A stretch of 64,000 nt of DNA, taken from NCBI RefSeq assembly GCF_947497025.1, contig NZ_CANMFC010000004.1, positions 248,001 to 312,000 on the forward strand. Reading direction: 5' to 3'. This document shows, piece by piece, positions 1 to 64,000 of the stretch (its first letter is position 1; every line of letters begins with the position of its first letter). The notes below the pieces were generated by a model. It had not been told where the DNA came from and searched no databases. It was given only the letters and a program-made list of their open reading frames with translations. The position numbers and the translations under genes were made by a program. This DNA comes from an uncultured Kushneria sp. (GTDB lineage: Bacteria; Pseudomonadota; Gammaproteobacteria; Pseudomonadales; Halomonadaceae).

Positions 1-2257
1 AGTTGAACACCTCGCCATCGAATCCATCGCAGAACAGGCCGATATTCATGCCCATCTCGTTGGCGCGGCGCTGGGTCTCCTCGTGAACGTCAGGATCCCG
101 GGAGATCGCGAAGAAGGCCTCCCGCACGTCCTCGGTCTTGCAGGGGCGTGCCTCCTCGAAGGTCAATCGTGCGGCACGCATAATGGCATCGCGCACCATG
201 CGTCGATCGGCACGCCGGAAGCGCCGCTCCTCTTCTTCCTCACCACCGGTGATCATCAACCGTGCGGTGATCTCCATTTCGCCGAGTAGATCACGCTTGT
301 CCTCGTCGAGATCCTCCTCCTCGTCGTCATCCTCGATCGGTGCGGGCAGCGCGTCGTCGACGCTCTCCCCTCGTGCACGCGCTTCGGCATCCTCGGCAGC
401 GCGACGGCGGGCGTGTTCGTCCTCGAGCAACCGGTGGGCTTCCAGAAACGGCGCCAGTGACACCCCGGAACCCGGCGACAGTTTGACCTTGTTGACGCTC
501 AGGCCGTTGCGCTCGAAGTAGTCGGCGAGCAGCCCAAAGCTGTTACCGACCTCTAGAATGAACAGACGTGGCCGACGCACCGCCATGAGCTGGGCACACA
601 TTGCCGTCAGCGATGCCGACTTGCCCGCCCCCGTCGGTCCACTGATGAAGGCGTGGGCGTTCTTCTCGCGATCGGCCAGATGGAAGGGGTCGAAGGAGAG
701 CGTTTCGCCGCCACGATTGAACATCGTCAGTCCCGGACGACCGGTGCCTCGAGCCCGTCCGAAGAACGGGCTCAGATTGGCCAAGTGCTGGACGTAGTTG
801 TAGGCCGTGTACCAGCGGTTGCGCGCGTCCTTGTCAGGATCGAACGCCATCGGCATCCAGCGCAGATAGGTATTGAGCGAAGCGATCTCGTCTTCCGGCT
901 CCACCGGTTTCAGGCTCGACTGATACAGCTTGGTGCTCAGTGCCTGACACTTCTGTCGCAGATCCGTCTCGTCCTCGCCACGCACGTAAAACACCAGCGA
1001 CGACTGATACAGGTAATGGCGCTCGGCCATGAACTCCTTGGCCTTCTCGCAGTCCCGACGCACGCTGACCGCGAGCACGCTATCCCCGTGAGCCTTGTCC
1101 TTGAGCCGATTGATATGATCCTCGAGCGGCTCTTGCGGTGACGCGACAATGGTCAACACCATCACGGTTCCCTCGGGGAGCACGTCCATCAACGCGTTCG
1201 AGACCTTGGATTTGCTACCCTGACGCTTGACCTCGCCGGTGATGTGACCAATGTCCGGACGTCGGCGCAGCTCATCAACCACCAGGCAGCGGTGCGGCAG
1301 ACCGTCGAAATACCACAGGCCCTTGTCGGCGTCGGACTCGGGGGCGTTGAAGAGCACGTCGCCGCCCAGGTCATAGTCATAGGGCAAATTGTCGTCGCCC
1401 GGGTACTCCACCAGGTCATAGAACGCCTGCGGATCCTCGGGAGACATGGCCGGTCGCGGATTGAGCCAGACCACCATCCAGCGATGGAAGTCGCGTCCGT
1501 CGTAACGCCGCAGTGTGAGGCCCACACCCTCGAGCGCCGACGCCAGTCGGTCATAGACCATGTTGGCCTCTTCCTCGGGCGTCAGCGGCTGACCGCGGCC
1601 GGACTGTGCCTGCTTGTTGAGACGGCGATACAGCACCAATCGTGTGCGCCGGGTCTGACCCTTCCACTGCGTCTGCGTCACCACGTCATCGTGAAAAACG
1701 CCCCCCTCCTGGGAGATGGACTTGAGGTGGCGCTCGAACTGCCCCAGCCACTCCTGGGTGTAGGCCGTCTCCAGCAGCCCGCTGGAGGCCCGGGTCGACT
1801 CCGGATCTGGACAGTCGATATAGGCTTTCAGACGCTCCATGATGTCGCGGTAGTCGACCTCATCCTGCGCGTAGATCTGAGCCACCCAGGGAGAGTTGTC
1901 GTGCTGCGGGAGCGCGTCCTGAAACGCCCCCTCGATCAGGTCACGCTTGGCGGTCAGCCACTCCTCGGAGCGCCCCTCGGTGGCCAGCGGCACGATCTCG
2001 GCCACGATCCCCACCGAGCGACAGTCGTCCATCAGAAAACTCTGCGATGCCGGTAGGTACTCGATGAATGGCAAATAGTTGGCAAACGATGGGGCGCGCT
2101 CGTAGAGCTTGTCGACATCGCGTTCGGTGATCGGCTTGCCGCGCGGCACCGATGTCGGCCGCCCACCACGAGAGGTGCCCTCCTCTTGATTAGCGGCGTC
2201 CTCCTCGCGCTGGTCGGCATGGCCGAACCAGCGGTTCATGAGCGCATTGAGCGACAT
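1..2257 (-). CDS. Conjugative transfer ATPase, VirB4/TraC-like (TIGR03744-like), truncated at window start
   Basis: Minus-strand frame open from ATG at 2257 (MSLNALMNRWFGHADQ...) to position 1; contains Walker A 'FISGPTGAGKSASLTAM'. Missing from ORF track because no stop lies in window. Confidence 0.88.
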   Translation of the reverse strand, partial: MSLNALMNRWFGHADQREEDAANQEEGTSRGGRPTSVPRGKPITERDVDKLYERAPSFANYLPFIEYLPASQSFLMDDCRSVGIVAEIVPLATEGRSEEWLTAKRDLIEGAFQDALPQHDNSPWVAQIYAQDEVDYRDIMERLKAYIDCPDPESTRASSGLLETAYTQEWLGQFERHLKSISQEGGVFHDDVVTQTQWKGQTRRTRLVLYRRLNKQAQSGRGQPLTPEEEANMVYDRLASALEGVGLTLRRYDGRDFHRWMVVWLNPRPAMSPEDPQAFYDLVEYPGDDNLPYDYDLGGDVLFNAPESDADKGLWYFDGLPHRCLVVDELRRRPDIGHITGEVKRQGSKSKVSNALMDVLPEGTVMVLTIVASPQEPLEDHINRLKDKAHGDSVLAVSVRRDCEKAKEFMAERHYLYQSSLVFYVRGEDETDLRQKCQALSTKLYQSSLKPVEPEDEIASLNTYLRWMPMAFDPDKDARNRWYTAYNYVQHLANLSPFFGRARGTGRPGLTMFNRGGETLSFDPFHLADREKNAHAFISGPTGAGKSASLTAMCAQLMAVRRPRLFILEVGNSFGLLADYFERNGLSVNKVKLSPGSGVSLAPFLEAHRLLEDEHARRRAAEDAEARARGESVDDALPAPIEDDDEEEDLDEDKRDLLGEMEITARLMITGGEEEEERRFRRADRRMVRDAIMRAARLTFEEARPCKTEDVREAFFAISRDPDVHEETQRRANEMGMNIGLFCDGFDGEVFN

Positions 2258-2751
2258 CAGCGCGTCCTCCCTGCCGGTCGCGCGCCCTCCCCGGGCATGG
2301 CGTACTGCGGCTTGTTGTAGAGCGGAAAGACCGTGGAGTAGCCCGGTACCGGCACCGACTCACCACCGGCGAGGTGGGGATAGACGAACATCACCAGGTC
2401 GGGATTGGGTAAACGCGAGAACTGGCTATAGATCTCGTTGGCCGCCTCCCGCGTGTATCGCGTCTGCTCGGCTCGCATCTCGCCGTCTCCAATCGGACGA
2501 CGCAGCGCGCCGCGAGCCGCGTCCACCGCACGCTGGCCGGGGCTGCCGGTCCGCTGGCTGTCGCCCCCGGCCGTGGAACCCTGCTCCCAAAGTTCCTGCA
2601 TGGTCATGCCGTTGGTCGGCATCAGTTCGTCCTTCGAGGTCGCACAGCCCGAGAGCATCGCGAGACTGATCAAACCCAGTGCGGCGATCGCGATGCGCGT
2701 CGCCGCGCGATATTCAGTCGAGCCCGACTGTGGTTGCGGTTGACGTGTCAT
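2257..2751 (-). CDS. ICE conjugative transfer lipoprotein (TIGR03751-like)
   Basis: Lipobox LSGC; 'MPTNGMTMQELWEQG' motif; position in operon. Confidence 0.8.
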   Translation of the reverse strand: MTRQPQPQSGSTEYRAATRIAIAALGLISLAMLSGCATSKDELMPTNGMTMQELWEQGSTAGGDSQRTGSPGQRAVDAARGALRRPIGDGEMRAEQTRYTREAANEIYSQFSRLPNPDLVMFVYPHLAGGESVPVPGYSTVFPLYNKPQYAMPGEGARPAGRTR

Positions 2752-4222
2752 AGCGCACCTTCCTCCCTTCGGTCTCGTAATCGATCGGCAGCTGCTTGTT
2801 GATGTGGATGGCCACGTTCTGCCCCGGCGGCACGTAGACCGCCGCGAACGCCTCGCCGTAGAGCTTGTTGACCCACTCGCTCATGTCGTTGACGCCTTGG
2901 CTGAGGATCTGCCCCACGGCCTGGTTGCCGCTCATGGCCTGAGAAATGGAACCGTCGCTGCCGAATGAAGTAATCGACGTCGAGTCATCATCCGAGAGCA
3001 TCGTCGCCGCGCCGGCGCCGGCGGCCGTCAAAAGCCCCTGGGTGCCGAGATACTGCTGGGCGTTGCTGCGGCGCATGCCGCTGATGCAGGGAAGGCCCGC
3101 CTGATCGCTGATCCAGCCGATGGAATCGCCTCCACCGATGGTCTGGTTCTGGTTGCTGCGGTTATCGTTGCCGCCACCGCCCTGATTGACGTCTTCTGGC
3201 GATGGCACCGTGCGGATCGTGCCGTCCTCGAAGACGAAGGTGAGACTGGTGATGTTTCCGCGCACACAGGAGAGGGTCCAGTCACCAGTGGCGGTGCCAC
3301 TGGCGACGGCAGCCCGGACCTCGGGCAGTTCGATGCCGTTGGCCGTGAGGTTGTCCTTGCCGATCATCACCTTGAACGGATACGGGTCGTTGACCGTGCC
3401 GTCGACAGGTACCCGTCCCAACAACGCCGTCATGGCCAGAGAGCCCATCAGGGTCGAGTTCTCGGGGATGGTATAGACCGGCTCCACCGTGGCCTCGTCC
3501 GGCTGGCCGGTCGCGCTGGCCTTGATCGCGCTGTTGGCCCGCGACGCCGCATCACCCACATCGCTCGCCGCCGCCTTGAACGAGGTGGGGAAAGCCGGCC
3601 CCTCGGCTCGTCGCGAGCCATTGCGCCCGGTCTCTTGACGCTGATCCATTGGCTCGACCCACGCCAGATTGCCTCCGGCGCTGTAGCTACCGGTGGGACC
3701 GCCGCCGCCCTCGAGACCGAGACCGATCGGCATGTCGTCATCGCCGCTCTCGTCAGCGTCGCCGGTGAAACCCTCCTTCAGGTTGCGGATCTGGCCCTGA
3801 AGATTGTTGAGCAGGCTTTGATTCTCACGCTGGTTCTGGCGACGCTCTTGCGTGAAATCCTGCTGCTGATCGCGCAGGGCACTGCGGATGCGTCCGTCTA
3901 CATTGTCGTTGCGCTCGGCCAGCTCCTGGTTCTGCTCACGCAGCTTGTCGTTGGCATCGAGAATTCTGTTCATTTGATCGCGCATCAACCGCGTCTGCCC
4001 CACCAGGGTGGCCACCGTGTCCTCCGGCGTGTCCCCCTCGATCCCCAGGGCCTTGAGCTCGTCCTGACTCAACGTCAGCGAAGGATCCTTCTTGTCGAGA
4101 GAACCTTGCTGTGCTGACTGTTGATCCGAGTCCGAACCTGGCCACATCACGACGATGGCCAATGCCAGTGCCAGAAACAGCGGCACGAGCACCTTCAACA
4201 GGCCGTTGCCCTGCAGTTTCAT
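2714..4222 (-). CDS. ICE conjugation protein (TIGR03752-like)
   Basis: N-terminal TM, coiled coil, 'ENSTLMGSLAMTALLGRVPVDGTVNDPYPFKVMIG'; synteny. Confidence 0.85.
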   Translation of the reverse strand: MKLQGNGLLKVLVPLFLALALAIVVMWPGSDSDQQSAQQGSLDKKDPSLTLSQDELKALGIEGDTPEDTVATLVGQTRLMRDQMNRILDANDKLREQNQELAERNDNVDGRIRSALRDQQQDFTQERRQNQRENQSLLNNLQGQIRNLKEGFTGDADESGDDDMPIGLGLEGGGGPTGSYSAGGNLAWVEPMDQRQETGRNGSRRAEGPAFPTSFKAAASDVGDAASRANSAIKASATGQPDEATVEPVYTIPENSTLMGSLAMTALLGRVPVDGTVNDPYPFKVMIGKDNLTANGIELPEVRAAVASGTATGDWTLSCVRGNITSLTFVFEDGTIRTVPSPEDVNQGGGGNDNRSNQNQTIGGGDSIGWISDQAGLPCISGMRRSNAQQYLGTQGLLTAAGAGAATMLSDDDSTSITSFGSDGSISQAMSGNQAVGQILSQGVNDMSEWVNKLYGEAFAAVYVPPGQNVAIHINKQLPIDYETEGRKVRYDTSTATTVGLD

Positions 4223-5121
4223 GAGTCACCTCCTACCCGAATGCCATCCTCGAAGGAGGCGGAGTCCCCGCCGTCGGATGAACCGTAGAGCGGTAATGCC
4301 TGCGCCAGGGGCTGGCCACGCGTCACGATGAAGGCGGTCGTGGTATCACGAACGCTACCGCGCTGGCCGAGCGTCGGATGCATGAAGGTGGCGCTATAGA
4401 GATCGCCCTGCAGCCAGCGTGGATCGAGTTCGAAGGCGCGCGAAGGGTCGCGATTGGAAAGCCGCACCGCCGTGACCACCCAGCCGTCGAGTTTCCACGC
4501 AGCGATTGGCGTAGCCGTCACCGGCAGCGCTGGCAATAGCGATGGCATGCGCTCGGGCAGTCGCATGGCCACGCGATTGATGCCACGAACAGGCTCGATG
4601 GTGCGGGTCGGCGCGTAGAGAGACTGTGCCGCGTAGCGAGTCAGCACGACCGGGACGGGGGTGTGACCCTGCGATGCATCACTGGATTGCCGATCGGTTT
4701 TCTCGGAGGACGAAGTGGCGTCAGAGGCACTGCTGTTGGCATCGGCGGATTCGCCATCCGGGAACACCACCTGAATTTCCTCGTCGCTCGCCCCGTTTTC
4801 TCTGGCCGTGAGGTCGAACAGAACGACCTCGTTGGTTTCGACGTCCTGAATGCGAACGCGCTGCGTGTCGAAAGGCTTGTTCGCCTTGAGATAGATCGCG
4901 CCGCCGGCACTCTGCACCCGCAGCGTCTCGGCATCAGCGATCTCCCGGGGCAGTCCGACGCGCACGTTGCGATCCAGCACGATAACGCGCTCGCTACCGA
5001 CGGGCAGGTCGACGGGCAGTGGCTTGCGGTCCCAGTGCAGGATCTCGACGGCCTGCGCCTGGCTCGCCACGAGAAGCGCCACCAGGACGAGACCGTGGCG
5101 GAGGATCGAGATTGGATTCAT
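4219..5121 (-). CDS. ICE conjugation protein (TIGR03749-like)
   Basis: Signal peptide, synteny, ATGA overlap with neighbour. Confidence 0.8.
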   Translation of the reverse strand: MNPISILRHGLVLVALLVASQAQAVEILHWDRKPLPVDLPVGSERVIVLDRNVRVGLPREIADAETLRVQSAGGAIYLKANKPFDTQRVRIQDVETNEVVLFDLTARENGASDEEIQVVFPDGESADANSSASDATSSSEKTDRQSSDASQGHTPVPVVLTRYAAQSLYAPTRTIEPVRGINRVAMRLPERMPSLLPALPVTATPIAAWKLDGWVVTAVRLSNRDPSRAFELDPRWLQGDLYSATFMHPTLGQRGSVRDTTTAFIVTRGQPLAQALPLYGSSDGGDSASFEDGIRVGGDS

Positions 5122-5813
5122 GGCTGGGCCACCTCGCTGGAAGAGTCTTCATCGCTGTCGTCGTCGGCATAGCCCAGTCGCTGAGGCACGCCGGCAAAGC
5201 AGCCTTCACTGGAACCGATCTGCAGGCCCCAGGGATTACTGTCGGGATCGTTGTCCACGCGACTGACGTAGACCGGATAGCGGACGTAGGCGTCCCTGAC
5301 GGAGGTGCCGGCATAGGATTCGCTGACCCCCATGTCGAGCGTGGCGATCCAGTGATCGCGATCGATCACACGCACGCCACCCGGGCCGTTGGGCGACTCG
5401 TTCTGGAACCCACGACCGGGAATCTCGTAGATGCCCCTCACGCGCCCTTTCAATTCACCGCGAGAGCGGCGCTGCTCGTATTCGTTCTGGAGATAGTTCT
5501 TGCACGCCGGCGTCAAAAAGGTGCCGTAGGCGTCGATATTGCGTCGATAGTCGGCTTCGCCATTGGCGGGCCAGCGGTTGAGGGTCTGCCAGACGTAAAC
5601 CGCGAAGGTGTAGATGTTGGGCTCGGGGACTTTCCACCACTCACGCGTGCTGCCCGTGCGCAAGTCGGGCGGGGTATAGACCGTCAATCGATCCGGCGCG
5701 GTCTTCCAGCCCCAGAAAAGCCCCGCGCAGATCAAGACGAGAATGCCGATCGCGGCGCGCAGCGACGTGATGTGCGCGTCGCGCGCCGACAAGGCATGGC
5801 GCTTACGACTCAT
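5118..5813 (-). CDS. ICE conjugation protein (TIGR03746-like, VirB8-like position)
   Basis: Single N-terminal TM plus 'PPDLRTGSTREWWKVPEPNIYTFAVYVWQTLNRW'; synteny. Confidence 0.82.
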   Translation of the reverse strand: MSRKRHALSARDAHITSLRAAIGILVLICAGLFWGWKTAPDRLTVYTPPDLRTGSTREWWKVPEPNIYTFAVYVWQTLNRWPANGEADYRRNIDAYGTFLTPACKNYLQNEYEQRRSRGELKGRVRGIYEIPGRGFQNESPNGPGGVRVIDRDHWIATLDMGVSESYAGTSVRDAYVRYPVYVSRVDNDPDSNPWGLQIGSSEGCFAGVPQRLGYADDDSDEDSSSEVAQP

Positions 5814-6225
5814 GATGGATCCCCTGATGACGCTGGCGACGACGGGGTTTTCTGACCACCGGACGTCGCACCGGATCGCGGCGAATTCGCCAACGAATCG
5901 ATTTCTGGATCAGCTCGCTGCCCCCGGGCACCGGGATGCCCATCTTTTCCAGCTGCCACTGGATGCGGCGGTAGACCCAGGAGGTGGGGCGCCCCCGTCT
6001 CAGGCGGCGCATGAAGGTGCCGCCGAACCACAGAAACAGAGCCGCGCCCAGGAACATGCAGGTCGGAACCATGGCCCCCATGCCCACGATGGCCCAGCCG
6101 ACGATCCCGACAGGGATGAAGAACACCAGACCCGACGCGGCGCAGATGACCAGCTCCTTGCCGGTCATGCCGCGAAAGACCACGGGCGTGGCGTTCAGGC
6201 GAGAGGGAATGAACTCGATGGTCAT
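5803..6225 (-). CDS. ICE conjugation membrane protein (TIGR03750-like)
   Basis: 'PSRLNATPVVFRGMTGKEL' N-terminus; synteny. Confidence 0.8.
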   Translation of the reverse strand: MTIEFIPSRLNATPVVFRGMTGKELVICAASGLVFFIPVGIVGWAIVGMGAMVPTCMFLGAALFLWFGGTFMRRLRRGRPTSWVYRRIQWQLEKMGIPVPGGSELIQKSIRWRIRRDPVRRPVVRKPRRRQRHQGIHHES

Positions 6226-6240
6226 GGCCCGACGTCTCCC

Positions 6241-6606
6241 TCAGCCGCCCATGATCGGATCGCCGTAGTTCGCCAGCCAGATGACGACCACGATCATGAG
6301 AACACCGAAACCAAGCACGGCGCCGAGGACACTCCACTCGCCGCGTTTCTTGGACTCGTTGAAGGCCCAGATGAGGCCGACGATATAGACGAGGATCGCG
6401 AATGCCGCGAGCGCGATGAAACCAAGGCTGAAGCCCTCCTGCCCAACGCCCTGGATGGTTCCGAAGAGATCACCGTCGGCCCCCTCGGTGATGCTTTCCT
6501 GCTGAGGCAGTGCGGCCATGGCGACCGAGGGCAGTGCCATGAGAGCGGCTGCGGATGTGTTGAGCGCGCCTCGAACGCGGTGGAAAAGATTCATGATGGA
6601 TTTCAT
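6241..6606 (-). CDS. ICE conjugation membrane protein (TIGR03745-like)
   Basis: Two TM segments, 'GVLMIVVVIWLANYG'; synteny. Confidence 0.78.
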   Translation of the reverse strand: MKSIMNLFHRVRGALNTSAAALMALPSVAMAALPQQESITEGADGDLFGTIQGVGQEGFSLGFIALAAFAILVYIVGLIWAFNESKKRGEWSVLGAVLGFGVLMIVVVIWLANYGDPIMGG

Positions 6607-6706
6607 TGCTCGGTTCTCCTTGGGTCACTTGCTGGTTGGATTACCAACCGACCGCCATGGCGTGGGCGGACGGCGCTGCCCCGACTGGGGCGTTCTGCTG
6701 CACCCG

Positions 6707-6940
6707 CTAGCGCAGAAGCAGCCAGAAAAGAATCACCACGACCATCACACCCCGTATAAAGCTCCAAGACATGACCCACTCGCCGAAGCGGCCACCCGTC
6801 CAGCCGCGCCAGGCGCTAATGGTCAGCCAGGTAAGCCACAACACAGCGAGCGCACAGCCGACACTGGCGATCAGCAGGTAAACGGTATCGGGGCTTGCGC
6901 CCGCGCCGGCCTCGAAGGCGGTACTGGTCGAAACGGCCAT
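6707..6940 (-). CDS. ICE conjugation membrane protein (TIGR03758-like)
   Basis: Small two-TM protein; synteny. Confidence 0.75.
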   Translation of the reverse strand: MAVSTSTAFEAGAGASPDTVYLLIASVGCALAVLWLTWLTISAWRGWTGGRFGEWVMSWSFIRGVMVVVILFWLLLR

Positions 6941-7311
6941 TACTGCCCCCGATCGTCGAGATAGTCGCCGTCGAGCGGCCGAGGCTGACGCGGCAGCAGA
7001 CGATCCGGCGCGAGATAGGCATCGATACCGCTGGTAATGGAGTGCAGGTCATTGCGTAGACGTGGGATGTCGAAGTACACCCGAGTGGATTCGGGGTCGG
7101 CGTTCTGCTGTCTGGCGTCGATGCGATCGACCACGACCTTGATCTGCTCGATCTGGGTCTGAATCAGGTCCAGGTCGCGGCGCTGGATCTCGTCGATGTC
7201 ACCGGCATGGGCAGACGGCGACAGGCCGCTGGCCAGTGCAAGTGCAAGTGCAAGTGCAAGTGCAAGGCTCGAGACCAAAGGAAAGGAAGAAAAACGTTGG
7301 CGCACCGTCAT
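6940..7311 (-). CDS. RAQPRD-family ICE protein
   Basis: Signal peptide; 'DLDLIQTQIEQIKVVVDRIDARQQNADPESTRVYFDIPRLRNDLHSITSGIDAYLAPDRLLPRQPRPL'; start moved to MTVRQRF at 7311. Confidence 0.82.
   Translation of the reverse strand: MTVRQRFSSFPLVSSLALALALALALASGLSPSAHAGDIDEIQRRDLDLIQTQIEQIKVVVDRIDARQQNADPESTRVYFDIPRLRNDLHSITSGIDAYLAPDRLLPRQPRPLDGDYLDDRGQ
7235..7264 (-). repeat. (AGTGCA)x5 hexanucleotide microsatellite encoding (AL)n in the RAQPRD signal peptide
   Basis: Directly read: ccagtgcaagtgcaagtgcaagtgcaagtgcaagg. Confidence 0.95.
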
Positions 7312-7473
7312 GGTTGAGTCCCGTCGTGAGTGGTGACGACATGACCTCATGGTCGAGGCAACTCACCCGGGGATCAGCCGGAAACGTTAAGCGAAACAGC
7401 GGGGTATTCTTGATAGGTTTTTAGAAACCCGGCTCGCTGTGGCGAAGCCGGGTAAAATCCATTACGAGGTCGC

Positions 7474-8178
7474 TCAGAGGTACTTCTTGAAGCTTGATGT
7501 GGCAATGGCGATCATCATTCCGAACAGCAGCGCACAGGGCAGCAGAAACAGGTTCGGGTGGATCGAAAACGGCAGCGATAGATAAACCAGCCAGCCGGTC
7601 AGGAAAATCGGTGTCACCATGCGCTTGGCATGGTGATAGATGAACGCCGACTCACGCCCCGCACCGAAGCGACGCAGATCGCGACTCACCAGACCGTCGG
7701 TGAATCCGACCAGCGCAGCCAGCACAAACAGTGGAGAGGTCAGAATCAGGATGACGCAGCGTGTGAGCGTCATCAGAGTGACGTACATGCCCGCCTGCAA
7801 GTAGGTCTTGACCACACCAAGCCACCCTTCCGAGTCGCTACCCGATTCGGCCCAGGCGGCAACGCCCGACTTCACGAACAGCCACTGATAGCAGGTATCC
7901 ACGATACGGTTGGCAAATTCGACCGGTGCCGACACCAATAGAGAGCGGGTGAATTGGCTGTCCAGATACCCCATCTCGGACACCATCGTCTGATAGGCAT
8001 GATCGGATCCCGTCTGACTGAACCAATCGAAGTAGATACCAATCCACTCGATCACGATCGAGCAGAAGATCGACACCACGACGATGGCCATGAGCGTGAA
8101 CGGCAGCTTGAGCAACGTACCGACCAGGCCGCTGCGCTTTTTCTCGGCGCGGTGCGCCGGTGCCTCATCCCTCGCCAT
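7474..8178 (-). CDS. ICE membrane protein (TIGR03747-like)
   Basis: Multiple TMs, 'GLVSRDLRRFGAGRESAFIYHHAKRM'; synteny. Confidence 0.85.
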   Translation of the reverse strand: MARDEAPAHRAEKKRSGLVGTLLKLPFTLMAIVVVSIFCSIVIEWIGIYFDWFSQTGSDHAYQTMVSEMGYLDSQFTRSLLVSAPVEFANRIVDTCYQWLFVKSGVAAWAESGSDSEGWLGVVKTYLQAGMYVTLMTLTRCVILILTSPLFVLAALVGFTDGLVSRDLRRFGAGRESAFIYHHAKRMVTPIFLTGWLVYLSLPFSIHPNLFLLPCALLFGMMIAIATSSFKKYL

Positions 8179-10342
8179 GACTCACCTCCCCGGCTCCGCC
8201 ATCCACCACGACGGCATCACGCTCGACCGGCTCATGCAGACTCGGCGGATTGCTGAAGTCCATATGAATCGGCGGCGGCATGACGCCCGTCCACCACTGA
8301 TCGCCCGTGGCGTATTTGGCGCGCATGCGACCCGCGATGTCAGCCACGTCCTTCGGCACGTCCTCGGTCTTGTCCGGCAACGGTAGCGGCATGCGGATCT
8401 TCCAGAGCTGGCCGCCCTCGAGCAGCGCGAAGGCCTGCCCCTTGGGGAGATTGATGACATCGTTGGGCGTCAGCATCTCCACGGACTCGGTGCCGATGCG
8501 GTCGCCTGCCGAGGAGCTGAAGTCCTGGTCGCTGTTCACGTCGGCGTTGTCACTGGCCATCGACACCATCAGCCGGGTCGAGACGTTCACCTTGGCCAGC
8601 TGGTCGGTCAGCAACCGCGCGGTGCGCTCCTCGCGCACCCTCAACATGATCAGGTTGTTGAAGTTACCCACCACCTGGCCGGCCTTCGCCGTGGAGCCGA
8701 TCCGCGCTTCGATGTCCGAGAGCGTCTGGGTATAGGCGGTCACCTGGATGCCGGCGCCGCCGCCTTTGTTGATCAACGGGATGAACTCGTCGCCCATCAG
8801 CTCGTTGAACTCGTCGCAGTGCAGGTTGATCGGCAGCTTCTGGCTCCCACCCTCCCCGGGCAGGCCATCCTCGGACCCGAATTTGTAGATGTGACCGGCG
8901 ACCGACACGATGTCGGCGAACATCGAATTGCCCACCGCCTGAGCGACCTCAAAATCACTCAGCGCGTCGAGCCCGACGTAGACCACTCCCTTCTTGCGAA
9001 TGATCTGCTGCCAATCGATGACCGGACGCTCGTCCTCGATGTCGTCGTAGTCCGGCGAGAGCAGCTCGGCGATCTTGCCACTGGTCAGCTTCTCGAGCAG
9101 CGGCAGAAGCGATGCCACGATCTTATCGAAGTAGGTCTTGTCATAGCGCACGGCGGAGAGCAGTCCATCGAGCACGGGATCGCTCAGCGACTCGATAACG
9201 TCCGGCTGTTGCAGGTACTGAACGATCGCGACCACCCGCTTGTGGCGACCCTGCAGGTTACGCGGCGTGTTCTTGTCGTTGATCTTCCCCTCGATGTCGG
9301 TGATCTTTTGGTTCGACCCTGGAAGCTGCTGCTCCAGCATCTGCTGGACGTACTGCATCAAGGGCGCATCGATGTTCACCACATCGGCCAGGATCTGGCC
9401 GTAGCTCGGCCGCTCACCCAGGGCATGCCGGGCGCGAGCCACGATGTTGACGAAACGCCAGGCGAACTGGCGAAACGCGGCAGAATTGCCCTCGCCGGAG
9501 AGCTGGCCGGTTACGCGGGTCGATACTTCGGATAGGCGCGAAAAGCGCCCCACGGCGTTGTAACGGCACGAGACGTCCGGCCAGCCCAGATGGAAGATGT
9601 AGAACTCGTCACCCCGTCCAGCCTTCTGGGCCTCGGCGTACATGCGCATCATCAGATCCGCGTCCCCCTTGGGATCGAAGCAGATCGTGATGTCGCCGCG
9701 CCGGATGTCCTGGGTGATCAGAATCTCGGCCAGACGCGTCTTGCCCACGCGGGTCGTTCCCTCCACCAGGGTATGCCCCACCCGCTCACCGAGCGGCATC
9801 CAGACATCGTGCTCTCGCCACTCGACGGCATGCAGCGCCGGCCGCCCGCCGACCGGTGGTAGCGGCCGGACCGGATTGAACATCGAGTCCCAACGCAGCA
9901 GCGCGGCGATATGTTGGCCGACTGCTCCGCCCTCCATCGACTGCTCGAGACGACGGGCGCGCTGATACCAGGGGCTCGGCTGAACATACCCCTTGGCGGC
10001 GGGCTGGGCCGCTTCGTGCAGCCGCTGGGTGTGCTGGGCATCCCATTTGAAGCCCTTGCCCAGCCACAAACTCCGCCGGCTCAAGGGCACCTTGCGCGCC
10101 GGCAACGCGAAGCGCGGCAGGCGACGCATGTTACGGCGATAGCGCAACACGACCCATGCCTGACGGAATCGCCAGGCGCCGAAGGCGGCAAAGCCCGCTG
10201 CCGTGGTGATGCCAACACTGGGCGCCAGTGCCAGCGACCAGGGTGCCCAGATACACAGGACGACGCAGCCGGCGCAGATCCAGACGGTGTAAAGCTCGAC
10301 GGCGGGTCGCAGGAGGGATTCGAGGGGGTGATTGCTGCTCAT
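8165..10342 (-). CDS. traD: Conjugative coupling factor TraD (TIGR03743-like)
   Basis: Walker A-like 'VEGTTRVGKTRLAEIL'; full-length TraD/VirD4 architecture; start ATGAGCAGC at 10342 overlaps upstream stop. Confidence 0.9.
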   Translation of the reverse strand: MSSNHPLESLLRPAVELYTVWICAGCVVLCIWAPWSLALAPSVGITTAAGFAAFGAWRFRQAWVVLRYRRNMRRLPRFALPARKVPLSRRSLWLGKGFKWDAQHTQRLHEAAQPAAKGYVQPSPWYQRARRLEQSMEGGAVGQHIAALLRWDSMFNPVRPLPPVGGRPALHAVEWREHDVWMPLGERVGHTLVEGTTRVGKTRLAEILITQDIRRGDITICFDPKGDADLMMRMYAEAQKAGRGDEFYIFHLGWPDVSCRYNAVGRFSRLSEVSTRVTGQLSGEGNSAAFRQFAWRFVNIVARARHALGERPSYGQILADVVNIDAPLMQYVQQMLEQQLPGSNQKITDIEGKINDKNTPRNLQGRHKRVVAIVQYLQQPDVIESLSDPVLDGLLSAVRYDKTYFDKIVASLLPLLEKLTSGKIAELLSPDYDDIEDERPVIDWQQIIRKKGVVYVGLDALSDFEVAQAVGNSMFADIVSVAGHIYKFGSEDGLPGEGGSQKLPINLHCDEFNELMGDEFIPLINKGGGAGIQVTAYTQTLSDIEARIGSTAKAGQVVGNFNNLIMLRVREERTARLLTDQLAKVNVSTRLMVSMASDNADVNSDQDFSSSAGDRIGTESVEMLTPNDVINLPKGQAFALLEGGQLWKIRMPLPLPDKTEDVPKDVADIAGRMRAKYATGDQWWTGVMPPPIHMDFSNPPSLHEPVERDAVVVDGGAGEVSHGEG

Positions 10343-12402
10343 GCGGCTCGCTCCACCAGGGACTGATTGAGTGCCGCGATAACGTGCTCGGCGAAAGCTC
10401 GAGCAGCACTGGACACGTGTGTATTGCAATAGCTGTAGAGCTGGTTGAGCTGAAAACCGCCTGCCCCGAGATAAACGCCCAGCGTGGCGCGGTCCGCTTT
10501 TTCAGCGTCAGCGGCAGTGGGTACGATCGAGAAAACGAGATAGCCGCCATGATGGCAGTTCTCGTCATAGACGCTGACACAGTGGTGCATCACGTCACCC
10601 TCGATACGCAGCGCTTCGCTATCGGTTAGCGGCGTCGCCACGAAACGATCCGTCTGAATGGCGTCGATGGGTGACGACCAGGTGAGGTCTTGCGATAGCG
10701 CCCCATCACCCAACCCATCACGCTGCTGATCCTCTCGCCGTCTGCGTGCTTCCGCCTGCACGTGCTCATGCCAGGTATGGGAATGCCGCTCGATGGCAGT
10801 CCAGTTCATGTTGTGGTCCGGGTAACGACAGTCGTGGGACAGGCACCAATCGCTGGCCTGCTGGAGACTGGCCTCGCCCTTCGCCTTGGATCGCATCAAT
10901 TCGCGATACCCCTGATCCCGCCAGACCGTTAGCCGCTCGGCGACCCAGGCGCGCCCCAGGCGCATGACCGCTGGCTGCTTCAGCTTGTCGAGCGCGAGTG
11001 ACGCGTCACATCGTGCAAGGCAGTGCTGCATCAATATCAATCCCGCCCTGATGGCGAGCATTCGGGCGGCGGGACGACGGTCGGTAGACGGCGCAAGCGC
11101 CTGCAAGAAGATGATCCATTTATCGATGTGGCCATGGGCGCTGCCGAAATGCTCCGTCAGCTTCGCCCATCCCAGTAGAATCATGGCCACGCAAACTTGG
11201 GAGGAATCGTTGAGGAAACGAAAGCTCGCCGGCCGTTCCAGGCTACAAAGCCGCCGATCGCAACGAAGCGATCGCCGATCGACGGGCGCCGCCGATCCCC
11301 CCTGACGGACCCAGAGCTTGCGCGAGAACAAGTCGGAGCGTTCCCAGTGACGGGGATGAATCCTGGACAGCATGGGCAACCATTGCGGTCTTTCGCTGGC
11401 GATACGTTCCACCGCGTCGATATTGGCCTGAACCCGCAGCACCTCCCTCAGGTAAAGACACGCGCGTGTCCCCTCGATGCGTGACGCCAGGGAGACCGCA
11501 GGTCGATCCAGTGCGTCGTGCCACAGGGCGGTCATCAACGCCTTGACGCGATAACCACCCAGCGTCTTGAGCTGGGCATAGGAGCGCCCTTCGCCCAGGT
11601 TCAAGGCCCGAAGGTCGCCAAACTGCGCTTTTACCGTGGCCAACCGTTGCATCACCGTGCGTTCGTAATCTGCCTTGCGTTTCTCGTTCTCGGCGCATTC
11701 ATGGCAGTGTTCGGCCCCTCTCGGCTGCCACTCCTCTCTAGATCCGACGTCGACAGCAGTCGCTCTGCGATCATTCCAATCCGTATGGCAGGTCACACAA
11801 CCATCAACTTCCATGGGGTAACGGACATCCGACAGTATTTGCTGCTCCAACGACTGATCGTTGGCGAGTATCGAACACGCCTTCGATAGATCACGGCGAT
11901 CCCAACGAATCACCAGCTCGCCATGGAGATAGTCGTACGCGGACGTCGGCAACCGAAGTGCCTTCGACGCTTGACGGAAGACTTCATCGAAGGCGTCCCC
12001 GATGAGACTTTCCCAGGTGAAAGCCAGCCCCCCTTCTGCTGTAACAGGCAACAGTTTCAGCTCTGGCCAGCGATCCAGATTTCGGTCCCGTCGCCAGCGG
12101 CCACTCGCCAGATCGAGCCGATAGGTATGTGTCTCTCCCGACGTCGTGTGCCGGATCTTCCACAACCCCAGGAGGATGTGGTCGGTCTCACCACGCCTTG
12201 TCACTTCACGCCGGATCAGTCGAGTCGCATTGTATTCGGCCAACCAACTCGCCATGAGCTTCATCACGTGCGACCACATCAGCTCGACTGCTTTCTCCCG
12301 TCGCGTGGTGCTGCGCTTGTAGCGTCGAAAGCATCGATCGACTGACGCCATCAGTGAATGCTTGTCGGGCAGTGGTGACGTCACCGGTTGTTCCCCGCTC
12401 AT
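10339..12402 (-). CDS. PcfJ-domain protein
   Basis: C-terminal 'LRIEGDVMHHCVSVYDENCHHGGYLVFSI...TLGVYLG..GFQLNQLYSYCN' matches PcfJ signature as remembered; two CxxC/CxxH pairs (CVTCH, CHEC). Confidence 0.72.
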   Translation of the reverse strand: MSGEQPVTSPLPDKHSLMASVDRCFRRYKRSTTRREKAVELMWSHVMKLMASWLAEYNATRLIRREVTRRGETDHILLGLWKIRHTTSGETHTYRLDLASGRWRRDRNLDRWPELKLLPVTAEGGLAFTWESLIGDAFDEVFRQASKALRLPTSAYDYLHGELVIRWDRRDLSKACSILANDQSLEQQILSDVRYPMEVDGCVTCHTDWNDRRATAVDVGSREEWQPRGAEHCHECAENEKRKADYERTVMQRLATVKAQFGDLRALNLGEGRSYAQLKTLGGYRVKALMTALWHDALDRPAVSLASRIEGTRACLYLREVLRVQANIDAVERIASERPQWLPMLSRIHPRHWERSDLFSRKLWVRQGGSAAPVDRRSLRCDRRLCSLERPASFRFLNDSSQVCVAMILLGWAKLTEHFGSAHGHIDKWIIFLQALAPSTDRRPAARMLAIRAGLILMQHCLARCDASLALDKLKQPAVMRLGRAWVAERLTVWRDQGYRELMRSKAKGEASLQQASDWCLSHDCRYPDHNMNWTAIERHSHTWHEHVQAEARRRREDQQRDGLGDGALSQDLTWSSPIDAIQTDRFVATPLTDSEALRIEGDVMHHCVSVYDENCHHGGYLVFSIVPTAADAEKADRATLGVYLGAGGFQLNQLYSYCNTHVSSAARAFAEHVIAALNQSLVERAA

Positions 12403-12971
12403 TGTTCAATACCCCGCTGGCTGATCAGCGCGGGGTAATGTCGAAGGCCAAGTCGCTCGGCTAGTCCATCACCGGAAACGGGGCGAAGCTCGAGCCCCTG
12501 GGCTGCATCGCGCAGAGCCTGTAGGGACGGCTCATCGGCTACCTGCACCACCAGCCCCACCGCGTTCATCTCGCGCAGGATGTCGCCGCGCTGGGCAAGC
12601 CACTGACGAGATAAGTCGTCATCACCAACCAAAAAGACGGGCGTGAACCCGCCTGGCAGGTCCAGCTGACGCGGCGTCACGGTGCCAGGCGTCAACTGCT
12701 CGCTCTCGAGCGGCAGCATGTCCTGTTCTCCAAAGGGCCGGGCAGGACGCGCCTCGCCACCCAGCTGCGGTGAGTAGCCTTCCTCCTCACCGATCCCGGC
12801 CCCCTTGATCGCCACGTAGTAAGGTCGGGCCGGCTCGCCCCCGTGATCGGCGATCACGGTCAGCTGAGGCAGCCCAGGGGGGCGCTCGGAAGAAGTCTGA
12901 GCCCATGTAGATGTCGACAGCAGCGCTATCGCACCCACTGACAGCAGGCTGAGGCAGCGTGTTTGTTTCAT
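12399..12971 (-). CDS. ICE protein (TIGR03765-like)
   Basis: Signal peptide; 'PRQLDLPGGFTPVFLVGDDDLSRQWL'; synteny. Confidence 0.8.
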   Translation of the reverse strand: MKQTRCLSLLSVGAIALLSTSTWAQTSSERPPGLPQLTVIADHGGEPARPYYVAIKGAGIGEEEGYSPQLGGEARPARPFGEQDMLPLESEQLTPGTVTPRQLDLPGGFTPVFLVGDDDLSRQWLAQRGDILREMNAVGLVVQVADEPSLQALRDAAQGLELRPVSGDGLAERLGLRHYPALISQRGIEQ

Positions 12972-12980
12972 CGGGGTCTC

Positions 12981-13754
12981 CTATCGGACTGCGACTTCGG
13001 CCATCCAGGGCCGCTGCTCTGGCGTTACCCAGGTGACGTCGGTCTCGGGGGTGCGTGGGCCTGGTGTCACCCAGATCAGCGCCTCATCCGACGCTGTTGA
13101 GTGGTCACTTTCCACTGAGGCCAGGGCTGGTCGATGGGATCGCTTCGAGACCGGCGTCTGACGTGCAGCCATCCGTGCCGGCGAGTCAATTTCTAGAGAG
13201 GGGGATGTGCCGAGCCGAGCCAGCTCCTGACTCACCACGGCGCGGTAGCGCTCGGCGGGACGGCCACCTGCTGGACGGTGATAGCGACCGGCAGCGATCA
13301 ACCAGTCACCGGCATCATCGAAGTGAGCGCGTATGAGTGCAGCCGCTTCATCGAGATTGGCGTAGGGATTCAGCCCATCGCAGGGATCCGCGAAACGCTG
13401 GCCAGCGCCGAACAATTGCGGCTGCCAGCGCACGTTGAGCTGCGCGATCCCCACGTCGACGATCTGCGTCGTCTCGAGCGCGTCGGTCAACGCCCGGCAC
13501 GCGGAGGTTCTATCGCCGAAGCGCATCGACTTGCCGGCGACATTCAACGTCCAGGGCCAGGGGCGACGCCCCGCGTCGAGACTCACGACCGACTCGGCGC
13601 TGGCCACGGCGTAGAGCACCGCCGGCGGTACACCATGATCCTCGGCGGCGACCACATAGGCTGATGGGATGTCGGGTTGCTCGGCATGAACCAGGCTGGC
13701 AACTACCGCCGTCACCAGCCCAGTCAGTGCAGCTTTCAACGCGCGCGAGATCAT
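12981..13754 (-). CDS. Transglycosylase SLT-domain protein of the conjugation system
   Basis: 'AAEDHGVPPAVLYAVASAES...GIAQLNVRW...CDGLNPYANLDEAAALI'. Confidence 0.82.
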   Translation of the reverse strand: MISRALKAALTGLVTAVVASLVHAEQPDIPSAYVVAAEDHGVPPAVLYAVASAESVVSLDAGRRPWPWTLNVAGKSMRFGDRTSACRALTDALETTQIVDVGIAQLNVRWQPQLFGAGQRFADPCDGLNPYANLDEAAALIRAHFDDAGDWLIAAGRYHRPAGGRPAERYRAVVSQELARLGTSPSLEIDSPARMAARQTPVSKRSHRPALASVESDHSTASDEALIWVTPGPRTPETDVTWVTPEQRPWMAEVAVR

Positions 13755-13757
13755 TGC

Positions 13758-14474
13758 TTAGCCCCTCGGCGCGACACGCGGCAGTTCACTGCTGTCGACG
13801 TTCAGCGAGCCACCATGGTTGAGCGTCACCGTGCCGGCACGCACTTTCGCCGGTGGGATGCCGACCTGAGCCGCCCAGCTTCGAATGCGATCGTCGTCTC
13901 CGTTGGAATCCAGGACCCAGATGTCCATGGCCGCACCGCTGTTCAGCAGACGCTTCACGGTCGCATCGCATTGGTCACACCCCTCGGTGGCCACCACCAC
14001 ATTCAGGCGCTGGCTGGATGCCGATGGGTTGCTGCCGAACACCGATCGGGTCGCGTCTTCACCATCTCTTGTGGAGAATGAGTTGACCGGCATGTCGTTG
14101 GGATAAAGCCGCTGCCAGGCGTCGTCGTAGGCGCGTTGAAACGCGAGTTCCGCCTCGACGCGGGCGCGCTCGGTTTCAACCAGCTTCTCGGCGTACTTCT
14201 GACGCTCGGCCTGACTGCGAGCTTCCAATCCCAAGGCGGTCAGTGGATCCAGATCGGGAGACCAGGTGCCACGCGGCCCCTCCATGATCGACTCATAGCG
14301 TCGATACTCTTGCTGGTTCAGGCCCCAGGCCTCGGCAGCCCGTTGGCTGCTCTGCTCCAGGCGCGTCTGATCGATACGCGTCGACTCGCTCTCTTGCCCT
14401 TCCTGAGCCCACACGGGCAAGGCCGTAAACAGCAGCAGCGCGATAGCCAGGCGTCGATTGCGATTCAGCGTCAT
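13758..14474 (-). CDS. ICE protein (TIGR03759-like)
   Basis: 'AEAWGLNQQEYRRYESIMEGPRGTWSPDLDPLTALG' signature; synteny. Confidence 0.83.
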   Translation of the reverse strand: MTLNRNRRLAIALLLFTALPVWAQEGQESESTRIDQTRLEQSSQRAAEAWGLNQQEYRRYESIMEGPRGTWSPDLDPLTALGLEARSQAERQKYAEKLVETERARVEAELAFQRAYDDAWQRLYPNDMPVNSFSTRDGEDATRSVFGSNPSASSQRLNVVVATEGCDQCDATVKRLLNSGAAMDIWVLDSNGDDDRIRSWAAQVGIPPAKVRAGTVTLNHGGSLNVDSSELPRVAPRG

Positions 14475-14484
14475 GGGGCTCTCC

Positions 14485-15399
14485 TCAAGGAACCGGAACG
14501 ACCACGGTCTGGCCGTTGATGGTGAACGCCGCCGAGTGACCCTCGATCGACGACAGATGCCACTGCCCGATGTTCTGCCCCTCACCGACCAGACGTAGAT
14601 CGCTCAAGCGCCCGGCAGCCCCGGATGCCACGGCGAGATAGCTGCGCCCGCCGCGCAGCTCGACGCCCGACACCGAGAACGGCGGTGACGGCGGCTCGGG
14701 TTGACGTCGTGTCTGACGTTGAGAGCTTGGCTGGCTTTGCTGGGCACTGGTCTTCTGGCTGGCTCGGAGCTTGCGCACCTCCTCGATCGACGACTCGAGC
14801 GACTGCTCTTTTTCCTGCGCCGCACTGAATCGCACGTCCACGGAGCTGGACAGCTCATCAAGGCGATGGGAGAGCGCTTGGACGCGCTCGGGCAATGCCT
14901 GCAGCGGCGAGTCCCGTCGGCTCGTCTCGAGATCGTCGAGGCGTGACGCGATTTCGCCAAGGCGGTTGCTGGTACCTTCGGCCTGACTGCGACGCTCGTC
15001 CTGGCCGCTCTGCAGCTCTTCGATCCGCACGCGCAGTTGGTCGATGACCTGCTGTTGAGACTGTAGCCGAGACTCCAGCGTTGGCCCCTCCGGCTCCGAA
15101 CCGGCAAATAGAACGAAATAGATGAGCCCCAAAACAGCGAGAATCCCAAGCCCCAGGAGCGACAATCGCAGCGGACTCCAACGTCTGCGACTCTCTGCGT
15201 AGGGGGTGTAATTTGGCGCCTCGTGACCGGGTTCCTCGCGGTTGGCGTCACTGAAGTCCTGTCTGTCGTCATCATCGTGATGGGAAAACGAGGGTTCGCG
15301 ACGACCGACGCTTCCCGTATCCGAATCGACTGGCGCTTCTGATCGAGGCTCCTGCTCCGGATCACCGGAATCGACGGGCCGCTGGCGATCATCCGTCAT
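14485..15399 (-). CDS. ICE membrane-anchored coiled-coil protein of the PilL region
   Basis: TM followed by long heptad region; overlaps pilL stop. Confidence 0.6.
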   Translation of the reverse strand: MTDDRQRPVDSGDPEQEPRSEAPVDSDTGSVGRREPSFSHHDDDDRQDFSDANREEPGHEAPNYTPYAESRRRWSPLRLSLLGLGILAVLGLIYFVLFAGSEPEGPTLESRLQSQQQVIDQLRVRIEELQSGQDERRSQAEGTSNRLGEIASRLDDLETSRRDSPLQALPERVQALSHRLDELSSSVDVRFSAAQEKEQSLESSIEEVRKLRASQKTSAQQSQPSSQRQTRRQPEPPSPPFSVSGVELRGGRSYLAVASGAAGRLSDLRLVGEGQNIGQWHLSSIEGHSAAFTINGQTVVVPVP

Positions 15400-16012
15400 G
15401 ACCGGTCTCCTCAATCAGCCGCTGATCGCGTACCTGGTAGCAGATGGTTCGCGCGATGGGGTCGGCCTGAACCTCGAAAGCGCTACCGGCGAGTACCTGC
15501 AGGGCTTCTCTCAGGGGCATCGGCCCCAGGCGGAAGTGCGCCGCCGGCAAGGGTCGGCTGTAGAGCAGTTGCTGCGGTTCACCCTGGGGAGCACAAAGGC
15601 TGTAACCGGTGTGCTGCAGGGTGTAGCGCAAGCCATCCTCCACCGATGGGCTCATGGAGGCAGGGATCGAGACATTGACGGTCTGCTCGAGGAGGTTGCG
15701 CTGCTGCAACGTGGCGTTGGCCGTGACCAGGGCGTAGCGCCCGCCTCGCATCACCTCGACTCGTGACGCATCGCGATCACGATAGACGTCAGGCTCGACA
15801 TCGTGGGTGGGCTGATCCAGACCGGTGGCCACGACGCGGGCATGATGCCCTTCCTTGTTTCCCGCAAGGGCCAACTTCTCGGCGTCGGGATAGTCGGCGG
15901 CCAGGCGCTCGCTCTCGCTTGGCTGTGGGGATGGTTGCTGATGCGCGCAACCGGCGAGCAGCGCAATCAAGAATGCTAAGGGGACGACACTGGTTTTCTG
16001 GAAGGGATACAT
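15389..16012 (-). CDS. pilL: PilL-like ICE lipoprotein (TIGR03748-like)
   Basis: Lipobox LLAGC; 'GRYALVTANATLQQRNLLEQTVNVSIP...PMPLREALQVLAGSAFEV'. Confidence 0.82.
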   Translation of the reverse strand: MYPFQKTSVVPLAFLIALLAGCAHQQPSPQPSESERLAADYPDAEKLALAGNKEGHHARVVATGLDQPTHDVEPDVYRDRDASRVEVMRGGRYALVTANATLQQRNLLEQTVNVSIPASMSPSVEDGLRYTLQHTGYSLCAPQGEPQQLLYSRPLPAAHFRLGPMPLREALQVLAGSAFEVQADPIARTICYQVRDQRLIEETGHDG

Positions 16013-16322
16013 CGAGTTTGGCCTCGCGCGGTGAACCTGAATGATCGTGATCGGGTTCACCGTGCCGAAGCCCACCCGCACTCGCGACGGGAAATGTTAA
16101 TTGCACCGGCAGGGCTTTTGCAGGCGGTCGGCGACCTCACCCAAAAGGGATCACCGAAGCCTTGAGCTATTTCTTTCAAGGGCTCTATCTATTGCGACGC
16201 GTTGGCCCCATGATGCGCGCCAGGGACGATACGACCCCAGGAACACCGGCAAGGATGCGGTCGGGCAAGGACGCCACCTCACCGTCGGTCCGGAGTACTT
16301 TCCACCCTGGCTGACAGCCAAA

Positions 16323-16344
16323 AAAACGCCCCGGGGGGCGTTTT
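16323..16344 (-). terminator. Rho-independent terminator after 16353-17126 gene
   Basis: AAAACGCCCC-GG-GGGGCGTTTT perfect 10-bp stem, T-run on minus strand. Confidence 0.8.
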
Positions 16345-16352
16345 GAGGTAAA

Positions 16353-17126
16353 TCACTGGAAGTAGGTGGAAAACGAGGTCAGGATCTCGTCGTTGAGTGA
16401 CGCGCCCAGCCTGCCAGCGCAATAGATCAGCGCACTCTGCTGATCAGGTCGATCGGCGATCCATTTCAACCCACCTAACTCATTATCGCGTCGAAAGATC
16501 GACCAGCTGGCCGGCTCGAAGGGATCCGGGCGATAGCCGATCTCAAGACAGTCGTCCGGGCGGAGCTCGCTACAGACCACGACATCGACTGCATTGGGGC
16601 CATAGCCCAGGATCCGCAACAGCGGAAGGCCATGACCGCATGCAGTCATCCCGATCGTGTCGAGCACCTGACCATGCCATCGACTCCCCTTGGCAAACCG
16701 TTGCGCGATCGATGCCACGGCCTCGGCATCCGATCGAAACGGGCCATTGGCGCGGGCCACGACGGCATAGGCGCCATCCACGACATCCAGATACCAGCCC
16801 TCGTGTTGAGGAAAGAATATCGGCCAGCCAGCATCGGCCAAGGATGTCGCCAGACTTGCCGCCGTGTCCGAGTCCCACTCGGGTCGTGACAACTCGGCAC
16901 GAAAGCGCCGAATCAGAATGTCTCGAGCATCCTGGTCGTCAGCGGTACCGCCGAGGTTGAGTTCCTCGCACAGTTTGTCGATGTTGACCACATCCAGACT
17001 CTCGCCCCCGATATCCTGAATCGCATCGGGTATGTCCCATCCGGACGTGCGCTGTAACAGCCTCAGCGCGGCCAGAATGACATCGACGTCTTCCTGGGCC
17101 AGCTGATAGGAGAGAGTATCGCTCAT
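16353..17126 (-). CDS. ICE accessory protein, unknown function
   Basis: Long ORF with strong SD (AAGGAGC). Confidence 0.7.
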   Translation of the reverse strand: MSDTLSYQLAQEDVDVILAALRLLQRTSGWDIPDAIQDIGGESLDVVNIDKLCEELNLGGTADDQDARDILIRRFRAELSRPEWDSDTAASLATSLADAGWPIFFPQHEGWYLDVVDGAYAVVARANGPFRSDAEAVASIAQRFAKGSRWHGQVLDTIGMTACGHGLPLLRILGYGPNAVDVVVCSELRPDDCLEIGYRPDPFEPASWSIFRRDNELGGLKWIADRPDQQSALIYCAGRLGASLNDEILTSFSTYFQ

Positions 17127-17132
17127 GGAATT

Positions 17133-17192
17133 GCTCCTTCGTGTATCGATTGGAAAGGAGCCACCCCCTCGGGGCGTGGCCCCGAATGGGTG
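17133..17192 (-). promoter_or_regulatory. Leader A: nested GC hairpin plus SD-sequestering hairpin
   Basis: CACCC..GGGTG enclosing TCGGGGC/GCCCCGA; then GCTCCTT/AAGGAGC (7 bp) containing the SD. Confidence 0.7.
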
Positions 17193-17210
17193 AGTAGTCT
17201 CGGTAGAGAC

Positions 17211-17453
17211 TTAGATCAGCGTGACCCGCGTCATCGGACGAATGGCGAAAGCGTCAAGCGCCTTCTCGGGTGTGTCACCGGAGAAGGGCCGACCCAACGT
17301 ATCGAATACGATCCAGGGACCGTGGCCATGATCGCGCTCTATGTCGTATGCCAGGCGCAGATACCCGATCGGGCACGCTGGCCAGGCAGAAGCGCCCTCG
17401 TAGACACTGTGTGAATCACCGGCCGAACCGGGTTGCAGGCAGTAGGGTTGCAT
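17211..17453 (-). CDS. ICE accessory protein, unknown function (start revised to MQPYCLQPG)
   Basis: GAGGAGCC SD upstream of ATG 17453; ORF-track start at 17483 lies inside leader hairpin B. Confidence 0.6.
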   Translation of the reverse strand: MQPYCLQPGSAGDSHSVYEGASAWPACPIGYLRLAYDIERDHGHGPWIVFDTLGRPFSGDTPEKALDAFAIRPMTRVTLI

Positions 17454-17458
17454 GTGGG

Positions 17459-17510
17459 TGGCTCCTCGAGAGAATGGAGCCATCCCACCGGGAAATGGCC
17501 CCGGGTGGGA
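17459..17510 (-). promoter_or_regulatory. Leader B: GC hairpin plus SD-sequestering hairpin
   Basis: TCCCAC..GTGGGA outer stem with GGG/CCC inner; TGGCTCC/GGAGCCA (7 bp) covers the SD. Confidence 0.7.
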
Positions 17511-17528
17511 GAAGAAACGTTAAGTCAG

Positions 17529-18113
17529 TCAGGCAGCGTTACAGTCGTGACTGGCCTGTGGTGGATCGATCACAACGCGATCCCAGCGATAACGCCACAT
17601 TCGCCCAGTCGCGTCACGGCCTATGAAGAATGTCGAAGTGTGAGCACGTACAAAGTCGATCGTGATAACAACATCACCCTCACGACTGCTTCCCAGATGA
17701 TAGCGAAGCCGGTCACCCGGTCGAGATTGACTAGCCAGGCGGCGACGACGAGCTTTCGCCTTCCTCAACGTCCGACAAGCCTCTCGCCAGGCGACGGCCT
17801 CAGGACACTGAACATCCGATTGCTTGAGTAATCGCTCTGGACAGTCCTTCACATAAGGCCCCATCGACTCATCCATATCCTTGTACCCCCAGGCGCGATC
17901 ACCTGAGCAGCCCGAGGCCGGCGTCGGCCCCTGCAGCAAGAACACAGCGATGAATCGATAGTCGTCTACTCGATTGTGAAATACGACGTAGAGCACATTG
18001 CCTCGTCGCGAATGATCAAGGATCTCGCATCGACTCGGTTCATGCTGATGCTCCAGCAGCCAGTCGATCAGTTCATCACGAGTCTCGGTTTCAAAGGGGA
18101 AGGTGTAACCCAT
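17529..18113 (-). CDS. ICE accessory protein, unknown function
   Basis: Long ORF, SD GGAGA upstream. Confidence 0.65.
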   Translation of the reverse strand: MGYTFPFETETRDELIDWLLEHQHEPSRCEILDHSRRGNVLYVVFHNRVDDYRFIAVFLLQGPTPASGCSGDRAWGYKDMDESMGPYVKDCPERLLKQSDVQCPEAVAWREACRTLRKAKARRRRLASQSRPGDRLRYHLGSSREGDVVITIDFVRAHTSTFFIGRDATGRMWRYRWDRVVIDPPQASHDCNAA

Positions 18114-18120
18114 GGGGAAA

Positions 18121-18166
18121 TCTCCAATAAAACGGGAGAGCCCCCCATATCGGGAGAACTCTCCCG
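18121..18166 (-). promoter_or_regulatory. Leader C: hairpin (CGGGAGA/TCTCCCG) plus short SD-sequestering hairpin (TCTCC/GGAGA)
   Basis: Read directly upstream of ATG 18113. Confidence 0.55.
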
Positions 18167-18179
18167 TAGGGAAACAAAA

Positions 18180-18201
18180 ACAGCCTCCCGAAGGAGGCTG
18201 T
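18180..18201 (-). terminator. Rho-independent terminator
   Basis: ACAGCCTCC-CGAA-GGAGGCTGT followed on minus strand by TTTTTGTTT. Confidence 0.85.
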
Positions 18202-18226
18202 CATGACGTGTAAGAATCTGTCTGAA

Positions 18227-18352
18227 TCAGCGTTTTCGTTTTCGTCGCGCTTCCAACTTGCGATGCACGTAGTAGGCATAACCGCCGGCAATCGTCATCG
18301 CAACGGTCAGAACGACAAAAATCGTGCCAAGCAGCAGAGTCGCAGAATCCAT
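18227..18352 (-). CDS. Very small membrane protein, 41 aa (MDSATLLLGTIFVVLTVAMTIAGGYAYYVHRKLEARRKRKR)
   Basis: Single TM with basic tail; below ORF-track size cutoff; followed by terminator. Confidence 0.6.
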   Translation of the reverse strand: MDSATLLLGTIFVVLTVAMTIAGGYAYYVHRKLEARRKRKR

Positions 18353-18368
18353 CAGGCATCAGCTCGCA

Positions 18369-18497
18369 TCAGTGATGCCGATGCTTCTGGCGTTTTTGCA
18401 AATCCTTGAGTACCAGCCAGGCGTAGCCCAGACCACCGATCGAGAGAATCAGGAACGGAGCCATTACGGCTGCAAACCGCAGGAATTCATCGTTCAT
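18369..18497 (-). CDS. Very small membrane protein, 42 aa (MNDEFLRFAAVMAPFLILSIGGLGYAWLVLKDLQKRQKHRHH)
   Basis: ATGA start/stop overlap with upstream gene; single TM. Confidence 0.62.
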   Translation of the reverse strand: MNDEFLRFAAVMAPFLILSIGGLGYAWLVLKDLQKRQKHRHH

Positions 18498-18724
18498 TGG
18501 CCATCAGCCTCCTTGGCTGCGTCAATGGTTTGATTGATTCTAACCCTCAATACGACAGCGACCAATACCACGACAGTGGCAATACCCCCACCCAACACCG
18601 CATAGGCGAGTTGAATCTGGTGGGCAATGACACCGCCAAGTATGCAGGCCGCTACGATGGTTGAGGCGATGCGCTCGATTGCCTCAGCGATGGCAAGGCC
18701 TAGCGCGTGGTTTTTCTGCTTCAT
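18494..18724 (-). CDS. Small membrane protein, 76 aa, two TMs
   Basis: MKQKNHALGLAIAEAIERIASTIVAACILGG...; SD GGAGATAC. Confidence 0.65.
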   Translation of the reverse strand: MKQKNHALGLAIAEAIERIASTIVAACILGGVIAHQIQLAYAVLGGGIATVVVLVAVVLRVRINQTIDAAKEADGQ

Positions 18725-18728
18725 AGGC

Positions 18729-18788
18729 GTATCTCCAGAATATCGCGCCGAGATACACCGCCCGATCGGGGAGTGAATCCCCGGGCGG
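18729..18788 (-). promoter_or_regulatory. Leader D: nested GC hairpin plus SD-sequestering hairpin
   Basis: CCGCCCG/CGGGCGG with inner GGGGA/TCCCC; GTATCTC/GAGATAC (7 bp) covers SD. Confidence 0.7.
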
Positions 18789-18810
18789 GTGGAATGAAAA
18801 CCGTCACTGA

Positions 18811-18828
18811 CGGGAAGCGAGCTTCCCG
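18811..18828 (-). terminator. Terminator-like hairpin after DUF3577 gene
   Basis: CGGGAAGC-GA-GCTTCCCG. Confidence 0.5.
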
Positions 18829-18843
18829 GTAAGTGAGGTGGAA

Positions 18844-19380
18844 TCAGATGACCGCTTCGGCGGCGCCGACCGATCCGCTGACAACGGGTTGGGCAGGCGC
18901 ATCGGTTCCCTGCGACGCTGTTTCGCCAGCCTGGGCACTGGTGGGGGTCGACGCGGTTTCGTCACGCCGTGGCGCTTCATAAACCTTGTCGCCGTCCACT
19001 TTGGCCCAATTGACGAACAGTAGACGCGCCTTGAGGCTCACGGCTGTTTCACCAGCGCGATCGCCCTTGGTCCGCGTGAACAGATCGGGATAGAGATCGC
19101 CGAGTTTGAAACCGATCAGGATCTTGGGCTCGTTAGTCCCTTTCTCCTTGCGATCGGCCACGGTTGCGGCGAATTTTTTGACCAGTTTCTCCGCTTCGGC
19201 CCCACTGACGCGGCAGTCGAAACGGCGATACTCGACATCATTGGCAGGGCCATTCAACGCGGATATGTCGCAAGCCCAGAAGGCATCGCCACGCTTGGGC
19301 GTGATCTTGCGGATCCGATTGACGTAGCCAACGCCGGTGATATGGAGATCGAAGAACTGGTTATCGGTCGAGTTAGACAT
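18844..19380 (-). CDS. DUF3577 / STY4534-family ICE protein
   Basis: 'DNQFFDLHITGVGYVNRIRKITPKRGDAFWACDISALNG...YRRFDCRVSGAEAEKLVKKF'. Confidence 0.85.
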   Translation of the reverse strand: MSNSTDNQFFDLHITGVGYVNRIRKITPKRGDAFWACDISALNGPANDVEYRRFDCRVSGAEAEKLVKKFAATVADRKEKGTNEPKILIGFKLGDLYPDLFTRTKGDRAGETAVSLKARLLFVNWAKVDGDKVYEAPRRDETASTPTSAQAGETASQGTDAPAQPVVSGSVGAAEAVI

Positions 19381-19458
19381 GGTGTTGCTCCTTGGATCGA
19401 GGTACGGGAATCCAGAAGACACACCATCCCCATCGGGGAAAGTGTTCCCCCGGATGGG
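19381..19458 (-). promoter_or_regulatory. Leader E: nested GC hairpin plus stem enclosing SD
   Basis: CCCATC/GATGGG with inner GGGGAA/TTCCCC; GGTGT/ACACC and TGGAT/ATCCA around AAGGAG. Confidence 0.55.
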
Positions 19459-19562
19459 TGGTTCGGCGCGAGGCCGAGTATTCGGAAGTGGCATCCAGCT
19501 CAGATGAGCGCCGTCTCTCGGGATGCGTTAACGGCTTCGGGAATTGCCCGAAGGCAAAAGGC

Positions 19563-19584
19563 GTCACTGATGACCGTCAGTGAC
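19563..19584. repeat. 22-nt hairpin copy 1: GTCACTGA-TGACCG-TCAGTGAC
   Basis: Perfect 8-bp stem. Confidence 0.9.
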
Positions 19585-19921
19585 CAGCGGCTTACATCGA
19601 CAGGATTACGCCACTTCTACCCGGCGTCAACCCCAAATCTCGATCGTCAATCGCAAGCCGGGGCAGCGAATTCTCGCCGCCTCGCCTTGGGATTGAGGAC
19701 CAGCACTGCGCGTCCAGTCGGCTACCGATACCGGTTTGGGTAGCAAGTATGAATCAGCCATTATGCCGGCCATCGGCCATGCCCCTCGTAGTCATGGTGA
19801 CGATTGCCGCTGCATCCGGTCCCGAATCATGGCGATGGACCGATACGGTTGTGCGCGGATCCCCGCACAAAGGGAGCCCAGGGGTCAGGCGGTGGGCGCC
19901 GCCACGGTAAAGACAAGTTCA

Positions 19922-19965
19922 ACCGGCCAGCGAGGCACCTGTGACGAGATGCCTGGCTGGCCGGT
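19922..19965. repeat. Long inverted repeat ACCGGCCAGC g AGGCA ... TGCCT g GCTGGCCGGT
   Basis: 15 bp paired with one G-G mismatch, 12-nt loop. Confidence 0.85.
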
Positions 19966-20128
19966 CGAAATGGGCTTGAAGAAATGGTCGACGACCGGTC
20001 GACCTGAAACATAGGGAACCTGGAACCCGCATACACGCCAATGTAGTGCAAGCGGAGCCTGCGAGGGGGTGCGCTCTTTCGCCAGGTGATAGCGCTTTGG
20101 GTTCGGACCCAAGGAGAGTCCAAAGGGA

Positions 20129-20150
20129 CCAACTGATGACCGTCAGTTGG
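20129..20150. repeat. 22-nt hairpin copy 2: CCAACTGA-TGACCG-TCAGTTGG
   Basis: Same core as 19563-19584 with three compensated base-pair changes. Confidence 0.9.
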
Positions 20151-20169
20151 CAACGGGGTGCAAGAGCAA

Positions 20170-21030
20170 TTATCGAGGAGTGTCAGCGATCTGGCAAGGA
20201 GCAACGGCTGCCTCCGTGCGCGCCCTGAACCAGCAGCCCCACTCTCGAGTGCGTGGATACCCCAGTCGATCAAGATGCGGAGGTATCGCTCCCCGGGCGC
20301 TGCGATCGGTGCCGTAATGATGGCCACCCTTCTCGTTCAGGTAGTCGATGATCTGCTCGATATGGCGCTCCTTGTCCGGCTCCGATGACAGAAATTCGTC
20401 CACCATGGCCATGGTCCGTTTGAACGGCGTCATGTACTCGGTCTCTCCCCCTTTCGCTCCCGGCTGAGCGATACGCATGTCGGGATTGAGCTGGTCGATC
20501 AACCGATGTGCCGATCGGCGCGCGCCCGGTTGAATGCGTGGCGCGATACGCCGAGTGATGCTGTAGCGCTGCGGGGAAATCTCGACCTCTCCACCGTAGC
20601 GGATTTCCACGGCGGGCTGCTTCTCGATCGACATGAGCCCGATATCGAACTGTCGCAGCAGCCACCACAGCAGATTGTTGGACCGATATTGAGGCCGTTT
20701 GCAGGCGACCCAGATCAGATGAGGCATGCCCGCCTGCTCCGGCCGCGAGTGTGTTCGCCACCGGCTAGCCTGTTCGATCACACCCAGCGTCAACGTGCGC
20801 TTGCACTCGAAGACCTGGCAGATTCCCCGGCGCGTCGCGATGAGATCGGGGCGGCCCGCGAAGGTCTCCAGTACCACCTCGGGATAGGTCTCCCAGGATT
20901 GAGCGCGCAGCCGTTGATCGACTACCCACGCGATTTCCGTCTCGGTCATTTCCTTATCGAAGGCACCCGGCTCCTCGCCAGTTCCGGCAAGATACTCGGT
21001 GCAGTTGGACTCCCACTCATCGTGATGCAT
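20170..21030 (-). CDS. Predicted PD-(D/E)XK nuclease-like protein with winged-helix-like C-terminus
   Basis: 'FAGRPDLIATRRGICQVFECKR' matches (P)D...ExK core; start overlaps topB stop (TGATG). Confidence 0.6.
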   Translation of the reverse strand: MHHDEWESNCTEYLAGTGEEPGAFDKEMTETEIAWVVDQRLRAQSWETYPEVVLETFAGRPDLIATRRGICQVFECKRTLTLGVIEQASRWRTHSRPEQAGMPHLIWVACKRPQYRSNNLLWWLLRQFDIGLMSIEKQPAVEIRYGGEVEISPQRYSITRRIAPRIQPGARRSAHRLIDQLNPDMRIAQPGAKGGETEYMTPFKRTMAMVDEFLSSEPDKERHIEQIIDYLNEKGGHHYGTDRSARGAIPPHLDRLGYPRTREWGCWFRARTEAAVAPCQIADTPR

Positions 21031-22964
21031 CACCCCTGTCCTCCCTGAGCTGTCCTGGGCTTCGATTTGCGGCGTGGCTTCGCCCTCGGTGCTTCGGGGA
21101 GATTCAGCTGGGGACGCTGAAGCGCGATACCGATGAGCTTGTCGAGCAATGTGCTTTGACGCTCCATGAAATCCTCCAGCGTCATCGCCCCCTCGGCGAC
21201 CTGATCCAGCGCCTGCTCCCACAGGGCTGTCATCCCCGGGTTGCTGATCTGAGGTGGCAATGCCGCGATGAGACCCTGGCCAACCGGTGTCGAGACGATC
21301 GTGCGCCCTTTTTTCCGGATGAAGCCTCGCCTGAGCAGCGTCTCGATGATGCCGGCGCGTGTCGCCTCGGTACCGATGCCGGCACTCTCGCGCAGTCGCG
21401 CTCGTAGCCGCTCATCTGTAACGAACCGGGCCGCGTTCTTCATCGCCGAGATCAGCGCACCCTCGGTAAAGGGCTTCGGCGGTTGGGTCTGACGATCCCT
21501 CACCAGTAGATTCCGTACCGAACAGCTCTCCCCCTGACGGAGAGGCGGGAGCGCCTGCGCGCCGGAACCTTCTTGCTCCTCGTCGTCACCGTCCTGCCCT
21601 TTGCCCTTCCCTCGGGGGAAGAGCACCTTCCAACCCTCGACCTGTACCTGTCGGCCCGAGGCCACGAACGTCTCGCCGGCGAGATTTAGCCTGGCATCGG
21701 TCTGGTCAAACTCGTGGGCCGGCAGGAACTGCGCCAGGTAGTGGCGACGGATGAGATCGTAAACCCGGAACTCCTCGTCGCTCATCCGATCGATACGGCA
21801 AGGCGCCGTGGTGGGAATGATGCCGTGGTGAGCTGTGATCTTGCTGTCGTTCCAGACGCGGCTCTTGAGCGTCTGGTCAAGTCGACCGATCACCGGGGAG
21901 AGCTTCTCATCCGAATGCAGGAGCGCCGTCACGACGGCCCCGACCTCGGACAGCATCGATGTCGGCAGATAACGGCAATCGGTACGCGGGTAGCTCGTGG
22001 CTTTGTGGGTTTCGTAGAGGGACTGGGCGATGTCGAGAACCTGCTGGGCACCGAAGCCGTATCGCTTCGAGCACTCCTGCTGCAGCGTGCCGAGATCCAT
22101 CACCAGCGGCGCCGACTCTTTTTTCCGTGACGTCTCGATGGCCGCGACAGTCGCCGCCGCGCCCTGGCATCGGGATGCGACCGCTCGCGCCGCTTCAGAA
22201 TTGACGCATCGCCCCTCCTCGTCGAGCCAGTCAGCGTTGGCCGGCAGCCACTTTGCCTGAAACGAACCGCCCTCCGCCTGCAGGTTTGCCACCACCTCCC
22301 AGAACGGTTTGGGGACGAAGTTCGCGATCTCCTGGTCACGTCGGACGACAAGCGCCAGCGTGGGCGTTTGCACCCGGCCGACTGACAGGACGCCCTGATG
22401 ACCCTGCTGCTGAGCCAGCACCGAGAACGCGCGGGTCAGATTCATCCCAACCAGCCAGTCCGCCCGGGAACGGCCCAGTCCCGCCTGGTACAGCGGATAC
22501 GTCGACTCTCCCGGACGGATGTTGGCCAGCGCCTTGCGAATGGATGCCTGGTCGAGCGCAGACAGCCAGAGGCGAGAAACGCGACCCTGATAGCGGCAGG
22601 CGTCGAGGATCTCGCGACCGATAGTCTCGCCTTCTCGATCGGCATCGGTGGCCACCACTACCTCGCTGCACTGCTTCAGCAGCCCCTGGATCACCTTGAA
22701 CTGCTTACTGGCATCCTTGCGCACCGTGTTTTTCCACTGCGCTGGACGGATCGGTAATGACTCCAGCGACCAGCGCTTCAGCTCGGGATCGTAGGCTTCA
22801 GGAGGGGCTTGCTCGAGGAGATGGCCGAAGGCCCAGGTCACGACGACTCCATCGCCCTGGAGACAACCATCGGCTTTACGGGTCGCCCCCAGAACCGCGC
22901 CAATATCACGCGCCTGAGAGGGTTTTTCGCAGAGAAACAAACGGGACATGACACCGGGCCTCAC
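21030..22964 (-). CDS. topB: DNA topoisomerase III
   Basis: 'MSRLFLCEKPSQARDIGAVLG...ATDADREGETIGREIL...SVGRVQTPTL...ATRAGIIETLLRRGFI'. Confidence 0.95.
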   Translation of the reverse strand: MRPGVMSRLFLCEKPSQARDIGAVLGATRKADGCLQGDGVVVTWAFGHLLEQAPPEAYDPELKRWSLESLPIRPAQWKNTVRKDASKQFKVIQGLLKQCSEVVVATDADREGETIGREILDACRYQGRVSRLWLSALDQASIRKALANIRPGESTYPLYQAGLGRSRADWLVGMNLTRAFSVLAQQQGHQGVLSVGRVQTPTLALVVRRDQEIANFVPKPFWEVVANLQAEGGSFQAKWLPANADWLDEEGRCVNSEAARAVASRCQGAAATVAAIETSRKKESAPLVMDLGTLQQECSKRYGFGAQQVLDIAQSLYETHKATSYPRTDCRYLPTSMLSEVGAVVTALLHSDEKLSPVIGRLDQTLKSRVWNDSKITAHHGIIPTTAPCRIDRMSDEEFRVYDLIRRHYLAQFLPAHEFDQTDARLNLAGETFVASGRQVQVEGWKVLFPRGKGKGQDGDDEEQEGSGAQALPPLRQGESCSVRNLLVRDRQTQPPKPFTEGALISAMKNAARFVTDERLRARLRESAGIGTEATRAGIIETLLRRGFIRKKGRTIVSTPVGQGLIAALPPQISNPGMTALWEQALDQVAEGAMTLEDFMERQSTLLDKLIGIALQRPQLNLPEAPRAKPRRKSKPRTAQGGQG

Positions 22965-23019
22965 AGAATGGGTATGGCCTCAGCGTGACGGGCTGGATCA
23001 GGGGATTCAGCGGGGAATG

Positions 23020-23439
23020 TTAATCGAGCTGGAGCAGGTAATGGGCGTCGTCGATGATCCAGGCTTCCGCATTGCTGTGGGCAGCGCCGCGTGTGTTGTC
23101 CTCGGCTACGCAGGCGATCTCGGGGTGTCGTGTCAGCGCCAGAGCCAATCGCCGAGCCAGCGATCCACTGAATGGAATGTCAGCATCAAGCCAGAACCAC
23201 TGCGCCGACGAAACGTTGTCGATGGTGATCACCTCACCATTGAGCCAGCGCATCGGGATCAGGTAATGCCCCTGACCGGGCTTGAGAATCGTCGGCTTGA
23301 GCAACATGCCATCGGGAGCAAAACGGCAATCGACCGCGTGATCGATGACAGCCTGAATGTCCGATTCGATCCGCGGGCGACGCCCCGGCAGGGGGCGAAT
23401 GAAAAACCGCTGATAAACCGCTGCCTCAGTCTCTTTCAC
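23020..23439 (-). CDS. ICE hypothetical protein
   Basis: ORF in operon context. Confidence 0.55.
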   Translation of the reverse strand: MKETEAAVYQRFFIRPLPGRRPRIESDIQAVIDHAVDCRFAPDGMLLKPTILKPGQGHYLIPMRWLNGEVITIDNVSSAQWFWLDADIPFSGSLARRLALALTRHPEIACVAEDNTRGAAHSNAEAWIIDDAHYLLQLD

Positions 23440-23632
23440 CCTTGAGTATCCCTAGGTCGATCCACTCGACGACCGTTTCGTCGCTGATTCCATACTCTCG
23501 CATCAACGCCTTGAGCTGAAGACGACACTCGACGACCCGGCCGGTCTCTTGCGTGTCGTCGAGTTCCCGCAGCATGTTGCCGAGCTGCTCGTCCAGACTC
23601 CAACCATCCTTGATGGTGAAGAAGTTGGGCAT
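23426..23632 (-). CDS. ICE hypothetical protein
   Basis: 68 aa ORF, overlaps next gene. Confidence 0.5.
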   Translation of the reverse strand: MPNFFTIKDGWSLDEQLGNMLRELDDTQETGRVVECRLQLKALMREYGISDETVVEWIDLGILKGERD

Positions 23633-23638
23633 GAGCGA

Positions 23639-24211
23639 TCAGTCCAGCGCAGCGTTCAGGCGCTGTGTCAGCGCAGACTCCATGGCATCCCCGTCATACA
23701 GGGTTCGCTTGTCAGCAGGTGCCCAGCTGTAGTGGATGCGCGAGCCCGAGCCGCTCTTCTCGATCTGAACCCGCTGCAGAATCGAATATCGTGTTCCACC
23801 AAGGGTCTGCCGACCGTAATCGCCGAGATTGTAATAGGCCCCCGGTGTGCGGTCGTGCTTCCAGGCCACATCGCCCATCTGCATTTTGGCCGTCGTGCTC
23901 TCCGGGCTCTCGAAGTCGTTAGGCGAGCGGAATCCCATCGCCGACTTGATCCGAGCATAAGCGGTATCGACATCGACGCGGGAATCGATATCGACGGAAC
24001 CACTTTGACTGCCGAGGCTCTTGGCGTCGACCGTCTGTCCCTCGGCATTGGTCGCCACCTTCTGCGGCGTCTCGCTGGGATCGTAGTTCAGCGGTTCCCC
24101 CGTGACCGGGTTATCGAAGCAAGTGACGCATACCCCGTTCGAATAATAGTGATCCTGTGCCGCACAGCCGGACAAGGCCACCATCCCAGCCAACATCATC
24201 CATCGTTTCAT
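23639..24211 (-). CDS. ICE lipoprotein
   Basis: MKRWMMLAGMVALSGCAAQ lipobox. Confidence 0.65.
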   Translation of the reverse strand: MKRWMMLAGMVALSGCAAQDHYYSNGVCVTCFDNPVTGEPLNYDPSETPQKVATNAEGQTVDAKSLGSQSGSVDIDSRVDVDTAYARIKSAMGFRSPNDFESPESTTAKMQMGDVAWKHDRTPGAYYNLGDYGRQTLGGTRYSILQRVQIEKSGSGSRIHYSWAPADKRTLYDGDAMESALTQRLNAALD

Positions 24212-24240
24212 ACTCACCTCTGCCATTAGGCGCTTCGTCG

Positions 24241-24642
24241 TTAATTGGATTCGCCGGCCGCTTTTCGTTGCTGCTGCAGCTTTTTCTGAATCAATTCTTC
24301 GGATCGCTTGCTCTCACAGTCATCTCGAATGTCGGCAAGTTCGTCTCTGGTCACCGGTCGTTCCGCTTGACTCAAATGACGTCTCAGAGACGTCGCGACA
24401 CAAGGGGTGCTGTTCAAACTCTCTTTCACTTCCGAATCAGACAATGGCTGTTCCAGGTGGACCTCCCAGGCCAACAATGCGCCACCAGCAATAAAGACCC
24501 CACCCATCAAAAGCGCTTTACTAAACGTCGCTTTCACAGAGGCGAGATTTTTCTTATCACCTCTCGAAACCCACAGGTCGTATCCTGCGACAGCGATAAA
24601 CAACAGCCCTACGACTACTAAACCGACAGCCGCGTAAATCAC
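24241..24642 (-). CDS. ICE two-TM membrane protein
   Basis: Hydrophobic segments; overlaps ssb stop. Confidence 0.55.
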   Translation of the reverse strand: MIYAAVGLVVVGLLFIAVAGYDLWVSRGDKKNLASVKATFSKALLMGGVFIAGGALLAWEVHLEQPLSDSEVKESLNSTPCVATSLRRHLSQAERPVTRDELADIRDDCESKRSEELIQKKLQQQRKAAGESN

Positions 24643-25130
24643 GAATCGCTACCGCTTGAGCTTGCTCCGGATTCCATCGGGTTAGCCCACTCTCCTTCGT
24701 CTCCGGCGGACTTGGAATACGCCCCCTGGGGCGAAGGCGGCTGACGAGGTATCTGCTGTCCCTGAGAGGGCTCGAGCACGACCTGGGTGACGCGGAACGG
24801 CAGGATACCGATGCGAACGGCCTGCACCTTGAACTGCGACCGGCTGTTGCCCTCATTGTCCTGCCACTCGTCCAGCACCATGCGGCCCGAGACCATGACC
24901 CGCATGCCCTTCTGGTACAAGCGAGCCCACTGTTCGACATCGCGATGCCAGATCTCGACGTTCGCCCAGAACCCGCCCTTATCGACATTGCCGGTATCGG
25001 TCGGCACCGGATTGTCGAAACGGACGTTCAGGCGCATGACACCACGCGGTGGCTGATTGCCATTGGGGGAGAACATCTTCACTTCCGGATCGGAACCGAT
25101 GTTCCCCTCGCCCATGAAATGCGTGCTCAT
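24639..25130 (-). CDS. ssb: Single-stranded DNA-binding protein (ICE ssb)
   Basis: OB-fold-like sequence, acidic/PQ-rich linker; ICE position next to topB. Confidence 0.8.
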   Translation of the reverse strand: MSTHFMGEGNIGSDPEVKMFSPNGNQPPRGVMRLNVRFDNPVPTDTGNVDKGGFWANVEIWHRDVEQWARLYQKGMRVMVSGRMVLDEWQDNEGNSRSQFKVQAVRIGILPFRVTQVVLEPSQGQQIPRQPPSPQGAYSKSAGDEGEWANPMESGASSSGSDS

Positions 25131-25239
25131 ATGAACCTCCTGAATCGAATGGATGCCCGGCTACAGTGGCGGCGAGCGGCAAAGGTCGTCAGCGGGAAAC
25201 GTTAAGGCCGGCGTCGCACCATTCCCGTCCCAGGGTGAG

Positions 25240-25692
25240 TCAGACCATGGCCTCGACTTCATCAAGATCGTTGAGCAGGCGGTTCAGGCGATCGACCTGG
25301 CGTGTGGCCGCCGCGATTTTGGCATTGAAGATTGCGCGCTCGGTCTCGATCTCGACCAGTTGACGTTTCATCCCTACCGACACGTCGCCGTACTGGAGCA
25401 CGGCCTCGAGAAGGCGTCGCCCCATCTGGGTCTGCGCCTTGTCGCGCCATTGCACTGCGCGAACTCGTCCCCCGCTGTTGTTGTGCGGTTTAAGCCAAAG
25501 CCCCGCCTGAACCACCGTGCGGTTGTAGCGGTTGGCAAAGTCCGCCGCCTCTTGCCACATCCGACGACACTCCGCATCCAACTCATCCCGAAATCGAAGA
25601 ATCTCCCCTTTACCCTTAAAGGGTTTTAAAAGGCCCTTTGCGTACTGATTCAGTGCAAAGTCCTGACGCTGTTCCAGTGCAGTCATCGCGCT
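25240..25692 (-). CDS. ICE protein of the ssb-TIGR03761 interval (DUF3158-like position)
   Basis: Coding-like from MTALEQRQDF; ORF-track N-terminus runs into repeat array. Confidence 0.55.
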   Translation of the reverse strand, partial: SAMTALEQRQDFALNQYAKGLLKPFKGKGEILRFRDELDAECRRMWQEAADFANRYNRTVVQAGLWLKPHNNSGGRVRAVQWRDKAQTQMGRRLLEAVLQYGDVSVGMKRQLVEIETERAIFNAKIAAATRQVDRLNRLLNDLDEVEAMV

Positions 25693-25750
25693 CACGGTCC
25701 TTTCCTGTTCTCGTTGCAGATACTTGGTTGCCTCACCGATCCTGCGGAAA

Positions 25751-26003
25751 GTGTTGCCAGTGGCAACACCCTGGCCTGTCTCTACCTGGAGTGTTGCCAG
25801 TGGCAACACCCTGGCCTGTCTCTACCTGGAGTGTTGCCAGTGGCAACACCCGCCTGTCTCTACCTGGAGTGTTGCCAGTGGCAACACCCGCTTGTCTCTA
25901 CCTGGAGTGTTGCCAGTGGCAACACCCGCCTGTCTCTACCTGGAGTGTTGCCAGTGGCAACACCCTGGCCTGTCTCTACCTGGAGTGATGGCAGTGCCAT
26001 CAC
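25751..26003. repeat. Array of seven 19-nt palindromes (GTGTTGCCA-G-TGGCAACAC x6, GTGATGGCA-G-TGCCATCAC x1) separated by 19- or 21-nt near-identical spacers
   Basis: Palindromes at 25751, 25791, 25831, 25869, 25907, 25945 and 25985. Confidence 0.97.
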
Positions 26004-26011
26004 CTGCAGCA

Positions 26012-26779
26012 TTAGTCCTCCGAGGCACCGGACTGGGGCAGCAACTGGTCGTCGTCCAGGTCCGCGCCTTCGAGCTTGTGTGCCTGATCGCTGCCGGACG
26101 ATGAGGCCTCCTCACGCCGGATCGTCGGCGCAAACTCGCTGCGGCGCGTCCCTTCCAGAATGTCCTGCGGCAGCTCACCGTATTTCTCGAGAGCGTCCCG
26201 CGCCTTGGCGTTGTTGGCCGCGAAGTCATCCCGCGTTGCCCCGCTGAACCCGGGGAACTTGACGGGGGCGTAGCAGAGCGAGCGCAAGGCATGACCGCCC
26301 TGATCACGGATCATCGCGCCGCGCTGCTTATTGCCCAGCAAGCCAATGTGATGCGCCAGCAGGACATCGCGCACGATGCTGTCGTACTGCATCAGCAACA
26401 TGACGGCCTGCCAGCCCATCTGCCCGCCGGTAAACACGGGCGTCACGAACGGTTGCTGGCTGACGTTGCGGCTGACATCGAGTCCTTCCGGGATCTGCTT
26501 CAGCACACTGCTGACTCGAGTTTCCAGCTGCTGCAGCGCCTGTCGGGTCTCGTCGACCTTCTCCTCGAGCATGAGCAGCCAACTATCGGCATAGGGATCG
26601 TCTCGGCCCGCTGCCTGATGAACACGACCAGCAAGCGACAGGAACTGCTTGAGGCCGACTACCTGCGGTTTGCCGCTCTCGACGCCGCGCCCATGCCAGG
26701 CAAGCACTGCCGGATAGGTATGCAGGGTCATCTCGATCTTGCTGCGTAGCTGCCCTACACGGGGCTCAGTGCTGGCCAT
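26012..26779 (-). CDS. ICE protein TIGR03761-like (PFL_4669 family)
   Basis: 'LRSKIEMTLHTYPAVLAWHGR...GLKQFLSLAGRVHQAAGRDDPYAD'. Confidence 0.82.
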   Translation of the reverse strand: MASTEPRVGQLRSKIEMTLHTYPAVLAWHGRGVESGKPQVVGLKQFLSLAGRVHQAAGRDDPYADSWLLMLEEKVDETRQALQQLETRVSSVLKQIPEGLDVSRNVSQQPFVTPVFTGGQMGWQAVMLLMQYDSIVRDVLLAHHIGLLGNKQRGAMIRDQGGHALRSLCYAPVKFPGFSGATRDDFAANNAKARDALEKYGELPQDILEGTRRSEFAPTIRREEASSSGSDQAHKLEGADLDDDQLLPQSGASED

Positions 26780-26877
26780 AATCACTCCTGAGTCGTCGAT
26801 GCACTGGATGGGATGCCAGCATCAGGGGTCGATGAGCATTGCCCTACCGGAAATGTTAAACGCGATCTCACGGGTTT

Positions 26878-28125
26878 CTAGCGCCGCAGTCCGAGGCGCT
26901 TGAACATCTCCCCTCGCGCCTGTTCGGTTGCCGCCGACATCGGCTGCGGTTCCAGCTCGGCCGGCTTGGGCGGCGACATCGCCACCACCGGCGCGGTAAC
27001 GACCTGGTTCTGTTCGTCACTCGTCTCGGCCTGGCCTCGCCGCTTGTTGGCGACGCTGCGCCCGAAGTGGGTCAGCTGGAAATTGTCCGAGGCGGCACGC
27101 TTGGCCAGGGTGTGTAGGAAGCCCAGGGTGTTCTTGACCTTGCCGGCATCGACCCGCCCGGCGGCTTCGTCGATCACCGCCTGCTGCGTCTCGGTCGACA
27201 ACCCCGTCAGCAGGAACGCGACCGATTCCCGCTCGTCGGCAGTCAGCTCGAGTGGCCAGCTCCAGACCAGCGAAGTGTCGCCCGGCTCGCGCGCGGTGGT
27301 TTTACACACACTGTTTGTATAACTACGTACTGTAGGGCGAGTTGCATCGGAAACTGCGTCGTAAGTGTCTGATTCACGCATGAGTTTCCGCTGGAAACTG
27401 GGGGAATTCGCTTCCGGAAACTGTCCGAGTTTCCGCTGGAAACTGGGTGCATTTGGCTGAGTTTCCGCCGGAAACTGGGTATCTGGTGACTGAGTTTCCG
27501 CTGGAAACTCTGCGCGCTTCTGCCGCTCCGCACGCTGGTCGATGACATCGAGTCGGGTCGGCAGTTCGAGCACACCGCCCTCGGCCAACTCGTCGCGGAC
27601 GAGTTGCGCCACCTCGGCGACATCACGGTTGTGGTGTCGAGTGCAACGGATGACGTACTCGATGTACTCGGCATCCAGTGACAGCGACTCGGCGGGTGCC
27701 AGCGGCTCGTCGTGCAGCACGTAGACGTTACCGATCATGCGTCCGTTACCGGTGTTCCGCGCTTTCATACCCAACGTCATCCAGCGGGTCAGCCTGAGGA
27801 TCGCGATGACACGCGCCACGGTCTTGCGTGACGCCTTGCGGTTCGCACCGGAACGCAGCAACGGCTCCAGTTCGTCATAGGTTGGGAAAGCGGTGGTGCG
27901 GTCAGCATTCGAGAGCAGTCGGATCATCTGCCACCCAAGCACGTCGACCGCGCCCAGGCGTTGATCGAGTAGCAGGGCTCGGGGAACGGTTTCATGGGGA
28001 TTGCCCATGAACAGCAGACCGTCGAGCGCATCCTCCTGACCGCTTGACGCCGAGGCGGCCTCGCCTCGGCGTTGAGTCATGGATGACGCGGCGCGCCCGA
28101 TGAGCGCGTCAAAATGTTTCATCAC
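26878..28125 (-). CDS. STY4528-family ICE protein
   Basis: Family position between TIGR03761 and DUF2857; 'LDGLLFMGNPHETVPRALLLDQRLGAVDVLGWQMIRL'. Confidence 0.75.
   Translation of the reverse strand: MMKHFDALIGRAASSMTQRRGEAASASSGQEDALDGLLFMGNPHETVPRALLLDQRLGAVDVLGWQMIRLLSNADRTTAFPTYDELEPLLRSGANRKASRKTVARVIAILRLTRWMTLGMKARNTGNGRMIGNVYVLHDEPLAPAESLSLDAEYIEYVIRCTRHHNRDVAEVAQLVRDELAEGGVLELPTRLDVIDQRAERQKRAEFPAETQSPDTQFPAETQPNAPSFQRKLGQFPEANSPSFQRKLMRESDTYDAVSDATRPTVRSYTNSVCKTTAREPGDTSLVWSWPLELTADERESVAFLLTGLSTETQQAVIDEAAGRVDAGKVKNTLGFLHTLAKRAASDNFQLTHFGRSVANKRRGQAETSDEQNQVVTAPVVAMSPPKPAELEPQPMSAATEQARGEMFKRLGLRR
27383..27509. repeat. Intragenic dyad repeats AGTTTCC-GCY-GGAAACT (four intact, one degenerate)
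   Basis: 27383-27399, 27428-27444, 27460-27476, 27493-27509; partial copy near 27410-27423. Confidence 0.95.
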
Positions 28126-28736
28126 GCTACCCCTTCACGCACCACGCCCTCGTCCTCGGCAAGCAGGCTTTGTTGTCGCGCCTGCTCCGGCTGGGTCCAC
28201 TGCTTGATCAGGGTCCAGATCACCGCCAACGGCAGCGCGACCTCTTCAGCCAGGACCAGCATGCCGCGAATGTCTTCCACGGCACCGGGACCGGACGGAT
28301 CGTCAGAAATGGTCTGCCAGCGGTGGTACGCCTCGTGCTCTATCTTCTCCTCCGGCATGGGCAGGCGTCCCTGCCGGCTCGGCACGCCCAGCAGCGTGCG
28401 ACGCGCCGAGCAGTCGTTCGGGGTCAGACCGAAGAAGGTGCTCAGCATGTGCACGCTGGCCCCGTGTCGAATGCAGTGATCGACGAGCCCATCGCGATCC
28501 TGGTCGCGATCGACGCGGCGCAGCGCCGCTTTGAAGGTGTCGTGATCCAGCTCGAACCGGGCCACGCCCGGAAACTCGTGGATCAGGGACTCGATCTCGC
28601 TGGCCCGCAGCCGACTGAGACTCTGCAGCTCATCGTCGCGGAAGCCCAGCGCGCGAGCGCGACGCATGTCGCCCTCACGAATCAGGATCAGCGCCTGGTT
28701 GAACAGCGCATGGTTGAGTTGCGGTGTCGCCATCAC
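28122..28736 (-). CDS. DUF2857-domain ICE protein
   Basis: Position after ParB; 'LNHALFNQALILIREGDMRRARALGFRDDEL'. Confidence 0.75.
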   Translation of the reverse strand: MMATPQLNHALFNQALILIREGDMRRARALGFRDDELQSLSRLRASEIESLIHEFPGVARFELDHDTFKAALRRVDRDQDRDGLVDHCIRHGASVHMLSTFFGLTPNDCSARRTLLGVPSRQGRLPMPEEKIEHEAYHRWQTISDDPSGPGAVEDIRGMLVLAEEVALPLAVIWTLIKQWTQPEQARQQSLLAEDEGVVREGVA

Positions 28737-30772
28737 GAATCCCCCTCTGCATTGAGCACGTCACGCAGCACCCGGATCAGCCGGGTCAGCCAGAACACAC
28801 GAACGAAGAGACCGTCGGGCAGACGCACCTCGGTGTCGTCACCATGACTGCCCACCAGTTCTCCCAATAGCGAGATGTCGCTCGGCATCACCGGATCGAT
28901 GTTGCCCTCGAGACCGGCGAGCAGTTGCCAGACGAGCTGAGCACGACGGCTGGGTGCGCCCTCAAGGGGACCGAGTTCGTAACCGATACCGTCGCGCGCA
29001 TTGAGGCGAATGACCTCGCTGGATCCGCTGGCCTCAACGCCGGCCCAGCTGGCCAGCACCTGGACCACTTCACCAATCTGCATGCGTAGATCCTGAGCGT
29101 TGCGACGCCAGGTCGGCACATGCCAGAGATCCGTGATCGGGGCGACACGGCCACCGTCCTGCAGCGGTACGCTTTTGAGTGCCGCTGCCTCGAAGTCGAT
29201 GGCCTCCTCGCCGTGTTCCTTCGCCTGCCAATGACGCAGCTGGCGATGGCCCTCCGTCTCGTGGTGTGGAGAGAGGGTCAGATCGGCGGCGATGGTCGCC
29301 TGCTCTTCGGCAGAGCGGGTCGGCTGAAGTGTGTGCTCCTGCAGCAGACCATCGGTGTCCAGTAGCCCGCCGGCGTTGTCGTTCCAGTCGTCATCGAAGC
29401 TGCCGCCCTGTGGGGCCACCGGTGTTCGCTGGGTCTGAGCCTCGAGTTCGGCGTTGCGCTGCTCGAGCTGCTCGAGCTGGGCGCGCATCTGTTTCATGGC
29501 GACCGACTCGCCTACCCCGCCCGCATCCGGCACACCGCGCGCCGGCGACGGTTCCGGCGCGGGATCGAGGTCGCTCTGGCCATCGCCGAAGGTCAGATCA
29601 TTGGGGTCGAGTTCATCGTCATCGCCGGTGGGTTCGCTACCGCTACGAGAGGTTTTGGCGGTCGATGGCAGAGAGGAAGGAGCCGACGACTTGCCGGACG
29701 ACGAGCCACCCGGAGAAGTATCCGGTTTTGGCGGATAAAGGTGGCGCTCCTGGGGATGACGCAGGCGCTCCAGTTCACTATCGACAGTGGTCCAGATATC
29801 CGCGCGCTCCTCGTCCGTTGCCGCCCGGGCATACTTGCGTACGGTGAACCAGTTCTTCCACGCCATGTCGATGGGGTTGAAGTGCAGACCGGTGTGCTCG
29901 TTGAGCATGCCCTTCAAGCGATCTTCGACGATGTTCCAGCGGAATTCGGTCTGCCCCTCGTGATCGAGCTGGGCCATCTCCTCATGCCAGGCCAGCGCGA
30001 AATCGCCGTCGACGACGTTGTTGGCCCAGTGTTCCCCCTCGCCCAAGTCATCGGCGTGCTCGATCCAGTAGTCGGCACAGCGGGTCCAGCACTCGTCACA
30101 GAACTGGCGATAGGAGATCAGCTTCTCGATCTGGGGACGGCCCATTCCCGCATCCAGTGATAAAGGTAGCGTGGGGAGAAAGTGCTCGATGGTGTAGAGC
30201 ATCCGACTTACGTGGCCATGATTGATGGTGTAACCCAGCACGCGAAGCCGCTTGGTCAACTCGCGCTGGGAGATGGTCTCGCCGGCGTCCTCCTCGATCA
30301 TGCGTTTGGCCTCGAAGATCCCGCGTGCCCGCTCGATCCAGCTCAGTTGCCCCCGGTTGTCGTTCTCGGCCAGGTGGCCGGCAAGCACGTTGATCTCGCC
30401 CTGCCACGGGATGAAATGGCAGTCCTGGTGATAGAAGGACTGATCGCCCGTCTCCTGATACAGCTCATTGAGAATGGTCAGGCGGGTATTGCCCCCATCG
30501 GAGATCATGTAGCGGTCATCGCCGGGACGCTGCGTGACGGTCAACTTCTGCTTGAGTCCGACTGCCTTGATCGACGCCTTGATCTCATCGAACTTGGGGT
30601 TGTGATGGGTTCTGGGGTTGCGATCGTAGGGACGCAGCTGATCCAGCGTGAGCGACATCGCCTGTTCGCGGGTCGGTGCCGGCAGCCGATCGGTGGGCTG
30701 GCTCCTGAGCGTCGGCCCCGGCTGGTTCAGCTTGGCCGTGATCTGATCGGGGGTAACGGATGGTTTACTCAT
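28733..30772 (-). CDS. ICE ParB-family protein (TIGR03764-like)
   Basis: ParB/Srx region 'YDRNPRTHHNPKFDEIKASIKAVGLKQKLTVTQRPGDDRYMISDGGNTRLTIL'. Confidence 0.88.
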   Translation of the reverse strand: MSKPSVTPDQITAKLNQPGPTLRSQPTDRLPAPTREQAMSLTLDQLRPYDRNPRTHHNPKFDEIKASIKAVGLKQKLTVTQRPGDDRYMISDGGNTRLTILNELYQETGDQSFYHQDCHFIPWQGEINVLAGHLAENDNRGQLSWIERARGIFEAKRMIEEDAGETISQRELTKRLRVLGYTINHGHVSRMLYTIEHFLPTLPLSLDAGMGRPQIEKLISYRQFCDECWTRCADYWIEHADDLGEGEHWANNVVDGDFALAWHEEMAQLDHEGQTEFRWNIVEDRLKGMLNEHTGLHFNPIDMAWKNWFTVRKYARAATDEERADIWTTVDSELERLRHPQERHLYPPKPDTSPGGSSSGKSSAPSSLPSTAKTSRSGSEPTGDDDELDPNDLTFGDGQSDLDPAPEPSPARGVPDAGGVGESVAMKQMRAQLEQLEQRNAELEAQTQRTPVAPQGGSFDDDWNDNAGGLLDTDGLLQEHTLQPTRSAEEQATIAADLTLSPHHETEGHRQLRHWQAKEHGEEAIDFEAAALKSVPLQDGGRVAPITDLWHVPTWRRNAQDLRMQIGEVVQVLASWAGVEASGSSEVIRLNARDGIGYELGPLEGAPSRRAQLVWQLLAGLEGNIDPVMPSDISLLGELVGSHGDDTEVRLPDGLFVRVFWLTRLIRVLRDVLNAEGDS

Positions 30773-31275
30773 GAGGTCCACTCCGGCTGCCGCGAGGCGC
30801 AGCCATCAGAATCGAAAAAATGGTTCAACTGCTGGTTGAGACGACCGATGCTCTGGGTCAACCCGTGCAGGCTCAGGTCGCTGCGCGTCTGCGGCGGATG
30901 CTGCTGGCACAGCGCCTGCAGGCCACGACGCAGATCGAGCAGGTTGTCATTGACGATCACCAGCAGCTCGAAATCGCTGAGGTCGAAATACTGGAGCTGT
31001 GCCCAGCGCAGGCTGTGGTGGGGCTCCATCTCAAGCCGACTGGCCCTGTCGCAGGCCATGTGGAAGACCAGCCAGGTATCGGCGAGCAGCGAGCGCAGCG
31101 CATCGTTGCGCTTGTTGTGCGCCCGGGGATGCGCCGCGAACCAGGACTCCAGTGTCTCGACCCAGCCGGCAAAGGGATCGAGCAGTCCCAGGGCCAGACA
31201 TTCCCGGCCCAGCAGATAGCGTTCCATGCCCCGGTCGGTCGCAGCGCGTGTCGGAAACGTGACGATCTCAGCCAT
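30769..31275 (-). CDS. ICE hypothetical protein
   Basis: Start ATG 31275; four-base overlap with parB. Confidence 0.6.
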   Translation of the reverse strand: MAEIVTFPTRAATDRGMERYLLGRECLALGLLDPFAGWVETLESWFAAHPRAHNKRNDALRSLLADTWLVFHMACDRASRLEMEPHHSLRWAQLQYFDLSDFELLVIVNDNLLDLRRGLQALCQQHPPQTRSDLSLHGLTQSIGRLNQQLNHFFDSDGCASRQPEWTS

Positions 31276-31957
31276 GGGACAGCTCCTTGTGTTGGTCGCG
31301 ATCGACGCCGCCATGCAGGCGCGCGTTACGACCAGCGGCGTACCCACGGGCCATTGCACGCTGATCGTCACGGCGTTGACCGCGGTCGATGGCCTCCATC
31401 GCCTCGAGCTGTGGATAGAAGCGCTGCTGGAAGTGCGCGATTGCCGCGACTGACGCCTCCGTTTTCTGCACCGGGACGATGTGCTCATACGCTCCGGCGA
31501 CCCATGCCAGCGCATAGGCGTCTGCCCGACGGATCTTGGTGACGCGCTTCGCGCGCTTGTGCATGCCGTTCAGGAATGACTTGCGATCGCTGATCAGCTG
31601 ACGCTGCAGCACCTCGAAGGCATACGCCGCGATGCGCACCTGGCTCGCCTCGCCGAGGAAGGCGAAGTACCCCTGCCAGCTCTCGAACGTGGGACGCGGT
31701 TCGTAGACCGTGGCGGTACCGAAGGCGGCATTGACCAGGCTGGCCAGATGATCGAGCCAGCGCGGCGGCTTGCGCCCGGTTGGCGACTTGACGGCCACAC
31801 GGTCGATGGTCGATGCCGCGACATCGATCTCACTGACGCCGTACTCGTCCATCAGATGCTGCGCCTGACGCAGGGCCGTTCCGGCCTCGTGCTCGTTGGC
31901 AGAGCATGACAGCGCCAGACAGCGCTCGATCTTGCGAAGGATGCGATCGGGAGTCAT
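31268..31957 (-). CDS. DUF2786-domain protein
   Basis: 'DRILRKIERCLALSCSANEHEAGTALRQAQHLMDEYGVSEIDV'. Confidence 0.8.
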   Translation of the reverse strand: MTPDRILRKIERCLALSCSANEHEAGTALRQAQHLMDEYGVSEIDVAASTIDRVAVKSPTGRKPPRWLDHLASLVNAAFGTATVYEPRPTFESWQGYFAFLGEASQVRIAAYAFEVLQRQLISDRKSFLNGMHKRAKRVTKIRRADAYALAWVAGAYEHIVPVQKTEASVAAIAHFQQRFYPQLEAMEAIDRGQRRDDQRAMARGYAAGRNARLHGGVDRDQHKELSHG

Positions 31958-32064
31958 TGGACACCTCCCGCCGCACCGTTGGGAAAAGGTGCCGGGCGCA
32001 TCCCGTGGTAGGTTGAAAACGCTCCCCAAGAGCACATCTCAACACTGGCCACAGGAGGCCCGAC

Positions 32065-32364
32065 ATGACGGAAAAAGCGGAATTTGTCTATCGAGTGAAT
32101 TACGAGATGGAGACCTCGCACGGTCAAAGTGAACCACTGAGAATCCTGAAACGAACAGATCACTTGCTTTACAAGCTCGCAGAACCACCCGTCATTCCTC
32201 GACAAGGCGAATACGTCGCCTTCAAGGACGATCTGTTGTCGACTGATATCGAATGGCTGAAAGTGAAGAACGTGTTTCATGGCATCACTCCTGGTCCACT
32301 CGGGGATCTACAACATCACTGGGTGACCGTCCTGCTAACTGCTGACGAATCCATTCCGGAGTGA
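32065..32364 (+). CDS. Hypothetical protein, only supported plus-strand gene in the ICE segment
   Basis: AGGAGG SD before ATG 32065; coding-like composition; tail overlaps 32285-32605 convergently. Confidence 0.6.
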   Translation: MTEKAEFVYRVNYEMETSHGQSEPLRILKRTDHLLYKLAEPPVIPRQGEYVAFKDDLLSTDIEWLKVKNVFHGITPGPLGDLQHHWVTVLLTADESIPE

Positions 32365-32605
32365 TACCAAGAAATGCCAGGACCTCTCTGACATCACCGT
32401 TGAGAACGATCATCTGATCGACGCTTAACGCACATCGACCGCGCATACCCGGAAACGCATGGTGTGCGCGGTACCAATGCCGCGTGCAGCTGGGCAGGCT
32501 GTAGATAGGCTCATCCGAGGTGCTCATCGGCAGCATCAAGTCAGCCAGCAGGCCTCTCGCTCGAGGGCTCAAGTCATTGATGGCTGGGTTGGAGTTATCC
32601 TTCAT
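32285..32605 (-). CDS. ICE hypothetical protein
   Basis: ORF overlapping neighbour by 4 nt. Confidence 0.5.
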   Translation of the reverse strand: MKDNSNPAINDLSPRARGLLADLMLPMSTSDEPIYSLPSCTRHWYRAHHAFPGMRGRCALSVDQMIVLNGDVREVLAFLGITPEWIRQQLAGRSPSDVVDPRVDQE

Positions 32606-32832
32606 ACCTCACCCTCCTCATGTCGCTGAACCCTACGTAGGCGTGCCAGCACGTTCTTCTCGGCTCGCGCGTCGCTGGGTGAAAAGCCGGTGAAGACGGG
32701 CGGGCAGCCCGGCTTGACGAAACGAACGTGACCGCCACGTGTGCGCTCAACGTTCCAGCCATGAGTCACGGCGTAACGCACTACACGCTTCAAGGCGCGG
32801 GTCGAGCAGCGGATCGGGAGTGCGTCAGGCAT
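32602..32832 (-). CDS. HicA-like small protein
   Basis: 'RVVRYAVTHGWNVERTRGGHVRFVKPGCPPVFTGFSPSDARAEKNVLARLRR' resembles HicA dsRBD-like fold. Confidence 0.55.
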   Translation of the reverse strand: MPDALPIRCSTRALKRVVRYAVTHGWNVERTRGGHVRFVKPGCPPVFTGFSPSDARAEKNVLARLRRVQRHEEGEV

Positions 32833-33028
32833 GGGGCACCTCCCCGATGAATTGATCGGTGTGATCAAGCTGCTGACGAAACAGATCCAGTTGGCCTTCA
32901 AGCGACCGGATCAGTCGCTCTCGTTCACCTCGAAGCAGTCGACATTCGCGGTTGAGCCGCGCAAGTTCGTCGCGTTTTTCAGCGAGGCGAGTTTCGAGAT
33001 GCAGTAGTTCCTGGGCTGCACTGTTCAT
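32825..33028 (-). CDS. Small coiled-coil protein
   Basis: MNSAAQELLHLETRLAEKRDELARLNRECRLLRGERERL; overlaps dnaB stop. Confidence 0.55.
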   Translation of the reverse strand: MNSAAQELLHLETRLAEKRDELARLNRECRLLRGERERLIRSLEGQLDLFRQQLDHTDQFIGEVPHA

Positions 33029-34433
33029 GAGCGCGCCTCCTGTACCTGTTTCCACGCCAAAGACTCGAACCGGGTGCTCGAGCCCACGAACGTCAGATGC
33101 ACCGTGCCGGTGGGACCGTTGCGCTGCTTGCCGATGATCAGCTCGGCCAGTCCCTTGTTGTCGGGGTTATCAGTGTTGTAGACCTCATCGCGGTAGACGA
33201 ACCCGATGACGTCGGCGTCCTGCTCGATCGCGCCGGAGTCGCGCAGATCGGCCATACAGGGGCGCTTGTTGGGTCGATTTTCTAGCGTGCGATTAAGCTG
33301 AGAGAGCGCCACCACCGGGCAGTTGAGATCCTTGGCGGTGGCTTTGAGAATCCGCGAGATCGCGGAGATCTCGTTGTTGCGGTTCTCGCAGCCCGGCTCC
33401 TCGAGCAGCTGCAGGTAGTCGATGAGGATGAGGGCCGGCTTGCCATGGCGGCGCATCAGCCGACGGGCACGAGACTTGAGTGAGGTTGCGGAAAGCCCGC
33501 TGGAGTCGTCCACGAACAGGCGCTCTTCGAACCCGAGTATGCGATTCGTGGCGGAGGTCAGCTTCTCCCAGCCTCCATCGTCGAGCTGCCCTGAGCGCAG
33601 CTTGCTCAGATCCAGCCGCCCCATGCTTGCCATCAGGCGCAGCATCAGCTGCTCCTCCGGCATCTCGAGCGAGAAGACGAAGATCGGTGCCGTGGCCAAC
33701 TCGGTACGGCCCGCCGTGGCAACCAATGCATTCTCGACGAGGTTCATCCCCAACGTCGTCTTGCCCATCGACGGGCGGCCGGCGAGGACGATCAGATCGG
33801 AGTCCTGCCAGCCGCAGGTCAGCGCATCGAGATCCTGGTAGCCGGTCGGCGTGCCAGTAATGCCGTCCTTGGCGTTGAAGGCGCGATCAATGGTATCGAT
33901 CGCCGCCGTCAGTGCCGGACGTATGCCGGTTTCCTTGCCCTGCCGATTTTCGGCCAGCTCGAACAGTTGACGCTCGGTGGCTTCGATCAACGCCTGACTG
34001 AGCTGCTGCCCATCCAGCGCCCGCTGACTGAGATCGCGCCCCATGTTGGCCAGTTGCCGGCGACGCTGATGCTCGCGAACGATGCCGGCATAGGCGACCA
34101 CATTGGTAGCCGACGGTGTGTGACGGGCCAGCTCGGCCAGGTAGGACAAGCCGCCGCAGGTCTCGAGATTCCCATCGCGCTCCAGAACTTCGGAGAGCGT
34201 CACCACATCCAGCGGCTTTTCGTCATGGGATAGCGCTTCCATCGCCTTGAAGATCAGCCGGTGCGGGTACTGATAAAACGCGCCGGCATCGACGATTACG
34301 CAGATGTCATCCCACTTGGTGTTATCGAGCATCAACGCACCCAGCGTGGACTGCTCGGCCTCGATGCTATGCGGTGGCAGAAGCCCCATGGCCTCGGCTT
34401 CGGCGGATGCCGGGGATGCGGCTTCAATGGACA
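33025..34433 (-). CDS. dnaB: Replicative DNA helicase DnaB (ICE-encoded)
   Basis: 'LPPHSIEAEQSTLGALMLDN...VLAGRPSMGKTTLGMNLVENAL...SQLNRTLENRPNKRPCMADLRDSGAIEQDADVIGFVYRDEVY'. Confidence 0.93.
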
Positions 34434-35314
34434 TGACCCACCCCCGATTTTTCGGTGCCGGTTTTACCGCTCGGTGCATTGGTGCCCACCGCGCGAATGG
34501 CATCGGCCCACTCGGGATAGAGATCGATGGCCACGGCTTTGAGCTGGTCGGCACAGGCCGGTGCCTTACGGCTGTATGGCTTGCGCGGCTCGACCCGGTG
34601 AACGGGCAAGCCCTGCAACGCTGCCGAACGATAGGCGGAGAGATTGACCAGCGGCGTCTCGAGCACGCTAATGCCGTGATCTTCGACCTCGGCATACATG
34701 GTGCGAATACTGTCGGCAATGTCGCGGGCATCGCGCAGCTGGTCGGTCATCTTGTTGAGCAGGATGGAGACCGGCGGCACCTCGAAACGGGTATAACGTG
34801 CCAGCTCGCGCAGCTCATTGAGCATGCCCTGGGTGCCACGCACGAATTCGCGCGCGGTGAGCAGTTCGGGAACGATGGGAGAGATCAGCCGATCGGCGGC
34901 CATGACGGCCATCTCGAGAATCACCGAGCGCGCGCCCTGGGTATCGATCAGGATGGCGTCATAGCGATCGGCGAAGCGATCGAGCAGGTCGATCAGCCGG
35001 AAGCGACCATTCGGGGCATTGAGCAATAACTGCTGCAACTGATTCCGATAGTCGTTGGAGACGATGATGTCGAGATTGGGGATAGCGGTGTGCGAGATGA
35101 TCTGGTCGAGGTCGACCAGTTCTGTCGCGAGCAGCTCGTACACCCCACCAGGGGCAGGCTGGGACAGCTCATAGTAGGAAGAGAGGGTTGGCTGGGAGTC
35201 GAGGTCTATGAGCAGGACCCGTAGACCGGCGTCTGCCAGGAGACCGCCCAGATTGGCCGTCGTGGTGGTTTTCCCGACGCCGCCCTTGGAGCAAACCGTT
35301 GCTGAAACACGCAT
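34424..35314 (-). CDS. parA: ParA family ATPase (ICE partition)
   Basis: 'CSKGGVGKTTTTANLGGLLADAGLRVLLIDLDSQPTLS'. Confidence 0.93.
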   Translation of the reverse strand: MRVSATVCSKGGVGKTTTTANLGGLLADAGLRVLLIDLDSQPTLSSYYELSQPAPGGVYELLATELVDLDQIISHTAIPNLDIIVSNDYRNQLQQLLLNAPNGRFRLIDLLDRFADRYDAILIDTQGARSVILEMAVMAADRLISPIVPELLTAREFVRGTQGMLNELRELARYTRFEVPPVSILLNKMTDQLRDARDIADSIRTMYAEVEDHGISVLETPLVNLSAYRSAALQGLPVHRVEPRKPYSRKAPACADQLKAVAIDLYPEWADAIRAVGTNAPSGKTGTEKSGVGHVH

Positions 35315-35394
35315 AACTGCACCTCATCCGTCAGTGATTGGAATGAGTGCAGAGGCGGTATTACATACCAGGATGTTTTGTCTAAGCGTTCGGC

Positions 35395-35470
35395 TGGCTC
35401 CCTGAGCAGGACTCGAACCTGCGACCCAGCGATTAACAGTCGCTTGCTCTACCAACTGAGCTATCAGGGA
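35395..35470 (-). tRNA. tRNA-Asn (GTT), copy 1, ICE-proximal
   Basis: TCCCTGATAGCTCAGTTGGTAGAGCAAGCGACTGTTAATCGCTGGGTCGCAGGTTCGAGTCCTGCTCAGGGAGCCA. Confidence 0.97.
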
Positions 35471-35504
35471 TCGATATGAATGCTTCCCGACACGATGATA
35501 GCGA

Positions 35505-35580
35505 TGGCTCCCCGAACAGGACTCGAACCTGTGACCCAATGATTAACAGTCATTTGCTCTACCAACTGAGCTATCAGGGA
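35505..35580 (-). tRNA. tRNA-Asn (GTT), copy 2
   Basis: Cloverleaf with G-T wobble in acceptor stem. Confidence 0.96.
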
Positions 35581-35601
35581 ACAACGAAGTATCAGATTTT
35601 T

Positions 35602-35677
35602 TGGCTCCCCGAACAGGACTCGAACCTGTGACCCAATGATTAACAGTCATTTGCTCTACCAACTGAGCTATCGGGGA
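35602..35677 (-). tRNA. tRNA-Asn (GTT), copy 3
   Basis: Perfect acceptor stem TCCCCGA/TCGGGGA. Confidence 0.97.
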
Positions 35678-35789
35678 ATGTCTTCCGAATACGCGGCGTA
35701 GTATACGTATTTCAGAAAAAACGTCAAGGGCCTGATAAAGACCCCGGCGTTATTCGCGACGATCATACGACACGAATATTGCCTGTCGC

Positions 35790-35866
35790 TGGTGGCTACG
35801 CCCTGATTCGAACAGGGGACCCCATCATTATGAGTGATGTGCTCTAACCAGCTGAGCTACGTAGCC
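35790..35866 (-). tRNA. tRNA-Met (CAT)
   Basis: GGCTACGTAGCTCAGCTGGTTAGAGCACATCACTCATAATGATGGGGTCCCCTGTTCGAATCAGGGCGTAGCCACCA. Confidence 0.96.
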
Positions 35867-36071
35867 ATGCGACCGTGCGCATTGTACAGAAGCACCACCG
35901 ATATGCCAATCCCTCATGTACTCCCTTCACCCATGACCGCTCGCCCGCCACTGCCCTCACCTCTTTCACCAGGAGTCTCATTAAATGAGAACACTCACAC
36001 TCGAAACCACACAGGTTTATTGTTTGTCTGTCATAAAACCTGTGCGCCAGAAGCGCCAAACACATCACCCA

Positions 36072-36099
36072 TTTTTATTGATTGATCGTTCAATAAAAA
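36072..36099. promoter_or_regulatory. Candidate BetI operator upstream of betI
   Basis: TTTTTATTGA-TTGATCGT-TCAATAAAAA perfect 10-bp dyad. Confidence 0.75.
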
Positions 36100-36149
36100 A
36101 TGACTACCCTGAATAACCTCACAGGTGTTCACAACAGGAGAAGCGGCCA

Positions 36150-36746
36150 GTGCCCAAGGTAGGTATGGAGCCCATTCGTCGGCAACAACTCATTGATGCC
36201 ACCATGGCCACAATCGATGAAGCAGGCCTGGCCGACAGCACCATCATTCAGATCTCGCGTCGTGCGGGGGTCTCTGCCGGCATTATCAGTCACTATTTTG
36301 GCGGGAAGGACGGGCTTCTGGAAGCCACCATGCGTCATATTCTCGCAGACCTCGGCGCCTCGGTTGCCCGAAGACGTCAGGCATTGAGTAGCGATGACGC
36401 GAGAGCGCATCTTTATGCGATTGTGGAAGGCAACTTTGATCGCAGCCAGGTCAGTCAGGCGGTGATGAAGACATGGCTGGCCTTCTGGACCACCAGTATG
36501 CACAAACCGGATCTGCAGCGACTGCAAAGGGTCAATGACCGTCGCCTCTATTCCAATATTACCTATCAGTTCCGAAAACATCTGAACCCTGAACAGGCCC
36601 GCACGGCCGCGCGTGGGCTGGCAGCTCTGATCGATGGCCTGTGGCTGCGCGGTGCGCTGTCGCCCGAGAAATTCGATATTTCAAACGCCATATGGCTTGC
36701 CTGTCGCTATGTTGATGAACAGCTTGATGGCAACGATACCGCCTGA
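36150..36746 (+). CDS. betI: Transcriptional repressor BetI (GTG start)
   Basis: '[62 protein letters not shown]'. Confidence 0.95.
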
Positions 36747-36797
36747 CGCCATATGACCTTTTGGCACTTTAAACCCATATTTATTCGGGAGAACCTC

Positions 36798-38267
36798 ATG
36801 GCCGTTTTCGATACCCAGCAGCTTTATATTGATGGCAAACGCGTTGATGCGACCTCTGGTGAAACCTTTCAGTCCATCAACCCCTATAATGGCGACGTAC
36901 TGGCCGAGATTCAGCAGGCTTCACAGGCCGATGTCGACCGGGCCGTTGAATCGGCGCGCCGCGGCCAGAAGATTTGGGCTGCGATGACTGGCGTGGAACG
37001 CTCGCGCATCCTCAACCGCGCCGTAGCTCTACTGCGTGAAAGAAATGACGAGATCGCTCGCATTGAATCGATGGACACCGGCAAGCCTCTGAGCGAAACC
37101 ACCGCGGTGGACATTGTCACCGGTGCCGATCAGCTCGAGTATTACGCAGGCCTTGCCGCTGCCGTTGAGGGTGAGCAGATCCCCATTCGCGCCGATTCAT
37201 TCGCCTATACACGCCGTGAGCCGCTTGGCGTATGTGCCGGCATCGGTGCCTGGAACTATCCGATCCAGATCGCCTGCTGGAAATCGGCACCGGCACTGGC
37301 CACCGGCAACGCCATGATATTAAAGCCCAGCGAAGTCACCCCAATGACCACGCTGATGCTGGCTGAAATTTTCACCGAGGCCGGCCTGCCCGATGGCGTC
37401 TTCAACGTGGTGCAGGGCGATGGACGGGTCGGCGCGATGCTGACCGAGCACCTCGGCATCGACAAGATCTCCTTTACCGGTGAGGTGGGTACCGGCAAGA
37501 AGGTCATGTCGTCTTCAGCCTCTTCTTCACTCAAGGAAGTCACCATGGAGCTGGGCGGCAAGTCTCCCCTGCTCGTCTTTGCCGATGCTGATCTCGATCG
37601 CGCTGCCGATGGCGCCATGATGGCCAACTTCTACTCCACCGGTCAGGTCTGCACCAACGGCACCCGCGTGTTTGTCGAGCGCTCGGTCAAAAAAGCGTTT
37701 GAAGCCAAACTGCTTGAGCGCGTCGAGCGGGTGAAGGCCGGCGACCCCATGGACGCGGCCACCAATTTTGGTCCACTGGTCAGCTTCGAGCACATGGAAA
37801 AGGTCTGCGAATACCTGGAAGCCGGCAAGCAGGATGGCGCCAGCCTACTGGTGGGAGGCTCACGCATGACCGACGGTGAATTTGGCAAGGGCGCCTTCGT
37901 GGCTCCCACCATTTTCACTGACTGCAGCGATGACATGCGCATTGTGAAGGAAGAGATCTTCGGCCCCATCATGTCGATTCTGGCCTTTGATGATGAAGAA
38001 GAGGTCATCCGTCGCGCCAATGACACAGAGTACGGCCTGGCCGCCGGCCTGTTCACTGATGGACTCAACCGCGCACATCGCGTCGTGCACCAGCTTGAAG
38101 CCGGCATCTGCTGGGTCAATACCTGGGGCGACAGCCCGGCACAGATGCCGGTAGGCGGTTACAAGCAATCCGGCGTGGGGCGCGAAAACGGTCTGCTGAC
38201 GCTTGCACACTACACGAAGGTCAAGTCGGTCCAGATCGAAATGGGCCCTTTTGAGTCGGCGTTCTAA
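36798..38267 (+). CDS. betB: Betaine aldehyde dehydrogenase
   Basis: ALDH motifs '[18 protein letters not shown]', '[12 protein letters not shown]'; operon. Confidence 0.96.
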
Positions 38268-38358
38268 ACACGGCGATGTCCCGTTTTAACAAGACGCAGG
38301 CACACGCGACATGCCTGCCTTTTTCGATTACCTGATCAAGGCACGCCAGGAGGGCTCT

Positions 38359-40062
38359 ATGGCTCACACTCGTGAATATGACTACATCATCATCGGTGCC
38401 GGTTCAGCCGGCAATGTGCTCGCTGCGCGTCTGACCGAAGACGATGATGTCACCGTTTTGCTGCTGGAAGCCGGTGGCCCGGACTACCGACTGGACTTTC
38501 GTACCCAGATGCCGGCAGCACTGGCCTATCCGTTACAGGGCAAGCAGTACAACTGGGCCTTTGAGACCGATCCTGAACCCTTCATGAACCATCGGCGCAT
38601 GGAGTGCGGGCGCGGCAAGGGCCTGGGGGGGTCATCACTGATCAACGGCATGTGCTATATCCGCGGTAATGCCATGGACCTGGAAGGCTGGGCCGAGCAG
38701 CCCGGTCTCGATGACTGGGCCTACGCCAACTGCCTGCCCTACTACAAAAAAGCCGAGACTCGCGACATCGGTGGCAACGACTACCACGGTGATCACGGCC
38801 CGGTACATGTGGCCACGCCCAAACCGACTACCAATCCGCTCAACCGCGCCTTTATCGAGGCCGGCAAGCAGGCAGGCTACGGTGAGACCGACGACCTCAA
38901 CGGTCACAAGCAGGAAGGTTTCGGGCCGATGGATCGCACCACCACGCCCAATGGCCGTCGCTCATCGACGGCCCGCGGCTATCTGGATATTGCTCGTCAT
39001 CGCAGCAACCTGACCATCGAAACCCGAGCGATGACCGATCGCATTTTGTTCGAGGGCAAAAAGGCCACAGGCGTTGCCTATTCGCGCAAGGGCCAGGACG
39101 AGCAGGTGCATGCCCGTCGGGAAGTGCTGCTGTGTGCAGGCGCCATCGCCTCGCCGGCCATCCTGCAGCGCTCAGGCGTCGGCGATCCCGAATGGCTTGA
39201 AGAGATGAGCATCGATGTGGTGCACGCGCTGCCGGGGGTGGGCAAAAATCTGCAGGACCACCTGGAAATGTACATTCAGTACGAGTGCAAGCAGCCCATT
39301 ACGCTTTATTCGGCGCTGAAGTGGTACAACCAGCCTAAAATCGGTGCAGAGTGGCTGTTTCAGGGCAAGGGTATCGGGGCCAGCAACCAGTTCGAGGCCG
39401 GTGGTTTCATTCGTACCGACGAAGGCGAATCGTGGCCCAACCTGCAGTATCACTTCCTGCCGTGCGCGATCAGTTACAACGGCAAGAGTGCCGTCCAGGC
39501 GCATGGCTTTCAGGCCCACGTAGGCTCCATGCGCTCCAAAAGCCGTGGCCGGATCAAAATCAAATCGCGCAATCCCTCGGAGGCGCCCAGCATCCTCTTT
39601 AATTACATGAGCGAGGAGCGCGACTGGCAGGAATTCCGGGATGCCATCCGCGTGACGCGACGCATCATTGAACAACCGGCCATGGACCCTTACCGCGGTC
39701 GTGAAATTGCGCCCGGGCCGGAGGTTCAGAGCGATGAGCAGCTCGATGAATTCGTGCGCAACCATGCTGAAACCGCCTACCACCCCTGCGGCAGCTGTCG
39801 GATGGGGGAAGGCCCGGATGCCGTGGTCGACGGTCAGGGGCGGGTGCATGGCATGGAAGGTCTGCGGGTGATCGATGCCTCTCTCATGCCCGTCATCGTG
39901 ACCGGTAACCTGAACGCCACCACCATCATGATGGCGGAGAAACTGGCCGATGTTGTCCGTGGCCGTGCACCGCTGCGCCCTCTGACCGAAGTGCCCTTCT
40001 ACACGGCGCAGAAGGCCAATCAGAACGATCGTGAGGCCGAGACCGCGAAAGCGCACCAATAG
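38359..40062 (+). CDS. betA: Choline dehydrogenase
   Basis: GMC oxidoreductase '[22 protein letters not shown]', '[18 protein letters not shown]'. Confidence 0.96.
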
Positions 40063-40086
40063 CGCCAGGGAAATCTGCCAACAAAA

Positions 40087-40108
40087 ACACCGGGCCATGG
40101 CCCGGTGT
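40087..40108. terminator. Bidirectional terminator between betA and edd
   Basis: ACACCGGGCCATGGCCCGGTGT, 22-nt perfect palindrome between convergent genes. Confidence 0.7.
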
Positions 40109-40129
40109 CTGTCGTTCATGATGACCGGC

Positions 40130-42001
<1,872 letters not shown>

Positions 42002-42328
42002 GAAAACCTCACCTGTCACGGTCTTGATGGGAAGTGGATCAGTCTATCCGAATTATCTCATCCTTGTAGTTAAACTACCTTTTGCGTCTGCCACAATTCC
42101 CGAGCCGTGAAACGACCCCATCCCAATGATGAGGTAAACTGACCGCCTGTAGGCCAAATAATGTCATTCCATGGACCGAGCACATGAATAAGGGCCATGA
42201 CCTCATGTGATGTCCCTGGTTTTTCCTCAATCATCGTCAATAAAAACGTTAACCTGACACTCTCTGCCGACAGGTGCCTGCCCGGCGCCCGTCGTGGAAA
42301 ACAACAGCCTGACAACGGAAGTGGACGC

Positions 42329-43597
42329 ATGCCTCACCCCTCAACGCGCCGTGTTTTCGCCAAGCGTGTGCTTTTCTGGACCCTGTTGCTTTTGATCGGT
42401 CTGGTCGCCCTGTGGTGGTTTTTTCTGCGCGACAGCTCTGAAAGTAATGACAAGAACGGACCAGACGCGTCCATGCCACGGGCAGCCGTGGCGGCTGTCA
42501 CCGCGCAACAGGGAGACTTCCCGGTCACTCTGAGCGCGCTGGGCACCGTGCGTTCGCTTTCAAGCATCGAAGTTCGACCCCGCGTCGAGGGCGAGCTGGT
42601 CTCGGTCGATTTCAGGGAAGGTCAGCGCGTTGAAAGGGGTCAGGTGCTGGCGCATATCGATGATCGTATCTATCAGGCCCAGCTGGCCCAGGCCAATGCC
42701 GAGCTGACCCAGAACCAGGCGCAGCTCGCCACGGCACGAGAAGACTTAAAACGTTACGAAAATCTAAGCCGCGCCAATAATGTCTCGCGTCAGGATCTGG
42801 AGACTCAGCGCCAGCTGGTCCGGCAGTATCAGGGGGCCGTGGAAGGCTCACGCGCCAGCGTCCAGGACGCACAGGTTCAGCTGGACTACACCACCGTACG
42901 GGCCCCGGCCGGCGGCATCATTGGTCTGCGCAACGTAGACCCGGGCAATATCGTTTCGACCGGCGACGACAACCCTATCGCCACCCTGACCTCACTTGAC
43001 CCCATTTCAGTCGTTTTCTCCCTGCCCGGTCAGTATCTCTCCCGGATCCGCAGCAGCATGCAGCAGGGCCCCATGACGGTCAGTATCATGGACGACAGTG
43101 CGACCGACACGATAGCCAAAGGTGAGCTGACCAGCATCGATAGCGCCATTAACACCGACACCGGCACAGCACGACTGCGTGCGCGGTTGGATAACGACGA
43201 CGAGCAGCTTTTCCCCAACGCCTTTGTCAACGTGGAACTTACCCTGGCCACACTGGAAAACGTGGTGATTGTCCCCGAAACCGCCATTCAGAACAGTGAG
43301 TCAGGCAACCATGTCTATGTGGTGGACGACAGCGACACCGTGCACCAGCGCAGCGTGAGCGTGGGGGCCAGTGACGATCTGCATGCCGTGATCGACTCGG
43401 GGATTGAGGTCGGCGAGCGCGTGGTGGTAGATGGTGTGGATCGCCTGCGCGATGGCGCCAGCGTCAATGTGGTCAGCAACAACCTGCCGGGCGAGAGCGA
43501 TACCCGTCACGACACGCCACCGGCGGGTGAGTCCACCAACGAAGGTCAGTTAAAGGCCACTGACGCACCCACGGACGAGGGTGATCGCTCGTCATGA
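42329..43597 (+). CDS. RND efflux periplasmic adaptor, MdtA-like
   Basis: '[41 protein letters not shown]...[20 protein letters not shown]'. Confidence 0.92.
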
Positions 43598-46500
43598 ACC
43601 CGTCGCGTCTTTTCATTGTTCGACCGGTGGCGACATCGCTGATCATGCTGGCCATCCTGCTGTCCGGCGTCATGGCTTATCGACTTTTGCCGGTGGCCTC
43701 CCTGCCGGAGGTGGATTACCCCACCATTCAGGTCACGACGCTCTACCCGGGGGCCAGCCCCGAGATCATGCTGTCCAATGTCACCTCACCGCTGGAGGAT
43801 CAGCTCGGGCAGATATCAGGACTCGAGGACATGCGCTCCACCAGTACCGGTGGCGCGTCGCTGGTGACCTTGCGCTTTGGCCTTGACAGCGATCTGGGCG
43901 TGGCCGAACAGGACGTGCAGGCCGCCATCAATCAGGCCAGCAATCTGCTGCCCGATGACCTGCCCATGCCGCCAAGCTACAGCAAGGTCAACCCGGCGGA
44001 TGCGCCGGTCATGACCCTGGCGGTGCGCTCGGACAATCTGCCGCTGACACGTGTCTATGATCTGGTGGATACCCGCCTGGTGCAGCGACTGTCACAGATC
44101 AGTGGTGTCGGTCTGGTATCACTGTCGGGCGGCCATGAACCCGCCATTCGCATTGACGGTGACGCCCGTCAAATGGCGGCACATGGTCTGGACATGGAGG
44201 CCGTGCGCAACGCCATTGCCGCGGCCAACGTCAATCAGCCCAAGGGCACGCTGTATGGCCCCTACCGGGCGCTGACGATCGATGCCAACGATCAGCTCAC
44301 CTCTGCTGACCAGTACCGCGACCTGATCGTCAAATATGACAACGACATGCCGCTGCGCCTGCGCGATATCGCAAGCGTCCACGAGGGCTCGGAAAATGCC
44401 TGGCTGACCGCCTGGGCCAATCGCGATCCGGCGTTGATCATCAGCGTCCAGCGCCAGCCCGGCGCCAATGTCACCAGCGTGGTTGATGATATCCGCCGCC
44501 AGCTGCCCGAACTGCAGGCGAGCCTGCCAGACAGCGTGGATATTTCGGTGCTCAGCGACCGTACCCAGACCATTCGTGCTTCGGTCGAGGATACCCAGTT
44601 CGAGCTCGTACTGGCCGTGGGACTGGTCATCCTCATCACCTTTTTGTTTTTGCGCAACATCCCGGCCACCATCATCCCGAGCCTGGCCGTACCCATGTCG
44701 CTGATCGGCACCTTTGGTGTCATGCACCTAGCAGGATTCAGCCTCAACAATCTCACCCTGATGGCGCTGACAATTGCCACCGGCTTTGTCATCGATGATG
44801 CCATCGTGGTGCTGGAAAACATCATTCGCTACCTGGAAAAGGGCGAAAAACCCATTGATGCGGCGCTCAAGGGCGCCAAACAGATCTTTTTCACCATCAT
44901 CTCGTTGACCGTATCGCTGGTGGCAGTGCTGATCCCGCTGCTGTTCATGCAGGATGTGGTCGGTCGCCTGTTCCGAGAGTTTGCCGTTACGCTGGCCGTC
45001 GCCATCGTGATCTCGGCGTTCATTTCCCTGACGCTGACCCCCATGCTGTGCGCGAAAATGCTCAAGGCGCGCGCACCAAAAGATGGCGCCCACCAGGTAG
45101 ATGAGGCTCAGACACACGCCGAAAGCTACGCGGGGCTTTTCGGCCGACTGCTGCGTCTTTACGACCGCGGGCTTAAATGGGTGCTGCGCCATCAGCGTCT
45201 GACGCTGGCTGTGGCCGTCATCACCTTTGGCGTCACCGCGCTTTTATATCTGGCCATCCCCAAGGGGCTTTTCCCGCAGCAGGACACCGGCGCCATTCGC
45301 GGCATCAGCGAAGCCGATCAGTCCATCTCCTTTGAGGCGATGGCCGAGCATCAAAAGGCGCTGGCAGACATTATCCTCAAGGATCCGGCAGTGGAGAGCT
45401 TCTCCTCGACCATCGGTGTCAACGAGGACAACAGCACACTCAACACCGGACGCTTTCAGATCAATCTCAAGCCACTGGCCGACCGGGACGGTGCTCAGGC
45501 GGTTATCGAGCGGCTCAACGAGAAGAGTCGGTCCGTGGCCGGCATGCGACTTTACCTGCAGCCGCTGCAGGATTTGACACTGGATGACAACGTCAGCCGC
45601 TATCAGTACCAGATGTCGGTGACCAACAACGATGCAGACCTCCTGTCTCACGACGTGGATGCCCTGCTCCAGCGGGCCCGTCAGTCGCCGGCCATTTCCG
45701 GTATGGCCTCGGACCTGCAGGAGCGCGGCCTTCAGCTCTATCTGGACATTGATCGCGACCGGGCCAGCCGGCTGGGCATCAGCGTCAGTGATATCGACGC
45801 CACGCTCTACAATGCCTTTGGCCAGCGCCTGATCTCGACCATTTTTACCCAGTCCAACCAGTACCGGGTAGTGATGAACGTCGCCGACGGCCAGCAGCGC
45901 GGCCCCTCGGCGCTGGACCGTCTCTATCTCGAGGCCGACAGCGGTGACATGGTGCCATTGACGTCACTGGTCAGCGTCGAACAGCGCTATACCAGCCTTT
46001 CACTGTCGCGACAAAACCGCATTGCCGCCGCCAACGTCTCCTTTGACGTGGCGCCCGGCTACTCACTGTCAGAAGCCTTTGATGCCATTGATGAGGCCAG
46101 CCAGCAGGCGGACCTCGACCGGGATACGCAGCTGGCCTATCAGGGCGCCGCACTCGGGTTTGCCGGTTCCACGGCCAATACGCTGCTGCTGATTCTGGCC
46201 GCCGTGGTGGTGATGTATATCGTGCTGGGCGTGCTTTATGAGAGCTATATCCATCCACTGACCATTCTCTCCACCCTGCCCTCCGCGGCCATCGGGGCAT
46301 TGCTGGCGCTGATGATCACCGGGAACGATCTGGGCATGGTGGGCATCATCGGCATCATTTTGCTGATCGGGATCGTCAAGAAAAACGCCATCATGATGAT
46401 CGACTTTGCCCTCGACGGTCAGCGCCGTCAGGGGCTTGCCCCGCATGAGGCCATCTATCGGGCGGCACTGCTGCGCTTTCGTCCCATCATGATGACCACC

Positions 46501-46731
46501 TTTGCTGCGCTCTTTGGCGCCATTCCGCTGATGCTCTCCAGCGGCTTCGGCTCGGAGCTGCGTCAGCCGCTGGGCCTGGCCATGGTGGGCGGACTGCTGG
46601 TCAGTCAGCTGCTGACACTGTTTACCACCCCGGTCATCTATCTGTTCTTTGATCGTCTGGCCAGCAGGTGGCCCCCTCGCGATGACAACAATACTGCCAT
46701 CGACGACACCACCGATGGGCATGCCTCATGA
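43594..46731 (+). CDS. RND efflux transporter, MdtB-like
   Basis: AcrB-family, 1045 aa, start overlaps adaptor stop. Confidence 0.93.
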
Positions 46732-49700
46732 GTCTGTCCTCACCCTTTATTCAGCGACCGATCGCCACCTCGCTTTTGACGATGGCGATCATTCTGGGCG
46801 GGCTGCTCTCCTACATGCGCCTGCCGGTGGCCCCGTTGCCGGCGGTGTCATTTCCGACCGTACTGGTCACGGCCAGTCTCTCCGGGGCCAACCCGGAGAC
46901 CATGGCGTCAACGGTGGCCACGCCGCTGGAGCGTTCGCTGGGCCAGATTGCCGGGATCACCCAGATGACCTCGTCAAGCTCGGAGGGCTCCACCAGTGTC
47001 GTCATCCAGTTCGAACTGGAAAAGGACATCAACGAAGCTGCCCGTGAGGTTCAAGCGGCCATCAACCGGGCCGAGGCGCTGCTGCCCAGCGCCATGACCA
47101 GCTCTCCCAGACTTCGAAAACTCAATCCGGCCGACTCACCGATCATGCTGCTGTCGCTGACCAGCGCCGAGATCGACAAGGGCACACTTTATAATCTGGC
47201 CGATCAGGACATTGCCCCGCGCATTGCACAAGTGGAAGGTGTCTCCCGCGTCAGCGTCGGCGGCAGCTCCTCGCCGGCAGTCCGGATCACGCTTAACCCG
47301 CGCAAGCTCGAAAATGCCGGTATCAGCCTTGATCAGATTCGCGACGCCATCAATGCCGCCAACAGCAACCAGCCCACCGGATTCACCGAAGATGATCGGT
47401 ATCGCTGGAGTATTCATACCGATTCACAAATGTTCGAGCCACAGGGCTATCGCGACCTGATCATCCAGCGTGATGGCGATCACATCATGCGTCTGGGCGA
47501 TGTGGCCAACGTGGAAAAAAGCGTCGAGGACATCTACAACGTCGGTTTTTACAACCGCCAGCCCGCAGTGGTGATCGTGGTCAGCCCGGCCAGCGACGCC
47601 AATGTGATCGAGACCATCAATCGCATCAAGGAGCGCCTGCCCGGTATCCATGCAGCCCTCCCCGCCAGTGCCGACCTGCATACGGTGCTGGATCGCTCAC
47701 CCGGCATCAGCGCCTCGCTGCATGAAACCCAGATCACCCTGATTCTGGCCGTGATTCTGGTGGTCATGGTGGTGTTCATCTTTTTGCGCAACCCGCGGGC
47801 CACGCTGATCCCGAGCGCCGTCATCCCGGTATCGCTTTTGGGCACCTTCATGGTGATGTATCTGCTGGGCTATTCGCTCAACACGCTGTCACTGATGGCG
47901 CTGATCATTGCCATCGGCTTTGTGGTCGATGATGCCATTGTGGTGGTGGAAAACATTGCCAGACACATTGAAGCCGGCATGGATGTGCGCCAGGCCGCTC
48001 TGCTGGGTGCTCGCGAAGTGGGCTTTACGGTGCTGTCAATGAGTGTCTCGCTGGTCGCCGTGTTCGTGCCACTGCTGTTTCTTGGCGGGTTTATCGGTCG
48101 ACTGTTTCACGAGTTTGCCGTGACGCTGGCCACCGCCGTCATGGTCTCACTGCTGGTGTCACTGACCCTGACCCCGATGTTGTGCTCAAGATGGCTGAAA
48201 ATGGCCGCCCACCATCGTGCTCCCGGTCGCCTGCAGCGAGGCATCGAGCATTGCGGGCGGGGCATTCTGACAGGCTATGAGCGCACACTGGATGTCGCGC
48301 TGCGCCATCGGCGCCTGACGCTTTTGTCGCTGGTGGCGGTGATTGTGCTCAACGGCTTTTTGTACGTGCACATCGACAAGGGGTTCGTGCCCGATCAGGA
48401 CACGGGCCGGCTGATCGGCGCGGTACGTGGCGATCAAAGCATCTCGTTTGATGCCATGTCGACCAAGCTGGACATGGCGCGGGATCGCCTGCTGGCCGAT
48501 GACTCGGTCGCCAGCGTTCTGGGCTTTCTGGGTGGCAGCGGCCCGTCCGGTGGCGGCGTCAATTCCGCCACGATGTTTGTGACCTTAAAGGAGGAGCGTA
48601 CGGGTGACACCAATGCCAACGGCAACCGGCTTTCCGGGCTGATGAGCGACATCCCCGGGGTGCAGGTATTCATGCGCGGCCTGCAGGATCTGCGCATGGG
48701 CGGGCGTTCATCCAGCAACAGCCAGTACGAGCTGACGCTTAAAAGCGATGATCTATCGCTGCTGCAGGAGTGGTCTCCGCGCGTGGCGCAGGCCATGCGT
48801 GGCATTTCGGAAATTACCGGCGTGGACAGCGACAGTCGCGATGGCGGCCAGGCCATCAAACTGGTGGTAGACCGCGATCTGGCCGCGAGACTGGGGCTGA
48901 GCATGCGCGACATCGATACCCTTCTGGGCAACGCCTTTGCCCAGGGACAGATTTCAAGCGTCTATGAAGGCACCAATCAGTATTACGTGGTGCTGGAAGT
49001 CGCCCAGCAGTGGCAGCGCTCGGCCAGAGCGCTGGAGATGATGCATATCGTCAACGATGACGGCAGCCCCATACCGCTGTCGGCCTTCAGCCACTACGAG
49101 CGCAGTACCAGCCCAATCAGTGTCAGCCATCAGGGCCAGTTTGCCGCCGCTACGGTGTCGTTCAATTTAAGCGAGGGCGTGTCACTGTCCCGCGCCACCG
49201 ACATCATCAGTGACCGGCTGGATCGTCTGCACCTGCCCACGGATGTACAGGCCGATTTCGAGGGCAGCGCCGCCAGCTTTCAGAGCGGCGTCGAGGCCAT
49301 GCCCTGGCTGATACTGGCGGCCCTGGTCACGGTCTATCTGGTGCTGGGTATCCTTTATGAGAGCTACATCCACCCGCTGACGATCCTGTCCACCCTGCCC
49401 TCGGGCGGTATCGGCGCGCTGCTGGCACTGATGTGGCTGGACAAGCCCTTCACCCTGATTGCCCTGATCGGCATTATCCTGCTGATCGGCGTGGTCAAGA
49501 AAAACGCCATCATGCTGGTCGACTTTGCCCTGAGCGCCGAGCGCGAGCGCGGTCTCTCTGCACAGGATGCCGTTCGTGAGGCGGCCCTGGTGCGCTTTCG
49601 CCCCATCATGATGACCACGCTGGCGGCCATTCTGGGCGCCCTGCCGCTGATGTTCGGCACCGATGAAAATGCCGCCCTGCGGGCCCCGCTGGGCATCTCC

Positions 49701-49790
49701 ATTGTGGGCGGGCTGATCGTCAGCCAGATTTTGACGCTTTATACCACCCCCGTGGTCTATCTCTATCTGGATCGTTTGAGACGACGCTAA
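46728..49790 (+). CDS. RND efflux transporter, MdtC-like
   Basis: AcrB-family, 1020 aa, 4-nt overlap with upstream RND. Confidence 0.93.
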
Positions 49791-50009
49791 CGACTCATTT
49801 TGTCGATCCCTTTTTTCTGATGACCCTGTGACAAGCATCGTCAGTGTTTCTGACGGTGTTTTTTTGTGCCTGCCAAGGGTTAACCACACTTAAACCATAA
49901 ACAGCATTTATCAATTTGGTAGCAAATGGTAAGTTACAACGCGACAAAAATAGCCTACGACAATAACAATTCGCTACAAACCTCATAACAAGGATCTTCA
50001 GAACAGCTC

Positions 50010-51437
50010 ATGACATCAGGAACCGATTCACGACGTCTGAAAGCACTGACGCTCTCTCTGAGCATTGCCACGGCCATGACCGCTACCGCCGCGCAGGCCG
50101 CCCCGGAAGACCAACAGACCATCGAGGCACTGCGCGCGCAGCTCCAGCAGATGCAGCAAAGACTTGATCGTCTGGAACAACAGCAGGCAGCCGGCACTTC
50201 CGGTGGCCAACAGGAAGTCGCCAATCAGGGCGGGGAAAAGAGCAATACGGCGACGACGCCTGACCCACAGCAGTCAGAACCACGTCCTCAGCAGAATCTG
50301 GCCCAGGAAAACAGCTCAGCCATCGAGCAGATGCAGCAAACAAAGTTCAGCGGCCAGCTTCAGTTTAATGGCAGCTTCAACGACTGGAGCGAGCAGAGCA
50401 AGGACACCACCGGTGATCTGGATTTCGGCAAGTTCGTCCTCGCGGTCAATGGCGAAGTGGACGATCTGGAATATGATATCGAATATCGCTTCTATGACGG
50501 CTACCAGTTCCTGAAGTCAGGCTGGCTCGGCTTCAATCCCAATGACGATGACACCATCCGGGTCGGTCTGGTCCAGACGCCCTTTGGCAACATGGATTAC
50601 GGCTATCAGGGGTGGTATGGCACCCTGCCCTATCTCGCCGGTTTCAACGACAACCAGAACGCCGGGATCAAGTGGGACCATCATCAGGGCCCGTGGGATA
50701 TTTCGCTGGCCTTTTTCAAAAGTGATAACCTGGGCAGCGGTAACGAACACTATGGCGCCAACGCTGTAGGTGGGACAGATGACGCTGTATATGACGATGA
50801 TGGTGCGCTGACAAGTCGTGGCAATCAGGGCAACAGCGAGGAAAACCAGCTCGCGCTCCGTAGCGGCTACACCTTTAATCACGGCGAGGACTACTCGACC
50901 CAGCTCAACGTCTCGGCCAAGGGCGGTCAGCTGTATAACGAGCAGACCAATCGCAGCGGTGACAACTGGTCGGCGGCCATCGGCGTGGATGGGTCATACG
51001 GCAACTGGCGTACCATGTTTCAGGCCACGACCTATGAATATAACCCCAAGAATCCGTCGGAAGCGCAGTCCGGTATCTCCGATAACGCCATCCAGATCGG
51101 CGCCTTTGGTTTCAACTATCTGATCCCGAAACGCGGTCAAATGTACACGGCCAGCGCCAGCTACAGCATGGATGTCGACTGGGGCCCCGTTGAAAACCTG
51201 TTTTTCTTCAACGACTTCAGTTACATCGACCCGTCCGATGATTTTGCCTCCATCAACGGCGGCTTTGGCGATCAGGATGATCCCATGCTCAATGATCTGG
51301 GCGTGCTGGTCACTGCCGGCCCCTACTTTGCCTGGTTTGACATCATCACCAACAAAAACGGGCTGAACTACTTTGGCTCGCCGGTCAATGACAAGTGGCA
51401 CACCAGCGTCCAGACCAATTTCGGCATCAATTTCTAA
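50010..51437 (+). CDS. Outer membrane porin
   Basis: Signal peptide, coiled-coil, beta-barrel pattern ending ...VQTNFGINF. Confidence 0.8.
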   Translation: MTSGTDSRRLKALTLSLSIATAMTATAAQAAPEDQQTIEALRAQLQQMQQRLDRLEQQQAAGTSGGQQEVANQGGEKSNTATTPDPQQSEPRPQQNLAQENSSAIEQMQQTKFSGQLQFNGSFNDWSEQSKDTTGDLDFGKFVLAVNGEVDDLEYDIEYRFYDGYQFLKSGWLGFNPNDDDTIRVGLVQTPFGNMDYGYQGWYGTLPYLAGFNDNQNAGIKWDHHQGPWDISLAFFKSDNLGSGNEHYGANAVGGTDDAVYDDDGALTSRGNQGNSEENQLALRSGYTFNHGEDYSTQLNVSAKGGQLYNEQTNRSGDNWSAAIGVDGSYGNWRTMFQATTYEYNPKNPSEAQSGISDNAIQIGAFGFNYLIPKRGQMYTASASYSMDVDWGPVENLFFFNDFSYIDPSDDFASINGGFGDQDDPMLNDLGVLVTAGPYFAWFDIITNKNGLNYFGSPVNDKWHTSVQTNFGINF

Positions 51438-51451
51438 AGGCCGATGACCAT

Positions 51452-51482
51452 AAAAAACCCCGGCACAGCCCGGGGTTTTTTA
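51452..51482. terminator. Rho-independent terminator
   Basis: AAACCCCGG-CACAGC-CCGGGGTTTTTT. Confidence 0.9.
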
Positions 51483-51494
51483 TGATGGTATCGA

Positions 51495-52067
51495 TCAAAC
51501 CAATGTATGGAAATGCTCAAGACCTTCGGTAAAGCGTGTCTTGTAACGCTCAAAAAGTGCGGGATCGCGCTTGAAGGCACGCAGTACGGCATCTGCTTGA
51601 AAATCCACCACCTCCGGCGCCATTGATAATGAATCAACGCTGGAGCGCGCGTTGAAACCGGTGCGCAGCTCACTGTCGGTGTGGCGATACCAGCGTTCGA
51701 AACCAAAGGTGGTAAAAAAGGCTTCAAGCCCTGGGTCAGACGTTGTGACCCGCATTGCGGTGGATTCCCCAAGCCTTGCCACCAGCCGACGGCCATACCC
51801 TCTTCCCCGCTTTTTCTTGGGGGTGCCCAAAAGCCTGAGTGCCACCCCGCGCCCTTCCACTTCAAGCGTAAGGAGCGCTACGGAGCAAAGCCTTTTGCCG
51901 TCATCGAAAAGAGCCACGATACGGGCCGATTCCTGCTCCAGCAGTCGGCTCACACCGGCAAACTCCACCAGAGGCGCAAGCCCCGCTTCTCGTCCGAATA
52001 CGCTGGCACAGAGCATGGCCAGACAGGCATCCCGATCCCGTGTGTCGGTGATATATGAAATCTTCAA
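51495..52067 (-). CDS. GNAT-like acetyltransferase
   Basis: 'LLGTPKKKRGRGYGRRLVARL' and 'TTFGFERWYRHT'. Confidence 0.6.
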   Translation of the reverse strand: MKISYITDTRDRDACLAMLCASVFGREAGLAPLVEFAGVSRLLEQESARIVALFDDGKRLCSVALLTLEVEGRGVALRLLGTPKKKRGRGYGRRLVARLGESTAMRVTTSDPGLEAFFTTFGFERWYRHTDSELRTGFNARSSVDSLSMAPEVVDFQADAVLRAFKRDPALFERYKTRFTEGLEHFHTLV

Positions 52068-52412
52068 AGCTGCGTCTGCCCGCCGTTCAAAAGGGCCATG
52101 ATGCCACGCGCCTTTTGCTTCTGGCTAACCTCCTGTCGATATTGATGTTGGCGCATCCCTGCTGATACACCTTCATATATCCGACACATGCCCGCCACAT
52201 GATGGCCATGCAGGCCTCTCGGTATATCGCCGCAGCAGAGGCTGCCATCTATAAGGACAGCGCGGAGCACAACATGGTCAAGGGTTTCAGCGTCATTCCG
52301 GCGGAGAAGGTTAACGAGGCTGAGGCCCCTTCGTCTGTTTGATGATGATGGACAACGCCTGTCGACCCGGCCCAGACTTGCCGATATCACCTGTCCCATG
52401 GAGTCCTGAGAT

Positions 52413-53177
52413 ATGCAGCTGCCTCGCTATATTGCCCACCGCGGGCTGTCCGCCCACGCGCCTGAAAACACGCTGGCCGCCATTCAGGCAGCGGCGGATG
52501 CCGGCTGTGAGTGGGTTGAGCTCGATGTTCAGTGCCTGGGAGACGGCACCCCGGTGGTCTGGCATGACGACAGCGTCGATCGCTGCAGCGATGGCAAGGG
52601 GGCGCTGATCGACCTGACACGGGATCAGATCCGCCAGCTGGATGTAGGCAGCTGGTTTTCCTCTGCCTTTCGCGGTGAGCGCATGGCGCTGCTCGATGAA
52701 GCGCTGTCGCTGGTCAGTGCGCTGGAGATGGGGCTTAATCTTGAGCTCAAGATCAACGCAGGCCATGACCCGGCAGAGCTTGCCCGCATTGCGGTCCATC
52801 GCGCCCGCCAGGTCCTGCCGCTTGATCGTCTGCTGGTATCAAGCTTTGACCGAACAGCGCTTGAAGCCGCCCGGTCACAGGATGAAGCACTGGCGCTGGG
52901 GCTTTTATATGAAGCAGTGCCGCGGCACTGGGCCAGCGATGCCGAGCGGCTTCGCCCGACCAGCGTGCATGCCGACTGGACACAGCTTGACCAGGAGCGA
53001 CTCATCGAGATCCAGAGCGCCGGACTTGCCATGCTGTGCTATACGGTCAACGACCCCGAACGCTTTGCCTCCTGGTGGGATCATGGGGTCAACGGTGTCT
53101 TTACCGACGACCCCGGGCTGTTTGATGACCGCTATCAGCGTCAGTCGCGAGGTGACGGGCGCCGCAAGCCGCGCTGA
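52413..53177 (+). CDS. ugpQ: Glycerophosphodiester phosphodiesterase
   Basis: 'YIAHRGLSAHAPENTLAAIQAAADAGCEWVELDVQ'. Confidence 0.92.
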   Translation: MQLPRYIAHRGLSAHAPENTLAAIQAAADAGCEWVELDVQCLGDGTPVVWHDDSVDRCSDGKGALIDLTRDQIRQLDVGSWFSSAFRGERMALLDEALSLVSALEMGLNLELKINAGHDPAELARIAVHRARQVLPLDRLLVSSFDRTALEAARSQDEALALGLLYEAVPRHWASDAERLRPTSVHADWTQLDQERLIEIQSAGLAMLCYTVNDPERFASWWDHGVNGVFTDDPGLFDDRYQRQSRGDGRRKPR

Positions 53178-53213
53178 AAAACCTGGAAAGTCGAATGTAA
53201 AACGCCCCGAACG

Positions 53214-53242
53214 AACACTGCCAGCGCAGGGCTGGCAGTGTT
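53214..53242. terminator. Hairpin between convergent ugpQ and trpC
   Basis: AACACTGCCAGC-GCAGG-GCTGGCAGTGTT 12-bp perfect stem. Confidence 0.55.
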
Positions 53243-53284
53243 GATTCGAGGCACTTTTAACGGGTTCGGTCGAATCGATCGAAC

Positions 53285-54085
53285 TCAGGTAAAAAAGAGC
53301 TGGCGAAGGGCATCGCCCGGGTCCGGTTCGCGCATGAAGCGCTCCCCGACCAGAAAGGCATTGACGTTGCCGCGGCGCATGCGCGCCACGTCTTCACGAG
53401 TCGCAATGCCTGATTCGGTCACCACGCGAACGCCCTCGGGGACCTTCTCCAGCAGCTCGAAGGTCGTGTCCAGCCGAGTCTCGAAGGTATGCAGATCCCG
53501 GTTGTTGATGCCGACCAGCGCCAGATCCAGCTTTAGCGCCCGCTCAAGTTCTTCAAGACTGTGCACTTCAACCAGCACGTCCATGCCCAGCTCGATGGCC
53601 AGCGTGTTGAGCGCTTTCATCTGGCGATCTTCAAGCGCCGCCACAATGAGCAGGATCGCATCGGCACCCATGCTGCGTGCTTCATACACCTGATAGGGTG
53701 CCACGATAAAGTCCTTGCGCAGCACCGGCAGCTGGCAGGCCCCGCGTGCAGCGATCAAAAAGCGCTCGCTGCCCTGGAAATAGTCGGCATCGGTCAACAC
53801 GGACAGACAGGCTGCACCACCGGCCTCGTAACGCTGGGCAATGGCCACCGGATCAAAATCGGCACGAATAATGCCCTTTGAGGGCGAGGCCTTCTTGATC
53901 TCGGCGATCACTGCCGGGTCGCCATTGGTCAGACGTTGATTGAGGGCTGCGGCAAAGCCACGGGTGGGCGGCGCCTGCTCGGCGCGCGCACGCAGCGTAT
54001 TCTCGCTGATGCTGGCCGAGCGCTCGGCAATTTCTTCATGCTTGCGGGCAATGATTTTCGTCAAAATGGTAGGCAGCGTGCTCAT
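53285..54085 (-). CDS. trpC: Indole-3-glycerol phosphate synthase
   Basis: '[19 protein letters not shown]', '[12 protein letters not shown]'. Confidence 0.96.
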
Positions 54086-54149
54086 GCAGTGTTCCCTGAA
54101 AATCGACCGGCCGTGACAGGACGCAACGCCCGGTCGCTATTATGATAAT

Positions 54150-55178
54150 TCAGTCGCCGGCCTCGGCCAGTCGGGCAGAAAACTCTGCCAGTGCGTCCAG
54201 TTTTGCCAGTCCCTGACCTTTGGCAAGTGCCTCGCGCACGGTCTGCACGCCCTCCCTGAGGGAGCCGGCCACATCGGCCACGTACAGGGCAGCGCCTGCG
54301 TTGAAGGCCACCATGTCAGCCGCCACGCCTTCGCCGCGCAGGGCCGCCTTGACCAGCACCAGGCTGGCCTCGCTGCTGTCGGCGCGAATTGCCTCCAGCG
54401 GCTGGCGCTCCAGTCCCACATCCTCGGGCGTGACCACATACTCGTTGATCTCGCCGTGATGCAGTTCGGCGACCCGGGTCTTTGATGCAATCGAGAACTC
54501 ATCGAGTCCGTCCTCGGCATGGACCACCAGCACATGCTGGCTGCCCAGACGGCGCAGCACCGTCGCCATGGGGACCAGCAGATCAGCGCTGTAGACCCCG
54601 ATGACCTGACGCGTGGCGCCGGTGGGGTTGGTCAGCGGCCCCAGGATATTGAACATGGTACGCACACCCAGCGCCTTGCGGACCGCCACGGCATGACGCA
54701 TGGCCGTATGGTGATTGGGGGCGAACATGAAGCCGACCCCGATCTCCTCGATGCAGCGGGCAATCTGTTCAGACGACAGTTCGAGCGACACGCCGGCGCG
54801 TGCAAGCAGATCGGCACTGCCGGAGCTGCTGGACACGCCCCGGCCGCCGTGTTTGGCAACACGGGCCCCGCAGGCCGCAGCAGCGAAGCTGGAGGCCGTC
54901 GAGACATTGAACAGCCCGGCACCATCCCCGCCGGTACCCACGATGTCGACCACGTGATCGGCATCGACATGTACCGGGTACATCAGCTCGCGCATGACCA
55001 TCACGGCGGCCGTAATTTCATCAACGGTCTCCCCCTTCATGGCAAGACCGACCAGAAAGCCGCCCATCTGCACCGGGTCAGCTTCCCCGCACATGATGGT
55101 CGACATGACCGTTCGCATCTCGTCCAGCTCGAGATCCTCACGGCGCGTTACGCGTGAAATGGCTTCCTTGAGCTCCAC
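54150..55178 (-). CDS. trpD: Anthranilate phosphoribosyltransferase
   Basis: 'DIVGTGGDGAGLFNVSTASSF', 'KHGGRGVSSSSGSADLL'. Confidence 0.96.
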   Translation of the reverse strand: MELKEAISRVTRREDLELDEMRTVMSTIMCGEADPVQMGGFLVGLAMKGETVDEITAAVMVMRELMYPVHVDADHVVDIVGTGGDGAGLFNVSTASSFAAAACGARVAKHGGRGVSSSSGSADLLARAGVSLELSSEQIARCIEEIGVGFMFAPNHHTAMRHAVAVRKALGVRTMFNILGPLTNPTGATRQVIGVYSADLLVPMATVLRRLGSQHVLVVHAEDGLDEFSIASKTRVAELHHGEINEYVVTPEDVGLERQPLEAIRADSSEASLVLVKAALRGEGVAADMVAFNAGAALYVADVAGSLREGVQTVREALAKGQGLAKLDALAEFSARLAEAGD

Positions 55179-55255
55179 GAGTCTTTCTCCATGCCACGAG
55201 TAGCAGGCGCCACCCGAAAGGGGTTATCACCTCAAAGGGACCATACGTCAGGGCC

Positions 55256-55876
55256 TCAGGCCTCGGCCGCAACCCCCTGCGGAACGTCGCGCGGCTGACG
55301 CTTGAGGAAGTTGGCCAGAAGCTCGTGGCCCTGACGTGACAGAATCGACTCCGGATGAAAGAGCACGCCTTCCATATCCAGCGTTCGGTGACGAATGCCC
55401 ATCACGATGCCGGGCGTCACGTCGTCACTGACGGTTGTCGCCGTAATCTCGAAGCAGTCGGGCAGCGTCTCGCGCGCCAGAATCAGCGAATGATAACGCG
55501 TCACTTCCAGTGGATTTTCAAGCCCTGCAAACGCGCCCTGACCGTCGTGATCCACCATCGACGTCTTGCCGTGCATTACCATCGGCGCCCGGATCACCTC
55601 GCCGCCATAGGCCTGGCCAATGGCCTGAAAGCCCAGACAGATCCCGAAGATCGGAACCCGGCCGGCAAAATGACGAATCAGATCCAGCGAAATACCGGCT
55701 TCACTGGGGCTGCAGGGCCCCGGTGAAATCATTAAATGGGTAAAGTCACGCTGCTCGATCTCCTCGATCGTGAGCGTATCGTTGCGGATTGTCTCGACCT
55801 CGGCCCCCAGCTCGCCCAGATACTGGACGATGTTGAAGGTAAAGCTGTCGTAGTTGTCGATCATCAATACTTTCAT
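55256..55876 (-). CDS. trpG: Anthranilate synthase component II (glutamine amidotransferase)
   Basis: '[24 protein letters not shown]', '[15 protein letters not shown]'. Confidence 0.95.
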
Positions 55877-56185
55877 GGCCTACAAGCCCCGTGGTTACTG
55901 GCCTCGATGTATGGCGGCCTTGGTTTTTACCCAGAATTTTACCCAGATCGATAAATGTACCGGGCAAGACCATAAAAAGTGACGGCCCAGATAATAGCAG
56001 ACGTGTCAGGCAATTAGGATACGACTCCACATGCTGCCGTGAGAAGTGTTAAAGGAACATTCGCAGATGCCGATGAACCCAATGCGCACGTGAGACATGC
56101 GCACTTTGATGGATTACTTCGCCCGGACGATCCCCTCGTTCCGGGCTTTTTTGTATGCTGTCAGAAATGCCATGAGTAATGGCCA

Positions 56186-56458
56186 ATGCCAGCACCCACC
56201 TATCGGACGAACTCAGAGCGCTGGGCAGCCGACGCAACCGGCAAGATGCCCGGCGACCTGATCCTGCTGGGTCAGCGTCTGATCGAACAGGCCGAGCTCG
56301 ACGCGCGGCACCGTGATAATCGGTTGCGCGACATTCTGGGGGACAACTGGTGGGGTAACATGATCAAGATGGCCAGCAGGAATCCTGATCGGTCAAAGCA
56401 GCTTTGGCGACATCTGATTGAGCGACGCAGCATGCCGTCATGGATCAACAGGCGATGA
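56186..56458 (+). CDS. Hypothetical small protein
   Basis: 90 aa ORF, no recognised family. Confidence 0.35.
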   Translation: MPAPTYRTNSERWAADATGKMPGDLILLGQRLIEQAELDARHRDNRLRDILGDNWWGNMIKMASRNPDRSKQLWRHLIERRSMPSWINRR

Positions 56459-56525
56459 TCACCGCCTCGAGACCATCACCGCCTCGAGACCATCACCGCC
56501 TCGAGACCATCACCGCCTCGAGACC
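56458..56525. repeat. 4x17-bp tandem repeat ATCACCGCCTCGAGACC
   Basis: Directly read. Confidence 0.95.
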
Positions 56526-56592
56526 GACACTCAGCACCGCCAATAATCACGTTGCTTAATACGGTCGATACCTGATCGACTGACAATGACGG

Positions 56593-56771
56593 TCATTCGT
56601 CGACGTAAAACCAGAAGCTCGCCTCGCCAATCATCGGCAGCTAGATCAGCAGCACCGAGCCCTGCCCCTTGTTCTGCAGAGCCATCTGACCACCAGCAGG
56701 TATTCCGCTGGCTTCGTTGAGATTGACCCATGCTTCTCGGCCGGTGAATACGTCAGGTTTGTCCTTGCCAT
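56593..56771 (-). pseudogene. Decayed phage tail-associated ORF
   Basis: Frame reads GKDKPDVFTGREAWVNLNEASGIPAGGQMALQNKGQGSVLLI*LPMIGEASFWFYVDE*; good SD/ATG is one base out of frame and an internal TAG is present. Confidence 0.55.
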
Positions 56772-56779
56772 AAGGCCTC

Positions 56780-58162
56780 CTAAAACTTATCCGCCCTCTG
56801 CCAACTGTTTTCTACAGTTTTGTAATCCCACATACCTTTACCTTTATGGGACAAAGAAAACTTGAACATATCATCGTGAGTAATAAGACCAACCTCTGAT
56901 GAAAATTTTGACGTCAAAAAATTCTCCCCCAAGAGGCCTGGGCCGGAGTCTCTCCATATACCTCTGCGCTTACCGGATAATATAGTTTCGCATGCAGACT
57001 CAAGAGCGGACCAAAGAAATACTGATCTTCTTCTTGCGGCAATAAAACTGTTCAAAATTTCACGCTGATGAGGAGGAAGGTTACTTCTGTAATAAAAGTT
57101 AACGCACTTCTCAGAATCCAGCATTAGGTTTGAAAAAGTTTCTTTTGGAAGGAAATCAATATCTACGTAAACCCCACCATTTAAATATAAGTATGCCAGC
57201 CTAAATAAATCGGCCTCTTGAGCAGGATGCAATGACAAATCAAAAGCTTTAAGAAAATTGATAGGAAAATGAGTATTTATAAAGGCTCTAGCCTGTTCTC
57301 TGTTGTAAAGAACATGATTAAACCCTTTTACGCGACTCCAATTATCCAAAGAATCGCGCACATCATCAGTTAACGTCTCAGGATTATCCCAGTACTGAAC
57401 AATGCTCCTGCAGCCATGCAAACAGTCTGAAAGCTGTAAATATTTAGAATCTTTAGACATTATGCCCTGAGCATCCATAGAAATCATTAAAGACATTTCT
57501 TGGCGGCTATAATCTTTTAACTTTTTATTTTTATCGACTACTTTAAAAAAGCTTTCACGTGAAATTGGACCTAACAAACTTGAAGCCGACAAAAACATTA
57601 TCGCCGTATTTTTTCGCTTCAAGTCATTTAAGGATATTTTTGAGATTGCATGGCGCGCTTTTTCTATATTTGAGGATTTTACTATGCTTTCGAGATACTC
57701 TGACACCCAATCTTCGTTAGAAATCTTTTCTTCGTCAATTTCACCTAAGACACTTATAGCTTCATCTGAAGACCTGTTCTTCTTTATAAAACTGGCATAA
57801 AAAGCCAAGTTTGAAATATTATTTTCAACATTATAATATTTTTCAGCCCATACGATCGAATCTTTGTGCCTACCGGCCCTATGTGAAATATCTGCCTTTT
57901 TCCTTAAAGCATCAGGCCTTTTTGGATCACTCTTGAGGCAATTATCTATCATTCTGTCGGCGAAATCATACTCTTTTGTTTTTATACATACAGAAACAAC
58001 TTCGCTTAAAAGCTCTTGATTCGGAACAAATCCTATTTTCTTTATCAACAAGCCGGCCTGATTGAAGTCCCCGGCATTTCTCAAACCCCTTATCTTATTT
58101 GAAAGCTCAGATTGGTTTTTTTTATTAACTAGAAAAATTTTCTCAATTACTTTTTTAAACAT
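56780..58162 (-). CDS. Glycosyltransferase (DXD, Gly_transf_sug/GT32-like) with helical-repeat N-terminus, AT-rich
   Basis: 'IVQYWDNPE...ARAFINTHFP...AQEADLFRLAYLYLNGGVYVDIDF'. Confidence 0.75.
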   Translation of the reverse strand: MFKKVIEKIFLVNKKNQSELSNKIRGLRNAGDFNQAGLLIKKIGFVPNQELLSEVVSVCIKTKEYDFADRMIDNCLKSDPKRPDALRKKADISHRAGRHKDSIVWAEKYYNVENNISNLAFYASFIKKNRSSDEAISVLGEIDEEKISNEDWVSEYLESIVKSSNIEKARHAISKISLNDLKRKNTAIMFLSASSLLGPISRESFFKVVDKNKKLKDYSRQEMSLMISMDAQGIMSKDSKYLQLSDCLHGCRSIVQYWDNPETLTDDVRDSLDNWSRVKGFNHVLYNREQARAFINTHFPINFLKAFDLSLHPAQEADLFRLAYLYLNGGVYVDIDFLPKETFSNLMLDSEKCVNFYYRSNLPPHQREILNSFIAARRRSVFLWSALESACETILSGKRRGIWRDSGPGLLGENFLTSKFSSEVGLITHDDMFKFSLSHKGKGMWDYKTVENSWQRADKF

Positions 58163-58215
58163 TGTAAAAGCCCGTCGCCAGTTGACGGGCGCAACACTAT
58201 CATAACGATCAATAT

Positions 58216-60126
58216 TTAGTAATTTATTTGGCTAATAAAGCTCCTTGCAAGAGCTGACTCCAAGCAAAGAGCTTCTTCATAGCAAACGCCATAGTAACCT
58301 TTAGAATCGATGTTTACGATGCCATACTCCATGGCATCCAAGCCCTCGGCTCTGAAGCATTCGATCACCTGCTGAGCAAGAACCCCAATGTGGAGCTTTC
58401 CTAGGTTGCTTTTTAAACGGTACTTGCCGTATTCGACATTTGACCATGCTCTAAGCTCTGCTGAAAGATCAGATGACCACTGCTCTTTTAGCCTGGCATC
58501 TGAGGTGCTTACAGTTCCGCTGGGAGTTCGGACAGTGGGGGCATTCAGTAGGATGTCATCAGAGCGCCATTCAATTTTGGTGACAGTATTTCCTGATCGA
58601 CTGACTATCTCGTAGTTAACGTTTGTTGTTTCAGCGTCGTTAGAGACCTGCCGGACACGATTGCCCATATCCACAACATCTTTCCAGACCCGGTTGTCAG
58701 TCGCAGCGTCCGTCTCTTTCATCACAGAGCGCGGCGCAGAAGCAACCCGTTTATCGAGGTCATCCTCAAAGATGATGGAGTCGTACCGTATACTTGCATC
58801 CTTCACGAGGAGTGAGTACGTCGCCCCGCTGTTTGACACTGAAGGGGTCTTTGCGCGCACATTACGCGTATTGTCGCGGGCATTGATGTACACACCACCC
58901 CCACCCGCCAGTACGTCCCCTGTGATGGTAACCCCTGACGCGTCGCTAAAGTCGTACACATTCGAGAGGTTGTTACCGGGCATGTTGTTATGCAGGGTCA
59001 GTGCACCTGATCCGTTCAAGGTCTTTAGCATGGAGTGCGTGCCGGCAAAGGCGGTTACGCTGTGATCCGGCTGCGCTGTGATTGCGCCGATGCTACAGAC
59101 GGCGCAGTCGTCAAGGATGATGGCATTCCAGTCGTGAGTAGCACCAGGCCAACCGTTCTTGTGTCGCCGAATAGTGACATCATGGATACCGCGGGCATCT
59201 GATCCTATAAGATGGATACCCGTGTGTTGTGCATTGATGTTGCCTCCCCATATTTTAGGTTCATTGTAATGGACCGTTCCAGTGGTGCCGATACCGTTGT
59301 AGGCAGCGATGAGATCAAATGCAGTCAGGGTATAGAATACCGCGTCCCCAACTGTAATCGTTTCATACACTTGACCTATCTCGATATTTGACATGCGGGC
59401 ACTGAGAATGGCTGACCCGTTCGAAGAAGCATCAAGCAGAATACCCCCATCATGAAACTGGGAGGCAGGGTCCTGTTTAATATCGAACTGACCTTGATGT
59501 ACATAGTTAACAATGTCGATACCAACGCCATCGCCTACATGCAGTCCGTATTCGAACCCGTAATCCCATGCGAATCCGTGCTTCTCAGGCACTCGATTCT
59601 CGCCACGAAAGAAGAGCTCAGCAAAATGCCAGCTTGTGTAGTAGTCAAAATACTGGCTTGAGTCCTTCGGAGTTGTGAACGCGCGCCCCATGTTCGCCCT
59701 GGATGCAATAACTTGCATGCCGATTGCGCCGCCTTGGCGGCCTACCACATCTGAAGGTTGGAAGACAAAGCCGTCGTGCGACTCAGGCCCGCGCAGTATG
59801 ATACGAGTCCCACGGCCTTTGCCGATGAAAATAACCGGTTTTCCGGTTACCTGCTTTTCGAGAACAATGTCACCGGCTGGCAGCTGGATAATTGAAGCAC
59901 CCTGTTGGTCAGCAGCCGTCCATGCGGCTTGTAGGAAATTCGCTTGGCTGCTGCCGTCGCCAGTGACGCTGTACTGTGACGCGTGGATAACGCCACTTGT
60001 GGTGGACTTCAGGATGCCACCGGCATCGACCAGATCAGAAACTTTAACCCTACGCCCTGTGTCACGGTCAATGATGCCGCGTCCTGCAAAATCTGCAATT
60101 GGTAGTGTGGCTGTGGATTCAGACAT
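58216..60126 (-). CDS. Phage tailspike with C-terminal S74 intramolecular chaperone
   Basis: Pectate-lyase-like N-terminus; 'SDARLKEQWSSDL...LHIGVLAQQVIECFRAEGLDAMEYGIV'. Confidence 0.85.
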   Translation of the reverse strand: MSESTATLPIADFAGRGIIDRDTGRRVKVSDLVDAGGILKSTTSGVIHASQYSVTGDGSSQANFLQAAWTAADQQGASIIQLPAGDIVLEKQVTGKPVIFIGKGRGTRIILRGPESHDGFVFQPSDVVGRQGGAIGMQVIASRANMGRAFTTPKDSSQYFDYYTSWHFAELFFRGENRVPEKHGFAWDYGFEYGLHVGDGVGIDIVNYVHQGQFDIKQDPASQFHDGGILLDASSNGSAILSARMSNIEIGQVYETITVGDAVFYTLTAFDLIAAYNGIGTTGTVHYNEPKIWGGNINAQHTGIHLIGSDARGIHDVTIRRHKNGWPGATHDWNAIILDDCAVCSIGAITAQPDHSVTAFAGTHSMLKTLNGSGALTLHNNMPGNNLSNVYDFSDASGVTITGDVLAGGGGVYINARDNTRNVRAKTPSVSNSGATYSLLVKDASIRYDSIIFEDDLDKRVASAPRSVMKETDAATDNRVWKDVVDMGNRVRQVSNDAETTNVNYEIVSRSGNTVTKIEWRSDDILLNAPTVRTPSGTVSTSDARLKEQWSSDLSAELRAWSNVEYGKYRLKSNLGKLHIGVLAQQVIECFRAEGLDAMEYGIVNIDSKGYYGVCYEEALCLESALARSFISQINY

Positions 60127-60916
60127 TGGTTTTGATCTCCGTACCTTCGCTAATGGTGACGATGGTGCCGTCAGGGATGTTTACGGTGACGCCGTCACCA
60201 ATGGTCACAACGGGCCCAATCAGCAGGCCGTTACTGTTTGCAGGCCACAGCGGGTCTTCGGTGATGGTGTTGCTGTGAAAGATGCCGGGAGTCTCCGAAT
60301 AGAGAGCGCCACGCGGCTTGTAGACGAGCGCGCCGGCCTCGAAGCGGTAACGGGCATTGCGCCCGTACTTCGTCTCGTCTTCAAAAATCTCGACCACCTG
60401 CCCTTCTTCCAGGGTGGCCGCCTCGGCTTCGGCGTAGTTATCGAAATACCGCACCGATCCGGATGACTCGGAAGCCACACGCGACTCCTTGGCGTAGGCC
60501 TCGGAGAGGTTGGCCGAAAGCCCTGCCTGATAAGCGTCCTGCTCGGTGGCCAGCGCTGCCCGCTCCGCCCGATCACGCGCCGCCAGCGCGGCCTCAAAAA
60601 GCTTGATGGATGGGTAGCGCTTCACCTCTTCGGCCTGGCCGTTGACGACCTGGTACAGGATCACGAACTCCTGCTCGATCTCGGACAGCACCGAGAAGAA
60701 CGCGCCCTCGCCCGTGGCCGCCAGCCCTGATGCCAGATCCTCATGCAGGGCAAAGTTGGGCATGTAGCTGGCGACCAGCTTGGCCAGTGACGGCCGGCTC
60801 TTGCCGTCAAGTGTGGCGTCCATCTCAGGCCCGCCGAGCATTACCTCGTCAAAGAACCTGACCTGCTCGCCCAGCCGGTTCGTATAGCTGGTGATGTTGC
60901 CGGTATCAGAAGCCAT
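60119..60916 (-). CDS. Phage tail fibre/connector protein
   Basis: Position between TipJ and tailspike, overlaps tailspike start. Confidence 0.6.
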   Translation of the reverse strand: MASDTGNITSYTNRLGEQVRFFDEVMLGGPEMDATLDGKSRPSLAKLVASYMPNFALHEDLASGLAATGEGAFFSVLSEIEQEFVILYQVVNGQAEEVKRYPSIKLFEAALAARDRAERAALATEQDAYQAGLSANLSEAYAKESRVASESSGSVRYFDNYAEAEAATLEEGQVVEIFEDETKYGRNARYRFEAGALVYKPRGALYSETPGIFHSNTITEDPLWPANSNGLLIGPVVTIGDGVTVNIPDGTIVTISEGTEIKTNV

Positions 60917-60977
60917 GTTTTCTCCTGGCGTAAAAAAACCGCCCGGAGGCGGTCGTGTTATTTATCGTGTGAAGGGA

Positions 60978-63698
60978 TCAGGCGGTGGCCGGCGGCTCGG
61001 CATCGTCATAGGCGTAGACCTCCGGCGCGTAGTTCACGCCATCGACCTTGACGCCATCCATGCCCGACGGGCTGGCACTCATCACCAACACCGGGAAGGA
61101 CCACGTCTCGAGCGTGCCGAACTGCACGATGGTCGGCTCCATCTGATCCTCGATAGTGACCGGGTCAAAACGTGGATCCGCACACAGCAGCACATGAGGA
61201 TCATCGGTCTGCTCTGCCGCCAGCGGCCCGGCCGTGGTGCCATCGGGCCGGCGCAGGGATGCCACATGCACCTCACCTTCCTGCCAGCGCAAAGGCTCGG
61301 TGAGCATCAGGCGCATACGCCCATCGTCCTCACGCGCCCAATCAAGCACCAGCGCGCTCTGGCTGTAGCCGGGCACGTCATCCGATACCGGGCAGTAGGA
61401 CAGGTACCGACTATTGAGCGCGTCCATCTCGGTCTCCCAGCTGTACTGGAACCGCTGATATTTGATGCGCATCAGCTCGCGCATCCCGATACGCCATGCC
61501 CGGGTTTCGTCCGTTATTCCCTCCACCTTGAGCGATTTGGTCTTGCGCTTCTCGGATCCCGGCAGCGCGCACATCACCGTGGTTTTCTGCCAGGTGATGG
61601 CCGAGGTGAACTCGACTTCTACAGAGTCATGGTCGTCATCGCTGGGCGCTGAATACTGTCGCGTCAGCGGGCCGGTCATGTTCTGCGGGCTGTACTGGTG
61701 GTCCCACACTTCGCGGGGCCCATCGCGCACCGGCAGCACCTGCCCGTGCTGAATGGTGAAGTCGGCGTAGCCCGGCGTCAGCGCCAGCTTGAGGGCTTCT
61801 TTCACCGTAGTCTCGTCCTCGATCGTGCAGTCCAGCGTGTCACCGCGTTGGCGCCACAACACGTCGAGCCGGTCCAGCGCATCAAGGTCGATCTCGGCGT
61901 CCTTGTATCCGCGCGATTTCAGTATGTAGGCCACGAACGGCGCGATGTCCCGGGTAGGCTCCGGCGGTTGCCAGACGCCGTTACGACGCACCGGCAGCAT
62001 CCGGGTGCCGATAGCTGAGATCAGGTTCTCGGACTGGCTGGCGAGCTTCTGGCCTCCCTTGAGCGTGATGGCAATCGTGGTCACGCCTTCATAACGATCG
62101 GGCGATTCGATGCGAGAGCGCAGCCCGTACCACTGCACGTCATCCTGTATCTGGGTGTCGGTGCTCTTCTCACCGATGCGGCGCATGCGCACTTCGGGGC
62201 GCATGGCATAGGGCAGGCTGATGCGTTGCGTGAAACCCAGCTGATCCAGCGTTGAATCCTTGAAGGTGCGCTTGACGGAGGTCCAGGCGCCGCGGTCCGC
62301 GATGTCGCGCCACTGGATCTCGACCTGTACCGAATACTCTTTCAGATCGCCATCATCATCGATCTCCGCCAGCCCGCTGGGGAACATCACATCCCACTCG
62401 ATGGCACTGGTCGTGGCCCCATAGGGGCAAGCCACGAACGCGCCGGCCCAGTCGCCCTCAACGGTCGAGGCATCCAGCACCACGGTCGTGTCACGGCTGG
62501 TCTCAGAATTGAAGCCCGGCCAGTCCTGGTCGGATTCACCCGCGTCGTTGAGACGCGACACCGTAATCTGCTGGCTGGATGCCGACACAATGGAATACTT
62601 GAAACCGGGAAACCCAAAGGCGCTGCGCTTCGAACCGGTGGCCAGATAACGGGCTGGCTGTCCGTTGGTGTTGTTGAGCGTGATGCGCCCGGGCTGGCCG
62701 TCTTCGTGCGAGTAGCTGGCCACCACATAGGTGCCGGCATTATCGCCCGCCAGCTCGACCGGCATGCCTTCATACGGGTCCAGCGCAGTGAAGTCGCCCT
62801 CGATGATGTCAGCGGCATCGCCACCGTCGATCACGATGACATCCTGCGGTACCCGAATGATGGCGATCATGCCCGACTGCCAGCCGTCCGGGAACGAACC
62901 GGCATCGTTGGGTATGGTGACCAGTGAGCCGCTCAGGATGTAGGCACTGGCCGAGGGATTGCGGCTGACCGAATACGTGGTGGCCAGCTCGACACCGGCG
63001 GTACCGGTAGACGTACCGCCAACCTCCGGCGCGTCATGCCAATGGATCCGCGCGGGGTGATCGATGAATTCGCCCGGGCCAAAGATCTGGTATTCGCCAC
63101 CCGAGCCCAGCGAGATGATGGGCGTGTCGCCCACATAGACATCTTCGGGATCGATCAGGTACTGGCCATTGGCAAAGCACAGCAGCATTTCCGTGCGTTG
63201 CTCGCGCTTTGATTCAAACCAACGCCGCGGCGGGTTGAGATAGTCCGGATACCGGCGCATGCGGCCGGCGACTTCTGGGCGCACCGCGCCCAGCTTGGGC
63301 TTGTTGCCCTTGGCATTCGCGCCGTAGAGCTCCTGCCCCTTGCCCGGTGAGTTGTAGTCGTTGCCGGAAATGCTGGGCGTGTTCACGAACAGCTTGAACA
63401 CGCTGTTGATCACGCTGGAAACAATCGAGCCGATCGCTTCAAAGGCGCCGCCCTTGGGCTCGATCACGATCTTCACGCAGTCGTCACCGGTAATGCGTGT
63501 GTGCGCCCATGCCATTGGCGGGATCAGGCAACCGTTGAGCGTGATGCTGATCGGCGGCTGCTGGCCGGCCTGCGCCAGATACGCCACGTTCTGGTAACCG
63601 TGCACCTCCGCCAGCAGCCACTGCTCGAGCGTCACGTCATCGGCGTAGTGCGTTTCAGCCGGGCGTCCTTCCAGGCTCGATGGGTAGATCTCGATCAC
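60978..63698 (-). CDS. Phage tail tip protein, TipJ/gpJ-like host specificity protein
   Basis: 906 aa; 'PSISGNDYNSPGKGQELYGANAKGNKPKLGAVRPEVAGRMRRYPDYL'. Confidence 0.85.
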   Translation of the reverse strand: MIEIYPSSLEGRPAETHYADDVTLEQWLLAEVHGYQNVAYLAQAGQQPPISITLNGCLIPPMAWAHTRITGDDCVKIVIEPKGGAFEAIGSIVSSVINSVFKLFVNTPSISGNDYNSPGKGQELYGANAKGNKPKLGAVRPEVAGRMRRYPDYLNPPRRWFESKREQRTEMLLCFANGQYLIDPEDVYVGDTPIISLGSGGEYQIFGPGEFIDHPARIHWHDAPEVGGTSTGTAGVELATTYSVSRNPSASAYILSGSLVTIPNDAGSFPDGWQSGMIAIIRVPQDVIVIDGGDAADIIEGDFTALDPYEGMPVELAGDNAGTYVVASYSHEDGQPGRITLNNTNGQPARYLATGSKRSAFGFPGFKYSIVSASSQQITVSRLNDAGESDQDWPGFNSETSRDTTVVLDASTVEGDWAGAFVACPYGATTSAIEWDVMFPSGLAEIDDDGDLKEYSVQVEIQWRDIADRGAWTSVKRTFKDSTLDQLGFTQRISLPYAMRPEVRMRRIGEKSTDTQIQDDVQWYGLRSRIESPDRYEGVTTIAITLKGGQKLASQSENLISAIGTRMLPVRRNGVWQPPEPTRDIAPFVAYILKSRGYKDAEIDLDALDRLDVLWRQRGDTLDCTIEDETTVKEALKLALTPGYADFTIQHGQVLPVRDGPREVWDHQYSPQNMTGPLTRQYSAPSDDDHDSVEVEFTSAITWQKTTVMCALPGSEKRKTKSLKVEGITDETRAWRIGMRELMRIKYQRFQYSWETEMDALNSRYLSYCPVSDDVPGYSQSALVLDWAREDDGRMRLMLTEPLRWQEGEVHVASLRRPDGTTAGPLAAEQTDDPHVLLCADPRFDPVTIEDQMEPTIVQFGTLETWSFPVLVMSASPSGMDGVKVDGVNYAPEVYAYDDAEPPATA

Positions 63699-64000
63699 GG
63701 TAATACCTCACCCGGGTGTATTGACGTTCGAATTCAGGGATGCGCATCCAGCGCGGGCCGCCAGGGCGCGTCTCCAGCACGGCGAGATCACCTTCTATCT
63801 CGACCACCACGGCGACGTGCAGGCACAGACGACCGCGATAAACCGCCGCGATGGCACCGGGGAATGGCTCGCATTCCTGCATCAACTCCCGCTGTCGATC
63901 GTGGGCCTCTGTCAGAGACTCCTTGTCCATGGCATGGATACCGCCGAAGGATGGCAGCAGCGGCAGCCCGTAGAGCCGGTGGCGTACCTCGCGCACCAAT
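63655..64000 (-). CDS. Phage tail assembly NlpC/P60-like protein, truncated at window end
   Basis: 'CLHVAVVVEIEGDLAVLETRPGGPRWMRIPEFERQYTRVRYYR'; upstream of TipJ. Confidence 0.6.
   Translation of the reverse strand, partial: LVREVRHRLYGLPLLPSFGGIHAMDKESLTEAHDRQRELMQECEPFPGAIAAVYRGRLCLHVAVVVEIEGDLAVLETRPGGPRWMRIPEFERQYTRVRYYRDRDLPIEPGRTPG

Follow-up and report, generated by a model that had tools for sequence, protein, structure and literature searches.

The locus studied here raises the question of what a row of perfect palindromes does between two genes of a single operon, and why the symmetry of such palindromes is kept while their letters change. The window, a 64,000-nt stretch of DNA from an uncultured Kushneria sp., a salt-loving bacterium, includes an ICE that carries seven perfect 19-bp dyads on its minus strand at 25751–26003 (family B), as established by sequence inspection and motif counting. 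The dyads, 19 nt each, start at 25751, 25791, 25831, 25869, 25907, 25945, and 25985, and the start-to-start distances of 40, 40, 38, 38, 38, and 40 leave spacers of 21, 21, 19, 19, 19, and 21 nt. Copy 7, GTGATGGCAGTGCCATCAC, departs from the other six, and both changes in one arm are matched in the other; read on the minus strand, this compensated variant (GTGATGGC-ACT-GCCATCAC, 25985–26003) lies 8 nt past the stop codon of a PFL_4669-like gene. The motif GTGNTNNNNSNNNNANCAC has seven matches in the window, all in the array, compared with 0.48 expected, and none of 100 shuffles reached seven. A pattern spanning both unit types also occurs seven times in the 3.53-Mb genome, all in this array. 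Since both unit types are confined to one place, the array is not a dispersed REP-like repeat, and dispersed palindromes of the REP/BIME type were ruled out.

The array is embedded in a minus-strand operon that runs in the order ParB (TIGR03764), DUF2857, STY4528, PFL_4669-like, array, DUF3158, and ssb, with topB further on. Profile matches place the ParB-family gene at 28733–30781, the DUF2857 gene at 28122–28736, the STY4528-family replication protein gene at 26878–28125, the PFL_4669-like gene at 26012–26785 (TIGR03761, 229 bits against a cut-off of 110.7; Pfam AcaB), the DUF3158 gene downstream of the array at 25240–25686, ssb at 24639–25130, and the module's topB (DNA topoisomerase III) at 21030–22964. 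The start of the DUF3158 gene was set at the ATG at 25686 (MTALEQRQ); a longer ORF, reaching to 25809, would enter the array. A ParA-like ATPase ORF, its family named by inspection from the Walker motif, lies on the same strand at 34424–35314, and four tRNA genes beside it (35398–35866, minus strand) probably mark the integration end of the ICE. The sequence-only reading had described a seven-copy array with these coordinates and spacers, a compensated seventh copy, a position between a TIGR03761-like gene and the next gene of the same operon, and an ICE encoding both ParA and ParB, all of which were confirmed.

A scan with the PFL_4669-like protein yielded 80 loci, and 40 of the 275 genomes searched across the Halomonadaceae have its gene. 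Most of the relatives examined carry array-type palindromes in the same operon, either directly behind the PFL_4669-like gene or in the interval that separates it from STY4528, and ICEs of the pKLC102/PAGI-2/PFGI-1 kind from both gamma- and betaproteobacteria have such palindromes in their replication module. Among relatives of this ICE in the Halomonadaceae, wherever the region is covered, 8 bp-3 nt-8 bp stem-loops follow the PFL_4669-like stop codon in 2 to ~27 copies. Their arms include GTGTTGCC, GTGATGCC, GTGATTCC, GTGTTTCC, GTGATGGC, GTGATGAC, GTGTTGGT, GCTATGGC, and others, around centres of ACT, AGT, GGG, CCC, GCC, and GGC. In Pseudomonas and several other genera, the palindromes stand before the PFL_4669-like gene, with up to ~16 copies per array, and are of the types GTGNTNCC/GTGNTNGG and (G/C)CTATNCC. 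The array of pKLC102 has 16 units with a 57-bp period, one of which, GTGTTGCCACTGGCAACAC, is identical to the window's 19-mer on the minus strand; the count fits the sixteen 57-bp repeats that Klockgether et al. 2004 reportedly described in pKLC102. One seemingly missing array (L157) proved to be a masked stretch (N) rather than a real absence, and no match to the Enterobacter ICE region was found in the E. coli genomes searched. The idea that the palindromes are scattered operators was rejected, as GCTATCCCC-type sites number just three per genome in three genomes, all inside the module, and CTATACC-type sites are confined to the array in two genomes.

To examine the symmetry of the arms, every GTG-N13-CAC in the array regions was taken, conditioned on its three outer pairs, and scored at pairs 4 to 8; the conditioning was limited to three pairs because circularity had to be avoided. 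Among 311 copies from 52 loci, 254 (82%) are fully paired at pairs 4–8. When identical copies of an array are counted once, 135 remain, of which 90 are fully paired; re-dealing the left and right halves among the copies of each array gave a mean of 37.8 (sd 4.7) and never more than 53 in 5000 shuffles. The count of paired copies is conservative in that a few imperfect sequences are chance matches, and slightly biased the opposite way in that the better-paired of overlapping matches was kept. The shuffle does not give an exact probability, because tandem duplication makes the copies of an array related. The pairs themselves vary, with A-T, T-A, and G-C used at pair 4, G-C and T-A at pair 6, and C-G and G-C at pair 8. 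This excess over re-dealt halves indicates that exchangeable half-sites, as in a simple dimer-binding site, do not explain the symmetry. It had been proposed from the window that the dyad is under selection, with symmetry conserved while the arms drift. The comparison of related ICEs bears this out to a large extent: palindrome arrays are present, their arms drift by matched changes, and symmetry is kept far beyond half-site exchange. Non-compensated mutations do occur, in 57 of the 311 copies, for example GTGATTCC-ACT-GTAATCAC in L010, L024, and L025. Because such copies exist, the symmetry rule is strong but not absolute. Copy spacings cluster near 36–40, 45–51, and 57–59 bp; helical phasing of these spacings was considered and is not significant (resultant length 0.35 at 10.5 bp, 0.13 on distinct values).

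The speed of this turnover is seen in a comparison of the window with the element of Salinicola rhizosphaerae (L010). The two share 99% identity in the PFL_4669-like protein, 97% in ParB, and 94% in STY4528, but the window's arms are GTGTTGCC-ACT and those of L010 are GTGTTTCC-GGG, each homogenised over six copies. Since the arms differ although the proteins are near-identical, these proteins probably do not read positions 4 and 6 or the centre. Most arm positions are thus probably not read by ParB or the PFL_4669-like protein, which weakens a simple sequence-specific model. Symmetry at such seemingly free positions suggests either that the dyad itself is selected or that one arm is repaired or copied from the other.

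The module contains a second set of palindromes that differs from the array and was overlooked in the sequence-only reading. Four palindromes of the type AGTTTCC-nnn-GGAAACT (family A; (C/G)AGTTTCC-nnn-GGAAACTC) start at 27382, 27427, 27459, and 27492 (27382–27510, minus strand), within the linker-coding part of the STY4528 gene. Across 78 distinct STY4528 genes, 121 perfect 7-bp/3-nt palindromes were counted, compared with 11.9 expected and a maximum of 22 in 200 synonymous codon shuffles. They are located at codons ~202–283, apart from a minority of unrelated ones elsewhere, and they are read in all three frames, giving QFPAETQ and SFQRKL in the window and EFGIRTQ and SSDSELS in Pseudomonas. 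Their arms are matched and lineage-specific (AGTTCGG, AGTTTCC, AGTACTC, AGTTCTC, and AGTTCGC). Family A is therefore under selection at the DNA level. In the AlphaFold model of STY4528, a disordered linker (pLDDT <50 over much of 210–283) covers these sites and connects an N-terminal part, in which helices and strands follow the winged-helix order H-E-H-H-E-E, to a C-terminal part that is helical. A Foldseek search with the whole model and with its N-terminal part gave no match with E <0.001, so the winged helix is predicted from the order of helices and strands, and a profile search of solved structures with STY4528 found nothing convincing. In two ICEs of Steroidobacteraceae-type hosts that share the module (L074 and L077), STY4528 and family A are both absent while ParB and family B are kept, which indicates that family A goes with STY4528 and that family B does not need it. 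The family A palindromes are candidate binding sites of STY4528.

It is reported that the RepA protein of pSK41 binds, through an N-terminal winged helix, four Rep boxes that lie inside rep in its linker-coding part (PMC5703833). STY4528 resembles this RepA_N arrangement in its predicted N-terminal winged helix, in a linker encoded over four palindromes, and in its separate C-terminal part. It differs in lacking any match to RepA_N by sequence and any significant one by fold, in the palindromic nature of its sites, in its Gram-negative ICE host, and in a second palindrome array outside the gene. As no RepA_N homology was found, the resemblance is an analogy; STY4528 may work like a RepA_N initiator but is not assigned to that family.

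A corresponding pair of palindrome sets has been described in PFGI-1 of Pseudomonas fluorescens Pf-5, where Mavrodi et al. located a putative oriV directly upstream of PFL_4669. Its A+T-rich half contains four perfect 23-bp palindromes (CTGAGTTCGGAATCCGAACTCAGT), and its G+C-rich half consists of four 46-bp repeats that each include a 21-bp inverted repeat (PMC2647930). Iteron-like and inverted repeats are common to the oriVs of pKLC102, SPI-7, and PAPI, and it is on those grounds that oriV was postulated (PMC2258188). The two published palindrome sets of PFGI-1 are families A and B. The window shares the main features of these regions: its array lies within the ParB-DUF2857-STY4528-PFL_4669-DUF3158-ssb operon, inverted repeats of ~20 bp adjoin PFL_4669, though on the opposite side of the gene, and four palindromes occupy an A+T-richer half upstream, inside STY4528, where the local G+C content is 50% against ~63%. 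Both have the same operon and two palindrome families, one in STY4528 and the other beside PFL_4669. However, the array of the window and other Halomonadaceae follows the PFL_4669-like gene whereas that of pKLC102/PFGI-1 precedes it, the period is 38–40 bp rather than 46–58 bp, and the in-gene arms read AGTTTCC rather than AGTTCGG. A tandem array of ~20-bp sites beside a replication gene also recalls iteron origins, but iterons are conserved direct repeats, whereas the units of the array are dyads with arms that differ from one copy to the next.

The first part of the DUF3158 gene, a short way downstream of the array, contains an A+T-rich element that is ultraconserved at the nucleotide level (TACGCAAAGGGCCTTTTAAAACCCTTTAAGGGTAAAGGGGAG, 25603–25644, minus strand; AARGGCCTTTTAAARCCYTTTAARGGTAAGGGG) across 70–80 relatives from gamma- and betaproteobacteria. 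Its synonymous sites are fixed, with Leu TTA, Phe TTT, and Gly GGT each in 70 of 70 relatives and Leu CTT in 57 of 57. It may be part of the origin to which the array belongs, as an unwinding or initiator element. Further indications come from two complete 8,046-bp circular plasmids of P. aeruginosa, NZ_CP147626.1 (L160) and NZ_CP147623.1, each of which is one circularised stretch of a pKLC102-like ICE. The stretch begins inside the array, takes in the PFL_4669-like, DUF3158, and topA region, and reaches the following gene; its two ends are joined within the array. The circles carry part of the array and the ultraconserved element, lack the STY4528 and ParB genes, and contain no other recognised replication gene. 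They suggest that the side with the array and the PFL_4669-like gene can be maintained, possibly by means of proteins that a full ICE supplies, and offer only circumstantial support for autonomous replication from the oriV-like region; alternatively, the circles may be an assembly product or an excision product without replication of its own.

Considering these features together, the array is rather probably the G+C-rich palindromic half of a putative oriV/maintenance region of a pKLC102/PAGI-2/PFGI-1-type ICE, bound as dyads. The dyads would act as a double-stranded cluster, with a dimer of a DNA-binding protein of the ICE on each, and the nucleoprotein complex so formed would govern partition, copy number, or both, of the excised circle. 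Family A would provide the initiator STY4528 with its own sites, bound by its N-terminal winged helix in the manner of RepA_N Rep boxes. For the array, ParB would be the first choice among candidate binders, since family B is kept without STY4528 and ParB is encoded in the same operon; the chance that it is indeed the binder seems to us somewhat below even, yet higher than that of STY4528 or of a third protein of the operon.

If ParB is the binder, the array could be a parS cluster and nothing more, with ParB loading on the dyads and ParA segregating the excised circle without any role in replication. The cognate ParA and ParB genes near the array, as at a parS centromere, the persistence of family B in elements lacking STY4528, and its freely varying copy number, up to ~27, favour such a centromere. 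A precedent exists in IncC ParB, which binds 22-bp inverted repeats present in 14 copies in plasmid R55 (PMC10954446). The IncC/SGI1 parS (ParB-KorB) resembles the array in that a conjugative element carries several inverted-repeat sites associated with a ParB-family protein (PMC10954446), but its sites are scattered singly and have a fixed 14-bp core (TTTCACATGTGAAA), whereas the window has a tandem array, drifting arms, and another motif. Searches for the chromosomal and the IncC parS motifs gave no match at the array, so the earlier proposal of a parS-like site is not supported for these known consensus types; as parS motifs are clade-specific, the missing matches exclude these two types only. 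The change of arms beside a near-constant ParB also speaks against a pure centromere, which we regard as a tentative explanation. A further reading starts from the mutational process. Template switching may copy one arm onto the other, and tandem exchange may homogenise the array, in which case the pairing requires no selection. Matched changes at seemingly unread positions beside genes still 97–99% identical, the homogenisation of whole arrays (six identical copies in both the window and L010), and mismatches free of wobble bias are all in line with it. On its own, it leaves unexplained the constancy of GTG and T5, the persistence of arrays across genera, and the STY4528 palindromes kept in three frames, and as a sufficient cause it is somewhat unlikely, but it can coexist with an oriV/maintenance role of bound dyads.

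The earlier suggestion of serial RNA hairpins, which would tune or protect the operon mRNA or bind an RNA-binding protein, agrees with the position of the array between two genes of one operon, a few nucleotides past a stop codon. Selection on the sense RNA would leave more G.U-compatible than A.C mismatches, however, and the two are about equally common, with 18 G.T versus 15 A.C; an apparent bias in a small first sample was gone in this larger set, and RNA hairpins are therefore not favoured. An Rfam search of the window returned only tRNAs, with no family at the array, the loop is not conserved, and other elements carry their palindromes before the PFL_4669-like gene or further downstream, so that this suggestion is not supported and seems very improbable. 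Hairpins of single-stranded DNA, acting on a strand exposed during strand-displacement or rolling-circle replication, for instance as priming or initiator sites, are a further possibility. Arms covary as base pairs at otherwise free positions, the central triplets can be non-palindromic (GGG, CCC, GCC) and loop-like, ssb and topB belong to the operon, and the array, as ssDNA, folds far better than shuffles (z −7.4), as any palindrome array would. Strand displacement has also been suggested for pKLC102, as relayed by a citation in PMC2647930. Nevertheless, GTG and T5 are kept as bases beyond mere pairing, A.C mismatches are as frequent as G.T, and the arms are short, with copies cross-pairing in the predicted fold, which leaves this reading unlikely. 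Recognition of the dyads by symmetry, as hairpin or cruciform, rather than by sequence, with selection keeping the pairing while the letters turn over, is likewise a minor possibility; under it, the sites of co-resident relatives would diverge quickly while their proteins stayed unchanged.

The widely distributed elements of the pKLC102/PAGI-2/ICEclc kind spread catabolic, virulence, and resistance genes, their replication origin has so far only been postulated, and no parS is defined for them in the literature examined. The present comparison supplies exact, short candidate sites of two kinds together with the ultraconserved element, in gamma- and betaproteobacteria, and the natural 8-kb circle narrows the candidate origin/maintenance region. 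Because the arms change fast yet almost always stay matched, this presumed origin, so far little understood, should be easy to map and to test, and rapid, symmetry-keeping site turnover beside near-unchanged proteins offers a case in which to ask whether the symmetry of palindromes arises by selection or by copying. As far as the searched literature shows, the extent of this turnover, the three-frame DNA-level selection in STY4528, the relocated Halomonadaceae array, and the ultraconserved element beside it are new.

The arrays of individual elements also show some peculiarities. Three loci (L158, L128, and L021) have arrays of >20 dyads, and in L158 two different dyads alternate strictly every 36–37 nt. 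In L018, the array and the DUF3158 gene are separated by an inserted gene for a small predicted membrane protein (~5940–6230). In the ICEclc-like elements (L036–L089), single CTATNCC-type palindromes are also found downstream of the DUF3158 gene, ~980–4300 nt after the PFL_4669-like gene.
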